64,000 nt of DNA from Clavelina lepadiformis (taxonomy: Eukaryota; Chordata; Ascidiacea; Aplousobranchia; Clavelinidae), in assembly GCF_947623445.1 (NCBI RefSeq), contig NC_135247.1, forward strand, positions 14,634,501 to 14,698,500, in the 5' to 3' direction. The position numbers and the translations under genes are program-made. This document shows, in pieces, positions 1-64,000 of the stretch. The notes beneath the pieces were generated by a model. That model was not told the DNA's origin and searched no databases. It saw nothing but the letters and a program-made list of their open reading frames with translations. How positions within the stretch are numbered: position 1 is the stretch's first letter; each line of letters opens with the position of its first letter.

Positions 1-62
1 AACGCTCTCAGTTTACCAAGCTATCAATCAATGGCGCATGGGATTGTCAATTAAAAATTAAC

Positions 63-1412
63 CTGCACTACATTGGCGGGTAATACCGCGGGGGATATCG
101 TCACAAAGACACACCAACGTTTATAGCGCGTTAACATCATTTGTGACGTAATGGCGCAATAAATCGACGACATATGAGTTGTACCTTTGTTCGCATCAAA
201 CGTTGAATTTCCGTCAGGTGGCGTCATTGTGCCAGCCCGAATCGAAGTATCTGGTACCAATTTGACGACAATCTCAAAAGTCTCATTTGATTTTGCAACC
301 GATTCATCGGACGGGCGGCTGTAGGTAACATTATTGACGGCGGTGGCTTGGGTGGAGGTGAATGTTGTGTTCTTGGAAGGTTTCGTGTCGTATGTAGTGT
401 CCATGGGCTTGTTCACAGTTGTGTTTTGTATAGTTGGTCTTGGATCTTTTGTAGAAACGTGATGTGGTTAAGCAAACTACAAGCTATCTATCTATAGATG
501 ACCAAAGTAGAATCTTATAGACTTCTACAATTCCAGTTCCAACGTGAAACCATTCAAGGATAACGCAGCATACAGTAGCCCGAGGTTGGAATGCGGCACT
601 TGTCTTTATTAAATCGATCACCCCTAACCAAAGCGTTCTATAAATAATTATCCAACATACAAGAAAAGTATGACACGATGTTATGGTTCAGTTGTTAAGG
701 CTACTTCAAGCGCATATTGCTTTGTGTCGAATTTGCGTTCTCGTCTAGTTGAGCAGTATTATGCAACGGCACATGTTGCGTTATAAGATAAAAGTTTTCT
801 GTAAAGATCTTATAAGTACCAGTTCTCTAAATATACGCAAAGTCAGTCTCTTTTTGCATATGTTTATCAACGAATGGCGGGTTAATGAAAAAACTGACGC
901 GATTACATTCTTCATACGATATCAGGCATAACGTAAAATAAAACAACGTAAGAAACTTTATTACATTCCTCTCTCGCCAAATTACGCGAAAAAAGGCATC
1001 AGGTTGGTTTAATGCTGCTGCAAGAATTATGTAATACAAAAACGTTTGGAATTTTGTGAAAACTGGAAGCTGGTAAAATGGCATGCAGTTCACATTACGT
1101 AATCGATAGTACGTTGCTATGCACCACGATCATGTCTGCATAATGTCGCTTGATCAGCAACTGCCCTAGTCGCTGCTATTAACATCGGCCTAAGTTGGAC
1201 AATTTAGGTTCGAATTCAAAGGTACAGTATATTAAACATTCTACTTTGGTTATCCCTACAACTATATAGAATATACATTTAACATAAACAAAGCTGACGG
1301 GACTAGTATGAAATGGCACTACTGTGATTTTCAGCTCACCTTGTTCATCTAAATTATATGTTGTGTCTACTGGAGTTCCTTTGTTATAACTATCAGAAGA
1401 TTGTGACACCAT
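63..1412 (-). CDS. Unassigned Thr/Asn-rich protein, 5' part of a gene leaving the window
   Basis: I do not recognise this gene. Two exons fit together: 1412-1340, starting with ATG and ending at an AAG|GTGAGC donor (phase 1), and 445-63, starting after an AAAAG acceptor and ending at a CAG|GTTAAT donor (phase 0). Joined they give about 152 residues, and the frame should continue left of base 1. The protein is hydrophilic and rich in Thr, Ser and Asn, with several N-x-S/T sites and two similar stretches (VDTTYN in exon 1, MDTTYD in exon 2). This is compatible with a glycosylated extracellular region. A short hydrophobic run (CVFVTISPAVLPANVV) sits at the end of exon 2. No signal peptide is visible at the chosen start, so an upstream exon may be missing. 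The splice sites and phase support a gene; the function is unknown. Confidence 0.4.
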
Positions 1413-1530
1413 GCGGCCATGAAACGGTGTTGAGGCAACGATATTACCTAGATTAGCGTTGCAATCATTTCAATCTGTCATTAACTAATAATAAAGCTCT
1501 TTTTATGAACAATAGGAAAATATGAGTAAG

Positions 1531-4493
1531 TTATTCACCGCAACTGATTGGCGAAGCAGAGGTAGAAGAAATAGAAAAAGGGCGTTGCCTTGGACCACTA
1601 CCAGCTGGAGATTCAAATGGAGATGATATCTGCCCACACAGAAATTATGACAAATGTTTTCCTTGCTATACCTTCTTGTAGTTGTCATATTTCAGGCAAG
1701 AAAACCAGAGTTCAAAAACAGACGTGGTATTGCTGAATTGTAATTCTTTTATTTCATAATCTACGAACCTGAGGGGTGTTTCTACCAGGTGTTTTGGCAA
1801 GATGGGGAGCCATTTCAGCAGCAAGAGGGATAGGCGACGCAGGAATAACTTCTTTTGCAAGGCAACACATTGGCTGACAAGGAGATGGCACACGGGCAAG
1901 ATGTTCAGATTTCTGTTAAAACAAACAACTAACTGAAACTAACTTAACACTAACAAGTCGGCATCTTCTAACATCTACATTATTTATATTGAACCAAACG
2001 TCGCAAGTTATTGCTTCAATTTAACAAAGTAAATAACGTCTTGGATTTGAACTCTCATTAAAATAAATGTATATATACTCCTAATTTAAAAAAAACGCCT
2101 TGCCATGCTATGTTTGAATTATTAATGATTGGAGTGTCATGATAAGCACTTGAGGTTTACACGTAAGAGTTTTTGATCAATATTTGCCTCCACCCACAGT
2201 GCTCAAAGTCATACAGCATAAAAATAAATAATAGTTTCATACAAAAATAGTTATAAATAGTATAAAAATATAAATAGCATAAGAATAGTTTTCACAAAGT
2301 GGGGTTACAAAGTAAAAATTGAAATTGTGTACTAAAATCTTTTAAAGCACCAACTAGAATTACAACAGTGTAGGATAAAGCACAGAACATAATTAAATAT
2401 ATTCTAAAGAAACAAACCAATAGTTTAGTGTTAATAGCAAACTCAGAATAACGTTAGCAAGCACATATATAAAAAAAAAATAATATTAATCAATTTTTCT
2501 TTATCTTACAGATGTGAAAAGTATGTCTTCATCGAGCGCATCAAGATCAACCACAGGCAGAGAGTCACTTTCTTCCTGAGTGTCCTTCATTTCAAGTTTC
2601 TCTTTTTCATCAAACACTTCATAATGCAAAAATATATACTTAGAAAAACTTGGTATTTAACTTCAGCAAGACCACCGTGCGCAATGGAAAAAATTACACG
2701 AAACAATGTTCTATTACACTCTTCGCTATTCCACCACAATGCAAGCTGACTGTACTGATTAACTTTTGTATATACCATTACAAATTATGTAAGAATACCT
2801 ACCTAAATTGATCAAAGAATTGGAAAACGAACAATTGCGTTGACCTGAGATCTGAAAATTATTGCTTTAGTTTGTGGTAGACTTAAGTGTTATATGCATG
2901 CATAATAAATACAATTTAGTTATTAAAATTTTTAAACATTACATGGAAATTTTCAAATTACTGTAGGAAAAAATTAATCATTTGAATTGTTTCATTTGTT
3001 ACAGTCTCGAAGTAATAAAGGATCAAACTTTTGAGAAACAAGCCAATGAACAGTAGATACTTAGCTTTATTTATGTATTATAGTGTGACACAAGCGTACT
3101 TGCTTATTTGATGAAACTGGAACAGCAGTGTTTATGGCTAAGTCAGAATCTGAAACTTCACATTGTTCTAGGAATGCGTTAACAATGTCAGCTTTGCTTG
3201 AACATATTGGAGGTTTAATTTCATCAGCAAATGGAGATGGCATTTGGAACTTTTCACAAGTTTCTTTCTTTTCAAACACTAAATCAAAGCAGAGGTAACA
3301 ATTACCATTGTGTATCAAACAATAGCTCAAATGTTAATCAATGAACTGTGTTTTCAGGTCAAATATAGAGAATATCTATATACAAACAATATTTTCAAAC
3401 GCTTCTAACCTATAACGGAACAATATTAAATATGCAAAACATGCTATTCTGAGTTGATATATGAACTAACGAGATATTTTGTTTCTATTAATACTAACTT
3501 AACAACAACATAAAGAATTTTAGAAGGTTTTCAGTTAAAACTAATTTTATTTCTTATACAAGCAACAGTAAAGTAAACGCACTTTATGACAAAGTAGGCA
3601 ATGATTTAAACCAGAGGCGTGCAATTATTTAGTGCAATGGGCAACGCACAAGTGCAATGATGCTGAGGACCAGACAACAGTTAAAAGTATTTAAAAGCAA
3701 CGGCCTACTTGATGAAGTCTGTGTGGGAGGCAAGCTGTATGTTGTACACCTCTGATTTAAATCTATGTGCATATAAATATAAGCCATAAACCTAATATAC
3801 AGTAATAAGCTAATAACATTATACAGTATTAATTAAGTGTTTCACTATTAATTCATGAGCAGAAAACCATATATGATTTGATATATATGTTCAGAGATTT
3901 TAAATCATTAGTTCATTACCAACAAAATTAGACAAACTTTGCAATCCTAGTGTCAGGGCATTGCAACCAGAAAAAATCTTTAAAATTAAGTTAATAGCCT
4001 AATTATCTTTCTTTCGCATAAAAAGCTTAATGAGCAAAGATAATGAACATACTGAAAATTTTAACACTCAATTGCATCATCAAAGGACCAAAAATAACAA
4101 GACGATGCAATGGAAATATTGCACAAGAAAGATCAACTTAGAAAGCATTACAAGCAAAATACTGTCCATAACACATTACAGATTCTGTCTCACTAGTGCA
4201 TACTAGCAAGAAATAAAATTTAAAATATTCTCCAAAATTAACTAGAACTTGGAAATGAGAAGCATCAAATTACGGTGGTAATCTTATAAGCAAACTACTG
4301 GTACAGTATGCAAAGCACATAGGAAATTAACATGATAGCAGTATGGTGATATTGTTTTCACATACAACCCAAACAACTTGAAAATGCTAATAGACTCCCA
4401 TGCCACAGCTCCAATTTTAATTAACACAATATACATACCATTAGTTTCTTGGCCTTCTTGTAATGCTGTTGGTGCGGCAGTAGAACGTTCCAT
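1531..4493 (-). CDS. Unassigned Ser/Pro-rich, acidic protein, about 201 aa, five coding exons
   Basis: I do not recognise this gene. Coding exons on the minus strand are 4493-4439 (exon begins at 4532), 3278-3100, 2638-2510, 1912-1769 and 1629-1531. Phases match at each junction and the sum is 606 bases, giving 201 residues plus stop. The start is the first ATG in the second transcript exon (MERSTAAPTALQ); the same frame stays open upstream to its acceptor, so an earlier start is possible. The middle is acidic (VVDLDALDEDILF) and the C-terminal third is Pro/Ser-rich, ending in SSTSASPISCGE. There is no membrane segment and no catalytic motif. The composition suggests a disordered nuclear or cytoskeletal adaptor, but that is inference. 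A small hAT-like element lies in the intron between 3278 and 4439. Confidence 0.5.
3612..3754. mobile_element. Short hAT-type MITE
   Basis: A 143-bp element begins CAGAGGCGTGCAA and ends TTGTACACCTCTG, an imperfect inverted pair. It is flanked by ATTTAAAC and ATTTAAAT, an 8-bp target duplication with one mismatch as expected for hAT elements. It has no coding capacity and sits in an intron of the unassigned minus-strand gene at 1531-4493. Confidence 0.6.
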
Positions 4494-4539
4494 TGTCTGA
4501 TTGCGAGGTAGCCAAATATCTAAAACTTCAACCTGTACA

Positions 4540-5782
4540 AAACATAGCAATTAGAAGGTCAAGCTTAGCATAGAAGTGGAAGTGTTATTTGTGCACACTG
4601 CATAACCATGTAAGTGTACTGTACTACTATATGGCTAATCTAATTGTGACGTCACTAACTCACTTTCAAAAGATAGCACGGATGTACAATTGTACACCTC
4701 GAAGACAGATCGGTAGACCACAAATTTATACACATACAGCAAAAAAAGCTAACAGTTTTTGATAATTATATTAAAGCAAACAACTTCAGACAATTTGCAA
4801 CAACCTATCGTTTAGTTGAAAGCGGTAGCTTGAGAATTACGGGTATAACTTAAAGAATCACGACGTACCTTAGTTAGGTGACTTCTTGTGGTCTTGCGCG
4901 CCAAATTACAAAATTAGGCCAAGCAACAGCGAAACCAACAATAGGCCAAAAGGACAAAACTAGGAGTTGATTATTGCACCATTCAGGGTTTTGTTGTTAG
5001 CATCAATCTTTACACCGAAATAGTAGGCTAGGCTGTCATTGCTAACAACCAAATATTGAGAGGCAGCTTCAGTGACTTTTAAACATTCAAACCAATATTT
5101 ACCTTCTATCAGCATTCAGCAAAGTATGAGTTGACCTCGTAACCTTATGATGACCGCAAAACTGACTCTTGGGCGACACAAGCGATGTCAGACCAAAGCG
5201 AAACAATTTACAATCGTTAACACAAAAGTCGTCTTTAGCAATAACATTAACAATGAACACCGACATAGTATTTCAATCCATGAATAGCTATTTCACCGTA
5301 ATGTAGTCTATAGCTGTAGCCTATAGTAATAATAATTATAGCAGTGTTTAGGCTAATTCTCTTCCTTTAATATTAGGAAATGGTCATCTTGTTTGAATTT
5401 TACCACGTGATCAAACAATGTGTTGTTGATAAGCAAAGCTAGCACACTGAGTAGCGTTGGTTTGAAAATAATGAACGGATATTTTAACAAAAAAAGCCCT
5501 GTTAAGTGAGTTAATAGATCAATAGAACGCTTACATCATTGTGGCAACCTTTCAAGTTTAAAGTTAATTACTATTAGGCCAAACGTGGGCAAACTGCGGC
5601 TCGCCGACATGTTTTTTGTGGCTCGTCTAGCTAAATAGTAATATCCATTATTGTTCATGCTTTGTTTAGCACTTTAGCGTATTTGTATTGACACTACTGA
5701 TTTTGGGTTCGCTGGTGTTTGCGGTTTTCCGTTAGTAACTTTCATTGAACAAGTTTGCTAAACCCTGTACTAAGCTATAGAG
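4540..5782. other. Upstream region of the unassigned minus-strand gene, with possible 5' exons
   Basis: Two minus-strand stretches look transcribed. One ends at a strong donor, ACTAAG|GTACGT, near 4869; spliced to the exon at 4532 it would be mostly 5' untranslated sequence. The other, 5266-5103, is open from an ATG for 54 codons and ends at AG|GTAAAT, but its phase (2) does not match the next exon (phase 0). It could be an upstream reading frame, belong to a different transcript, or need an exon I did not find. Nothing else stands out here. Confidence 0.3.
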
Positions 5783-6070
5783 CTGTGGTTCTCAAACTTT
5801 TTTAAAAGAAAGTACGCGATGGTCTCCTAGCAATTTTTTAAACGCCTCACGGTCCCTTAAAAAATCAACACAAAACAACACGTTGGTTATGCGTTGGTAC
5901 CTGCTTCTTTGCAACCAGTTTGGTTCCGTTTTGGACAACGCAACCCTAATATCGTGAATCACATTCAACCGGTTTCGAGCTTTTGGCTTGATGGCAAGTA
6001 GTGCCTTTTTTTGGAAGGTACTTCGCGGTCCCAGAAAATTGTCTCGCGGACCCCAGTTTGAGAACCACTG
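5783..6070. mobile_element. hAT-type MITE, 288 bp
   Basis: The element starts CTGTGGTTCTCAAACT and ends AGTTTGAGAACCACTG, the inverted termini typical of many hAT elements. It is bounded by a perfect 8-bp direct repeat, CTATAGAG, at 5775-5782 and 6071-6078. The interior contains an imperfect palindrome around GCGGTCCC/GCGGACCC and has no convincing coding region. Confidence 0.8.
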
Positions 6071-7058
6071 CTATAGAGTATCGACTATAGTAAAACACAA
6101 CGACGTTTTAAATAGTTTGGTGCAAATAAATAAGGTCAGGTCTTATGGTGCACAACCATCTTCTTATGCGCTTACGTCAAAGAAAAATGACATCTCAAAA
6201 TTATATTCAGATTTCGTCATCAAACAGTCCCCATAGATACAGTATTAATAATATGGGTCTAGTGTGGAAGTGCACATAACCACGTCAAACGTCATTTATT
6301 ATTATACTAGAATCCCACATCACAAATTATGACAGCATTTGGTATCACACTTCTGCACTAGACCTGATAATTTTATATTTGGAAACGGATAACAGCTTTT
6401 ACATGCTTGTAAACTGACAAACACACGTTTTTATATCAAAACAGAATAATACCATGGCCAGAAAAAGTTCAAAATGATCTGAATAATTCCATAAAAGCAA
6501 TAAATTTTATTAACTTTTTCATGTTTAACCAAATAACTCATGCATATACTATTATATTAAAGTCAACTGTATGGCTTTGAACTTACTTGACCAGCATCAG
6601 AAAAAGTTACTTGGTTTCAACTCTGGCTGGCTGTTTAAAATCATTAACTTTATTAGAGCCTTTATTGTCAATCCCAGTCACCAGATGATGTATGTATACT
6701 TTACTATTACGGTTACATACTGTTATAATGACAACACAAATAAAGTAAAACTTGTCTCGTTTTATACTTGTCTTTTTATGCGGGATTGCAAAAGTATGGT
6801 ATTTAAAAAGTTGTACATTTAGTAACTTTATACTCCATAAAAGGACCAGTGTAAGGTCCGAAACATGTTTGTGATTAAGAAAATATGAAGTTCTCTGCAC
6901 TTAACGTAATTCTTGCAAAAATTTGGTATACTGTATTTTAAAAAAGATATTTTGTATTTTCCAGTTTTGTAGTTTAAAACAAGGCTGTTGCATTGCACTA
7001 TATTGCCGTTAATTTTTTATCTGGCAATGATACGGATTGCTGCTTTAAGAAGATTCTC
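6071..7058. other. Gap between MITE and DCAF17, no gene seen
   Basis: This AT-rich stretch precedes the DCAF17 start codon. It contains a segment near 6478-6525 (AATTCCATAAAAGCAAT and flanks) that recurs at 56340-56385, so part of it is a dispersed repeat. I see no conserved coding signal; the 5' end and promoter of DCAF17 must lie here but cannot be placed by eye. Confidence 0.4.
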
Positions 7059-10000
7059 ATGCAGAACCATCCCAAATACAAATGTATACATATCAGCAAG
7101 ATTCTTCGCAATCGAGAATACGGATTGGCATCAAATGCATTCCAAAACAGATCTTTAAAATTACCAGACAATTCTCACACAGACTTGGAAGTGCTTCGAT
7201 CACTCTTCTGTGATAAATATGCTTACTTAGAGGTGAGAATAGAGGATTTTTACAACAAAATGGATTGAGCTAACCCAGTTTCAAATTTTTGTTTAAATTT
7301 GCTTTTTTGAAGTAAGTTGTTAAAACAGTTTCAGCCGTAATTCCTGTAGTTGAACAAATCTTTATCAGCAACTTGTTTTAGTTCATTGCATTTGCATAAA
7401 AGATCTGCTAAAAATTTTTCTCAAGATTAGATGAAATACAATTTTAGAGTTGTATACATATTATGGTTTTCTAGTTTTTTTTACCATCATAAACAGACTA
7501 TTGCTTGTCGAAAAATTCAAAGAGCTAAAGCACCAGCATTTTGCCATGGTCGTTTATTTACGGAAAACTATCAAACTTGGTTTAACCTTTTTACTGGTCC
7601 ATCATCTGGTCCTTTGCTTATGACATCTAACGTATTTGCTGGAAACTGTTGTAAGTAACCCATATGCTTAAAAAATGCAATTTGTTAAGGTATTAATCTC
7701 ATTGTGCAGTTATTTTTCTAGTCAAATTAGTGTTATCCAACACATGACATAAATGAAAAATAAACTTTTAGTGTTATTAATGTTATTTTTTTCTTCTAGG
7801 CTCAACTCAGCATGATGCTTCTCGAAGTGATAACTCCATTCCAAGGGTGAAAGTTGTTGATGTTGCTTGCATTATTCCCCCATTTTCCAGTAAGCCCCCA
7901 AGTTCTCACGCATGGCGGGGACCTCGGCTATTAATGCTTACGAAACTAGGCTGGCTTTATCAGGCAGACTTGGATACTTGCAAGATTCTGAACAAGATAT
8001 TTATTCCTACCAAAGAGTATACAACAAGCATTTTCAAAGCAACCGACACTACATTCATCCACAGTGACATTTTAGGTGTGGTGCCAAAAATGTTGTTTTA
8101 ACATTTATGTACTACATATGTAGTGATGTCATTTCTCGGGTCTCATTTTTCCAGTTACTTGACTTGATTTGAGTCAAATGTCCAAAATGACTCGACTTTA
8201 CTTGCTTCGCATTATGACAGTTGCTATTTCAAAAAAATAGAGCTTGAGCTTACATAATTAAAACAAATATTTTCATATTTGTTTTAAAACACATTTCTAT
8301 GAAAAAAGTAACAATCAGAGACATCAGACTTAATGTAAGACTGCCACGTCGTATGATAATCAACATACCACAAGGCACAGCACAGTGTGACATCAGCGAA
8401 CTTTCAAAGTTGAAAGCATTGGATTAAGTTCGAAAAAATTGCTTGGTTACAACAACCTTGTGCATATATGACATTGTAGTTTGCGGAAAAACATGGCCAT
8501 AAAATCATGCCTTTTTTATGAATTGTAAGATGCCATTCGTTTGCTAATTGGTGATTATTGTAAAACCAAGTGGCTTGGCAACATATTTTATTATCGTAAA
8601 TCACAAGCAGGTTTTGCAGATCTCTAGAGCTCTATAAAGAGCCGCCAAAGGTTACGTAAAATGCATACTAACATTGAGATAATCATGTACAAGTAAACAT
8701 TGCAACTACCTAAATACCTAGCTTTACGTGATATGTATTACATCTTTTGTTGTTGTATTACGTTGCTTTATAGCAGACAGTTATTAATAACTAGAGTTTA
8801 TTTTGTAGATCATGTTCATGTTGGGGAACCACCACATTCCTACCAGTACATCACCATAAACAGGTATGTAACTGACTATCCAGGCATAAGGTATTTATGT
8901 CAATGAATAATTAATGCATCAAATTTTATTTGGCTAATTTTTTTGTATATAGTATTACAGATTTACAGTACTGATTTCAGTTCCTAAATTGATGATGCAC
9001 ATTTCAGAGAAAGTGAAAGTGTTGTTATTAAATCTTCACGACGTTACTGTCAACAATGTGGATCATCTATGGTTGCATTTTGCATCCTATCCATATATCC
9101 ACTGCAAGTTGAAAACCATTTTCTTGTTTCCGTTCCGACCCAAACAAATAATCCTGCCGTATCAGCTGACGTGGTGAATGACTTGTTTATTGTCACAGTC
9201 ACCAGAGCTTCAAAGATTAGTTTCTATAGCTTAAAGGATGTTATGAATGAACATCACCACAAGAGGTACTTCCCCTTGAATGAGCAAGTAAGACCAAGCT
9301 ATATCATTGTAGAGCCCTATCTTTGTTGATTAATTTTTTATGGGCTGCTTGACCCAATAACTTTCAATTTTATGCCTTAGCAAAATTTACAAAACAGATT
9401 TACAAATTTTTATTTGTTTTATGATTTGTGTCTGTTAGGTCAAGGTACTAACACCCTGTGGCTTAAGGAAATGGAGATTGGCTTGTGTTGGTGACGAGAG
9501 CGTTGGTATTCCGTATACCACGCGAAAAATTGAACTAAAAACAACTGTAACATTCAAAAATGCTCCCTGTTTGTTTAAAACAGCTGCAATGAAGCATTCT
9601 CTTCAAATAGGGGGTGTCCCTTACCATTATCTGGTATCTGCCAATAAAACCGGTACATCATGGTCTTTAAAGCACCTGCTTCAAGACACAGAAGCTTCAA
9701 CAGGAAAGATACAGGTTTGTGTGGATTATTACCATTTGAAAATGCAAACCATGCTCTTGATTGTTCTGGTTTTTAGTGATCCAGGATGCCATGTGTGTGA
9801 GTCAGTGTTAGTAGTTAACAAAACATGAGTATGTACAGTAATTGGTGCCCACAAAAAAATTTATATGTGAGGCAAAGGTCATAATTTTTTGCTGTTTTAT
9901 CACTAATCAAAGTTAAATGTTTAATTGTCAAAAAAGCTGAGCTAAACATTATGAGCTAATTTAAATCTAATCTTTCACAACATTATTTCAAGACCAGTAC

Positions 10001-11548
10001 GTGGGTAAGATTCGTTTTTGCCTTCTAAATCATAAAAAAATTGAGCAAGCGTGAAGCGTCATCCCGTACTGATGCCCATGTGTTTCGTATAGGCTACAAG
10101 AAGTGGACACGTTTTATGTCAATAACAAAACAGTTTGGTTACTACAAAAAGTTCCTTAAATTGCCTTGAATTTTCCATCAAATAAGTTCATGTGTTTTTT
10201 TCGATACTTGACTCTCAAAGCTGTTGGTTTTATTTTTCGATGGTTTTATTGCAATTTTTTGTTTATATTCCCATAGTGGAATTAAGTTGTTCATGTCAGT
10301 CTGTTTCTAGGTTCAAGAAAGATGGGATGGCTCTCACTGGCATGGAGTCCGATTTCACGGTGATGACACAGGGAGGTTTATAAGGCAAGATGTATCATCC
10401 CTGGATATGCTCACCATCCAACATCAACCAAATCAGGCTTCTGAGGAGGATAAGTCGTTATCGGCTCTGGATGAAAAAGATAAGGGTAAATAGGCTGCAA
10501 TTAGGTCACATTTTGTTCTTGTAAAATTTTTACATGTAAATAGCTCCATATTAGTTTGACCTCTACTTTGTAGTTGACCCTTGATTTCACGTTTACATGT
10601 AGCTGGTACAAGTTGTGTTATGTGCTGCCGAGTGGTTAAAAGTTTCACCATCAATGTAAAACCGGATTTTCCTTCCAAGTCTTCGGATGTTGAATGGCAA
10701 TATCCGTCTAATCCGGATAGGCCATGTCAGTTTTTTTTCACTTTACAGTAACAGCTGTTGATAATTAAAATTCTTTAATTTGTTGTGTGATCCTTTGTAT
10801 AGTTGTACACAAAAATAAAGACCGTTGCATTCGTAAGACAATAACTAACTACTTGCTTTTAACATACCAGCTCTCCCACCACACACCATAACTTCTTTTG
10901 GTCGTCCAAGTCGCAAGCCTGTGCGTTGGTTCTCATACAAGGCCAGTCTCCATAGTAGTGAAGAGTACGAAAGTTATTTGCTCGTTAGTGTTGAATATGA
11001 GCAAGAACTCAATCTTCTTGTGCTCGTCTATTACCGTCCAATTGACATAGCAAAGCCAGGATGGGGTTAGTTCAAATATAAATTTGAAATTTGTTTGAAA
11101 AAGATTTCGCTTACAGTTATCTCTTAAATGGTTATAGGAGCGTGACTGTCATAACATTTGATCGTGTCAAAAGTAAAAGGAGGTCTTTATCGTTTTAGTG
11201 AAGTTTATATGAACTATTAATTATATGCATCATTTCTTTAAGTCAGCACCATCAATAACTGTCTTCAATATAATAATTTATTATTTTATATATCAACCAA
11301 AACTTTTTATGTTAATATTGATAGCAAATGTCGAAGGACACTCGGAGTTAGTTGTCTCACTTTTTGACAATTATTTCGGTGGACTTCTCGGAACGTTCCT
11401 TCTGGATGAAGATGCCTCTCCGTCGGATCATGATTCCTTATCCCTTACAGTGGATCAGGACACTTTTGTCTACACCAGGCTTCGTGCGAACGACAATCGA
11501 TTGCTATATAAGATTATGCGTTTACATCGGAAATACGGAAACAGTTGA
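7059..11548 (+). CDS. DCAF17: DDB1- and CUL4-associated factor 17 homologue
   Basis: Nine exons are supported: 7059-7232, 7497-7650, 7800-8075, 8809-8863, 9008-9287, 9439-9714, 10311-10485, 10871-11065 and 11325-11548. They total 1809 bases, predicting 602 residues against about 520 in human DCAF17. Recognition rests on colinear similarity along the chain. Examples are LKLPDNSHTDLEVLRSLFC near the N-terminus, PRLLMLTKLGWLYQADLD in the WD-like region, the block SLQIGGVPYHYLVSANKT (human has QIGGHPWHYIVTPNK), and EYEQELNLLVLVYY near the C-terminus. DCAF17 is a predicted substrate receptor of the CUL4-DDB1 ubiquitin ligase and is nucleolar in mammals. The ATG at 7059 is the first in the open frame of exon 1. 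A possible AATAAA lies at 11943-11948. The N-terminal boundary is the least certain part. Confidence 0.88.
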
Positions 11549-12768
11549 AACAAGGTTTTGTGCATACCGCGTGCGGTATGTAAGCGTCTGGGATGGTTGT
11601 CTTCCCGATCATTCTGATGAAAAGTGTGGATGCAGAAATCGTTAGGAAGGAAAGTCGTGTGAATAGATGGTGAATTACACAAATCTGCCCATAGCTTCTT
11701 GTATTCGCTGTGGAATGTGAGCCAATCAGCTAAACTCTTCTCGCGCGTTTTATTACATTTTTTCCCAAGCGAAAACTGTTGTTCCAATCTATGTCGACTC
11801 CCGAGTGGAGTGAAGTCAGAATCTCGCACTAAAAACGCGTCAAACTCTGCAAAAAAACGTAGCTTATTTACGTGTGGCCACTGCGGCAAACCAAGAGCAG
11901 CGTGAAATGCTTTCATGGAAAATAGACTTCGACTTCACACGGAATAAAATAACATAATTTTTTCGTAGTGCTCGTAGTTTCACACAATCAGTTGCAGTCA
12001 AGATACAATCAACGAACAATGATGGCAATCTGACCCAGCTTGCATTTGCAGTAGAACGAGAACAGAGTCACACAGCGGCAAAATCAAGCAGCTTGTGGCG
12101 CAACGGGTGGCTAAGGTTTATGACAGCTGGGCGAAGTTGTTTTGCTTTACAAGCCGCTATAAAACGTCTTTTAATAAATCGAATTTCTACTTCAAAATTT
12201 TCCAAATTCCTCTCCAACAAAATGTAATTGACCCTGTGAGGTAGTGTGTTAGTATGTTGGCATATCACAGTTTACACGTCATGGTTTGGCTGAAAAAGAG
12301 CGAATTAGTTTTCTTTAAAGAAAATAGTAGGCTATAGCCAACCACCAGCCATACTGACAGAACAAGAAAAGCGATTTGGGAAAATATGTTGCATCACCAA
12401 CAGGACTTACGATTGGCTGGCATTATTTGGTGATTCCAAATCACCATTGAATAATTCCAATAAACCTTCCAAACAACTTATTCTGTCATTGCCGAATCTG
12501 CAACGTTTTGCCCACACAATGCGTATCTTTATCGCTGCACAAATATCACTTGATTACCATCGATAAAAAAAATAACGTTGGCACCAGTGTAAAGAAAAGG
12601 GATGATTCTTGTAAGACCTGGAACAAGCGTTGGATAATTTAGAAATGTAGCCCAAACTGTGAAATTTTTTGATTGATTTTGGACGTCAAACAGTATGGCA
12701 TCCGCATGAATCACTTCTCGTTTATGCTTCCCGAAGTGGCCTATGGACGAGAAAAATCGAGAATACAT
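11470..12768 (-). other. Coding-looking minus-strand segments, unassigned, possibly a decayed element
   Basis: Three minus-strand frames look better than chance. They are 12768-12529 (ATG, 79 residues, hydrophobic stretch IIPFLYTGANVIFF), about 12268-12068 (no ATG near the start, basic), and 11916-11470 (ATG, 148 residues, containing SLADWLTFHSEYKKLW). The last overlaps the end of DCAF17 antisense. I could not join them with consistent splice sites and recognise no domain. They might be exons of a small gene, a retired transposon, or fortuitous frames. A dispersed repeat lies just upstream in the same orientation. Confidence 0.2.
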
Positions 12769-12894
12769 CTGTTTTGTTGAGTAGGCCTACGCTGCTTTAC
12801 TTGAAAAGTGTTATCGCAGCAATATGTATTGAAAGCTTTTAAAGCCCCAGGAATCATCAAATGTTGCATCTTCTGGCAATCTCTGATAAAATCT

Positions 12895-13020
12895 AAACCC
12901 TTGGGCTTTGCCACTTTTCCTGCTCGTTAATTGTTCGTGAGCATGTGTTTTATTGTCCTATAACTACAACGGTTAGCATCGTAACTCTCGCTCCGCACAA
13001 ATAATTATAGCGAAAAATAA
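12895..13020 (-). repeat. Dispersed repeat, inverted relative to copies at 42.7 and 42.9 kb
   Basis: The reverse complement of this segment matches 42700-42835 over roughly 130 bases, including GATGCTAACCGTTGTAGTTA and AAAACACATGCTCACGAAC. A third partial copy lies at 42900-42977. No coding function is visible; it is probably part of a transposable element whose ends I could not define. Confidence 0.65.
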
Positions 13021-13958
13021 ACAACACAAGAGTAGCACTAGTTAAGTGAAAAATGCAACTGAATGAAAAAAATGGAAGACGTAAACACGCGCCGTGACTG
13101 CTTTGCTGACATCAGCGCAGATCCACCCTGCTACGTGTGTTATTGTTAACTAACAATTTTCCATACAAATACGCTTATTCAGCGAAAACCCTCAAAGGCG
13201 TTTGTGTACGTTACGAGCTTGAATATGCATGATTGGGTAGAATAACGTCAGCGTTTGCAAGCGCTCTTGCGCAAACTTCGTTTCTTTTTTATAACCTTCC
13301 GAAGACGAAAATTGTTAGCGTAGGCGCTACATAGATGCCTTATTATTATTTATTACTGTGCCGTGGTTGCAACGAGTGCAGGTAAACTTTATTCACATGA
13401 ATAAATGCTGACAATTGAAGTATGAGTTTACCTGAACACAATGCAATCACATGGCAGTTAAAAATTTCAATGTTTCCTTTCTTGTATTTGTGAAAGTTTT
13501 TTTATGAAACATGATCTAGGCCTACTTGCTTTACTAACGTTAAAAGTGAAAGAAATTGACGCACCACACTTGCTATGTCATTATAAACCGTTTAATAGTA
13601 AAAAAATAAAAGGCAAGCACTGCAAGAAAATGACTATCCTATGTAGAAAGATTTTGCCACAAGCCGGTGTAAGGGATAGAGAAAGTCGGGAATCGCGCTT
13701 CAAGGAAAATGCAGCGAAAAACGTTTCAAGCGCAACAAGTACGGCACTACATAAACCAGTGTAAAAGCACTCAAATAAAAGTTAAAAAAAAAATAAATAG
13801 CAGCGCGCTCGGTATCAAAACAGAAAAAATTGACCCATGAAATTGGGTTTTACACGTCGATTCACAATACAATTTTCGTTTCCTAGCAAGTTTGATATAC
13901 AAAGCATAAGAAAAGTGTTCAACAAACAAGGTAAAATTGACTTAAACACCGGCGCGAG
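13021..13958. other. Gap downstream of PPT2, no gene seen
   Basis: The stretch holds the 3' flank of PPT2, which reads leftward from 13959. A plus-strand frame of 86 codons at 13504-13764 starts with ATG but is Lys/Arg-rich with no recognisable domain and no splice context, so I do not call it. Confidence 0.3.
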
Positions 13959-16870
13959 TTACGTCAGCCATGGCTCAATGCATTTTTTGAAAACAGCTTC
14001 AGTTCTGTGCCAGTATATGTGGTGGACGTTGGCCATTGTACATTCGTGAAGACTACCCCTCCGATCAAGCGATTTCAAACCAAATACGTCATCCTTGTAG
14101 ATCTGAAATCCAACAAAAAATTCAACCTTGACTTTTAAAAATTACTGTGATTGAAGATAATAAATTTTATACGCAATTTCAACACAATGACGGTAAGTGC
14201 AGCCTTACGATCAAAAAAGCTATTGCAATGAGTACGCGAAAGGACTGGCTTATAACTTCACCTGAAGATTCCTCATGGGAACAACATCTTCTCTTTCGTT
14301 GTAACAGGCAAACTGGGCAGACTGCCAAGGTGAGATAACACCGTCGTCGGGTCCGCCAATTAAGACAACGTTGTTAAGACGCTGGAAGTTTCTCTGCCAA
14401 CTGTTCTGGTAACTGAAATCGGACTTCAGACTTTCATTGTTTAGCAGTGCAAGGTAGGAACTGTAAAGCCCATACAGCTTTTTATGATGTGGATCTGTAG
14501 GAAACAATAATAGGGAATATTACCAACCATGCGCATGTAAGGTTGTGGTTACAAGTCAGTTGTTATGATGCACTGAAGTTAATGTGGGTTTTACGGATTA
14601 TTTTCCTGGCTGATTAACTTTCTAACAAATCCGTACAACCAAATATTTGATCAATACAAATATTTAAGCGTGACGTATCTACCGAGCTAAAAACTTATTA
14701 TAATTCGTTGTCGTGATATTTGAACAGAAACTACGTCACAAAGAAGGTATTATTCTATTACAAATGACCACTATTTACTGCACTTAATGTCATACCTGCG
14801 CTGTAATGCAATATTTATCATTCGATACTGTATCTTTAGCGTAAGTCAAACTGGCAAATTTTTTATTTTTATTTTGATGAATGTTTTACATTCAGGAGTG
14901 ATGATTTTTCTTTGAGTTGTATAACGTTAAGCGGGAACTAGACCCTTACTTCAGCACAGCGCCACCTGCCAAGACACTTGTGAACTGTATTACAGCAGTC
15001 AATAAGACAAATCTACCTTTCCAGTAATTTCCAATCGACCAACGTTGGCCGTAATGAGAATAGAATAACTCGTACAGTTTTTCTTTATATGTAGAGGGAA
15101 ATAACGCGTTGAGATAAGATGTATCTGCAACAATATAAATAAATTCATAAAAAAAGTTCATATTGATGGCTTCTTTTTTCAGGAGTCCAATCGAATTCTT
15201 CAAATAGGCTTAATTGCTCAAACCATTTGGTTGATCCTTGCCAATTTCAACACCATAAAAAACTTCGAGTAAAACCACTCATTTAAAAATTTCCAACTAT
15301 TTTACAACCCAACTGCCAATACAAAACACTGAAATTAACTTCAAATCACTGTCAAATGTTATAAGTCGCCCAAACACAATAACAAAGCAATACCCCTCGC
15401 TTTCTAAAAACATAATCTAAAATCAAAACATTCAAATTTAAACGCTGGCGGCTTTAGGGCGTTAGTTGTTGTTTTGGCTTGTGTATTAATTGGTTGCTTA
15501 CCTCCAAATTGTCCATTTAATGGTGATGATAACGCTATGAAATTGTTGACTTTGTGTTCGTTTGAAGTTTGAATCAAACCACGTCCGATAAGGCCGCCTA
15601 AAATTGCGTGCAGTGTTTTAAATGAAGTAGCCCGTATACCGCAGTGAATAGATATTTTTAAAAGTAAACCTGGGAAAAAGAAAACACGTAGCTCCCTACT
15701 ATGACACATGTAGGTGTGCTTTCAAAAGTTCGGCGTGAACAAAACGGCAACTGCTGGTCACTCAGCAGTGCAGGCTTATAAGCAGGGTTGCCATCGGTCT
15801 GGACTCAAAAATAAGGACGAACTCGAAACAAAAGAAGAATACTACCTTAAACAGTGCACAACAGGAGAAGGCAATCAATGTTACAAAAATGAAAAAACAA
15901 GATACTATTTGCGTGTTCTCAATTTTTGTATCTCTGTGATACAAAATGGTATACAAAAGGTGTCAAAATGCCCAAAATACGAACCTCTGCTCTAAATATA
16001 AGACAAAACTAAGGACGCAAGTGAAAATAAGGACATTTCTTTGCAAAAAGGACAAAAACATTTTCTAAGACACGGACCTGTAAAATAAGGACAAATCTTA
16101 AAAATAAGGATGGTATGGCAACCCTGCTTATAAGACAACTCAAATCATAAAAAAGGGAGAAACCCATTGGCCATTTCGTACGTATTGCAAACGCGGTTAC
16201 TTTCGGTCAAACTGATGTTTTGTTCCACTACGTGAAACGTGACAATAAAAGTAACGAAGGGAAATCTCCACTAGGCAGCTAGCTGGCGCGATTGTGGAGT
16301 TACTACAGTTCAAATCGCTCTAGTCTAAAGGAACGTAATCGTAAAGGTAACTGATTTGATTAAACATAACAAACAATCAACCACAACCAGTAGGTTACTA
16401 TTGTGATCAGTGATCACCGAAATTCGCTATAGTTCTCACATACCTTGTGAATATCCGATGAAATGAACACCGTCCTCAGATGAATCCATCATAGATTTCG
16501 TTAAATTCTTGATATATTCAACTTGATCCCACAGTGGATTTAAGCTGGCGTAATGGTCATATACATCCAAGCTATACACTACAGTACCAGGGTGTGCCTG
16601 TTAAACCACAGTGATGCTAATGATGTATAACCTAGTCCAAACAGCAACGATAAACCTAAGTTTTCTTAAAATGAAGTTATAAACTAACCCATTCAAGTTC
16701 ATAAAAACCTTTTTGATAAAGTTTTCCAGGTGCTTCAGGTCTGCGGCCGCATCCAAGATCCCATGAAGGATTATAACAGGTTTATACCCATGTACTTTGG
16801 TTACTTGCATGGTAATCATGAGACAAGTTATATAGCTCCATAATCGGTTACGCCAGGAATCAAGGATCAT
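13959..16870 (-). CDS. PPT2: Lysosomal thioesterase PPT2 homologue
   Basis: Six exons on the minus strand are 16870-16709, 16597-16444, 15597-15502, 15124-15017, 14494-14262 and 14102-13959. Their 897 bases predict 298 residues; human PPT2 has 302. The N-terminus carries a hydrophobic signal-type segment before YKPVIILHGILD, the start of the alpha/beta hydrolase fold. The nucleophile is Ser104 in GYSQG, split across an exon junction. The acidic residue lies in GGPDDGV (about 220-226), and the catalytic His is in VHHIYWH near residue 279. NYWKDPHHKKLY and CIEPWL at the C-terminus are family signatures. PPT2 hydrolyses thioesters such as palmitoyl-CoA in the lysosome and, unlike PPT1, is poor on palmitoylated proteins in mammals. 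The triad is complete, so an active enzyme is expected. A hAT-type element sits in intron 2. Confidence 0.93.
15783..16126. mobile_element. hAT-type MITE, 344 bp, in PPT2 intron 2
   Basis: The element starts CAGGGTTGCCAT and ends ATGGCAACCCTG, a near-perfect inverted pair. The flanks are a perfect 8-bp repeat, CTTATAAG, at 15775-15782 and 16127-16134. The interior is built from AAATAAGGAC-like motifs and has no transposase. Position between PPT2 exons 2 and 3 means it is transcribed and removed with the intron. Confidence 0.85.
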
Positions 16871-17034
16871 TGTTTCCTTAGTAGTCTATGCGAATAACGG
16901 CTAAGCTTACAGCAGTAGAACAGCGCCGACACCAACCAGACGTATCTGCAAAGAATGTGCAAAAATAAGTAACAACATAACGAAGATCTCTCTAATATAG
17001 CCTCCTTTTTTTAGCTGTGTTGCGGCTGCGCTTC

Positions 17035-17540
17035 TTAAGCTTTTTTCTTTTCCCGGATATCACGCGATGCTGATATCCTGCGTAACCTAGAAACAGCTTC
17101 ATTATCTGGATAATTCAATTTATCTACTGACCAACTATAACTATGTACGCCTATACTCCATTCTGATAATCCCTTTTGCAGGAACGAAACGTCGTGGCAT
17201 GTCACCCTAAGCCAAAACAAATGGTGTGCTTCCTGTCCAAAAGGACGCTGCATCCATATAACCCTAGCTTGCACGAAAAATAAAGGAAACACTTCGTTTA
17301 ATTTTCTAACTATGCGGAAATGCCGCACTTTTCACTCCGACATACTAACATTACAAGCCGGCAAACAGCGACACATAAGTTCCCCACGACAACACCCAGG
17401 AAACCTTTTTCTCTTTGTTGCCTGGACGATTTCGTCGTTTGTGCGCGCAGCTGTGTAAAACAAAGGGCTGCCTTCTTCCAATTCAATTGAAAACCATTGA
17501 GGCTTTCGATGCCGAGTACGAGTTCTTCAGCATATGTTAT
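17035..17540 (-). other. Open minus-strand frames upstream of PPT2, unassigned
   Basis: Minus-strand frames here stay open unusually long. One runs from about 17340 to a stop at 17035 and ends SRLRRISASRDIREKKKA; its first ATG is internal (MQRPFGQEAHH). Another covers about 17530-17345. Neither has an ATG in good context together with clear splice partners, and I recognise no family. They may be a 5' exon of a longer PPT2 transcript, a small separate gene, or chance. Confidence 0.2.
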
Positions 17541-17908
17541 TGTTAAACTATCAATATTTACCGTGCTTTCACTAAGTCCAAATTGAATTAGGGGAATATC
17601 GTTACATATTTTATTTTTTTTTAATTTACAGGTACAGCTTTCAAAGTCAATCTTATAAATGAATAAGTTTTCTCCCTACAAACTTAGTGAATGCACAGTT
17701 ATTTTCTAACTTATGTACTTGGCAGTGTTTCTTTTAATCACCTCTTAAGAAATACTCTATACTCTATACGTTTTTCATCTACTAAGAAAAACAATCGCTG
17801 TGTAGGCCCATTTGTTTTTAATATACAACATGCCATTGTGCCTCCACGTTTCGCTCTAAACGTTTCCGGCTTAAATATGCATCTCGACCTGATATTGCTG
17901 TTTTTGTC

Positions 17909-18480
17909 TTATCTATTGCAACACGAGCTATATATATTGTGTTCTTCCAGCTGTACAACATTGTTTTTAATAAAATTCATTATTTGTATTTTCCGACTTA
18001 GTTTGTCATCATATTGTCTTATGAAAGAGAAGGTTGCTTCTGTGACTTGGGCATAATTACTATCACAAACATGTCTCCATTTTCATGAGAAATCTCTTTC
18101 GGGTGAATGGTCACTTACAGTCATCAACAGCAGCTCAATAAAATTATTGGTCCACTGTCCTACGGTCATCCAGTTGAATTTTTTGGTAATGTAGTCTGTA
18201 CCGCAATTGCAAGTAACACCAAACGCTAAAGGGTCCTGGTATGCTGATGAATTAGGAACTATAGCCTTGCTGGAATGGATTAAAATATTTACCGACTTCA
18301 TTTAAATATTAACAGGCTCAGTGTTGTTTCTACGGTATTTGATTCTATTGTCACTTGGTATTGTTCCTACATCGATTTCATTGCAAATTTGGTCTACCAG
18401 AGTTTGCTCATTCGCATAATAGCTTTTTAAAACACGTTTGTCATTAAGTAAAAGTGTTATTATGAAAATATATTTCCATC
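17909..18480 (-). CDS. Unassigned protein fragment, three probable exons
   Basis: I do not recognise the product. Three minus-strand segments read as coding: about 18480-18314 (contains KRVLKSYYANEQTLVDQI, closing at CCT|GTTAAT), 18265-18119 (AIVPNSSAYQDPLAFGVT, followed by a short Cys pair CNC, closing at ACT|GTAAGT), and about 18050-17909 (QVTEATFSFIRQYDD, ending SSCCNR and a TAA stop). The first junction would use a 48-base intron and keeps phase. The second junction does not match in phase with the acceptors I see, so the model is incomplete. A hydrophobic run before KRVLKSYY may be a signal anchor, suggesting a secreted or membrane protein. The 5' end is not found. Confidence 0.35.
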
Positions 18481-18759
18481 ACAAAGCGTTTACAACTGCG
18501 ATTACAGTTTTTTTGAGTATGCATTTGCAGCCCATTTTTCAAGGCGGTTCCCATTAAAATGCTTGGGAATTGGGTGTTCGTAAGAAATGTTATGAGTATG
18601 AGATCATTAGGGTATTACCATTATCATGAAACAATTCCACATTATAAACACAAAGCATTACAAAGTTGTAAAAGATCCGAATACCTATAGTGGTGCTTTT
18701 ATGATGGAACAATACATAGGAGGTTAACAAATCGCTCATTGCAGCTGTCAATTTGATTG

Positions 18760-19172
18760 ATGCGCATTGAATATTCGGCCGAATCGGATAAAATTGCTCA
18801 AATTTGGTATTCGGCCGAAAACCGATTTTTAAGGTACTTCTAAAAGCTTGCCTGAAAATTCTTTTATTGAAAGAATGCTATAACAACAACGGATATGATT
18901 GTTGCAGCACGTAACAGGAAATCTATCAGCACATCATTTACGTATATACCTTTTCATTGCATGTTAGAACTAAGTATAGGCTACTTTAATCCAACTATTG
19001 TATTTCTTTAATTCTATAAGTCGCGGTGCATAGGCACTGTTTCGTTCACTTTTGCGATAAGAATATTTACAATACTAGATTGCATATGATTCGGCAGAAA
19101 TATTTCGCTTACTTTTTTTAAAAATTCGCATTCGGACCGAATCCAAAAAACATGATTTGGTACACCCCTATA
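18760..19172. mobile_element. Degenerate hAT-type MITE related to the one at 24.9 kb
   Basis: The right end reads ATTTGGTACACCCCTA and the interior carries ATTCGGCCGAAT and TTCGGACCGAATCC blocks. About 100 bases inside (CTTGCCTGAAAATTC to GCACGTAACAGGAAAT) align with 24895-25292. The left end is diverged and I could not find a clean target duplication, so the borders are approximate. Confidence 0.55.
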
Positions 19173-20881
19173 CTGTTTATACTGAGCTAAAAAGCGTGTT
19201 ATACGGCCTTACAAAATCACTGTATATGGCGTTTTAAAATGTTGTTCGTCATATGGCTTGCTGAAATAAAACGAACGCAGGTTTGCGCGTTTAGGCAGGT
19301 TTTCGGTTGGATTATCACATTAATCCAACATGATCAATTACTGGCATAACTTTGAATACATTATAAACAGTTATTTGAAAGTAGGCAAGTTACTAATGAG
19401 GTAGAATGGGTCACTTAATTTAATGACAATTGAAAGAAACGCTACAACAGCTGGATTATATCATTTTTCAAAACAAAGCGGTCATCAAGTCAAAGTGTAA
19501 GTTATTCCACTCTTTTGAATTACTAAATGGCATCAAGGGAGCACTGAGGCTGAAGAAACTGGTACCGGTAAACCAACGCGCCAAGTTCCAACATAATATA
19601 GTGCTGTATTTCATCACATAATTGCAATTAGGCGAAAAACAAATCAGTTAAAAAGTTTACTGTAGGCTACGTATGAATATGAAAACACACTTCCTTTCGA
19701 AGCGTTTTTGGCGGTTTATAAGGCGTAAAAACGCAAAATGTTTAGACCTAGCTTTGAAAAAAATCAATTCAAAGCTTCAAAGCAATTCTACAGTGCTGTA
19801 AATACCTTCACTGCAATTCTCTGTATTTTCAGGATATTTCATGCACTTTTAAATTTAATTTAAGTATAAAGAATTTGCAGTAAAGTGTACCACTTACCTT
19901 ACTTGGGAATTTTTTCGGTAATGTCATTTAAAACTCTAACCACAGTTGCTAGTTGTCTTGAAAATGGTAAGGGCATAACCTACTTTCGCATTCGATAAAA
20001 AGTTTTACGTGGCCACAATTGTAGTAGAAAGTTTTAGATTTTTGAAGGAACTGTAATTCACTTTACAAATAAGAGGCACTTTTAGCATGAAATAGTTTGA
20101 AACAAAAATATCAATACAGCTACTATATTCGTTTTTCTACGTAATAATGCCCTTTTAAAGATATCTATTAAAAATGGTTGAAATTACAGAAAAGTAATAC
20201 TGTTCTTAGATAATTATTTTCATTGTAAATGATTTATAAAAATAACACACTTTTTATATTTCTTACATAAAAAACTATCCACGGTTTTGAGTACATTAGC
20301 AATACACTTTATACACACGAAATTTGGTGTTTTTTGCTTTACTTTGGGGAATCACCTACCATCGAACTCCAAAGTCATTCTGACCTCAACATAACTGCAG
20401 ATTGCGCAATTTTTGCTTGAATGTGGACGTGAGAGAACGAAAACGATTTTCTGAACGATGAGGTCTCTCTGTCTTTACTGTTAGTGTTACTACTTACTAG
20501 TTAAGAATTACAACAGTCTAACTTATGATATTAGGATATATTAGATAAGCGTTTTGAATTCTCACCATTGTTATATACCTGTACTTGTGGCATACGTAAG
20601 TTCAAGATTTTTGACCCATTGAACATTTGTTTTATGTATGTTACTAAATTTATATATAAGATAAGAAAAATTATAATGTTTCAGCTGTATTGCGTGTTGA
20701 AGTTAAGTGATTTTTTTCAGAACTGAGTAATGTGCAAATAAAAGTGGATAAAAGGAAATTGCCTTATCATTCAGATGTATAATTAATTAATTGAAAAATA
20801 TTTCCACGAGCAAATAATGACTCCTTATATTTTCCATTTCGAAAGAGTAGGTGACCATCAATTTAATATTAAAAAATAAAA
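19173..20881. other. Gap before MGST3, no gene seen
   Basis: AT-rich sequence without a convincing coding region or defined repeat. The MGST3 promoter should lie in the last few hundred bases; no TATA box or other element can be named with confidence. Confidence 0.4.
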
Positions 20882-21454
20882 ATGGGTCTTGATAAGGAAT
20901 ACGGATATGTGGCCGCCACAGGGGTAGCATCATGCCTCCTTCTGCAAGGATTGGCCATGAAAGTTAGCAAAGCAAGAAAGACGTATGAGGTCCCAGTAAG
21001 TGATTGCTTTTCACAGTTGTTTCACTTATCTTGAGGAAAAGGGTATTACATGTTTAACTACGTAGCTTTCTTTTGAACTACTTTAGTACCCCAAAATGTA
21101 CAGCGAAACAGAAGACCGATTCAACTGTATACAAAGAGCTCACCAGAACACATTGGAGCAACATCCAACAATGCTCTTTCTTCTGACCACAGGAGGACTT
21201 GGATACCCAGTATGTAAACTCATTATTTCTGCTAGTATTTTTTAACAGGCTTACAGACAATCATGATATTTTGTACACAGAAAACTTCTGCTGCTTTTGG
21301 CACCATTTGGATTCTTGGTAGAACCGTTTATGCTGCAGGATATTCAACGGGTGACCCAAAAAAGAGACTTTGGGGGTCATTTGGCTACATTGGTACCATT
21401 GGCTTGCTGTCAACTAGTGTTGCATTTATCCTGAAAAAATTTGATGTTATTTAG
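20882..21454 (+). CDS. MGST3: Microsomal glutathione S-transferase 3 homologue
   Basis: Three exons, 20882-20995, 21087-21209 and 21281-21454, all join in phase 0 and give 411 bases, or 136 residues; human MGST3 has 152. The protein begins [17 protein letters not shown] and has the four hydrophobic segments of the MAPEG family. Family signatures are [20 protein letters not shown] (the glutathione-binding helix), and [21 protein letters not shown]3 enzymes sit in the endoplasmic reticulum or outer mitochondrial membrane and use glutathione to reduce lipid hydroperoxides or conjugate leukotriene A4. The introns are only 91 and 71 bases. An AATAAA at 21595-21600 could be the polyadenylation signal. 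The 3' end faces that of ASZ1. Confidence 0.93.
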
Positions 21455-21735
21455 TTATGTCTTTCAACCGTGTTTGTCTAATTCTATCCAATGAAGCATG
21501 TTACTGACTTAAGATATCTTCTTTTGAGATACAAAAATGCAAAACGTTCCGAATGTTGAAGTAAGAATTGAAACTGATTAGCGTAAAAAAATTGAATAAA
21601 CTACCTGAAACATAATGCGGGCTTAAAAAAGTAAAATGAAAGCAGTGTAAAAAAGATGTGTAGAATAAACCTAATAGAACTGAAGAAAACTTGGGTAAGA
21701 AATACACATGATTGGTACTTGGCAAAATTAAAAGT

Positions 21736-24243
21736 TCATTTGAACAAATGAAATTGGGGTTTTACTTTATACAGAAGCACAGAGAAACTTGCTAAAAAGG
21801 GTAAGGCAATGCATAAAACTCGAACTGTGCATGTTTTAGATTTCCTTGTTTCAATGAAGTCCACTTGGGTGTAGTCGTCACTCTTCTTCTTCAATAAAGT
21901 AGCTTGCTGATGAAGAATCTTGAGTGATGAGCACAATTTGTGTGTGGACAATAATAACTTCTGAACCTAGAAAATTATAGAATTAAAATGCAAGAAATGC
22001 ATGCAAACTTGTATAATGCACGAAAAATCACAAATCATGACAGGTTGTATGACTCAGTGAGTCTGATTAATAGTTCAGCAGTGCTAACATATGAATTAAA
22101 TAATATTGTTATGATCATGCCAACCTGTGATACTATAAGAGCATCAGGATTTGCTTCAAGCTGAAGAGATGCAGGAGTCTGTAGAATGGCTGGGTGCATT
22201 TCAAGGTGCTTTGTAGAATACCTTCGATGGTAATAGACTCATACTTATTTGACAACATTTACTGTGATGGTAATTTTTGATAGTAACGTATTGAAAATGT
22301 GTATTATGCTATGATTCAGGGTGTAAAACAATGAGAAAATTCAAAGATGGTCTATAGCAGTGGTTCTCAACCTTTCATGGTTCATGGCCCCCTTACACTG
22401 GACACTTAAAATCCTCAATTTAGCACAGCAAGCAAAAATACGTGAGAAACTTATGCCTCGCTTTGCCTCGTCTTTCTTGATTGTCTACACTGTAGCTCGC
22501 TAGTGAGGCATCTGCTCATGGCCCCAGGTTAAAAAACCCTGGGCTATGGCAACAAGTGCTAGCGAATAGATTGAAAATATATTTCAATACCTTAAAGCAC
22601 TGCTAATATACAGCAGATGTTCTGAAGATGTTCTCAAAACCGCTTGAAGATTTCCAAATGTAAGTACAGTACTGTTAAAATTAGGCAGGCTCTCATCCTG
22701 CCATTCCTGCGAGTGCCAATCTTTTAACTGTAAAACAATGGTATTACTTCCTTGCTAAATAATAATACAAAAACTAAATGCTGTGATATATTTATGGTAC
22801 AGTGCAAAATAGGATCCTAATTCCACATAAATAAAACTATTTATTAAGAAGCAGTATTGTCATTGACTATTAAATACGAAAAAGTACTATAGTAGTAGTG
22901 GTACATAGTGCACTTACTGCAGTTAAAATTCTGTTCCTTGCGCCAAACTGACTGATGCCAATAACACTGAGGTCCTTATCAGTTACTGAAAGGAGTTGTT
23001 CAAATCGAACATCATGTTCATGAAATTTTGGTATCAAATGCGAGAGCTCTAGACCGCACAAGAACAACTCCAGTTGTCCATATCTACAACAAGATATTTT
23101 ATAACAGACTTGATTTTAATAATATCTCTTTTCTAGATACACTGATACAACAAGGCGTTGCCTGTAATTTACAATTTTCATTACGTATGAAGTGGGACTA
23201 TAAAAATATATTTCATACCAATGATATAATGAAAGCGATTAGATAGAGTTACAAAGCAGAATCATCTTGAAAACATATTTGTACCATATCTACCTTTGAT
23301 ATTCTTCTTCGTCACTATTTGCTTTCAGTATAAGAATGTCTTCATCACTATTCCTTGTTGGAATATGAGAAACAGTAAGATCTGAGTTTAAAATTCCTGG
23401 CTGAGGTTTGGATACAATTGGTGCATCTTTACTGTCGCCCATGCCTAAATTCTCTAAATTATCAGTTTGGCTTTCAGATTTATTTAGTTGGCATGTATTT
23501 CTATCAGTTAAAATTTCTTTAACTTCAGCAGGCATGCAGTCCATATGTTCACTTTCGGAAAATACATATGCACCAGCTTTTATCAAAACCTTTGCGCAAT
23601 CCTTGAAGCCATTAGCCAGAGCCCAGTCCAGGGCAGACCAGCCTTTATTATCTTTTCTGTTCACGTTTGGGTTGTTTACTTGCAATATCAAGTTTATTCC
23701 ATCAATGTTTCCATTTTTTGTTGCAAACATCAATGCAGTTTTTCCATTTCTGTCAACAAAATCTCCTTTGGCACCATTTTCAAACAAATAATTAATAACT
23801 GCTAATGTATTTTTGTGGTTTGCATGTAATTTGCAAGCTGCCATCAATGCTGGGCAACCATCTGGACCAGTTAAGTTGACATCACAACCAGCTTCTACCA
23901 AAATTTTAATTATCTCCAAATTTCCAAATTTGGAAGCATAAGTTATAGGAGGCCAGGTGGAATTCAACAGAGTGTTGCATAATGATGGACTTCGCCTCAA
24001 AAAATCGCTAACACATTTACTATTTCCACTGATTACAGCATTTTGAAAGTCACTGAGAAGGACAAGAGATGTACCATTTTCTTCCTTCAATATACAGTTG
24101 GACTTCACTTTTTCTTCACTTTTCACAGCAACCTTTGGTTCATTCTCTTCATTTTTTCCTTTAGTGAAATCAATTTCATGACCAAAGTCAAAGTCATCGC
24201 AGTCTTCATCACTCTCATAACCAGCTGGGGAATAGCTTGACAT
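21736..24243 (-). CDS. ASZ1: Ankyrin repeat, SAM and leucine-zipper-type protein 1 (GASZ) homologue
   Basis: Five exons on the minus strand, 24243-23294, 23083-22918, 22727-22591, 22221-22125 and 21966-21736, total 1581 bases and 526 residues; human ASZ1 has 475. The order of parts matches: an acidic N-terminus (ESDEDCDDFDFGHEIDF), about five ankyrin repeats between residues 60 and 230 (e.g. NGKTALMFATKNGNIDGI), and a SAM domain from about 317 to 372 (LELFLCGLELSHLIPKFHEH). A helical region follows, then a hydrophobic C-terminal anchor (VRVLCIALPFLASFSVLLY). In mammals ASZ1 is a mitochondrial outer-membrane-anchored germline protein of the nuage, needed for piRNA biogenesis and transposon silencing. 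The large first exon holds all the ankyrin repeats. A small hAT-type element lies in intron 3. Confidence 0.9.
22358..22541. mobile_element. Short hAT-type MITE in ASZ1 intron 3
   Basis: A 184-bp element opens with CAGTGGTTCTCAACCTTT and closes with GGTTAAAAAACCCTG. The flanks GTCTATAG and GGCTATGG match at six of eight positions, suggesting an older insertion. The ends resemble those of the element at 5783-6070. Confidence 0.6.
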
Positions 24244-24894
24244 GCTGCATTAACTTTATGCCTTAATTCCTCTAAACATTTGTTACATAAGGATTTGGTT
24301 AAGATTAAATTCTTATCAACAACAATAAACTTTGTGCAACAACATGAAACCAACTTTCACCAATTGACCCAGTGAAGCATGGTTCCAACAACTAGGCCAC
24401 AAAGATTTGCTCACGTGTAATGCAAGATTTGGAAGTTTTGGAAAGTAAAAGGTTTAAAAATTAAATAAGCAATCAGAGAAATAAGACTTCTGCTAAGAAA
24501 GCTTGTTATAGCACACTTGGCCTTGTCATATTTGAAGCAATGGTTTCTCATAGCCCACATGTTGCAACTGAATCTTCAAACAAAACAAATAACAGTAGAC
24601 TAATTTATATTTTGTCAAATACTGCCATAATGCTGCGTTTCGAGATCATAAAACTTACTTACAAATAAATGCATCACCTTTTTTGTCTAGTGTTATACTT
24701 GCCGTGCTTGTAATTGTTTTAAGTGGATAGATAAGAACAAAGAAATTTTTGGTCTTGTTGCGTTAACATAACAGCCTCACTCTGTTCTCATTCATGGCCA
24801 AGATTTGTGTAACCTCAAGAGGATTATTAGTTGGCTCACTAGTTTTGTTTTTAATGTAGCAGCACTACCATCATTAACTGTACCTTCTAACTTG
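24244..24894. other. 5' flank of ASZ1, no gene seen
   Basis: This stretch should contain the ASZ1 transcription start. A minus-strand frame of 76 codons at 24353-24123 overlaps the start of ASZ1 in another frame and is a shadow. No other structure is evident. Confidence 0.35.
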
Positions 24895-25292
24895 AGGTAC
24901 ACCGAAACTTCAACAAGCTGAATTAATTTGGTCATATTGGGTGAAGTTACCAAAATTTAGTATTCAGTCGAATTTATTTTCAGACTCGGCTAAAACGGGA
25001 AATTTAAAATGTGTTTTAAAAACCTGCTTGAAAACTCCTTCATTACAGGAGGATTTTTAAAAAGGCAGATATGAATGTTGTTGCACCTTGCACGTAACAG
25101 AAAATTTAAGTATTCCATTTACTATTTTAATTAACTTTCAATCCCAAGCCATGGTTTACCAGCACTGTTTTGTTTGCTTTTGTAATACGAATACTTACAA
25201 TGAAGAATGCATGGTTCGGCCAAAATAATTCAGTTTCCTCTTCTGAAAATTCAATTTTGGACCGAATCCATGAGACACGATATGGTACACTA
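24895..25292. mobile_element. Degenerate hAT-type MITE related to the one at 18.8 kb
   Basis: The left end shows GAGGTACACCGAAACTT and the right end ACGATATGGTACACTA, an inverted but diverged pair. The interior shares TTGCACGTAACAGAAAAT-type sequence and a TTTGGACCGAATCC block with 18760-19172. Target duplications are not clear. Confidence 0.5.
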
Positions 25293-26048
25293 ACTACTGC
25301 ATATTGACATGAATTCAAGATATAACCAAACGCGAGAGAAAAAAACAAGTCAAGAATAAGCAATTCTTGCAAAGACAACCAAAATTATCATACCGAAAAA
25401 AGAATAACCGTATTCTCGAAGGCATCGTTTTAAAAGAAAGCAATTGAAACAGAACTTCAAGGCCGTGGATGCGAAAAAATGAAGTTGTGTGTCATCATCA
25501 AACAACTACTTAGTGTCTTATTTTCCTTGAAAGGGGAAATGTAACAAAATGCGTGTTGAATGTTAAACAAATCAAAAATTATTTTCCAAAAAAATGGGAC
25601 CCAAAACCGTGGGTGCTTAATGAAAACTAGCACATATATTGCACTTTTATGGATTAAGCTAGGTTAATACTGACGATTTACACAATCATGGTATGAACTA
25701 AAATATATATAATTGTGATTTTTGAAAATGATTTTCTGGCTGATGTTTAAGAGTCAGCTAAGTTTCGTCAAAGCGAAACCAATTCCCTGATAGTTTTATG
25801 AAAATAACTTTTCAGAAAGTGAAATGGTCTTCATTTGATAGTTTCTATGGTTTTCAAGAATCTGCACAACAAGTAGGCCTACTACATCCCAACAATTCTA
25901 TAGACATCAATTAGATACAAATAAAATCTGCACAATTTAGTTGAAAAGAAAAAACATTGTTGCAAGAGTCGTCAGGCAGCAACGTTATCGCCTCCCAAAG
26001 TACAATGGTACTACAAATAGGAAGGGAATTTAGAGTTTGTATGCTGAC

Positions 26049-26513
26049 CATAGGTGGGCAGTAGCGCGGTACTATACTATCGAATTACTGTACTGCGGTA
26101 CTTTTTTTTGTACTTTTGAAAATAAGTACCAAATCTCTGTGCCGAATTACTTTTTTCGAAAAATTTCCGTCGGTCCCGGTACTTTTCACTGATTATTTCT
26201 AAATTTTAACAAGTATGTTTTCAAAAATACATGTTAATTAACCTTTAATACTAATTTTAACATTTTAACAGCTTTTTGATCTAAAAATGTCAAGTAAAAT
26301 TGCAAGAGAGCAACGTCACATATGTTTTGTAATCTGGAGTAATCTTTACCAACGACATAATAGCGACAAACATTGCATTTGCAGCAGCATCTTTAACGCA
26401 AAAAGTACGGCAACTACTTTTTAAAAATAGTGCTGAATACCGGAACCGTCGGTACTATTTTTTCCAAGTACCGGTACTGAGGGTACTTTCAAAGTACCGA
26501 CTGCCCACCTTTG
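26049..26513. mobile_element. hAT-type MITE with perfect target duplication, 465 bp
   Basis: The element begins CATAGGTGGGCAGT and ends ACTGCCCACCTTTG. It is bounded by a perfect 8-bp repeat, ATGCTGAC, at 26041-26048 and 26514-26521. Both arms are rich in CGGTACT/AGTACCG motifs that would pair in an extended hairpin. There is no transposase. Confidence 0.85.
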
Positions 26514-27338
26514 ATGCTGACGCTATATATCTGTAAATTTTGACAATATATATACTATTTTCCATCGCATGTTCAGTGGAATATTAAGTTTTTTCTTACA
26601 TATTTGTCCAGATTTGGGGCTTTCGAAATTTTGGTCAATCGCTGCCTCAACAACTATTGAACTCAATACACAGCAGAAGTAGAGGCACAAAAGTGGTCTT
26701 GTTCCTGTATACTTCTAAATCTCATGGTCTTAACAGTCCTGTTTATAAAACAGTCAGACTGCTAAGTTTACAACACATGTTGAAGATCTTACTGTGCTTA
26801 CTTCCAGCATGCGCATTGAAACAGAATGGTATCACTTGGTAAATCTAATTTGTCATCAAACAGTTTAGGATTCCACAGGAAACAGCTCATTTTTGAGTTT
26901 GTCACAGAATGATTACTAAAATGATGCATTCTTAAAATGTTGATATTCCATGCTCATTTTGCAAAATTACCGATCTGGTGCTACAGTATATACTTTAAAA
27001 TTATGTTACAAAAATTTGTAATTTGGTAAGTATATGTCAAAATTTTTTGCATTTCTCCAATGCTAAACAAGCTAGGTCTAAGCCAGATTACTGACCCTCT
27101 TTCTATGCCACAATGTAAAAAAGTTTAATGTGTTCCAAGCATTTTGGTAGGGGTGGGCAAACGTAGATATTTTAGAGCTAGCTTCCAAATAAATTTGCCC
27201 CCAAAATTGATTAGTCGAATTAAACAAATCTGTAGCCAGCATCAGATGCAAAGCTCTCACAAAACTTCGATTAACAATCCAAATGTAAGTTTTAAATCAA
27301 ACTTGCACTAAATAAAGTTTTACTAAGTAACATTTCAC

Positions 27339-27412
27339 CCACAGTAGGTAAGTCACGCACCCCATTGAAAAAGATACCTAGGCAGTTAGGTTAGGAGAAT
27401 GGATATGCAAAA
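27339..27412. repeat. Dispersed repeat shared with about 55000-55075
   Basis: The run GTAGGTAAGTCACGCACCCC followed by TTAGGTTAGGAGAATGG is matched at about 55010-55075 by GTAAGTAGGTCACGCAGCC and TTAGTTAGAAGAATGGG. A further weak match (GGTTAGGTTACGAGAATGG) lies at about 29048. The segment looks like an old mobile-element fragment. Confidence 0.45.
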
Positions 27413-27685
27413 ACACAATTTAAGCGATTTAGGGTTTAGTTGAAGTTAAATTTATATTACAAGTAAAACTTGGGTTAGGTTTAGATTAAGGCTATGGTAT
27501 ATTATGCAACATTTAAGTTAGGCTAAGAAGAAACCACAAAAAGTAGCTTTAAATTTAAGATTTTTGAAATGAAATAGCGACAGCTGGTCAAAATCTGGTG
27601 AAACAGTGACGAGTCGACGACCAAAGTTCTAAAGCCTACAGGTGATATGCACAGTAGCCAGTGTAAAGATGTACTAAATTAGTTA

Positions 27686-28330
27686 GTGTAGGGATGTCGG
27701 CTCGGTAGCCGAGTACTGACCTCGCAATAAATGCAGCTTGTGTTCTGTGTGCGATACCGAGTGCTGTTGGGGCTAATTCTCATAATTAGCCCTTATTCCT
27801 ATGGACGTCTTGTGCAGATATGATAATATTATAATGTTATAAGTGTTCTATTTCGTGTGTTTAACAATAAGCGCCGTGCTATATTTTGGCTGTGGCCGTA
27901 AGATACGTAACACATCCTTCCGAATTACGTCATTTGTTACAACAGCGCTCAATGCGTGTTCTCAATTGTTATGTCCAGCATTGGCATTCATACTGAATGC
28001 ATCAGTATTTTGTGTTCTGAAAACAATAACTGTTTCGTTGTGAATCAATAATATAATTATATTCAAGAAAAAAATGAATGCCACTTTGCATTTGCAATAT
28101 TACTCAAATATTTACCCAAGCATACCTTTTATATGTGATACCTAGAGTGCTGTTACTTGGGGTTCTACCGCAAGCATACATTTTTGTATGGTAAAGGTCC
28201 GAGAGACGAGATATTGCGCTAATTGTCATAATTAGCCTTTATTGTTACGAAATTCTTGTGCAGATATGATGGAATTATAATGTTATTAGTGTTCTATCAA
28301 TAAGTATACGCGCAGTCAAGTTGGCACAGC
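27686..28330. repeat. Repeat-derived block with an internal direct duplication
   Basis: The segment around 27755-27855 (CTAATTCTCATAATTAGCCC, then TTGTGCAGATATGAT and ATAATGTTAT) recurs in diverged form at about 28140-28300. The block opens with TAGGGATGTCGGCTCGG, like the ends of some hAT elements, but I did not find the matching right end. No coding region is apparent. Confidence 0.45.
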
Positions 28331-30876
28331 ACCGTACCGTTGTAATGCCTTTAGGCAAAACATTAACCACAGTTGTTCCTGTTCAGTGGACCTAGTGGAC
28401 AGTTTCTAAATTCGTGCAATACCATATGAAAAACCAAAAAATAACAATATAAAAAATGTGTGACAATCATAACTTGCACAAAGGCTAGCTTGGTAGCCTA
28501 ACTGGGGCTCAAGCTTTGAGGAACCTTCACCGGGTTTAATTCGTGCAAAGACTTTCCTCAGTCCAAGGATAAAAATTATCATACCTTAACATAAGGCGTT
28601 CGACTTTTTCAAAAGCAGAAGTGGGTCCTGAGACAAAAAGCTTGGTTGACACTGAGCTATTAAATTCAGAGGCTTTTGAAAGCTTATTCTCAAATTTTTC
28701 AGTTAGTGGTTCCACTTTTAACGCACAAAAATAGGGAACCTTGTACAAAATTGCACAACCACAGGATACATTTATACTAAGTCCCAGCTACTTAACACTA
28801 GAAAGACCACCGATCATTTTTCACCGCTTTTCGATTTTCTTTTCTTTATCATAGCATTGTCTGTTAAAATTTGATCTTGGTCACCCTGCGAGTATTCCTA
28901 AATTTGCTAGTGGTGACAGGAAACAAAGAAATTAAATTGATGTTGTCTGAACCGTGTTAACCAAACTTTAAAGTAAAATAAGTAACAGGATAGTACTGTG
29001 AAGTACACCTGAAGAAGCAAGCTTATGCTTGTTTGGCGGTTGCAAGCGGTTAGGTTACGAGAATGGAAACACAAAAAGTTGACTTTTTTTCGGTAAAATA
29101 GACACAGTCAAAACAAATTTTGCACTTACAATACAAACTATAGGGTTAATTTCTGAATTCATGGAACTTTTAAAACCGTTTATTACCAAGCTTTGCAGAC
29201 TTCATTTTTGTTGGTCTTACTTCATAGTTTTTGTAGTTACAAGCACTGTGGCAAGTTATTGTCATTACGTAAAGATAAGCTAGCAACCATGCACAACGTT
29301 TAAATTATATTTAAAGCATTTTTTGTTATTGGCTGATAGCAGTTAATATTAAATCCGTTTTAAGCATATTTCGCTAAAGTGATAACTTGCTCAGTGTTCA
29401 CATAAATGAGGAGTTTGTAAGAAAAAAGAAAAATCGTAGAAAACAAAATACTTGCTACTGACCAGAGATCACATCAATATATCAACACAGAAACTGTACT
29501 GAACAAAGTTAGTATTGTATTTTTTGCTTTTGATCATTGTCTTATGGGCAACGAAAAATAAAGGTTAACCATAATATCGTGATAAAATAACAATTCTACC
29601 AGCAAACAATGAGCGGGATAAAGCAGCAAATCCCGTAGGCTTAAAGCGTTCAAGAATATCGCCAGAATATTGTAACCAAATGATAAAGATGAACAATCGT
29701 TAGCACGACCACTAAACCCGACATACAATATTTACAAAGATTAAAAAAATGTTTACAAACATATGTAAAAAGTTATACAAAGTTTGATGCTGAGGCAGTG
29801 CGGTAACTAGGCTACAAATAAAAAGGACATGTAGAGATAGCCTATAGTAGATAGCGCGATTTCTCGTCGAAGAATGCTGTACTTTCCTCTTGGGACTAGG
29901 CCTAGTTGGTAGTTGCATAATTTTTCACTAAAATAGGACGGTTTAGCTGTGACTTATGTGAAAGTTTGGCCAGATTTTTATCATTTTAACTTCGTTGACA
30001 TTTGGGATTCCAGTGACACTTTGTAAAGATGGTGAGAAAATCAACACCAGTTTGTAGTAGCCTAATTATAGAAAGAAGTACCGATAAGGCTTCGGTGCAT
30101 TTATCACACCAAAAATTATGTCTTTGCATGCACGATTTATTTTTTGGATTCTGCCATGCTTTCCACTCATCAGGTTGCCCAGAGTTAAAATACCTAAGCA
30201 CAGGAATTTTTAGAAGATTAAAGAAAACTCAACTATGTATAGAGACAAAAGTTTCACCGGTGATAAAAATTTTTAAAAATCCAAGGGTTTCTGCAAGTTT
30301 CAGTGATAGGACAACATTCATTTTCAAATTGAGGATCTGAGGAACATGACACTAATGTAACGGAAAGTGAACATTTATTGGATTTCACTAAATTTTGGAA
30401 TTATTAGGCTATAAGATCTCATTGCTCTATTGAAATGACTGACTTCTTTGCACTGTATAAATACACCAATGAATGTAACCTAAAATTTGTGTCATGCCAA
30501 CTTAATATCTGTAATAAAGGGTATGTGATATAGCAACAATTGTCCTGTAGCTCATTAGCTAATAAACTAACATTTTGCACTGGATGCATTATGCACATCA
30601 TAAAAGTTCTTCAGCAGGTATCAGGGGGTTAAACAATTTGTGCAAATGATCAAAACCCACTTTCAAACCTCAGCAGTCTGGTGTACTGTACACTCTGGGC
30701 AGTGATGTGGTTATAATTATGAATTATTTTGAATATAGAGTTAATAGTGCATAGGTTATAGGTTGAAATTTTTGTAGCGGTTTGTAGTTAATACCTTTGA
30801 CAAGCTAATTGGATAACTATTTGTCAAAATTTTACACATTAGGTAACCTATTTGCAGGTAAATATTTAACAAGAAT
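28331..30876. other. Gene-poor stretch before COASY
   Basis: No gene is supported. A minus-strand frame at 28748-28536 has no ATG but contains STKLFVSGPTSAFEKVERL, which might be a remnant exon or a transposon piece. A plus-strand frame of 103 codons at 30029-30340 begins with ATG but shows no domain. Both are recorded only as possibilities. Confidence 0.25.
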
Positions 30877-33800
30877 ATGCATCGAACTGGTTTGCTCATT
30901 CTCACAAATCATGTATCTTCCCTTTGTAACGGTGATTACATCAAACATATTGTTGCTGGTGTGAAGCGAATAATAAAGTCCACCCTTTATGTACATCTGG
31001 AGAATACTTCACCTGTTATCAAGGATGCAAGATGCTTGGCATCTTTGGAGAACTTCCAGTCACCTGTAGACGTCTCTTCTTCAAGATCAGAGCATGCTAC
31101 ATTTTCCAAAGATGTTTTTCCTTTTCTTTCCAAGTTTTATTCTGAAGCAGCAATGCAATGCAGTAACTTAGATGTTAATATTTTACTTCATAACATCGGT
31201 AATTGTAAACATGAGCACAAACTCAGTAGGTAAGCTAAGATTAAATTTATTTTTGCAATCACCTTACTATTTTAATTAAAATCTGGTAACCTTATTATTC
31301 TTGCACATGTAATTAGTATAAATTTATGCAAACTTTTTCAGGCCTATCCAGTGCATTATTGTGGATAGTGCTCTCAAGCCTGAAGACAAAGAAAATTCCA
31401 GTCAAATATTGCAACGGTTTGTGATGTCAAGATACCAACAGTACAATTACCAAACCATCCCTGTAGTAACAATATCAGATGCTTTAAACATGCAAGATGA
31501 TACCGCCACAAAGACTACCCCAGTCACTAGCAAAGGCTCTGTTGTCATTGGTGGCACATTTGATCACGTTCATATTGGTCATAAAGTTTTGCTGAGCGAG
31601 GCAACATTGATGGCAAACAGACGTCTTTTAATAGGTTTGTGTAAAACTAACGAAAAATGATTTACCTTAGGCGTTTGCACTTTATTGGGAATGACAATAA
31701 CTATCACTGTAAAAATATTTTGTGTGTTGTACTTTTCTTTTAAATTTTAAATTCCACTTCTGTGAACTCAGAAACAAACTGATTTTGCAGTAATTAAGTG
31801 AGTGTGTCAGATCAAATGAACTTACACACAACCACTTGTGGTAATACTTAAGTCAGTGATTGTATCGGGTATCCACATAATACAATAGAGAGCATGCCAA
31901 GGCAAGTTAGGTGACATATAAATGTTTACGTAGGACTTACTGATGGAAAGATGCTTGAACGGAAAACACTACATGAGCTGATTAAGCCGTGGTCTTTGCG
32001 CAAAAAACAGTTGGAAAACTTTTTATGTGATGTTGCAGATTATAGTGTCAAAACTGACAGGTAACTTGCTCCCCTTATAGTCCAGATGTGGCAAAACTTT
32101 CACTTTTTTGTTCTTTTTTTTTGCAAAGTAGTAAATGCAAAACATTCAGTACTGGACACTGGTTTCCAATCGTTACTAAGCTCTATCTTTCGTAATGTGC
32201 GTTCAAATCTTCCGAAAAGAACTCTCAAGGAAATATAACATCAGTAATTATCTATGCGAGATAAATTAGCAACTCTCTACTAGTAAACCATGTGTGGCAG
32301 AAATATGCTTCTGGTTGGTTGCTATGGCGCATTTCAGGGCATTACCAAGCTTCCATCCAATTTAATAAATTTTGGCAATACATGAAATACGCTTAGACAA
32401 GGGCATTTAAAACATATGACAACATATTTACAACATTATAAATCGTAATCACAATGTTTCTATGTATAACTCGGAATTGCTAAAAATTAACTTCTCAAGA
32501 GCAATATCGTACACATAAATTTTGGGTACAGAATATGAATACAATTTAAATTGACATGAAGGCATCTGTATCCGGTTGATGTTAAATCTTTGGACTAACC
32601 AGTTTTCACAACATTTTGTTGTTAAATTGTGATGATATTTTCAGTAGCTACCAAACTATTTGGTCATGCTCAGAAGCTGTTTTGTTAAACCTGGACTTCT
32701 TATTAATATCTTTGTAATTATTTATAAAGCAACAAAAAACACAAGGAACAATTTAAAATAAATTAATTATGAAAATGATTGTATGCTCAATTGCACACAT
32801 CTAAGATTTGAATACCATTAAGTTTTTTTTTAATATGATAATTAACAATTACTTTGTTTAAATTGAAGTTTTATTGAACAGTGGGAATATAAATCTTAAC
32901 GGAAAAAAGCTTCTTGAAATTGCACGAATCACTGATCCTATTGGACCTTCATCCACTGATCCAGATCTGCAGTGCATTGCGGTGAGCAAAGAAACAGAAA
33001 AAGGAGGCGAAATAGTAAATAAAGCAAGGCTAGAAAATGGACTAAACCTTCTCCATGTCCATTTAATTGGTGAAGGTAATCAGAAATTGATGCTGTTCTC
33101 TTTGTCTTAAAGAATGCATTGTACTGTAGTTTTTGTAAATTAAATCACACCATGTATGTGAACACACAACTGTACAATATTACCTTTTATTTGTAGTGAC
33201 TGCTCTACAAGTAATTTTTGCTTTTATCTATGGCAGGTCACTTACTTGGAGAGAATCAAACTTCAGCTATCAATGAAGTTAAGACCAGTTCGTCCACTTT
33301 ACGATACAATTCACTTGGTGATCTACGAAAAATTCCCAACTCTTCCGAAGCAACCTTTCCAAGTGAAGCTTATGTTATTGGATTGACAGGAGGAATAGCT
33401 TCGGGAAAGTCGTCCATTGCCAAACGCATGGAGAAACTGGGGGCAGTTATCATTGACTGTGACAAACTAGGTCACAAAGCTTACAAACCTGGTACTAAAA
33501 CTTTTAGTAAAGTGGTGGAAAGGTTTGGTTCCGATATAGTTGCCGCATCAGGAATTATTGACCGGCAAGTTTTATCTCAAAAAGTATTTGGAAACGCTCA
33601 AGAAAAAAGTAAAAATCTTCAAGATCTTAATTCTCTTGTTTGGCCGGAAATTAAACGTTTGGCAACTATCCAAGTTGAAGAAGCTATTAAAGGGTCTGAA
33701 GGGAGAAAACTTGGAACGAAGCTTATCTGTGTACTCGATGCTGCTGTCTTATTGGAGGTATTTTACGAGTTCACTAAAGTTTAGCTTTTTTATGTTAACA

Positions 33801-34462
33801 TTAGGTATGTGGGAATACTTTAATAATCTGTACGTAATGATGTACAGTACAGTCGTATACAATCAATGCACAGGCAGGCTGGGATGCCATGACAAATGAA
33901 GTCTGGGTTTGTACTGTTCCTCCATCTGAAGCAATTAAGAGAATCCAAGAAAGGGATGGTCGAAGTCAGGAGGATGCTGAGATGAGAATCCAGGCACAAA
34001 TGAACAACAAGGAGAGAGTAGCGAGAGCACATGTTGTTCTTTCCACGTTTTGGAGTCCTGATGCCACACAATTGCAGGTATTTTTAAGAACATAACAGTT
34101 TCCTAATGCATCGGCTTGGTGTTGTTGTCACTAGAACACTGCGGTCATAAGCCAATGAAGCGTTAAACTGCTGGTTTAAAGCTGTGGCAAGGCTTAATTA
34201 TTCGGTGGCCTCGAAGTATTTTGAATTCATACAAAGGAAGAAAACAAAATGAAAAATGTGTTTATCGCTGGAGTGTTGAGGATTGCTGGTTGAAATGATT
34301 TACTTCAACCTGAGTATAAATTTTCTGATGTGATCTGATATTTTCAAAATCTGTCATGCTTCTGTTTAATAGATCATTTTGGTTAAACAGGTTGAGAAGG
34401 CTTGGAAACGTCTTGAAGAGCGCTTACAACCAGACTGGAGTTATGATTCTTCCCTATTCTAA
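30877..34462 (+). CDS. COASY: Bifunctional coenzyme A synthase (PPAT plus dephospho-CoA kinase)
   Basis: Seven exons, 30877-31229, 31342-31634, 31934-32060, 32882-33075, 33237-33757, 33874-34077 and 34391-34462, total 1764 bases and 587 residues; human COASY has 564. The N-terminus MHRTGLLILT with STLYVHLE follows the family. The phosphopantetheine adenylyltransferase domain contains the T/HxGH nucleotidyltransferase motif in GGTFDHVHIGHK (about 188-199). The dephospho-CoA kinase domain carries the P-loop GGIASGKSS (about 374-382), then DCDKLGHKAY and the C-terminal AHVVLSTFW. The protein performs the last two steps of CoA synthesis, from 4'-phosphopantetheine to CoA, and in mammals is linked to mitochondria. 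Both active sites look intact. An AATAAA lies at 34772-34777. Confidence 0.94.
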
Positions 34463-34771
34463 CAACGTCATATAATTCACTCGCACAAATTGCTTTTGCT
34501 GATATTTAATCTTACTTCTATTATTACCTCCCATCTCAGTAGTACTCATCATTAGACGTTATTTTCTAATCAGTGCAATTTATGCATGATATTTAATTTT
34601 TGTTGTTCCTATGCATTCCTGACAATTAATTAGAATTTTATTCTTTCAAGGTGATTTGTTCGTAAATCCTTTCAAATAAGCCCATGGCATAAACAGTTTA
34701 TTTTATAATTTCAGTAATATTTAAAATTGAAACAGACAGATGTATGGTAGATAAAAGTTTTGTTCTACAAA

Positions 34772-34777
34772 AATAAA
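34772..34777 (+). terminator. Candidate polyadenylation signal of COASY
   Basis: An AATAAA hexamer lies about 310 bases past the COASY stop and about 210 bases before the end of the convergent TIR/Tudor gene. It is the first clear hexamer downstream, but no transcript evidence is available. Confidence 0.4.
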
Positions 34778-34987
34778 GTAATAAGCGCATGAGTCAGACA
34801 CAATCCCTGCAAATTATGAGCATTTTTGTGTTTGCTTTCACTTGAACATAATACCACAGTGCCTCATGTTGTGCAATCAAACTAAAAATAAGTGCTTCGC
34901 TATAAATAGTACCAATTATTGCGCGTTACTATGCACCACCGGATAGAATAACGTGCTTGTGCAATTGCAGATATGGTGCAAATTGCC

Positions 34988-37900
34988 CTAGACATTGAAA
35001 GCTTCTTTCGCCGCCATTAGCGCATCCATTGCGTTCGGAGAGAGCCTGAGATCTTCGATAGTTCGACCGGTGAACCGACTATCATAACCCTTGTAAGTGA
35101 TCCATTTTTCTTCCAAATCTCCCTTCGTGTGATTTCCATCAAACCTGGATGTGAAAGAAATGAACAAAATCAACGTGGCATTTCACATAGGAATGCCCAG
35201 TTTCAACTGGAATGGTTGGATACCACCTCTTATTCTCATTGCACGATACAATGCGATTTACATTATGACTATATCAGTGTACAGTCGAATCCGCTTAATT
35301 CGGACAACGGATAACCCGGACAACCGCTTTATTCGGCCAAAATGCTCGGGAACGGAACAAAAGTAAAAATTGAACGTAAAAAACTCCTGTTAATTCGGAC
35401 ACAGGTTCGCAATTCCATCGTTAGGTTATGAAACTTATGATACAATAAACAGTACTTCGTTTTAAGACAAGATTCAATTGCATTATGAGTGATTATGGTG
35501 AAACAATGACGATCAATGCAGTAACAATCGACAATGAACTGATATAAGGCCGTGCCAGCTTCATAGTCGCTTTTACTTCGGTACAATTGTTCCATCTTGT
35601 AGGACAAATTGTACAGAAAAGTTTAGCACAAAAAGTGAAATTGCTCACTAAAGTAAACGAAGACGTTTTATGCGATCAGTGCCAGTTACTGCAGTATAGT
35701 GCAGCTGCAATTCATTTATTACGCAACACTACAGTATTTTAAATGCATTTTTTGCCTTTATGCATGACCATGAAATGAACAATTGATTTTCCGCTTAATT
35801 CGGACAAAGCCGTTTCTCCGCTTAATTCGGCCAAAAGTGAGCGGAACCAAAGTGTCCGAATTAAGCGGAGTCGACTGTATTTATGAATGAATTTATACGT
35901 TATAAACTGTTATAGCACTGATCTTTGCGGCGTGTCCTTCATTTTGTGGCTTGTGGCAGATAGGTATAATCATGCCAACGTCTTAACCGATAAAAAATTA
36001 AACTTCCAGGAAGTTTCTTCTCGCTAAATGTTAACGTAACCTGAACTTCATTACATGCTACTATCAATCTATCACCCAAATTAACCCCTTAATCTGATCG
36101 ATATGAATGAAATTGAACTGTTCGCGTATCTTCCTAACCAGCTCACTACATTCAACAACGCAATTTGCCAGCAAATAGTAGCTACTAAGCTAAGGGTGTG
36201 GTTGAATGATTGTTTTACCGAGTGACGTTGTCATCATCAGTATAAATGTTTGTCACTTTTCCTTGATGGTATCTAGCGCCTCCAGTGTTGTTTCCATCTG
36301 TTCCCCCGTAGCTACCTTGGGAGAAAAGCACGATCGTTCCTATACCAATCTCTTCAATGCTTGGAGTAACGTCTAAGGCAACATCCTGGAAGAAACACCA
36401 ATGCATATCAGGGTTGCTTTTTGAGTAGCGACAAGGGTTGAGATACTTAGGTAAAACCTATTCTAAAGTTAATATAATTCCATTGTAGCTTACGTCCAAT
36501 GACACACACAGAAAACACGGAAAAACGCAACCCTTGGTTATTGCGCTTGACAAAAAAATGCAAACCTTATAAGATTGTTCTCTTCCAGTTGGATCTCCAT
36601 CGTCCCACGTCACAGTATAAGTCATTGTTGCTTCATCAAAACTGTCGATAGTCGCCATGAAGTAAGCCCAGCGCTGGTGTAAACAAACCACGTGATCTCC
36701 GAGCACTGGTGCCCGGAATTTGAGTTTTTCAGCGCTTGGTTCAACAGCGCCCGCAAGTACTGGAACGCCTTCTTCAATAACCTTGCTCAATTTCTCCCTT
36801 ACAAAATATTTTATTGTTATTGGTCTGTTGTCACCGACAGAATTTCATCGCGGCGAAAACGGCTTCTGCAACTCGGTTTTCTGCTGAGTATATGCTACCT
36901 CAGCTCTCGTATTTTTTCGTCCATATCTGAAGTATTGGAAACCTGCTGAAAATCAACGCTCGGTAGACCCTCCTGTATCAACTTTCCCACTGCTGTTTGC
37001 TTCCATAAACCACCTTTGCCTGCCCGAAGGAAGTAAAAACTGTCTTGGTTGTTTGTCTTTTTGGTATAGATAGATGTCGCTGTATTGGTCGTTATTACAT
37101 TACTTACCTACTATCAGAGCAACAATTGGTTTATTCAGTGACTTGGCGGCGAACTGAAATTCCATTCTGCAGTTGTCGCTACTGGCATATTCAAAGCTAA
37201 TACATGCCACGACGAATTTGCATTCGTTCATCGCCGATGCTATCTGACCGAACTGAAACAGAAAACATTTTACGATCCATTTCTGAAATCAATTAATAAT
37301 ACAACAAGAATGCATGATTGCATGTAAATCAAAAGGAAAAGTAGCCTACGCCAAAGTAACGGTTCTCGTTTAGTAGCCTAGTTGTGCAATGCAATCGAGG
37401 CAAAAATTATTATTAGCCTATTATATTAGAAACATTCTTTTCTTTAATTTGGCCAGCCATATTACAAACATAGCACAATATAGCCGCAGTCAATATTTTG
37501 CAAGAGTGCACATTTTTATAATTCCACAATGGTTCAAAATTGAAAAATTAGTTTATTTTTTTAATTATACCATTCCCAATCCGTCTCCCATTGCGCTTTC
37601 CAGGCGTTCAATGTCAAGCCAAGACTTCATGTTTGTGGAAGAAGCAAGTTTAGAAACTATCAAACGTGGATCACTCCACTTTTGTCCGACACACTCCTGA
37701 ATTTGCTTCTTTTCCAACGCATCAGTTGAATTAAACCAACAGTAGCTGAAGAAGAAATCCGCTTTTTCAGATATAAGAGGCTTGCCTGAAAAAATTAATT
37801 TAACGAAAAAATAGGTTTGGTGTGTGTGATATGCATTTGATGATGATGTTAAGAAAAAATAGATATGATGTTCTGCTTTATTAAAGATAGACTTTGTCGA

Positions 37901-40900
37901 GGTTTTCGTTGTCGGAAATTTGTAGTAACTTATTCACCTGGGATTTGAAAAACTTTACAATGCATTTTATACGATTCATTTAATTCTAATAAAATCATCA
38001 ACACTTTTAATAAGATCTCCCGTTATGACGGCTATAAAGCTGGAGTGACATTAATAAAACTTCTTACCAGTGACACCAATTCCGGGTTCATCATGCAATG
38101 GTAATTGAGCTCCATCAATGGCTGCATACTGAGCGTTTCGGATTTCAAGATCCGGAATATTGTTCCTGATTGCTCTTGCCAATTCTGTCATCTTGGCTCC
38201 CTGCACTTCCTTGTTCTTGAAGTGGATGTACAGTTCACCAGCAATGAGAAGACCAACCACCGTCATTTGCCATTGAAATGATCCGGTGCCCACCTATAAA
38301 GACGGCGATATAGTAGGCCTAAAGCATCTGGACTTGAACATTATGCGACATGATACGTGTTGCAAACAAAACAGACTTTCTACTGCCAATGTTTAATTAC
38401 CAAAGAATTCAATAAAAATACAAACCACAAGCGGAATGACAGGAATTTTTAGGGTCTTCTTCGCGTACTGAAACTCCATCCTACATCGATCACTGCTGGC
38501 GTATTCATCGCTCAAACATGCAATAAAAACCTTTACTCGTTTCATAGCATTTACAACCTCAAGTAAGGAACTGTTACCGTCGTCTTCTTGAATGAATACT
38601 TTTATTCCTATATGTATAGCTAAAGTAAATTTTCATGACTGGGCTTATTTATCGTCTTGGTTAGAGATAGAGTCTATTATAGATAGACTAATGCAAGGCT
38701 AATGGCTAAACATCTGCTACGAGTAAACATACGTATCATCAAATATAATGTAATTTTAAAAAAGGTAAAGAAAAGGCATATTGCTATAAAGATTTCAAAC
38801 TGACCCATTGCTTTTAGCTGACGCACAATCTCTCTAGGATCGCACATGCTTTGAACAACAGCTTCTTCATAAGATGGTGGCAAATCGTCTTCTATCTCTT
38901 TTGCTTGGATAGCTGATGGACAGTTGATCTTTGCGTAGGAAACAAAGACATCCAACCTGCTTTGTTCATCTTCTTCTTCCTCTTCTTCATTATCTTCGTT
39001 TAAAAATGAGTTCATACATTTCAGGGTCGATTCAACAATGAACCTCATGAAAGATTTAACTTAAGGAAGCTACGTGCCATACCGGAACCCGTCTGCGCTG
39101 AAGACAAGATATCGAAGACATTCGGCGGCATCCTGAAATCTTCAAGGGAATATCCCGCAAAAGTTCTACCGTATCCCTACAGCCAAAGCATAATCAAAAC
39201 AAATTTTGTAGCAGAAATAGAACAGACAATATTGGGATAAGTTGGGATAAATGCTAGGATAAGTTACATCACGTCCTAGTAGCAGACGTGTTGAAAATAA
39301 TCTCAACGCGTTCAAAAGACATTTCAATTATACGTTACCGACTAAGCAACCAAATGAAATAACCTGATTCATTTCAATCGTTTGGTTTCATCAACATCAT
39401 GTTTAAATGCAACTTTAATTATTATTCTTAAAGGAACCTTAAATGTGCACCATTTTCCGTCAGCTTCGCCTTTTGTATGGCGGCCATCATATCGCTTTTG
39501 TCCTGTGGGATTCTCATAGATCCGTTCAATTTCACCCTCGTGCCACCGCAAACCCCCGCTTCGAGTGATACCATGGACCTCTTGTTGTTTGTATCTTAAA
39601 AGAACATTTACATAAAAACTACAGATATACAAACTGGCAAAGTTAAACGTTTTTCGGTTATTTGAAAACCAACTAGAAAGAATGCTGCAGCAGTTTGCGG
39701 AAATTTATGTCAGAATCATTATATAGTAAACTATAGCTTATAGCTGACTATAAGCTAGAAAAGTGAAGCAGAATTAAACCACTTTCGGACGTACTGGCCT
39801 TGATGAAATAGAACTTTCGATCCAACACCAATCTGATCCACCGTCGGAACTTTATCGAGAGCAAGGTTGAAGTAATCCACTTGTCTACCAGTTGGGTCGT
39901 GATCGTCCCATTCTATCGTGTATTTCAGTTTATCTTTGTTGAAACTTTCTATCGTTGCTACAGATGAGATTAAAATTAATAAACGCAAACACCATCATGA
40001 TAATAATTACTAGGCTATTCATTTACAGCTAAGCTATCACAGATAATGACATTTCACAATTTATTGTCAGAAAGCAGGAAAAGAACATAATCATAATTTA
40101 GAGTATCAGAAAACAATTTTTTTAATAATAAAAAAGTTGGTTCAAAACTAATTTCTGTTTATTTTTACCCGTAAAATATTGCCACTTGCTTCCCGACCAC
40201 ATTGCTACCACGTGATCACCGACCCCAGGCAAGTTCCTTTCATCGCCTTCTCCTGTATCTACCGTAATTGCCTGCCCGGGGTTAATCTTTTTGGGTTGCT
40301 AGAATTTGCCATGGTTAGATTAAAATCGCTTACACTATAAACTATTTTAGATGTATTTTTCATATATTTGTACGTATGTATTTGTATGTACTTCCATTTT
40401 TGGTCATTGGATTAAGTTAACCATACTATAAACTGGTATTTTGCATACCATGCTAAAGTTAGCTTATAGAGTATTATAGACTATATTGACCCGATGGTTA
40501 CAAAAACATATCGTCTCCAGAGCAAACCTGCGGTTTGGTAATGATTGTTTGAGACGTAGCGACTGAAATCTGTAGCGTAAGTTCATTGACTTTTTTTCGT
40601 AACTTTTCGACTTCGCGCTCAAGTTTCTTGTATTTTATATCCAACTCCTTGTTTGTTGCTACTTTGGAGTTCAAAGGTGACCCTGTGAAAGAGAATCACC
40701 CTAACTAATTTTCCCGTTTTTTTTAAATTAAATATTTTTTGTAAAAACTTAACCTTAAAATAAGTTCATATATTCGGTAATTTTTATTCCGAAATGTATT
40801 CTGTAATCATAAACTTATATATAATCAAAACCCACCTTGAGTGCTGCGCGATAATATGCTGGCAACGGATTTTACCCTTTCATTAGTAGGAAAGCCAAGA

Positions 40901-41454
40901 GCGTCGACTTCATCATCTAGTGAAATACAACCAAACTCTATGACTGAACCAGCTTCGTTCTGTTTGTAAGCTTATACCGTAATTACCTTTATGTCAATTG
41001 TCTGAAAATAACGCGAAGTGGGAAAATACTTAAAGTTAAAAGTCAACGGCTTTGTGCAAGACAAATATGTTGGGCTATGAAAGGAACGTTTTCGTTAAAG
41101 AAAATCTTTTTTCAACAGTGAGCTAAGGCGAATCTTGTAATAGCTTAATTTTTAACGTTACACTTTTAAAATAATTTTAATGCATTATTGCTTTACGATA
41201 CACATCTAAACCTAGTAAACTGAGAATGTTAGCCACAACCTACAGTAGTTAATTTTATCATATTTGTAAATTTGTTAAGAGACATTTCATCCACTAACCG
41301 TTAGAAAACCACTCTGAACAAGATTTAACGCTAGATCTTGACGGAAAACGTCTTGGTCTTTGGTTATTGGCGACGTCTTTTCTGGAAAAATCTTTTTTTC
41401 TCGGTTTTCTTGCTGCAGATGACGAAGAGCCCATTTTGTAAGCTGATATTGCAT
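34988..41454 (-). CDS. Novel-looking protein with two TIR domains and two Tudor-like pairs
   Basis: Sixteen exons on the minus strand fit with matching phases: 41454-41299, 40959-40836, 40682-40528, 40298-40169, 39957-39795, 39594-39438, 39176-39083, 38993-38805, 38607-38426, 38293-38068, 37785-37571, 37252-37108, 37043-36899, 36797-36566, 36385-36219 and 35144-34988. The sum is 2637 bases, or 878 residues. In order: an N-terminal helical part; a coiled coil (about 100-140, LDIKYKKLEREVEKLRKK); a Tudor/Agenet-like pair (about 160-325, GVGDHVVAMW, TIEWDDHDPTGR); and an acidic linker. Next come TIR 1 (about 340-525, LDVFVSYA, ASSDRCRMEFQYA) and TIR 2 (about 532-670, ADFFFSYCWF, ASSDNCRMEFQFA). 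A short helix and a second Tudor-like pair (about 720-878, VTWDDGDPTGR) finish it. TIR domains signal by assembly or cleave NAD; Tudor-like folds often bind methylated peptides. Joint function is unknown. The exon 8 acceptor is the least certain site. Confidence 0.8.
35282..35877. mobile_element. Pogo-type MITE, copy 1, in the last intron of the TIR/Tudor gene
   Basis: The 596-bp element starts CAGTCGAATCCGCTTAATTC and ends GAATTAAGCGGAGTCGACTG, inverted repeats of about 24 bases with one main mismatch. TA dinucleotides flank both ends (35280-35281 and 35878-35879), as expected for pogo/Tc1-mariner insertion. The CCGCTTAATTCGG motif recurs internally near the ends. It lacks a transposase. A nearly identical copy lies at 47154-47767. 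Confidence 0.88.
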
Positions 41455-41479
41455 CTGTGCGATCCTCAATTTGATTGCA

Positions 41480-42699
41480 GAATGTTTGCTACTGGTTAAG
41501 TAGTCGGGGTAACTTGTGTTACCTTACGTTACTTTCGATCAAGTCACCGCTGGCGCGCTAGAAACCTACCATCTTGTACTATTTGCGTCGCATTGCTTGA
41601 ATGAATTGAATGGTCTCGATAGCAAACTAACATGGTTTCTAACAACGACTCAGCCAACAAAAGCAACTGAATAAAGAGCGCGCATTGGAGCGTGTTATGT
41701 TTACCAATTCCAGGAGACAGTGATAAAAACCAAACGAAAGCAATGTAAACATTTTCTTTAACGTAAGGGGTAGGATTGAGCAAATTTCGTTATAGCGTTA
41801 TATTGATAAAATTTCGTTGAGCTTAGTATTTTAAAAAATTACTAACTGAAATCAATTATTCTTTGCTTTCTGCAGTGGTAGATATGCAACATCAAAGTAA
41901 TACCGACACTCGAGAAAGGGTTTGATTTTGTTACATACTGTATCACAACCATGGAGATATTATAAAACAGGGTTTCATAATACATTTTTTCTATGGTTAC
42001 TATGTACAGTCGCACGGTAATACAACTAATAGAAGTAGAAAGGCCGTGAGGTTACTTTTTGTTAAAGTTGGGTTTGGTGGGAATGCTAATCTTTCAAAGT
42101 TATACTACCAATGCATATGGTATGATACTGTTTATCCTCGGACTGAGGAGAGACTTTGCACGACTTGATTCCTCAACCGGCGATGATTCCTCAACGTTCG
42201 AACCCTATTTACCGAGCGAGCCTTTGTGCAAGTTACGATTGTTTTATTTAACATAACATCTGTTAACTTCTTGTAGGTTTTACGCCTTCAAAGTCTTGTT
42301 ACTTTTTTCCCGTTTGTTGGTTTTGTATGGGTATATCTTTGTTTCGTTATGAAGTAAAGATTAATACTATCTTTTCCTTTCCCATAGTCAATCGCAATGG
42401 CAAAAATACGATAGGAAAACGAAAAGTTTCATGTTTGTTAAGACACAGATATAAAAAAACATAAAATTAAAATTTGCACTCTTATTATTTAAAATGAAAT
42501 ATTTAAAAAAATAAATCACAATTAATGCTGCAATTCAATACCTTAACAAGTTTTGAATAATAAGAGTTTTCTTTTAAAAATAATTTTGATGAGATATTTA
42601 TTGTACCGCTTTATGTACTTTCCCTACTTTGATAATTGCTATTACCGGTACAGTAGTTTGGTGACTTTGGTCTGGCTTCAGTGGCTTGTAATGGTATTG
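41480..42699. other. 5' flank of the TIR/Tudor gene, no gene seen
   Basis: The region upstream of the start at 41454 holds no convincing coding sequence. A short plus-strand frame at 42059-42256 has no supporting features. The promoter of the TIR/Tudor gene should lie in the first few hundred bases. Confidence 0.35.
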
Positions 42700-42977
42700 T
42701 TTATTTTTGCCATTAACTGTGCGGAGTGAAAGTTAGGATGCTAACCGTTGTAGTTATAGCACAATAAAACACATGCTCACGAACAATTAAAGAGCAGGAA
42801 AATTGGCCAATGCCAAGGGCTTAAAACATGCAACATAGCAATAATAGAATTGTGCTATAAGATGATGGTAGGTTAACATGGCCCCCAAACCCACAAAATT
42901 ATCGTTTATTTTTCACCATTAACTGTACGAAGCAAAATTTAGGATGCTAACCGTTGTAGTTTTAGCACAATAAAGGT
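42700..42977 (+). repeat. Two copies of a dispersed repeat in direct orientation
   Basis: Copy one (42700-42835) and copy two (42900-42977) share CCATTAACTGT followed by GATGCTAACCGTTGTAGTT and AGCACAATAAA. Copy one extends to ACACATGCTCACGAAC and matches the inverted copy at 12895-13020. The spacing between copies is about 200 bases. Confidence 0.65.
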
Positions 42978-43959
42978 GCTTTAATGTAAAATTTTCTGTT
43001 GAATTAAGCTTGGCTTATCCTGCAAAGGCCTTGCCTCAGAGTACCAAATGTTTTTCATTTTATTCATTTTGTTTTCATCATGATTGTAATAAACTTAAAA
43101 CCGTGCTGATGTTGGTGGTCGCGAATGATTTAGCTACAATTATAATACACCACAACCTGGACAGCTAAGTATGGCTATTTTAAGCAAAATCTTGCATGTA
43201 CCAAACAACCAAAAATGTTAAGTCTGGGTGCATGAAAATGCCCAGGCGCACTTGAAGCGTGCACTTAGGTACGCGATTACACGGTAATTGACTAATTCGA
43301 TCTATTTATAAACTAAAAACTGAGTGCACAGAGCAGCCCCAGAGTTGCATGGTGGAGTGCTCTGGGGCCCAACATTAAACATTAATTTGAGCCCTGTCCT
43401 TAATAGAACTACAAATTAAGCCAAATATGTGCCAAATTTAACTTTTTTGGACTCCAACACCTTTTTGTTGTTCTAATTAGACCAGCCAGCTGCTGTTATT
43501 GTATAAAATATTAAAAGACCGACAATCACTGTAATATTTTGATAGTAAGTAACAATATGTATACGCGTATAAGCTCCCTCCGAATTTTTAAAGCCAAAAA
43601 TATGTTTCTAACGTATACCTGGCGTGTTTCTCCTGCCACAAACTTTATGCATCATATAGAAGATGACTGTTTATCACTACTTGTGTCAATAAACATATGT
43701 GATACATCACTTACTACCACTAACTTGGTCGAATAAGTCTTTGATGGAGGCTTGTCTTAAGACAGTTGATACCGTACAGGGAACCCAGAAGATGGGCCGC
43801 CTCTTTTCATAACAGATACCATTATATATTGTTCACGTAATTTAATGCTTCCCTAAAAGAAGTCAGCAGTAAATTCTTGCTTACTTCAGTGGCTGGATGG
43901 TTTTCATCATCTTCATTATCAGATAATACTGTTACTGAATGTTCTACAAGACACTCATC

Positions 43960-45417
43960 TAGAATTCGTTTTTCCAAACCGTTGAACTGCAATCACAAGT
44001 TTCTATGTCGTCATCGAATGCCACATAGTCATCCACAGTATGCATCGAAAGAACAAAATGATCTTAAAACTTTGAAAGTATTGGAAAAAGTTCAGACAGA
44101 GGAGCGAAAGTGTTACCTTCTTTTGTGGCGGCAGATTCATCAATGCATCTCTTGCCACACTTTAGAAAACACTTTAACAGTAGAAGAACTGACTTGCCGA
44201 ACAGCTGCTTCATTCAAATTCACATCATCTAAATGTGACACGAATTTTTTAACGTTCTTAACATTTCCATTCCATGTTAGCCAGGATAAAGTTTAGAAGT
44301 TGCTTTTAATAAGGCTGGAAAAAACACAACTTTGACATTTTGACAAATTAACACCTTTGGAGTGACTTGGTGCATTGTCCAGTACAAGCAAAACTATGTG
44401 GTTCTGGCTTTGAATCTTTCTATCAAAAGTTTGAAACCATCTCATATAAATTTCAGCAGTCATTCATGCTTGGTTGTTGTGCTTTCAAGTAATAGATAAT
44501 ATTTTTATGTCAGTAGACTTCAAACATCTTGTTTTTTCATCTTCTAATGACCAAGGTTTTTTTATATCTCCGACCATTTTTTCACTATTTCATCAACACT
44601 AACGCTCTCTTCGCATATCACAGCTTGGCTAATATTGTGACGTGCTTGAAATTTATTAAGTTAATATCTTTGCTAAGAAATTTCGCAAAACTTCTTGCTT
44701 TTTCTTGAAGGAAAAGTACACTTATTGGAAGATTCAGATTCAGAGACTTGGTTCTTTGAAGCCACTAATAAGTTAATGTATGTACGTTTTGTTTATACTG
44801 ATCAATTACACTCACTCTTTGTCTGTTACTTTGAAAGTTTTCTTCACATGCAGCTAACCACTCTGCTTTTCTTTTTAAAGTTATTTGAACTTGGTTTTTG
44901 CTAATGCTAAAAATTTTAAATTGGCTCCCTCTGTGATTTACCTTTGCTCTAGTAACTTGATTCTTTCATAGTTGGAAATTTGTTTTACTTAACACCATAC
45001 TGTCCTTGTAAAACTACAAAATCAAGTGCTGAAAAATATAGAATTGACACTGCAAAATCATTGGTAGTATGCGTATGCCATGCACTATCTTGTGCACGCA
45101 CACACAAACAATCGCCAAAAGACAAGTTTACGTGCTCAAGGCGCAGCTAAAATTTGTTAACCATGATTTAACAATTGAATCCTAAACTGTTTCTGGGTTT
45201 TTAAATAGTACCAGGTTAATGATCATTTTAGGCGGGGTTCGGTCAGTTGCTTCGTGCCAACTTTATTGCAGTCGCGGTCTGGATACTAGGGTAGCCACGT
45301 TGGTGGAACAATATGTTATGTGTTGAAATAGAAGATATTTCGTGCCGCGTTAAAGTGGTTGTGATAACGAGGTGGTCACATTAATTATCAAGGTGGTGGT
45401 TTACCAGGGTTCTACTG
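43960..45417 (-). mobile_element. Decayed pogo/Tigger-type DNA transposon with transposase remnant
   Basis: On the minus strand a broken transposase can be read. A segment near 44600 gives RHNISQAVICEESVSVDEI. A DDE-core segment near 44350-44395 gives LVLDNAPSHSKG, matching the DNxxSH-type motif of pogo/Tigger enzymes. A C-terminal part near 43970-44040 gives VDDYVAFDDDIETCDCSS. Stops and frameshifts separate these pieces. The right end at 45417 reads CCAGGGTTCTACTG followed by TA, a plausible pogo terminus. The left end was not found, so the start coordinate marks only the end of readable homology. The element cannot encode an active enzyme. Confidence 0.65.
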
Positions 45418-45439
45418 TATTTACTTTATTGTATACTAC

Positions 45440-45863
45440 TAGGGATGGGCCGATACGAACCCAAACCCGAATAGATTTGCCGAATATCGCCTTTATGGAA
45501 GATTCGGGTGAACACGAATACCAACAATGGCGAACCCGAATACAATATTACTTATAAATTTACTGACTTTTGTTAAAAATGATGATCTAGTTTCCTGACA
45601 AAGCTAAACTAGAGTCAGCAGTACTTACAATGAAGGTCGTTTTCCTAACGATTTTACTTTTTCAATCGTTTTTTAAACATTATTTTTCAAAAGAAAGCGA
45701 TTTGTTTATCGATTACATCATCTTACAAGCAAGACTTGATAAATTTTGGAGGAAATTTTATTGTTTGGTTCTAATACAAATAGATTCGGGATTCGTTCGT
45801 GTCGACCTTCATGATATTCGGGTTCGCACGAACCCAAATAATCTTCCTCGCAGCACATCCCTA
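45440..45863. mobile_element. hAT-type MITE, 424 bp
   Basis: The element begins TAGGGATGGGCC and ends GCACATCCCTA. The flanks TATACTAC (45432-45439) and TATACCAC (45864-45871) form an 8-bp target duplication with one mismatch. Interior motifs CCGAATA and CGAACCC repeat in both arms. It starts only 22 bases after the pogo-type terminus at 45417. Confidence 0.75.
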
Positions 45864-46201
45864 TATACCACACATGATGATGCTAAAAATTAAAATTAAG
45901 CCAAATGTACTGATGCAGTAAGTTCAGTAACCCACATTGAAACATAAGGCACATTAAAAAGTAAGATCAAATTTTGGTTGAAAAAAAATGGTTCAGTTCA
46001 GTATAAGGGGTGAGGACAGCAGTCTCCTTTTTATACTACTGCTTGCTATAATGAAATCGGAGCACTTACAGGGTTTTAATTAGTGTGGGTTTGTTGTTTT
46101 AATTTTTTTTTTTGTACTTACTGGGCATTTGGTTATAAGTTTGAAAAATTATACTCGGAAATGTAACCTGCTTACTAAACCTACATCAAACTTTTCAGAA
46201 C

Positions 46202-49200
46202 ATGGCTTCAAAAAACACAATCAATTTTGTAACTGGCAATAAAAATAAATTAAAGGAGGTTGTTGCATTTTTGAAAGGCAATGAGGCATTTGAAGTTAAA
46301 AGTGTAGCTCTGGATTGTAAGTTACCACTTTTTATGATAAAATCTGTAAAAATTAATTCATGTTTGTTATAGTAAAATGGTTTTAGTGTAAGTATTCATA
46401 GTGTCTATACTCATTTTACGATTCAACTTTATTACTTACATGAAATATATACTACACACTGCATTACGCTGAATTCATAACTGTGTACTGATCAATGCAT
46501 TAACGTACTGGCAACTTTTTAAAATTGATAACACAGTGCTTGCAAAATGAGGGCATTTCATTCGTTATTTGTATCTTAATAAGTGTACCTTTTTCTCTTG
46601 ACTTTAGTAACATCCTTTACAGTTATTGTGAATATCTGCTTCATGGCATCAGAAATTAATTTGTAATCATCTTGTATGCAGTGCCAGAATATCAAGGAGA
46701 ACCCGATGACGTGTCAATTGCCAAGTGCAAGGAGGCAGCAAGAAGATTGGAAGGCCCAGTTCTTATTGAAGACACTTGTTTGTGTTTCAATGCTATGAAG
46801 GGTCTCCCTGGACCTTATATGTATGATTCTTGCTTTTGGTTTTCTAAATTTAGTTAAAATTAGTTTTATTCGAATATTTAGTGTTACAGCATAATAGTGT
46901 AATAATGATGTAAAATTATACTCTATTAACTCTAGTAATTGTTACAGTCTGTGATAAAAGTTTAAGGTAACAGGCTTTTTGTCCTTTTAAAAGTAACAAA
47001 ATAAAATTGTCTTATGGTTCCAGTCAAATTTTTTTCATTTGCTGAAGCTTATAACAGAAGTTTAAATAGGCAAAATAATAGAATCTAAGTTCTAACAAAA
47101 CTATTGCAAGAAGGTGTTGTTAGGAAAATTAAAAACAAAAACAGTACGTTATACAGTCGAATCCGCTTAATTCGGACACCGGATAACCCGGACAACCGCT
47201 TTATTCGGCCAAAATGCTCGGGAACGGAACAAAAGTAAAAATTGAACGTAAAAAACTCCTGGTAATTCGGACGATTCTCCGCTTAATTCGGACACAGGTT
47301 CGCAATTCCATCGTTAGGTTATGACACAATAAACAGTACTTCGTTCGTTTTAAGACAAGATTCAATTGCATTATGAGTGATTATGGTGAAACAATGACGA
47401 TCCATGCAGTAACAATCGACAATGAACTCATATAACGCCGTGCCAGCTTCATAGTCGCTTTTACTTCGGTACAATTGCGTCCATCTTGTAGGACAAAATT
47501 GTACAGAAAAGTTTAGCACGAAAAGTGAAATTGCTCACTAAAGTAAACGAAGACGTTTTATGCGATCAGTGCCAGTTACTGCAGTATAGCGCAGCTGCAA
47601 TTCATTTATTACGCAACACTACAGTATTTTAAATGCGTTTTTTGCCTTTATGCATGACCATGAAACGAACAATTGATTTTCCGCTTAATTCGGACAAAGC
47701 CGTTTCTCCGCTTAATTCGGCCAAAAGTGAGCGGAACCAAAGTGTCCGAATTAAGCGGAGTCGACTGTATATATATATATACCTGTATATACAGTTAAAG
47801 CAGCGCTTATTAACCTTTTTTATGCAATCCTATTTTTGGGGGTAAAAAAACTTGGCTACCAACCTTACCAAACACTTCTCAAAAGATTTTGTTTGAAATT
47901 TCAAAAGTTTATTATCATTGCTTGTAAAGATTTTCACAAATTGCAATACTTTCAAAATTTTTCGTACTAAACATGTACAGTCAGACCTCATAAATCCGGA
48001 CCACTTTGTTTCACCACTAAATGTCGGTTTAGAGATGTATCCAGATAATCGGAATCAATACAATAAAAGGGTGAAATTTTTCGTAGTGAATGTCAGGTGG
48101 TGCTGCTGAAATCTGACTGTAGGGATACTGTACTTGATATTCAAGCCTATTTCAGTAGCCCAGGAGTGAGACCGCTGCTTTCATAGTGTGTTGATAGTGC
48201 GTGTGTGACGTCACGATAATAAAAATTCGTCACGGTCAGAAAATTTCCAGTATTTCGTGCCTGCTGCTTTCTAGTTTTTTTATTTTGAAATCAATTGTCT
48301 TATAATCTATGACTATGTTGCAACAATTGAATTGACAGATGCAATAAATAGCATTGTGACGCAATAGTTAAGTGTTTTGAAATTTATACCGAAATAAGTT
48401 GATCAAGGCAAAGGTCTTTGGCAACCACACAACAGAGTCGCACATAATTTCGTCTTAAATGGTTTGATAACATGAATAATACTTTAAACTACCATTATTG
48501 CATTATTATCAATAAAATGGTTTAGAATATGCGATAGGTTCCCGGTTTACTTTTTAGTTATTGCAACACACCTATAAGCAAAACTTATAGCCTATTCTTC
48601 TTCTGTGAAACAATAAGCGTGATTCGTGTCTGCATCATCTACTCTCTTGTTATGTAGTAAATTTGCAACAAGAAAAAGAAGGTGGTGTTGACACTGCTAA
48701 CTTTCGTTGTTACCAACTGCGTATTGTGTTTTTAGCTACAATGGTTGCTGAATAAAATTCTAAGCCATGCAATTGTGACCCCTCCAAATTACACAGTAAT
48801 CCAATATCGGGATCATAACCTAGGGGTTGAGAAGCACTGCCTTAAACCTTTATCACAGGATGATTCAAAATTTTGTATTACTTGATTATAATAGTGGAGT
48901 GATTAAAATAGTACATACAACACAGTAATAATAAAAATCGAGTAAATTGCAAGGATTAGTTCATATCCACTACTGTTAATGGCATGCTTATATTCAGTAA
49001 AAACCACAATGTAGAATCAACAGTAATAGAAATAACTTATTTATTAAATATCGATTATACTGTTTGCAAAATATTTCATTTATATTTAGGCTTACCATAC
49101 GTCCCGTTTTAGCCGGGACAGTCCCGCTTTTAAAGGCTTTGTCCCGGCGTCCCGGTCAGTCAACTAAAAGTCCCGCTTTGGCATTTACTGAGCGAGCATT

Positions 49201-50456
49201 GCCCTACACTACACGAATATTAGCATGATGTGATTGGTTTGTTTAGCCAATTTGCTGAAAAGCAATACTCGATGCGTGTTCTTGTTTCGTTGTGTTAAAT
49301 GTGAAAGTAATTGTTACATCATTCTAGCGGGTAATTGGTCCAGTGGTGAGTTGATTGTTAGCGCATTCGCTTGTTCACTGTTCAGTAATAGTAGGCTAGG
49401 AGGAGGAGATGATCTTTTTGCAGTTAGGTTATTGAAAGAACTTATTTCGTACGGATCCGGTACTTGTTTGCATTTTCTTCTGCAAAAACCATTTGAATGT
49501 GAAAGCCCTTATCACCTGCAAAATTAAAACTGACTTTTCCTGCTGTGATTTTTATGAGAAAATAAAGTCGAATAAAGACTTTTTGAAGAAAGTATTGTCT
49601 ACAGAAAAGTATGATTGGACGATTATGTAAATTTACAAATGCTTGAACATTGTTTTGTTTCCTAGTAAAATCCATTATTTTAGTTTTTCTTGTTGTCTTA
49701 CTACTTCAGTTGTCCCTGACGATAGGAATCCAAAATAGTCTCATACTTCTAGTAAAATATGAACCACATTTGTCTGATAGGGCTTGTTGTTCTGAAGCGT
49801 CCCGCTTTTCAATCACAAAAATATGGTAAGCCTATTTATATTATATTTTACAAAGTTTATAACAGGTATTTGTTGCTTTACTATTCTTTTTAATTTTCTC
49901 AAGAAAATGGTTTCTTCAAAAATTGGGACCAGAAGGCATCTACAAAATGCTGGATGGATGGGATGACAAAAGTGGTTATGCATTGTGCACATTTGCATTC
50001 TGTTCTGCTACTACAAACAACGATGTCATGCTATTTCGTGGAAAATGTGAAGTATATAAGTTGAGCTGGATTGCAATCATTCGCCCATGCAGTTTTTATT
50101 ACAAGTGTCCACTGCATAATTGAGGCAAATTAGATGTTACTTACATATTTAGGGCATGATCGTCCCCCCACGTGGACCAAGAAACTTTGGTTGGGACCCT
50201 TGTTTTCAACCATATGGTTATGAGCAAACGTATGTTTTTAGTTGCATCATTTTTAATGCTGAGGAAATGGTTAATGTGTCAAGAAACCTTTATGTTTTCT
50301 AATGTAAACCATAACTGAAATTTTAGCTGTGTTGGTAAGCTTGTCTTTTATAGATATGCAGAGATGACACCAGAACTGAAGAATTCAATATCTCATCGTG
50401 GAAGAGCGCTCAGTGCATTGGCAGATTTTTTCAATAACCAGAAAGAGATCAGTTAA
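46202..50456 (+). CDS. ITPA: Inosine triphosphate pyrophosphatase
   Basis: Five exons, 46202-46316, 46682-46820, 49904-50051, 50153-50229 and 50354-50456, give 582 bases and 193 residues; human ITPA has 194. Family blocks are all present: [11 protein letters not shown] at the N-terminus, [64 protein letters not shown], and [18 protein letters not shown] followed by SHRGRAL. The enzyme hydrolyses ITP, dITP and XTP to monophosphates and pyrophosphate in the cytosol, keeping deaminated purines out of nucleic acids. All expected substrate and metal-binding positions I can recall are kept. Intron 2 is 3083 bases and filled with transposons, while the other introns are short. AATAAA hexamers lie at 50635-50640 and 50713-50718. 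Confidence 0.95.
47154..47767. mobile_element. Pogo-type MITE, copy 2, in ITPA intron 2
   Basis: The 614-bp element has the same ends as the copy at 35282-35877 and is flanked by TA at 47152-47153 and 47768-47769. Identity to copy 1 is very high by eye. The main differences are an extra stretch of roughly 22 bases near 47270-47292 (ACGATTCTCCGCTTAATTCG), an absent short piece near the following ATGA, and scattered substitutions. A TA microsatellite follows its right end. Confidence 0.88.
47801..48839. mobile_element. Older hAT-type element, 1.04 kb, in ITPA intron 2
   Basis: The left end CAGCGCTTATTAACCTTTTT and the right end GGGGTTGAGAAGCACTG are an imperfect inverted pair of hAT type. The flanks AGTTAAAG and CCTTAAAC match at five of eight positions. 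The interior has no readable transposase and contains a smaller TA-flanked element at 47978-48119. Confidence 0.5.
47978..48119. mobile_element. Small TA-flanked MITE nested in a hAT-type element
   Basis: A 142-bp element begins CAGTCAGACCTCATAAATCC and ends GCTGAAATCTGACTG. TA flanks both ends (47976-47977 and 48120-48121). The termini fit pogo or Tc1-mariner MITEs. It lies within 47801-48839, so it inserted later or by chance into that copy. Confidence 0.65.
49089..49832. mobile_element. hAT-type non-autonomous element, 744 bp, in ITPA intron 2
   Basis: The element opens GGCTTACCATACGTCCCG and closes CGTCCCGCTTTT...ATGGTAAGCC, with a perfect 10-base inverted end (GGCTTACCAT/ATGGTAAGCC). 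AT-rich flanks prevent a firm target duplication call. The left part carries several TCCCG/CGGGA motifs. An open stretch at 49234-49527 has ATG-poor, low-quality coding signal and may be a transposase remnant. Confidence 0.7.
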
Positions 50457-50981
50457 TTTTGGGTATTTTGTCTCATCAGACACTGCTTAAAGGATTTATG
50501 TAAAAACCCACCAATCACCATGATACATACCTTTTGTGGTTTTGGAAGCCTCTAAAGTTTTATCAATCATAAAAATAATCAATATTTCAAAAAAGACTTT
50601 CAAGCATAAATATTTTACTCTAAAATAGTGTTTGAATAAAAGTAGTTTCCTTGCGCAACCATACTGTGTAACTACCATAACAGATTGTGGATTGGCACAG
50701 TGCAATGCCTCAAATAAATGCTCGTCAGTCACTGCTCAAATTTTGTGTCCATCATTTTATTATAATGCATAATTTTATGAATGTTTTTTTGAGGTAGGTT
50801 GTACATAAGTAACAGCTTCATCACAATATAATGAAAACACAGCATCAAATTCCTGCATATGGTGGAGTGAGTGAAATGGCGACAATAAAAGAGGCAATAA
50901 ATAATGATGCAGGACACACTTAAACGGAACAGAAAAAACACGATTAATAAAGTTATAGATATGTTAAAACTGTCATAATCC

Positions 50982-53350
50982 TTATCGCCAATCACATTCT
51001 GGCTCCCAAAACATTTCAACTTTTAAACTGGTAATTCCTTTACTTTTCGCATGTTGGGTTAAGAAGCTCTCGTAGCGACATGAGGGGTTCGTCCACATCA
51101 TCCCAGGTGCTTCCTGATTTGTGTTATTTCTTAGATGTTTGGGAACGGTTTTATCTGACGCACATGGCACAAGAGCGGAAAAGTAACTTAGCTCGGCATA
51201 CCCACGAAAGGCTCTCCCAGCTAGGTCTGATACCTTATCAGGTACAGTGGATAAAACAGCGTCAAAGATTTCTAGCAATGATTTCCAGCTGACGCCAGGC
51301 TCCCTAATGATGAAACATCGCAATGAGCTGTACTTTGCTTGGGATTTCATCAGGTTTGCCATATCGTGAGCATGGCTTTCTTTCATGTCACAATGATCGA
51401 CACAAAAGGAACGAATACTAGACAACGATTTGGCAAACAACGGAAGAAATCTTTTCCATAATTTTAAGTTATTTGTCAAAGTGAATTCACGGTGAAGTCT
51501 CAACGAGGGCAATGCAGACATGTTGCCTTTTCCTGGAAAGCTTTGTGATGAGTGATTAGACATGGTTAACCATTCCATGGCCTCAGGTGTGATACTTCCA
51601 TCAGCGAATTCCAGTGAAATTAAAGAGTCCGGAAGATGTAAACCATTATCTTGAATGCTGTTGGTATTGTCACAGAACGACATACGAATTCTGCTAAATT
51701 CCACTATCTTAAGCTTAGTCCAGTGTACAAAGATGTTGTTCCATATTGTACAGGTCTGCAAAAAAAAAAAACTGGTTTCATATTTTTGTTTAAGTTAAAA
51801 ATTGTATATAAAAATTCATTTCATATAGTAAATAATATAAATATACAAAATACAACGAAGTTGTAACATATTGACATCTTATAGGCAAAGCGTATTGAAA
51901 TCCATATGCAGTAACAAAGTAGAACATTCCATGCGACCTCATTGAAGGTAAAATCGATCGGCTGCCGATCACACGAAGCAAGCGAAAATTCCTCCAAGTT
52001 GACTAAGCGTGATAATCCTTTTTTTGTCTCAAAGATTGACTTTGGGTAGACATGACGAAATTCCAATTTGCGAATGTCCCAAGGATTCACTAACGTCTGC
52101 AAGATTTGCTCCACTTTACTGGAACATACGTCCTCAAACCTATATGCAAGAAAGGAATACATGTATAGGCCTATATTAAGACACAAGATAAAGATAAATA
52201 TTATGTATGCTATACACAACAGCTTCTAACACCAGGAATTACGCAGTGAATAAATACTTTACCTAATTGAAGCGAGATCCACTGCGAAACCGTTTATATA
52301 AGACTTTCGAAGAATTGACAGCAATACGTCCGAGAACCAGTCATAGGATGAACCGATAACAGCCATTTCCAGTTTTATGGAAGGCATTGTGAAATCGATT
52401 TGTTCTGGAATGTACATTGTTATTTTAAAGCTAAGTAATACAATTCAACTTTACACCTTATATTTGAAAAGCTGCGATCAGAGATTTATGCAATATTAGC
52501 ACACAATTAATAAAAGTAATAGACTACTAATACCTTTCTTCAGTGGTAAAATTAGGTTTTCGTTTTTGTCCGTCGTTGGTTCAAGTGCCAGTTTCAAAGC
52601 GGTTAATGCCGCCCTTGTGCAATGAACGTTTCCATTTTCATTGCGTAAGTCCAATGTTTTTAACGGATGCCTTTGCTGGCGATGCCTTACTTTGTCACAA
52701 ATCTGCTTGACGGATTTTCTCAGAAATGTGTTGTTTGCATGAGTGTGTAATGAGCATGGATCAAAGCAGGTATGCCGTGACAGATAAACACCCGCATTTT
52801 GATCGTCTTGTGCGACACACGAGTTGACTGGAAATGGCAACTGACAGATGTCATTGCACAGAAGAAAGCCTTCCACACTATACATTACCAACCGCTGCCT
52901 CATTGTTAGTGATAAACTGATTGGAAATGATCTCTCCACTAAACAGGATGGTGAAAAAGTATCATCTGTCCAAGTCGCCATAACGACGTAAGTGCAATGT
53001 CTTGATAATGCCATTGCTCGAAACCGCCATTCTGGACTCTTATCCACTTTTTCAGCAAACGGACAATCTGGTGAATGTTTTGTTTCGACCCAGAGCCTCA
53101 TCTTGCAGTTAGCATTCTTACAATCCTTTTGTTCACCAGAAAAACGAGCATGGCCTTTGTCTAACGTCAGTATGAAAATTCGCATTACATCTAATAGAGT
53201 CGATCGCGGCAACAGTTTACTCGTAACGAAAGTAAGTAACATTTCGCCCGACGATGAGATGTTGCTTTCGTTGATTAAACGATCAAACATTGCTTTAGCG
53301 ATTGATTGCCTGCACCATGCAGAGAGAGATAATGGCTTACAATTTGACAT
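50982..53350 (-). CDS. PRAME/LRRC14-like leucine-rich repeat protein, intact copy
   Basis: Four exons, 53350-52534, 52404-52263, 52139-51938 and 51755-50982, have matching phases and give 1935 bases, 644 residues. The order follows PRAME and LRRC14. First is an N-terminal helical block (SIAKAMFDRLINES, then FVTSKLLPRSTLLDVM) and a Cys-containing insert (DCKNANCKMRLW). Next is HPLKTLDLRNEN, the linker FTMPSIKLEMAV corresponding to the IPVEV segment, and leucine-rich repeats (ILQTLVNPWDIRKLEF, GLSRLVNLEEFSLAS, PDSLISLEFADGSI), then a C-terminal repeat block (SSLRCFIIREPGVSW). Vertebrate members serve as Cullin-2 substrate receptors (PRAME) or modulators of NF-kB signalling (LRRC14). Which role applies here is unknown. 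At 644 residues it is longer than either (about 500). A disabled tandem copy lies 8 kb upstream. Confidence 0.8.
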
Positions 53351-55423
53351 TTTATTCGCTTGGATGTAACTATGGAACCTTTAAAAGCAAATTATTGAAA
53401 CCCCTTAACATAACGTAACTAAATAACTAACTAAAAACTACGAACTAAATCGTATTATCTTAAGTATTATTTTTGTATTATTATTAATACAGTATTATCA
53501 TCACACCTTCCAAAGATTATTATCATTGGTGTGTATTGTTGCTCTACAAACTCGGGCTAACCAACACGCCCTTCTTTTGTGCTATGGCCACCAGAAACCG
53601 GGATGGGGTTTCTTTTACCGTGGGTTTATTATCCCATCCACTGATGTACAGCATTGAAGCAATTTTAAATCACCAGTTTCTTGAACACACCACCTGCTTG
53701 TCTATTTAATTTTTCGCTTTTTTAAGCTTATGTTTTATGGATTTAACTTAAGTATAGGTTTAGTGGTGGTGCTAGTTGTTGCCAGCAATTGGCACGTATT
53801 AGTAACAACTGGCTTGATTTTATGTCCCCACCACACTTTTGACGAAAAATAAATGAATGAAATGCATATTTAGGACAACAGTGCATCATTTCAGCTATTT
53901 AGCGATATGTTGCACAAACCACACTTACAAAGCCAAATTAACATGCATGAAGGCAAGAGTTTCATTGCTGTATTGTTGTAACGTAGATGTGGGGAAGTTA
54001 TTATGTTCTCAGTGCTATATTGAACAAGGCTCGCTGGGTTGGCAATTAAATACTGATTAGTGTCAGGTGATGCTTATCTTCAGCATAGAAATTAAGGTTA
54101 GTAAGGCCAATAAAGCTACAGCTAAAAGGCAAAATTTTCCTGCACTTAAGTATGTTTAAACCTTCAAACCAAAGGCTACTTGCTTGTGGATGTCTAGCCA
54201 TAAACACCAAAGCCTTTCTATTCAGTGCTCACAGACCAACAGTAAATCAAACCCGTTGCCGTCATGCACATAGTCACATTAGAAAATAGAAGCCAACGTT
54301 GATCATAACATCATTGAAAAATTCTTTGTTTGGTATAGTTAGTACTTACCGACAAATCATTTTTGGTTTAAGTTCGACGTATCGTTAACAGTAGGCTAGC
54401 TCACCCTTCAACGAACAGCCACTACTGTACTGCCCGCTTCAAACAATGACGCACTGTACGGTTGACTGAATGTGTAATTACAGTACTGTGTTACACAGGG
54501 TCTTTTCTCTTTTTTAATGGGCGCTCTCCACGGCGTGCGGTTATTACATCTTGCCCTCAGCTCCAAATGTAGGTTACAAGGAAACATCTGCTCAGATCTG
54601 CAGCAGCAGCTGTCAGTTTGATCATTTCCTCTAATCGGTTGATCAATCATCCTGACACATGATTCTACAAAAGCAATAAAGCGACTTCTACAATAGCGGG
54701 TTGTGTAACGCAAAGTAGCATACGCCAGTGACAAAAAATTCACAAAAATAATTATTAGTTTTGATGCTCTGAAAACAGATATTTCTGTTAGCATATTGCT
54801 ACTATACTTTATAGTTAGGTTCTTTACTTCTTTGTGCTGATTCAAAATCTTAAAAACTCATGGCCACACAGCTCCTGCTTTGTTAAGTCGATATTTGAAA
54901 AATTTTAATAAAGGAATGTCGAAATGTTAATGTACGCCCAAATCTACAATAAAAACTGGTCAAGAGTTGCAAATGAAAAGTGTTATTTCAGGAGTGAGTA
55001 TTACACCGTAAGTAGGTCACGCAGCCTATTGTTAAACAAATGATTAGCTTAGTTAGAAGAATGGGAGAATGAGAGAATGGGAGAACGGAATGGAGAATGG
55101 AACACGTTTGCAACTAATGTACGCATTGAATAAAGCGAATTCTGACGCATATGGCTAACCATATGTTTGGTCACCAACCCCTTTAAAGAATTTTTGAAGA
55201 CTGCGAAACTCACGTAAAGGAATCTCAAAAAATTACTAAATTTTTAACTTTTGCGTGTCGTAATACGGAATTGTTGCTATACTACAACAATCCTTCCACG
55301 AAATCATATAATATTCTTTTTAAGCGTACTGTATTACTGTCATGTTCTTATTTTGCAGCACAAAACCACCTTCGAGTCACAAAACCACCTGAATAAGTGC
55401 AGGCGAGATTCATCAGTGTAGAG
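53351..55423. other. 5' flank of the PRAME-like gene, partly duplicated at 63.9 kb
   Basis: No gene is supported. The segment about 54575-54700 (CAAGGAAACATCTGCT, TCAGTTTGATCATT, AAAGCAATAAAGCGACTT) is matched by 63910-63990, upstream of the disabled copy. A minus-strand frame of 145 codons at 54845-54408 runs through it but shows no domain and is not preserved in the other copy. Confidence 0.45.
55056..55101 (+). repeat. Short purine-rich minisatellite
   Basis: Several imperfect units of GAATGGGAGAAT-like sequence follow one another. The run grows out of a dispersed repeat whose sister at 27339-27412 has only one such unit. Confidence 0.6.
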
Positions 55424-55765
55424 CAGTGATTCCCAAACCGTGTATACTGCCACAGATTCTCAAGTGTACCGCAAATCTTTTTCAAATTTTGGAAAAGATC
55501 TGTATAAATATTTAAAATAAGGCATGCAGACAAGCATTTGCGACTTAAAAGCTCTGTAACTGCTTCAATAGCTGATAAATAAGCACATGTGACGATGAAA
55601 CCAATTATGGAATTGCCGATAGAGTACCGGTTGGGTAATTGCCACGTCATTAACACGTGAAAATAAATTTTTTTAAAAAACAACTTCTCTTCTCTTGTAA
55701 GTGTGCCGCGAGCGTTTTATAATTTTTTTAGTGTGCCACAAGCTGAAAAAGTTTGGGAACCACTG
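55424..55765. mobile_element. hAT-type MITE, 342 bp
   Basis: The element starts CAGTGATTCCCAAACC and ends GTTTGGGAACCACTG. The flanks GTGTAGAG (55416-55423) and GTGTAGGG (55766-55773) form an 8-bp target duplication with one mismatch. TGCCAC/GTGCCAC motifs lie near both ends. Minus-strand open stretches across it are fortuitous. Confidence 0.8.
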
Positions 55766-55773
55766 GTGTAGGG

Positions 55774-58700
55774 AAAAGAAAGTATATAAAAGTCTAAAGA
55801 TTACCAGGTTAACGTAGCCTATATCTTTCGCATGCATTTGGTTCCTATTATACAACGCTGAAGCAACAGCAACTGAATGCAGGTACATAATAAATTTCAA
55901 TACCGTTTAAATGTCAACAATAATTACAAGTTGAATTCTTACGTCGTTGCAACGATCAGTATATTTATATGTTACACAAATCGTTCCCGAAAGTTACATC
56001 ATACTCGTCTCAGATAACTTTCGTAAGTTAATTTACATTGCGTAAATATATAGCCTAAGTATTAACTACCTATATCAATAGTTATCCGAGAACCACATGC
56101 TGTTACTGCAGCGCTATGATCGCTTTTAAAATCTCGCTCCGTTCCCTCATAGAATTGTAGCTAAATCTGCTGCAGCGTTTTAACAGATAGTTGCTACTTT
56201 TATATAGTTTTGACGATTTTTAGCACTTTAAGCTGACTAACCTTAGTTTTTGCACGTATAACGTTTTTCTGTCTTCATGTGACGTGTTTATAAAATAATA
56301 ACAGAATAACATGATCAACACACTGCATTTAAAATTGCTTGAGTAATTCCATAAAAGCAATACATTTTAGTTTTCCCATGTTTTTCATGCTAAATTCCAA
56401 TACGATGTTGATTTATTTCACCTAAAAACAGTCTAATTCCGATATTTTTGAATTTATTCCCGAGTTGGGTTTGTTTCCTTAAAGAAATTCGCATTTGCGC
56501 CTAGCTATTATTTGCTTATGTCCAACTATTCTCATTTTTGTCTTTGCATGTATTCATGTGAACATTAATAAGTTAACACCATCATTGGTTTTGCACCTAC
56601 CGAGTATATACGAACTTCATTGACAAACTTATACTCCTTAAACATTATAATTTATAATTGGATACTGTATGCAGGTGTCCATGCAAGCTTTGTTTTTCGC
56701 TGTCCTATACCCCTTATTTGTTGACTTGACCACACGTTACTGGTATACATCTGAGTGCGTCAGGGCGTGTGTGCAGCATAAATTTTATTCTGCGCAGGTT
56801 ATCTGGTTAGACAGCTGCATTAGCAAAAATCGTCCATAGTTGCATTAATTTAGTAACGTGTTAGCTATCACGTTTCTCTAAGTTAAGATATTCTGTTAAT
56901 GTGATTTGGCATAAAGATACCATGTGTTGCAAAATCAGTATATTGTTGGTTTAAATATAATTCTGCTCAGTTCTGTTTATGTAACCATACGCAATTATTT
57001 TGCGCTATTGCAGGCATTAAGAGCTGTTACTTAGAAGTTAATTAGAGTTAAGTTAGAAGTCAATTAGAAGCTAGAAACTCCACTGTTAAAGCTTACTGGA
57101 AATGAAAATTTTTTTTTATGCGCATTAGAGTCCTATGTCGAATCAATTGGATTGGTATGACGTCATGTTTATTTTATGTTAACCATGTCTGCTGTTTACA
57201 ACTTAATTATTTCGGTGTTCAACATTCGTACTTTTATAAGATTCAGCAATCAATTCATCTGAAGTGTATGGTTCAAACTAACTCGCTGTATATGAGAAAG
57301 GATCTTTTAAATGTTCCCACATCAGCTTGCCTAATGTGTCCAGTTTTTTTATCATTTTCCGCGAGCCCTCAAGCAAAATACTTGTTATTGTCTTTGTAAT
57401 TATTCGCTGTTAGTTTTTGTACTTTTATGAGTCATATTTTGTTGCGTAAGTAAATCGTGTACATGTTTTTTTATAAGCATACAAAATTTGGAGGTACACT
57501 ACAGTCTGGGTTATGCTTAGATGATTGCAATTTTAAGGCTCAAATTTAATTAAAATACCGATAACCTTCACTGTAAAATAGTGTTAACAAGTAAAACTGC
57601 ATGTCTATAGTAAGCATGTAGCGGTGTCCCAAAATGCACGAAACGCAAAAAGTTTGTTTTTATTTCGTTTTGAATATCACTTTAATACGCCTTAAGCGAA
57701 ATTTATTTTCGTGTCTATGTGGATAACACAGCAGCCAAATTATAGTTTTCACTTTAGAGACGCCATGTACAACTTATTAGACCGTATACATCAAATATTG
57801 TTGTGGAAGTAAATCATGTAGCCTAGATATTATTTTTTATAAGCATACAAAATTTGGAGGTACACTAGAGTCCGGGTTATGCTTAGCAGTTTGCAATTTT
57901 AACGCTCTAATTATGCTTACTGTACTCTTAACCTAACATACTCAAATTAATAAATTACATTAACTGTATCAAAATAAAAAATGCAACACAATAGTCTGTA
58001 AAGAAATAGAAACATCTCATGACCAAAATACATGTGAAAATGATTGGCAGACAGATGTGTGTATTTGCATTAATAGAGATATCTTCGAGTGCACATGAGA
58101 GTAAACATGTCTAGCCGCTATGCTTAACATATGCTAATACTGTATATTTGAGAAAAAGTTTCGATGGATATGCTTATGAAAAAATGTATTTAGACTATAT
58201 GATCCCATTCAAAATCATGGAGTTTTAGGGCTCTGCTGCCTAATTTTGCAGGAGCATATACTGAATTACAGTGGAAAACTTCGTGATCTCCTGTTCATAG
58301 CAGTTCTTTTTAAAGAAACATAGTAGCCTACAGTTTCTGCTGTGATTGAGAACTGCCTGTTTTAAGCTCTATGCCAGACATTAACGATAAGTCAGGTTCA
58401 AAACCTAACTGTTGGCAACCGCTTGTAACGTCCGCAGCTCGCACGATATGAACGCATGGGCTTACATGTGCTATCGTAATTCCAGGTTCGATGAATAATG
58501 AAACTTTAACAAAAATAAAGTGGCCTCGATACAGCGATGCCCTCCCTTAGCGACACAGCTTAGGAACAACAGTGAATGACGGTTTTCAACGAATTTCAGC
58601 TCAGGTTGTCAAAGCAAACGTTTGTCAATAACCAAATCGTACGAAAAATACAGACACAAACGACATAACTAATGATACCAACTGCCTACTAAGTACTAAC

Positions 58701-59739
58701 TGTAGCTATTCTGAATCATACAAAATGAGATACTCAAAACCAGCGCTTCGAACGCAACAATGGCTAAATTTAAGGTTGATAGATGCAAACAAAATTTGGA
58801 AGAAAGTATCTAAAAATCGCCTGCAAACTTGGAAGAAATCTTAACGATATCGTGGCGAAGTTTCGACGTTATGCGTAGCTTTACCTATTCAAAACTTGCT
58901 ACCAAGTTTGTTGACATACATACATACTCATAGACAATAGAAATTTGAGAAATGAATTTTTCAATGCCGAGAGAAATTTTCGTTGGCCTTGCTTCTTTTA
59001 TGTTATGCTAATGTTTTCAACAGCATTTTAGTAATCTGTACCGGTACTTTAGTTGTTTTTTTTAAATGCTGCTGCAAGTGCAATATTTGCCCTTAATTTG
59101 GTTCATTTAAAGGCTAATCCATGTTAAAACAAGTATGTGGCCTCATTTCGGCAATTTATTAAACATTTGCAGATTAAAAAAGCGAAATATAAATGTTGGA
59201 ATCAATGCTTAATTAAGTTAAACTTTTGAAACACATAGATATAAAATTCTAGCCGTGAGAAGTCTCCCCTGCCTAAGTAATTTATACTTATGGACCATCA
59301 CCTTTAAATGCAACAATGGAGTAATTATGACGTTTTATACACGTGTTTTTCAGTTTTATTACTGCGTTTTTCAGTAGACTGGATTGACGGCTGTCAGTAG
59401 CCACGATATAAAACATTTGTGTTCCTGTATTTGGTCCAGGTAGTTGCAACGTTGTGGTCTTTATGCGGATTATGTAAGACCTATACCCAGCGCCACAGCT
59501 GTTGCTATTCACGAAAAGGTTTAACATAGTTTTAAATCAGCCTAGTTGGCAGGCGACATACTTTTAAAATTACCCTACAGTACTGGTTTACTGCCTTGTT
59601 GGCAAGCGGTATAAATTTGAATCTCCACATTGTTTTACAACTTTTTCTCCATTAATTTATTAGCTGCTGATCGAGAAAATTGGAATTTCTGTGGTCTTCG
59701 TGCAAGATAAAACTAAGTTACTGCATAGTTTTTACGCTG
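55774..59739. other. Gene-poor stretch
   Basis: No gene is supported. It contains a segment near 56335-56385 shared with 6478-6525 and the direct repeat described separately at 57455-57902. A plus-strand frame of 93 codons at 57118-57399 begins with ATG but has no domain and sits beside repeats. Confidence 0.35.
57455..57902 (+). repeat. Two direct copies of a 90-base segment
   Basis: The segment TATAAGCATACAAAATTTGG followed by AGGTACACTA and GGGTTATGCTTAG occurs near 57471-57540 and again near 57838-57902, about 360 bases apart. Differences are few. The pair might mark a duplicated mobile fragment. Confidence 0.7.
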
Positions 59740-60470
59740 CCGTGGAGGTAGTAGGTCCTGGTTTCCCTTTTTTTGGTTGAGCCTAGTCAGCTATAGATAA
59801 GTTTCCAATCCTACCGATGAGTCAGTAGGCTACTATCGCGTTTGTGTTTGGTCCTGAACCCTTGCGTGGAAGCAATGGAAACGGTTTCCTTGTTGGTTTA
59901 ACCTAGTCAGCTATAGTTAAATTTCAAACCCTGCCGTGGAAGCAGTAGAATCTGATTTGTGTTTGGTTTCAAACCTTGCAGTTGATCCCGGTTTCCTGTT
60001 TGATTTAGCCTCCAATTACTGTTAGTACCAAAACCTGCCGTGGAACCAGTCGAATCATGTTCTATTTAGTCGGCAACAGTAAGGCGATGTATTCCGATTT
60101 CTTTATCTAACGCTTGGTTGGCAAAATTGAAGTTCCAAAGTTTCCGTGTTGAAGATTGATTACGGTTTCCCTTTGCCTCGCCTGATCCGCGATAGCCGGT
60201 TCCCAAGTCTTGTATTCCATTTCTTATATCTGGTCCCAGTACTTGCCGTTGTGGCAATAGGCTCCAGTTTCAGTCAAGGCCCCTAACTTTGCTTTGAAGG
60301 CAGTTGATTTCGTTTGGTCGGCGTTCAGCTCCTAGCCTAAATCCAACCTGGTTGGCAATGGAGCTTGTAACTGAAGTTAGGCTTTTAGGTCTGACTTGTT
60401 GGCAGTCGATTCTCTTTTTTGACTTGTTTTGTGTTACAGAGTGTTTACAAGTTGGGACCTGAAGTTGTTG
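59737..60470 (+). repeat. Degenerate tandem array of roughly 100-base units
   Basis: Variants of CCTGCCGTGGAAGCAGTAG appear at about 59737, 59860, 59930, 60031, 60245 and 60288. They are often followed by GGTTTCC plus TTTGGTT. A linked block, CCTAGTCAGCTATAG, occurs at about 59784 and 59905. Units are diverged and of uneven length. The array ends just before the reading frame at 60560. Confidence 0.6.
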
Positions 60471-60559
60471 CGTTGTTTTTCGGCTGTTAATTCGTTTTGG
60501 GCAACTTGTTCACTATCAAGCAATTGGCGCCACTAAGTGCGACCGAATGCCCTAAACCT

Positions 60560-60829
60560 ATGGATCGCAATAGCCAGAAGCATTTGACGGTGCGTTCACA
60601 GTTACTGCTGCCCGATTCGAGGATGGATTCTCCTGCCCCCAGCTGTGCGCCTCCAAGCGTCCCCTTGGAAATGGGAACCGTTCCAGACCGAGATTGTTTA
60701 AATTTTTATCATGATTCAGCTCCTGAGATCACTGTGGCACAAGAGTTTTCTTATACCCAGTCGGTATCCCTCTCTCCTTTCACGATTGTCGTTCCGTCCA
60801 ATATGTTCGAACCAGGTGGCATTGTGTAA
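60560..60829 (+). CDS. Unassigned 89-residue reading frame after a tandem array
   Basis: I do not recognise this product. The frame starts at ATG 60560 (MDRNSQKHLTVRS), is Ser/Pro-rich in the middle (DSPAPSCAPPSVPLEMG) and ends FEPGGIV. It remains open upstream to about 60497 without another ATG. The sequence just before the ATG contains TTGGCGCCACTAAGTG. The TGGCGCC core resembles a reverse-transcription primer binding site, so the array plus frame could be the left part of an LTR retroelement. This is speculative; no protease, reverse transcriptase or integrase is present downstream. Composition alone is weak evidence for a real protein. Confidence 0.25.
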   Translation: MDRNSQKHLTVRSQLLLPDSRMDSPAPSCAPPSVPLEMGTVPDRDCLNFYHDSAPEITVAQEFSYTQSVSLSPFTIVVPSNMFEPGGIV

Positions 60830-61298
60830 TGTAACTTACTAAGTCGACAGCGATGACGACTTGAGCTGATGAGCTTAACTTATGACGTGTTGTCTTATTA
60901 TGTCCATGTTGTAAAACACAAGATAAATAATATATGTACTACAAGACTGTCACTATTTCACCGAACAAATCCTACATTCGAATCTACAGTATTTTGATCA
61001 GTTTCTTGGTTTTCAAACATTAATTAGCTAAATTCAACCTTTTTGCATATCCATCCATCGGTTGCAGTATATATTGCAGCATGCTTGAATTATTATTGTC
61101 CATCACTTCATTTAAATGTGAGGTTTTGCCAATGGTTTATTGATATAGTTAGTAAACAAGTTAAAATCGCTGTAGGCTTACTACACTCTTCAACATGAAT
61201 TGATTGTCACCTCCTCCGTTTTTGTTTTTTTGGCAAAGTCAAACAGGGGAAAACATTCTTTATGTTAATGGTCCAATTCTCCTTGGCTGTCAAAAATT
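60830..61298. other. Gap between the 60.5-kb frame and the PRAME-like pseudogene
   Basis: AT-rich sequence with no coding or repeat signal that I can define. Confidence 0.35.
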
Positions 61299-63452
61299 TC
61301 AACCTCTGAACTGGTAATCCAACTCGAAACTACTCGTCGGGTCGCTTTTCCAAATCATCCAAGATCCTCTTAACATTTCGGGAACAATTTGATCTGACGC
61401 GAATGGCACATGAGCGGAAAAGTAACTCGTTTCTGTATGCTCACGAAAGATTGTCCCACTGTTCGTGACCTCATCCGGTAAAGCGGATATAACAGCGTCG
61501 AAGATTTTTAACAAAGATTCCCTGCTGACGTTTCGCTCCCTGATGCCGAAACGTCGCAATGAGCTACATTTTGCTCGGGAAGTTACCAGGTTTATCAAAT
61601 CGCGAGCTTGGTTTTCGTTCAAGTTGCAATGATCGAAGCTGAAGGATCGAATGCAAGACAAATATTTTTCAAAAAACTGAAGAAAGCTATTCCACAATTC
61701 TAAGTTTCTTGTCAAAGAGGTTTCGCACTTTAGCCTCAAACAGGATAATGCAGACGTGTTGTCTTTTCCTGAAGAGATTTGCGATGTGTTTAGCTGTTCG
61801 TAACACCTGGCTAACCATTCCAGGGCTTCAGCTGTGATGCTTTCATGGGCAAATTTCAGGGAAATTAACGAGTCCGGAAGATGTAAAGCATTACTTTGGA
61901 AGCCCTTGGCATTGTCACAGAACGACATACGAATGCCGCTAATTTTCACTGCCCTGAGCTTAGGCCAGTGAACAGGTCTGCAAAATAAAACAAATTGGTT
62001 TCACATTTTTGTTTCAGTTAAAAATTGCATTTAAAACTCCATTTAATGTAGGAAAACATTGTGTGATACCTCAGTGAAGGAAAATTTGTCTGATTGCGTT
62101 GTCCACGAAGCAAGCACAAATTTTTCTAAATTGACTAAACGTGATAATCCTTCTCTCGCCTGAAAGATTGAGTTCGGATCGTGGTGGTAAAAATTTATTT
62201 TGCGAATGTCCGCAGGATTCACTACCGTCTGCAAGATTTGCTCTACTGTACTAAAACAGACGTTCTCAAACCTGCAGTATGTACAAGAAATTGAACTATA
62301 TTATGATATACTTTACAAAATAAGAAATCTTATCAGAGAAGCTTCCAAGGAACACCAGGACTTGCTAAATATTTTACCTAATTGAAGCAAGATCCACTGC
62401 GAAACCGTTGTATCAGACTCTCGTAGAATTGACAGCACTTCCTTCGAATACATGTCGAAGGGTGTTTCGATATAAGCTAATCCCAGTTTTATTGAAGGAA
62501 TTTCCAAATTGTGTTGTTCTAAAAAATAAGTTTTGTTATTTTAAGCTAAAGCTATTTATATTTACTCAAAGATTTATGCTATAGGCTAGCTATATGCTTA
62601 TTTGTTTTATGCAAATATTAGACTTTTAATACCTTTCTTTATTGGCAAAGTTTTTTTTTTATTTTTGTCCGTCCTTTGTTGTAGTGCCCATATCAACATG
62701 TTTATCACCTCATCCGTTATGAACTGAGCGTTTTCAATATCCTCGCGTAAGTCCAACGTTTTCAACGGATGCCTTTGTTGCTTTTAAATAATCTCGTTAC
62801 GGATCTGCTGGACGGAGTTATCCAGAAACGCGTTGTTTGCATGAGTTTGTCTTGCATCCAAGCTATAATAACTACAAATATGCGAAAGGAAAACACTTGC
62901 AAATGAATTAGCTTGCTGACTAGATAGATTGACCAAAAATGCCGATTGACTGATGTCGTTACATAGAAGGAAGCCATCCACAGCAAATAATATCAACCAC
63001 TATCTCATTGTTAGTGATAAACCGATTGGAAATGATTCCTCCACTAAACAGGATGGTGAAAAGCTATCTTCAGTCCAAGTCGCCATAACGACGTAAGTGC
63101 AATGTCTTGATAATGCCATTGCTCGAAACCGCCGCTCTTGATTCTTATCCGCTACTGCAGCATACGTATGAGAATGAATTATCATCACGCGCCACCTCAT
63201 ACCCTCGCTGCCGGTATTGCTACAATCTTTTTGTTCATAAGTAAAATGAGCGTGACCTTTGTCTAACGTCAGTATGAAAGCTCGCATTACGTCTAATAAA
63301 GTTAATCGCGGCAGCAGTTTACTCGTAACGAAAGTAAGTAGCATTTCGCACGACCACAAGATGTTACTTTCGTTGATTAAACGATCAAACATCGCTTTAG
63401 CGATTGATTGCCTACACCACTCATACAGAGAAAGTGGGTTAATAGTTGACTT
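61299..63452 (-). pseudogene. PRAME/LRRC14-like pseudogene, tandem copy of the gene at 50982-53350
   Basis: The four-exon layout of the intact gene is kept: 63452-62633, 62518-62378, 62271-62070 and 61977-61299, with the same splice positions. Several lesions disable it. The start codon position reads AAG instead of ATG. Exon 1 has TAG right after SLTMR (near 62999-63001, where the intact copy has CAG) and TAA after NEII (near 62784-62786). Exon 2 is 141 rather than 142 bases, shifting frame. Exon 4 lacks 23 bases near its start, shifting frame again. Parts of the protein remain readable, for example LLTFVTSKLLPRLTLLDVM and the C-terminal repeat block. The gene probably decayed after a local duplication. 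Confidence 0.88.
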
Positions 63453-64000
63453 TTTTATTCGCTTGGATGTAACCTTTATAACAACAACAGAAAATTAATA
63501 GAGTGAGACCATTATGTAGGCCACGTAATGTATGTGATGTAATAAACAAACTGACATTACTGTCGTAGCACCGGATCACCAACAAATACCCTTTTAGAAA
63601 ATTTGCTATTTGAGTTACTTTACAAATTATAGAGAGCAGATTAAAGTTGTGTAAGCCAGCTATAATATAAAGCAAATATAAAATCCAATGTCGAAACATT
63701 TCATTGCGGATACAGCTTAATTACGCAATCACACACTTCAACGTAGGATCACTGTCCCCTTCCGAGCACTGTTTAACTGTCTGTGTCTTACCAGACTGCT
63801 CAATGCGTAATGGTTACTTGTACTGCAATAGACTTTTTCCTTTTTTTGTATTTAAAAAATGCACTATCCAACGTGCTATTGACGACGTTATTCCTCCGCC
63901 ATATGTGGGCCACAAGGAAACATCTGCTACCGTCAGTTCGTTGATCGATCGTTGTTGTGCAATCAAAGAAAAGGCAATAAAGTGACTTATGCAATTGTGA
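63453..64000. other. 5' flank of the pseudogene
   Basis: The end of the window (about 63900-63990) is similar to 54575-54700, so the duplication that produced the pseudogene included upstream sequence. The homologous block lies about 450 bases from the old start here but about 1200 bases from the start in the intact copy. No gene is supported. Confidence 0.45.

What the first reader, a model, noticed from the sequence alone, without database searches (positions are those of the whole stretch)
34988..41454. Gene joining two TIR domains with two flanking Tudor-like pairs
Sixteen exons with consistent phases encode one chain ordered coiled coil, Tudor-like pair, TIR, TIR, Tudor-like pair. TIR domains are innate-immune or NAD-cleaving modules, whereas Tudor-like folds usually read modified peptides. 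I know of no well-described animal protein with this order. Flanking TIRs on both sides with likely peptide readers suggests a sensor in which binding controls TIR assembly. That mechanism is inference.
Basis: partly seen in the sequence, partly recalled or inferred. Interest (0 to 1): 0.88.

Follow-up and report, generated by a model that had tools for sequence, protein, structure and literature searches.

The report
Sea-squirt gene joining TIR and Tudor-like domains
A sea-squirt gene appears to encode one protein in which two immune-type TIR domains sit between Tudor-like domains that may read modified peptides, a combination I could not find described, although no RNA evidence yet shows that it is one transcript.

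Summary
The exons are real. On the minus strand, 16 exons between 34988 and 41454 join, all GT-AG with matching phases, into 870 codons without a stop. Pfam finds two TIR_2 domains and one Tudor domain above curated cut-offs. The second Tudor-like block is below cut-off on its own but 41% identical to the first. That each block is a "pair" of Tudor folds is not shown: the second half has only sub-threshold support. Contig lengths point to Clavelina lepadiformis, chromosome 8. No second copy was found. Its two TIRs are each other's nearest relatives among those compared, and no further Tudor-like block of this kind was found in the genome. Both TIRs keep the glutamate aligned with that of Cat1 TIR. 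The exon 7-8 junction, which decides whether the first Tudor and the TIRs share one chain, is the one most open to doubt. The Tudor-gated TIR mechanism is inference. I rate it a new variant of a known kind: a new assembly of known domains. Paper searches in an open-licence library showed no TIR-Tudor protein.

The parts
41299..41454 (-). exon 1, residues 1-52, first ATG of the open frame
   Evidence: GT donor, phase 0
40836..40959 (-). exon 2, residues 53-94
   Evidence: strong donor
40528..40682 (-). exon 3, residues 94-145, heptad-like coiled-coil stretch about 100-140
   Evidence: weak coiled-coil families only
40169..40298 (-). exon 4, start of N-terminal Tudor-like block
   Evidence: Tudor_3 173-211
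39795..39957 (-). exon 5, N-terminal Tudor-like block, W-D-D core
39438..39594 (-). exon 6, second half of N-terminal Tudor-like block
   Evidence: no Pfam match of its own
39083..39176 (-). exon 7, end of N-terminal Tudor-like block
38994..39082 (-). intron 7 (89 nt), the critical Tudor-to-TIR junction: donor 4th and acceptor 12th of 15 by crude score; no AATAAA/ATTAAA on this strand between 39418 and 38607
38805..38993 (-). exon 8, acidic linker, TIR1 start, PPSY motif at residue 365
38426..38607 (-). exon 9, TIR1 core with glutamate 434
   Evidence: also found by the TIR_2 genome search
38068..38293 (-). exon 10, TIR1 end and linker; strong donor
37571..37785 (-). exon 11, TIR2 start; no ATG upstream in its open frame
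37108..37252 (-). exon 12, TIR2 core with glutamate 628
   Evidence: (27.1 bits, just under the family cut-off there)
36899..37019 (-). exon 13, TIR2 end
36566..36797 (-). exon 14, first half of C-terminal Tudor-like block
   Evidence: single-sequence AlphaFold2 model too weak to use
36219..36385 (-). exon 15, C-terminal Tudor-like block
   Evidence: (DUF4819 below cut-off)
34988..35144 (-). exon 16, end of C-terminal Tudor-like block and stop codon
35280..35879 (.). inverted-repeat (MITE-like) insertion inside the last intron; not part of the protein
   Evidence: 27-nt arms, 96% complementary

Best explanation
A tunicate gene, of which no second copy was found, encodes one 870-residue intracellular protein: coiled coil, Tudor-like block, TIR1, TIR2, Tudor-like block. 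Shown here: the gene model, the two TIRs, the first Tudor, and that the matching parts are internal duplicates. Inferred: the protein is intracellular; the coiled coil pre-assembles it; the N-terminal Tudor binds a peptide, plausibly methylated; that binding changes how the covalently linked TIR1-TIR2 pair packs. The TIRs are then either NAD+-cleaving enzymes or a nucleus for TIR filaments. The two TIRs are not equivalent: TIR1 has lost the aspartate of the W-I-D motif, which 11 of the 12 other TIR rows compared keep, and TIR2 has a loop six residues longer than theirs. This suggests a built-in asymmetric pair in which one TIR completes the other's active site. Where the protein resides and what it binds are unknown.
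For: Continuous 870-codon frame over 16 exons. TIR_2 and Tudor_3 over curated cut-offs. All 16 matches of the protein search lie at this locus (only the best candidates are scored). Tudor-like blocks 41% identical to each other, and a genome search with the C-terminal block up to E of 10 finds only this gene (4 candidates scored). TIR1 and TIR2 share 43% over 95 aligned positions against at most 29% to 12 other TIR rows, and are sisters with support 99.9/100. The glutamate in the C-x-x-E motif is kept in both, aligned with Cat1 TIR, and is present in all 14 rows compared. The N-terminal Tudor has W179, W205 and D207 in the columns of 53BP1 W1495, F1519 and D1521 (numbering recalled).
Against: No transcript evidence. 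The acceptor at the exon 7-8 junction ranks 12th of 15. The C-terminal Tudor-like block lacks the W1495 position through a two-residue gap, and Y1502/Y1523 have no clear counterpart in either block. Profile comparison with the 53BP1 tandem Tudor is weak (hhalign probability 4%, E 0.0095), the Tudor-like profile's only PDB match is not significant (E 0.28), and the N-terminal block alone matches only unrelated chains at chance level. The one structure prediction collected failed (pLDDT 47). The glutamate is shared by all TIR rows compared, including array TIRs of unknown activity, and does not by itself prove NADase activity.
Confidence: 0.35

Rival explanations
1. The protein is a non-catalytic TIR adaptor: the tandem TIRs recruit other TIR proteins, such as the many TIR-NACHT proteins of this genome, and the Tudor-like blocks only place or regulate the adaptor.
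For: The same genome has 77 TIR_2 places at E up to 0.001, two of them in this gene, including a TIR-NACHT array, so partners abound; TIR1 has lost the W-I-D aspartate. A PPxY motif, PPSY at residue 365, would suit recruitment of WW-domain ligases (recalled).
Against: Both TIRs keep the aligned glutamate, which many signalling-only TIRs lack (recalled); the TIRs are distant from the array TIRs (branch 1.8).
Confidence: 0.33
2. Two genes, possibly co-transcribed as an operon as known in tunicates (recalled): a coiled-coil Tudor-like protein (exons 1-7) and a TIR-TIR-Tudor-like protein (exons 8-16).
For: Exon 7 can read on to a stop at 39045, exon 8's open frame has upstream in-frame ATGs at 39048 and 39015, and the intron 7 acceptor ranks 12th of 15.
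Against: No AATAAA or ATTAAA on this strand between 39418 and 38607. The 89-nt intron has the 4th best donor of 15 and a matching phase; 3 accepted introns have worse acceptors. Even under this split TIR2 stays fused to the C-terminal Tudor-like block, because exon 11 has no ATG upstream and exon 10 has a strong donor.
Confidence: 0.17
3. The Tudor-like blocks are SH3-like barrels used for structure or nucleic-acid contact, not readers of modified peptides.
For: Only part of the 53BP1 cage is kept, the C-terminal block has lost its tryptophan position, and second halves lack significant Tudor matches.
Against: Tudor_3 is over its cut-off in the N-terminal block and its W, W, D positions are kept.
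Confidence: 0.35
4. A decaying or artefactual gene: chance open frames or a pseudogene.
For: No expression data; a transposon-like insert lies in the last intron.
Against: 870 codons without a stop where about 54 stops are expected, GT-AG at all 15 introns, and motifs kept in both copies although only 36-44% identical.
Confidence: 0.03

Closest known systems
SARM1 (ARM-SAM-SAM-TIR)
   Same: Animal intracellular TIR protein with an oligomerising part and, by inference, a glutamate-dependent TIR (SARM1 facts recalled).
   Different: No ARM or SAM match here; two TIRs instead of one; Tudor-like blocks instead of ARM.
Cat1, CRISPR-associated TIR (PDB 9mud)
   Same: Best PDB match of the two-sequence TIR profile (E 0.0056) with the glutamate aligned; only E 0.22 with the single protein.
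   Different: Only about 67 residues align; from a prokaryotic CRISPR system (recalled); no Tudor (recalled).
53BP1 / Crb2 tandem Tudor and LBR Tudor
   Same: Pfam Tudor_3 over cut-off for the N-terminal block; 43% identity over 37 residues (E 0.003) to a Tudor_3-matching place of the same genome that reads like LBR (LBR name recalled).
   Different: Second barrel not shown; cage only partly kept; fused to TIRs.
Conserved invertebrate TIR-domain proteins (ecTIR-DC class, cited in PMC6321704)
   Same: Non-TLR, invertebrate TIR proteins, some with several other domains (passages read).
   Different: Membership could not be tested; no Tudor is mentioned in that paper's main text (0 occurrences).
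TIR-NACHT genes of the same genome
   Same: TIR_2 domains.
   Different: The TIRs compared are at most 29% identical to this gene's and lie outside its pair in the tree; NACHT in the unit examined.

Membership tests
TIR_2 (PF13676) domain family | Pfam score over curated cut-off for each copy | tested here: met
   TIR1 47.6 and TIR2 32.2 bits against 28
TIR NADases | Conserved glutamate in the C-x-x-E region | tested here: met
   E434 and E628; aligned with Cat1 and with all 12 other genome TIR rows; that it is catalytic is recalled
TIR NADases | NAD+ cleavage | not testable with these tools
   needs an enzyme assay
Tudor_3 (PF18115) | Score over cut-off, N-terminal block | tested here: met
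   33.6 bits in the whole protein, 26.5 for the segment alone, cut-off 25.8
Tudor_3 (PF18115) | Score over cut-off, C-terminal block | tested here: not met
   12.9 bits; homology rests on 41% identity to the N-terminal block
53BP1-type tandem Tudor methyl-lysine readers | Second Tudor barrel | tested here: inconclusive
   DUF4819 below cut-off only in the C-terminal block; hhalign aligns only the first barrel
53BP1-type tandem Tudor methyl-lysine readers | Complete aromatic cage | tested here: inconclusive
   W, W (for F) and D kept in the N-terminal block, two tyrosines not clearly matched; tryptophan lost in the C-terminal block (cage positions recalled)
SARM1 | ARM and SAM domains beside the TIR | tested here: not met
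   no such Pfam match listed up to E of 1
Toll-like receptors | Leucine-rich repeats | tested here: not met
   no LRR match listed up to E of 1
Toll-like receptors | Transmembrane helix | not tested
   no predictor used
ecTIR-DC invertebrate TIR proteins | Falls in a named ecTIR-DC group | not testable with these tools
   reference sequences not on hand

The most novel reading that the evidence does not exclude
A modified-peptide-gated tandem TIR enzyme: the Tudor-like blocks sense a methylated (histone or pathogen-altered) peptide and switch a built-in asymmetric TIR1-TIR2 pair that cleaves NAD+, linking chromatin or protein methylation state to TIR-type immunity or cell death in a chordate.
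Probability: 0.15. Interest if true: 0.85.

Novelty: new variant of a known kind. Interest (0 to 1): 0.52.

Why it matters
TIR domains are mostly known behind leucine-rich repeats, ARM/SAM, NACHT or immunoglobulin parts (recalled). A chordate TIR protein whose likely sensors are Tudor-like readers would be a new input for TIR signalling. It is directly testable with purified domains, because the two TIRs are already covalently paired. The internal duplication in mirrored order (Tudor-TIR-TIR-Tudor) is also a puzzle of gene evolution, as simple tandem duplication would not give it.

Tried and rejected
Bacterial or viral relatives of the Tudor-like block: none confirmed. 37 pattern matches in GTDB genomes and 80 in IMG/VR, with none confirmed by tblastn in either; both searches used a two-sequence profile. 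PDB search with the N-terminal block alone gave only chance matches. NCBIfam gave weak TIR-related matches far below cut-offs, PADLOC none. A DUF4819 genome search found nothing, and the control rang nowhere either. Structure: the exon 14 model had mean pLDDT 47 from one sequence, so no fold search was run on it; the exon 6 job was still unfinished when last asked. The spliced protein was not handed to structure prediction because its stated rule asks for proteins that the DNA gives letter for letter; single exons were used instead. hhalign of the Tudor-like profile with 53BP1 was weak; the TIR profile as an unrelated control gave E 0.31. Literature: no TIR-Tudor protein seen (30 of 91 papers listed; 15 of 186 listed; 1 paper; 7 papers); only listings and abstract beginnings were seen. 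Main-text term search of PMC2575513 (amphioxus TIR combinations), PMC7075850 (TIR survey), PMC6321704 and PMC11797021 showed 0 occurrences of 'tudor' (passages only, no supplements).

A first gene model had two wrong splice positions and was corrected. The first TIR alignment contained five wrong-strand rows (L002, L003, L006, L007, L044); re-oriented four of them, left out L044 and L043 (L043 is the same place as the row L034c), and added L008.

Full report
Source. The window lies at G000:C8:14634501-14698500 of a 209,060,895-base genome in 95 contigs. Contig lengths C4 25.07, C5 24.62, C6 20.77, C7 20.45, C8 19.51 and C9 15.73 Mb equal those in Table 2 of the Clavelina lepadiformis genome note; C1 is 28.78 here and 28.79 there (PMC10884593, passages read). 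C2 and C3 were not compared. I take the window to be chromosome 8 of that sea squirt; no marker gene was checked (did not complete).

Gene model. I rebuilt the gene from open frames, sequence and splice-site scores. After one corrected attempt, 16 minus-strand exons join into 870 codons plus stop, all 15 introns GT-AG with matching phases, 88-1074 nt long. The other two frames of the joined sequence have 43 and 62 stops; about 54 stops are expected by composition, and GC is 0.443 in exons against 0.332 in introns. Splice sites were chosen to keep the frame open, so the open frame is partly by construction; by a crude score 5 of 15 acceptors are below zero. A whole-genome search with the protein returned 16 matches, all at this locus, so no second copy was found at that sensitivity.

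Domains. In the whole protein Pfam gives TIR_2 (71 bits, cut-off 28, two stretches) and Tudor_3 at 173-211 (33.6 bits, cut-off 25.8). Alone, TIR1 has 47.6 and TIR2 32.2 bits, the N-terminal Tudor-like block 26.5 bits. The C-terminal block reaches no cut-off (PTM_DIR17_Tudor 18.7 of 27.2; DUF4819 17.8 of 27; Tudor_3 12.9 of 25.8), but is 41% identical to the N-terminal block over its length, sharing for example GDHVV, YF-ATI-SF, WDD-DPTGR and DG-HTKG. So the two blocks are homologous. That each is a pair of Tudor barrels stays unproven: the second half has no significant family match, and the PDB profile search gave only a non-significant match (7de9, named only 'Transcriptional regulator', E 0.28).

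Internal duplication. TIR1 and TIR2 align at 43% identity over 95 positions, against at most 29% with 12 other TIR rows of the genome (the rows are a sample of the 77 places and some are near-identical copies). In a tree of these 14 they are sisters (99.9/100) on a branch of 1.8 substitutions per site. A genome search with TIR2 ranks TIR1 far above the rest (E 6e-10; next outside this gene 0.007). A search with the C-terminal Tudor-like block up to E of 10 finds only this gene's own two blocks (4 candidates scored). Reading, none of the five introns inside the Tudor-like blocks (three in the first, two in the second) and none of the four inside the TIRs is at exactly the same position in both copies; the introns at 450/451 in TIR1 and 646 in TIR2 are only about four nucleotides apart and may share an origin. 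The duplications are therefore probably old. The mirrored order Tudor-TIR-TIR-Tudor is not what a simple tandem duplication would leave.

Functional residues. Both TIRs keep the glutamate of the C-x-x-E motif (E434, E628), aligned with Cat1 TIR in PDB 9mud (E 0.0056) and present in all 14 rows compared. That this glutamate is catalytic in SARM1 and plant TIRs is recalled. TIR1 has Q where 11 of the 12 other rows have the aspartate of W-I-D and is one residue shorter near there; TIR2 keeps the aspartate and has six extra residues in the following loop. The N-terminal Tudor has W179, W205 and D207 in the columns of 53BP1 W1495, F1519 and D1521, but T188 and D209 where 53BP1 has Y1502 and Y1523. 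The alignment is ambiguous by one residue near Y186-F187. The C-terminal block has a two-residue gap at the W1495 position (53BP1 numbering recalled, its sequence checked). A PPSY (PPxY) motif lies at residue 365 in the TIR1 insert.

Could it be two genes? The junction that decides whether the N-terminal Tudor-like block and the TIRs share a chain is exon 7-8. For one chain: matching phase, the 4th best donor of 15, an 89-nt intron close to the 88-nt intron 12, and no AATAAA/ATTAAA on this strand between 39418 and 38607. Against: the acceptor ranks 12th of 15 (introns 1, 3 and 13 are worse), and exon 8's open frame has in-frame ATGs upstream at 39048 and 39015. Tunicates are known to use operons and spliced leaders (recalled), so a split is possible; I give it 0.17. 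At the TIR1-TIR2 junction a split is less likely: exon 10 has a strong donor (9.4) and exon 11's open frame has no ATG before TIR2, though poly(A)-like hexamers do occur in that intron. So TIR plus Tudor-like block in one chain (exons 8-16) survives even the split model.

Mechanism. Most likely, but inferred: an intracellular, coiled-coil-assembled protein in which Tudor-like binding of a peptide controls packing of a built-in asymmetric TIR pair, with NAD+ cleavage or TIR scaffold output. Nothing here tests binding, activity or location. Structure prediction did not help: one exon at pLDDT 47, one job unfinished.

Known or new. Paper searches for TIR with Tudor showed nothing relevant: one unrelated review, seven papers that from titles and abstract beginnings do not concern such a protein, listings of 30 of 91 and 15 of 186 papers. 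Four TIR-related papers searched by term hold no 'tudor' in the main text. The amphioxus paper reports 20 of 28 TIR domain combinations as amphioxus-specific (PMC2575513, passages), so odd TIR combinations in invertebrate chordates are themselves a known kind. The library holds open-licence papers only, and no other animal genome was on hand to search, so absence from other animals is not shown. I therefore rate this a new variant of a known kind.

Noticed in passing
G000:C4 0.77-3.42 Mb (outside the window); unit seen in L031: Tandem array of TIR-NACHT (TIR-NLR-like) genes in this sea squirt: 27 of the 28 TIR_2 places examined (28 of the 30 listed on C4) have a NACHT place 1.9-9.7 kb downstream on the same strand, 15 of them at 1.93-1.95 kb; one unit confirmed with Pfam TIR_2 and NACHT.
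   Followed up: partly
G000:C5 22.5-23.9 Mb: A second dense array of TIR_2 places whose partner domains were not determined; among open frames of 75 codons or more in L030 I recognised only TIR pieces, by eye.
   Followed up: no
window 35280-35879: MITE-like element with 27-nt terminal inverted repeats (96%) and further inner copies of the repeat, inside the last intron of the gene.
   Followed up: partly
window 38805-38993: PPxY motif (PPSY, residue 365) in an insert of TIR1, the type bound by WW-domain ubiquitin ligases (recalled).
   Followed up: no
window about 31.3-34.5 kb, + strand: Convergent neighbour that looks like bifunctional CoA synthase: Pfam CoaE over cut-off, adenylyltransferase-like frame upstream (by eye).
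   Followed up: partly
window 50985-53380 and 61302-63494, - strand: Two sets of similar long open frames that look like diverged copies of one gene, perhaps with leucine-rich-repeat-like sequence (by eye only).
   Followed up: no
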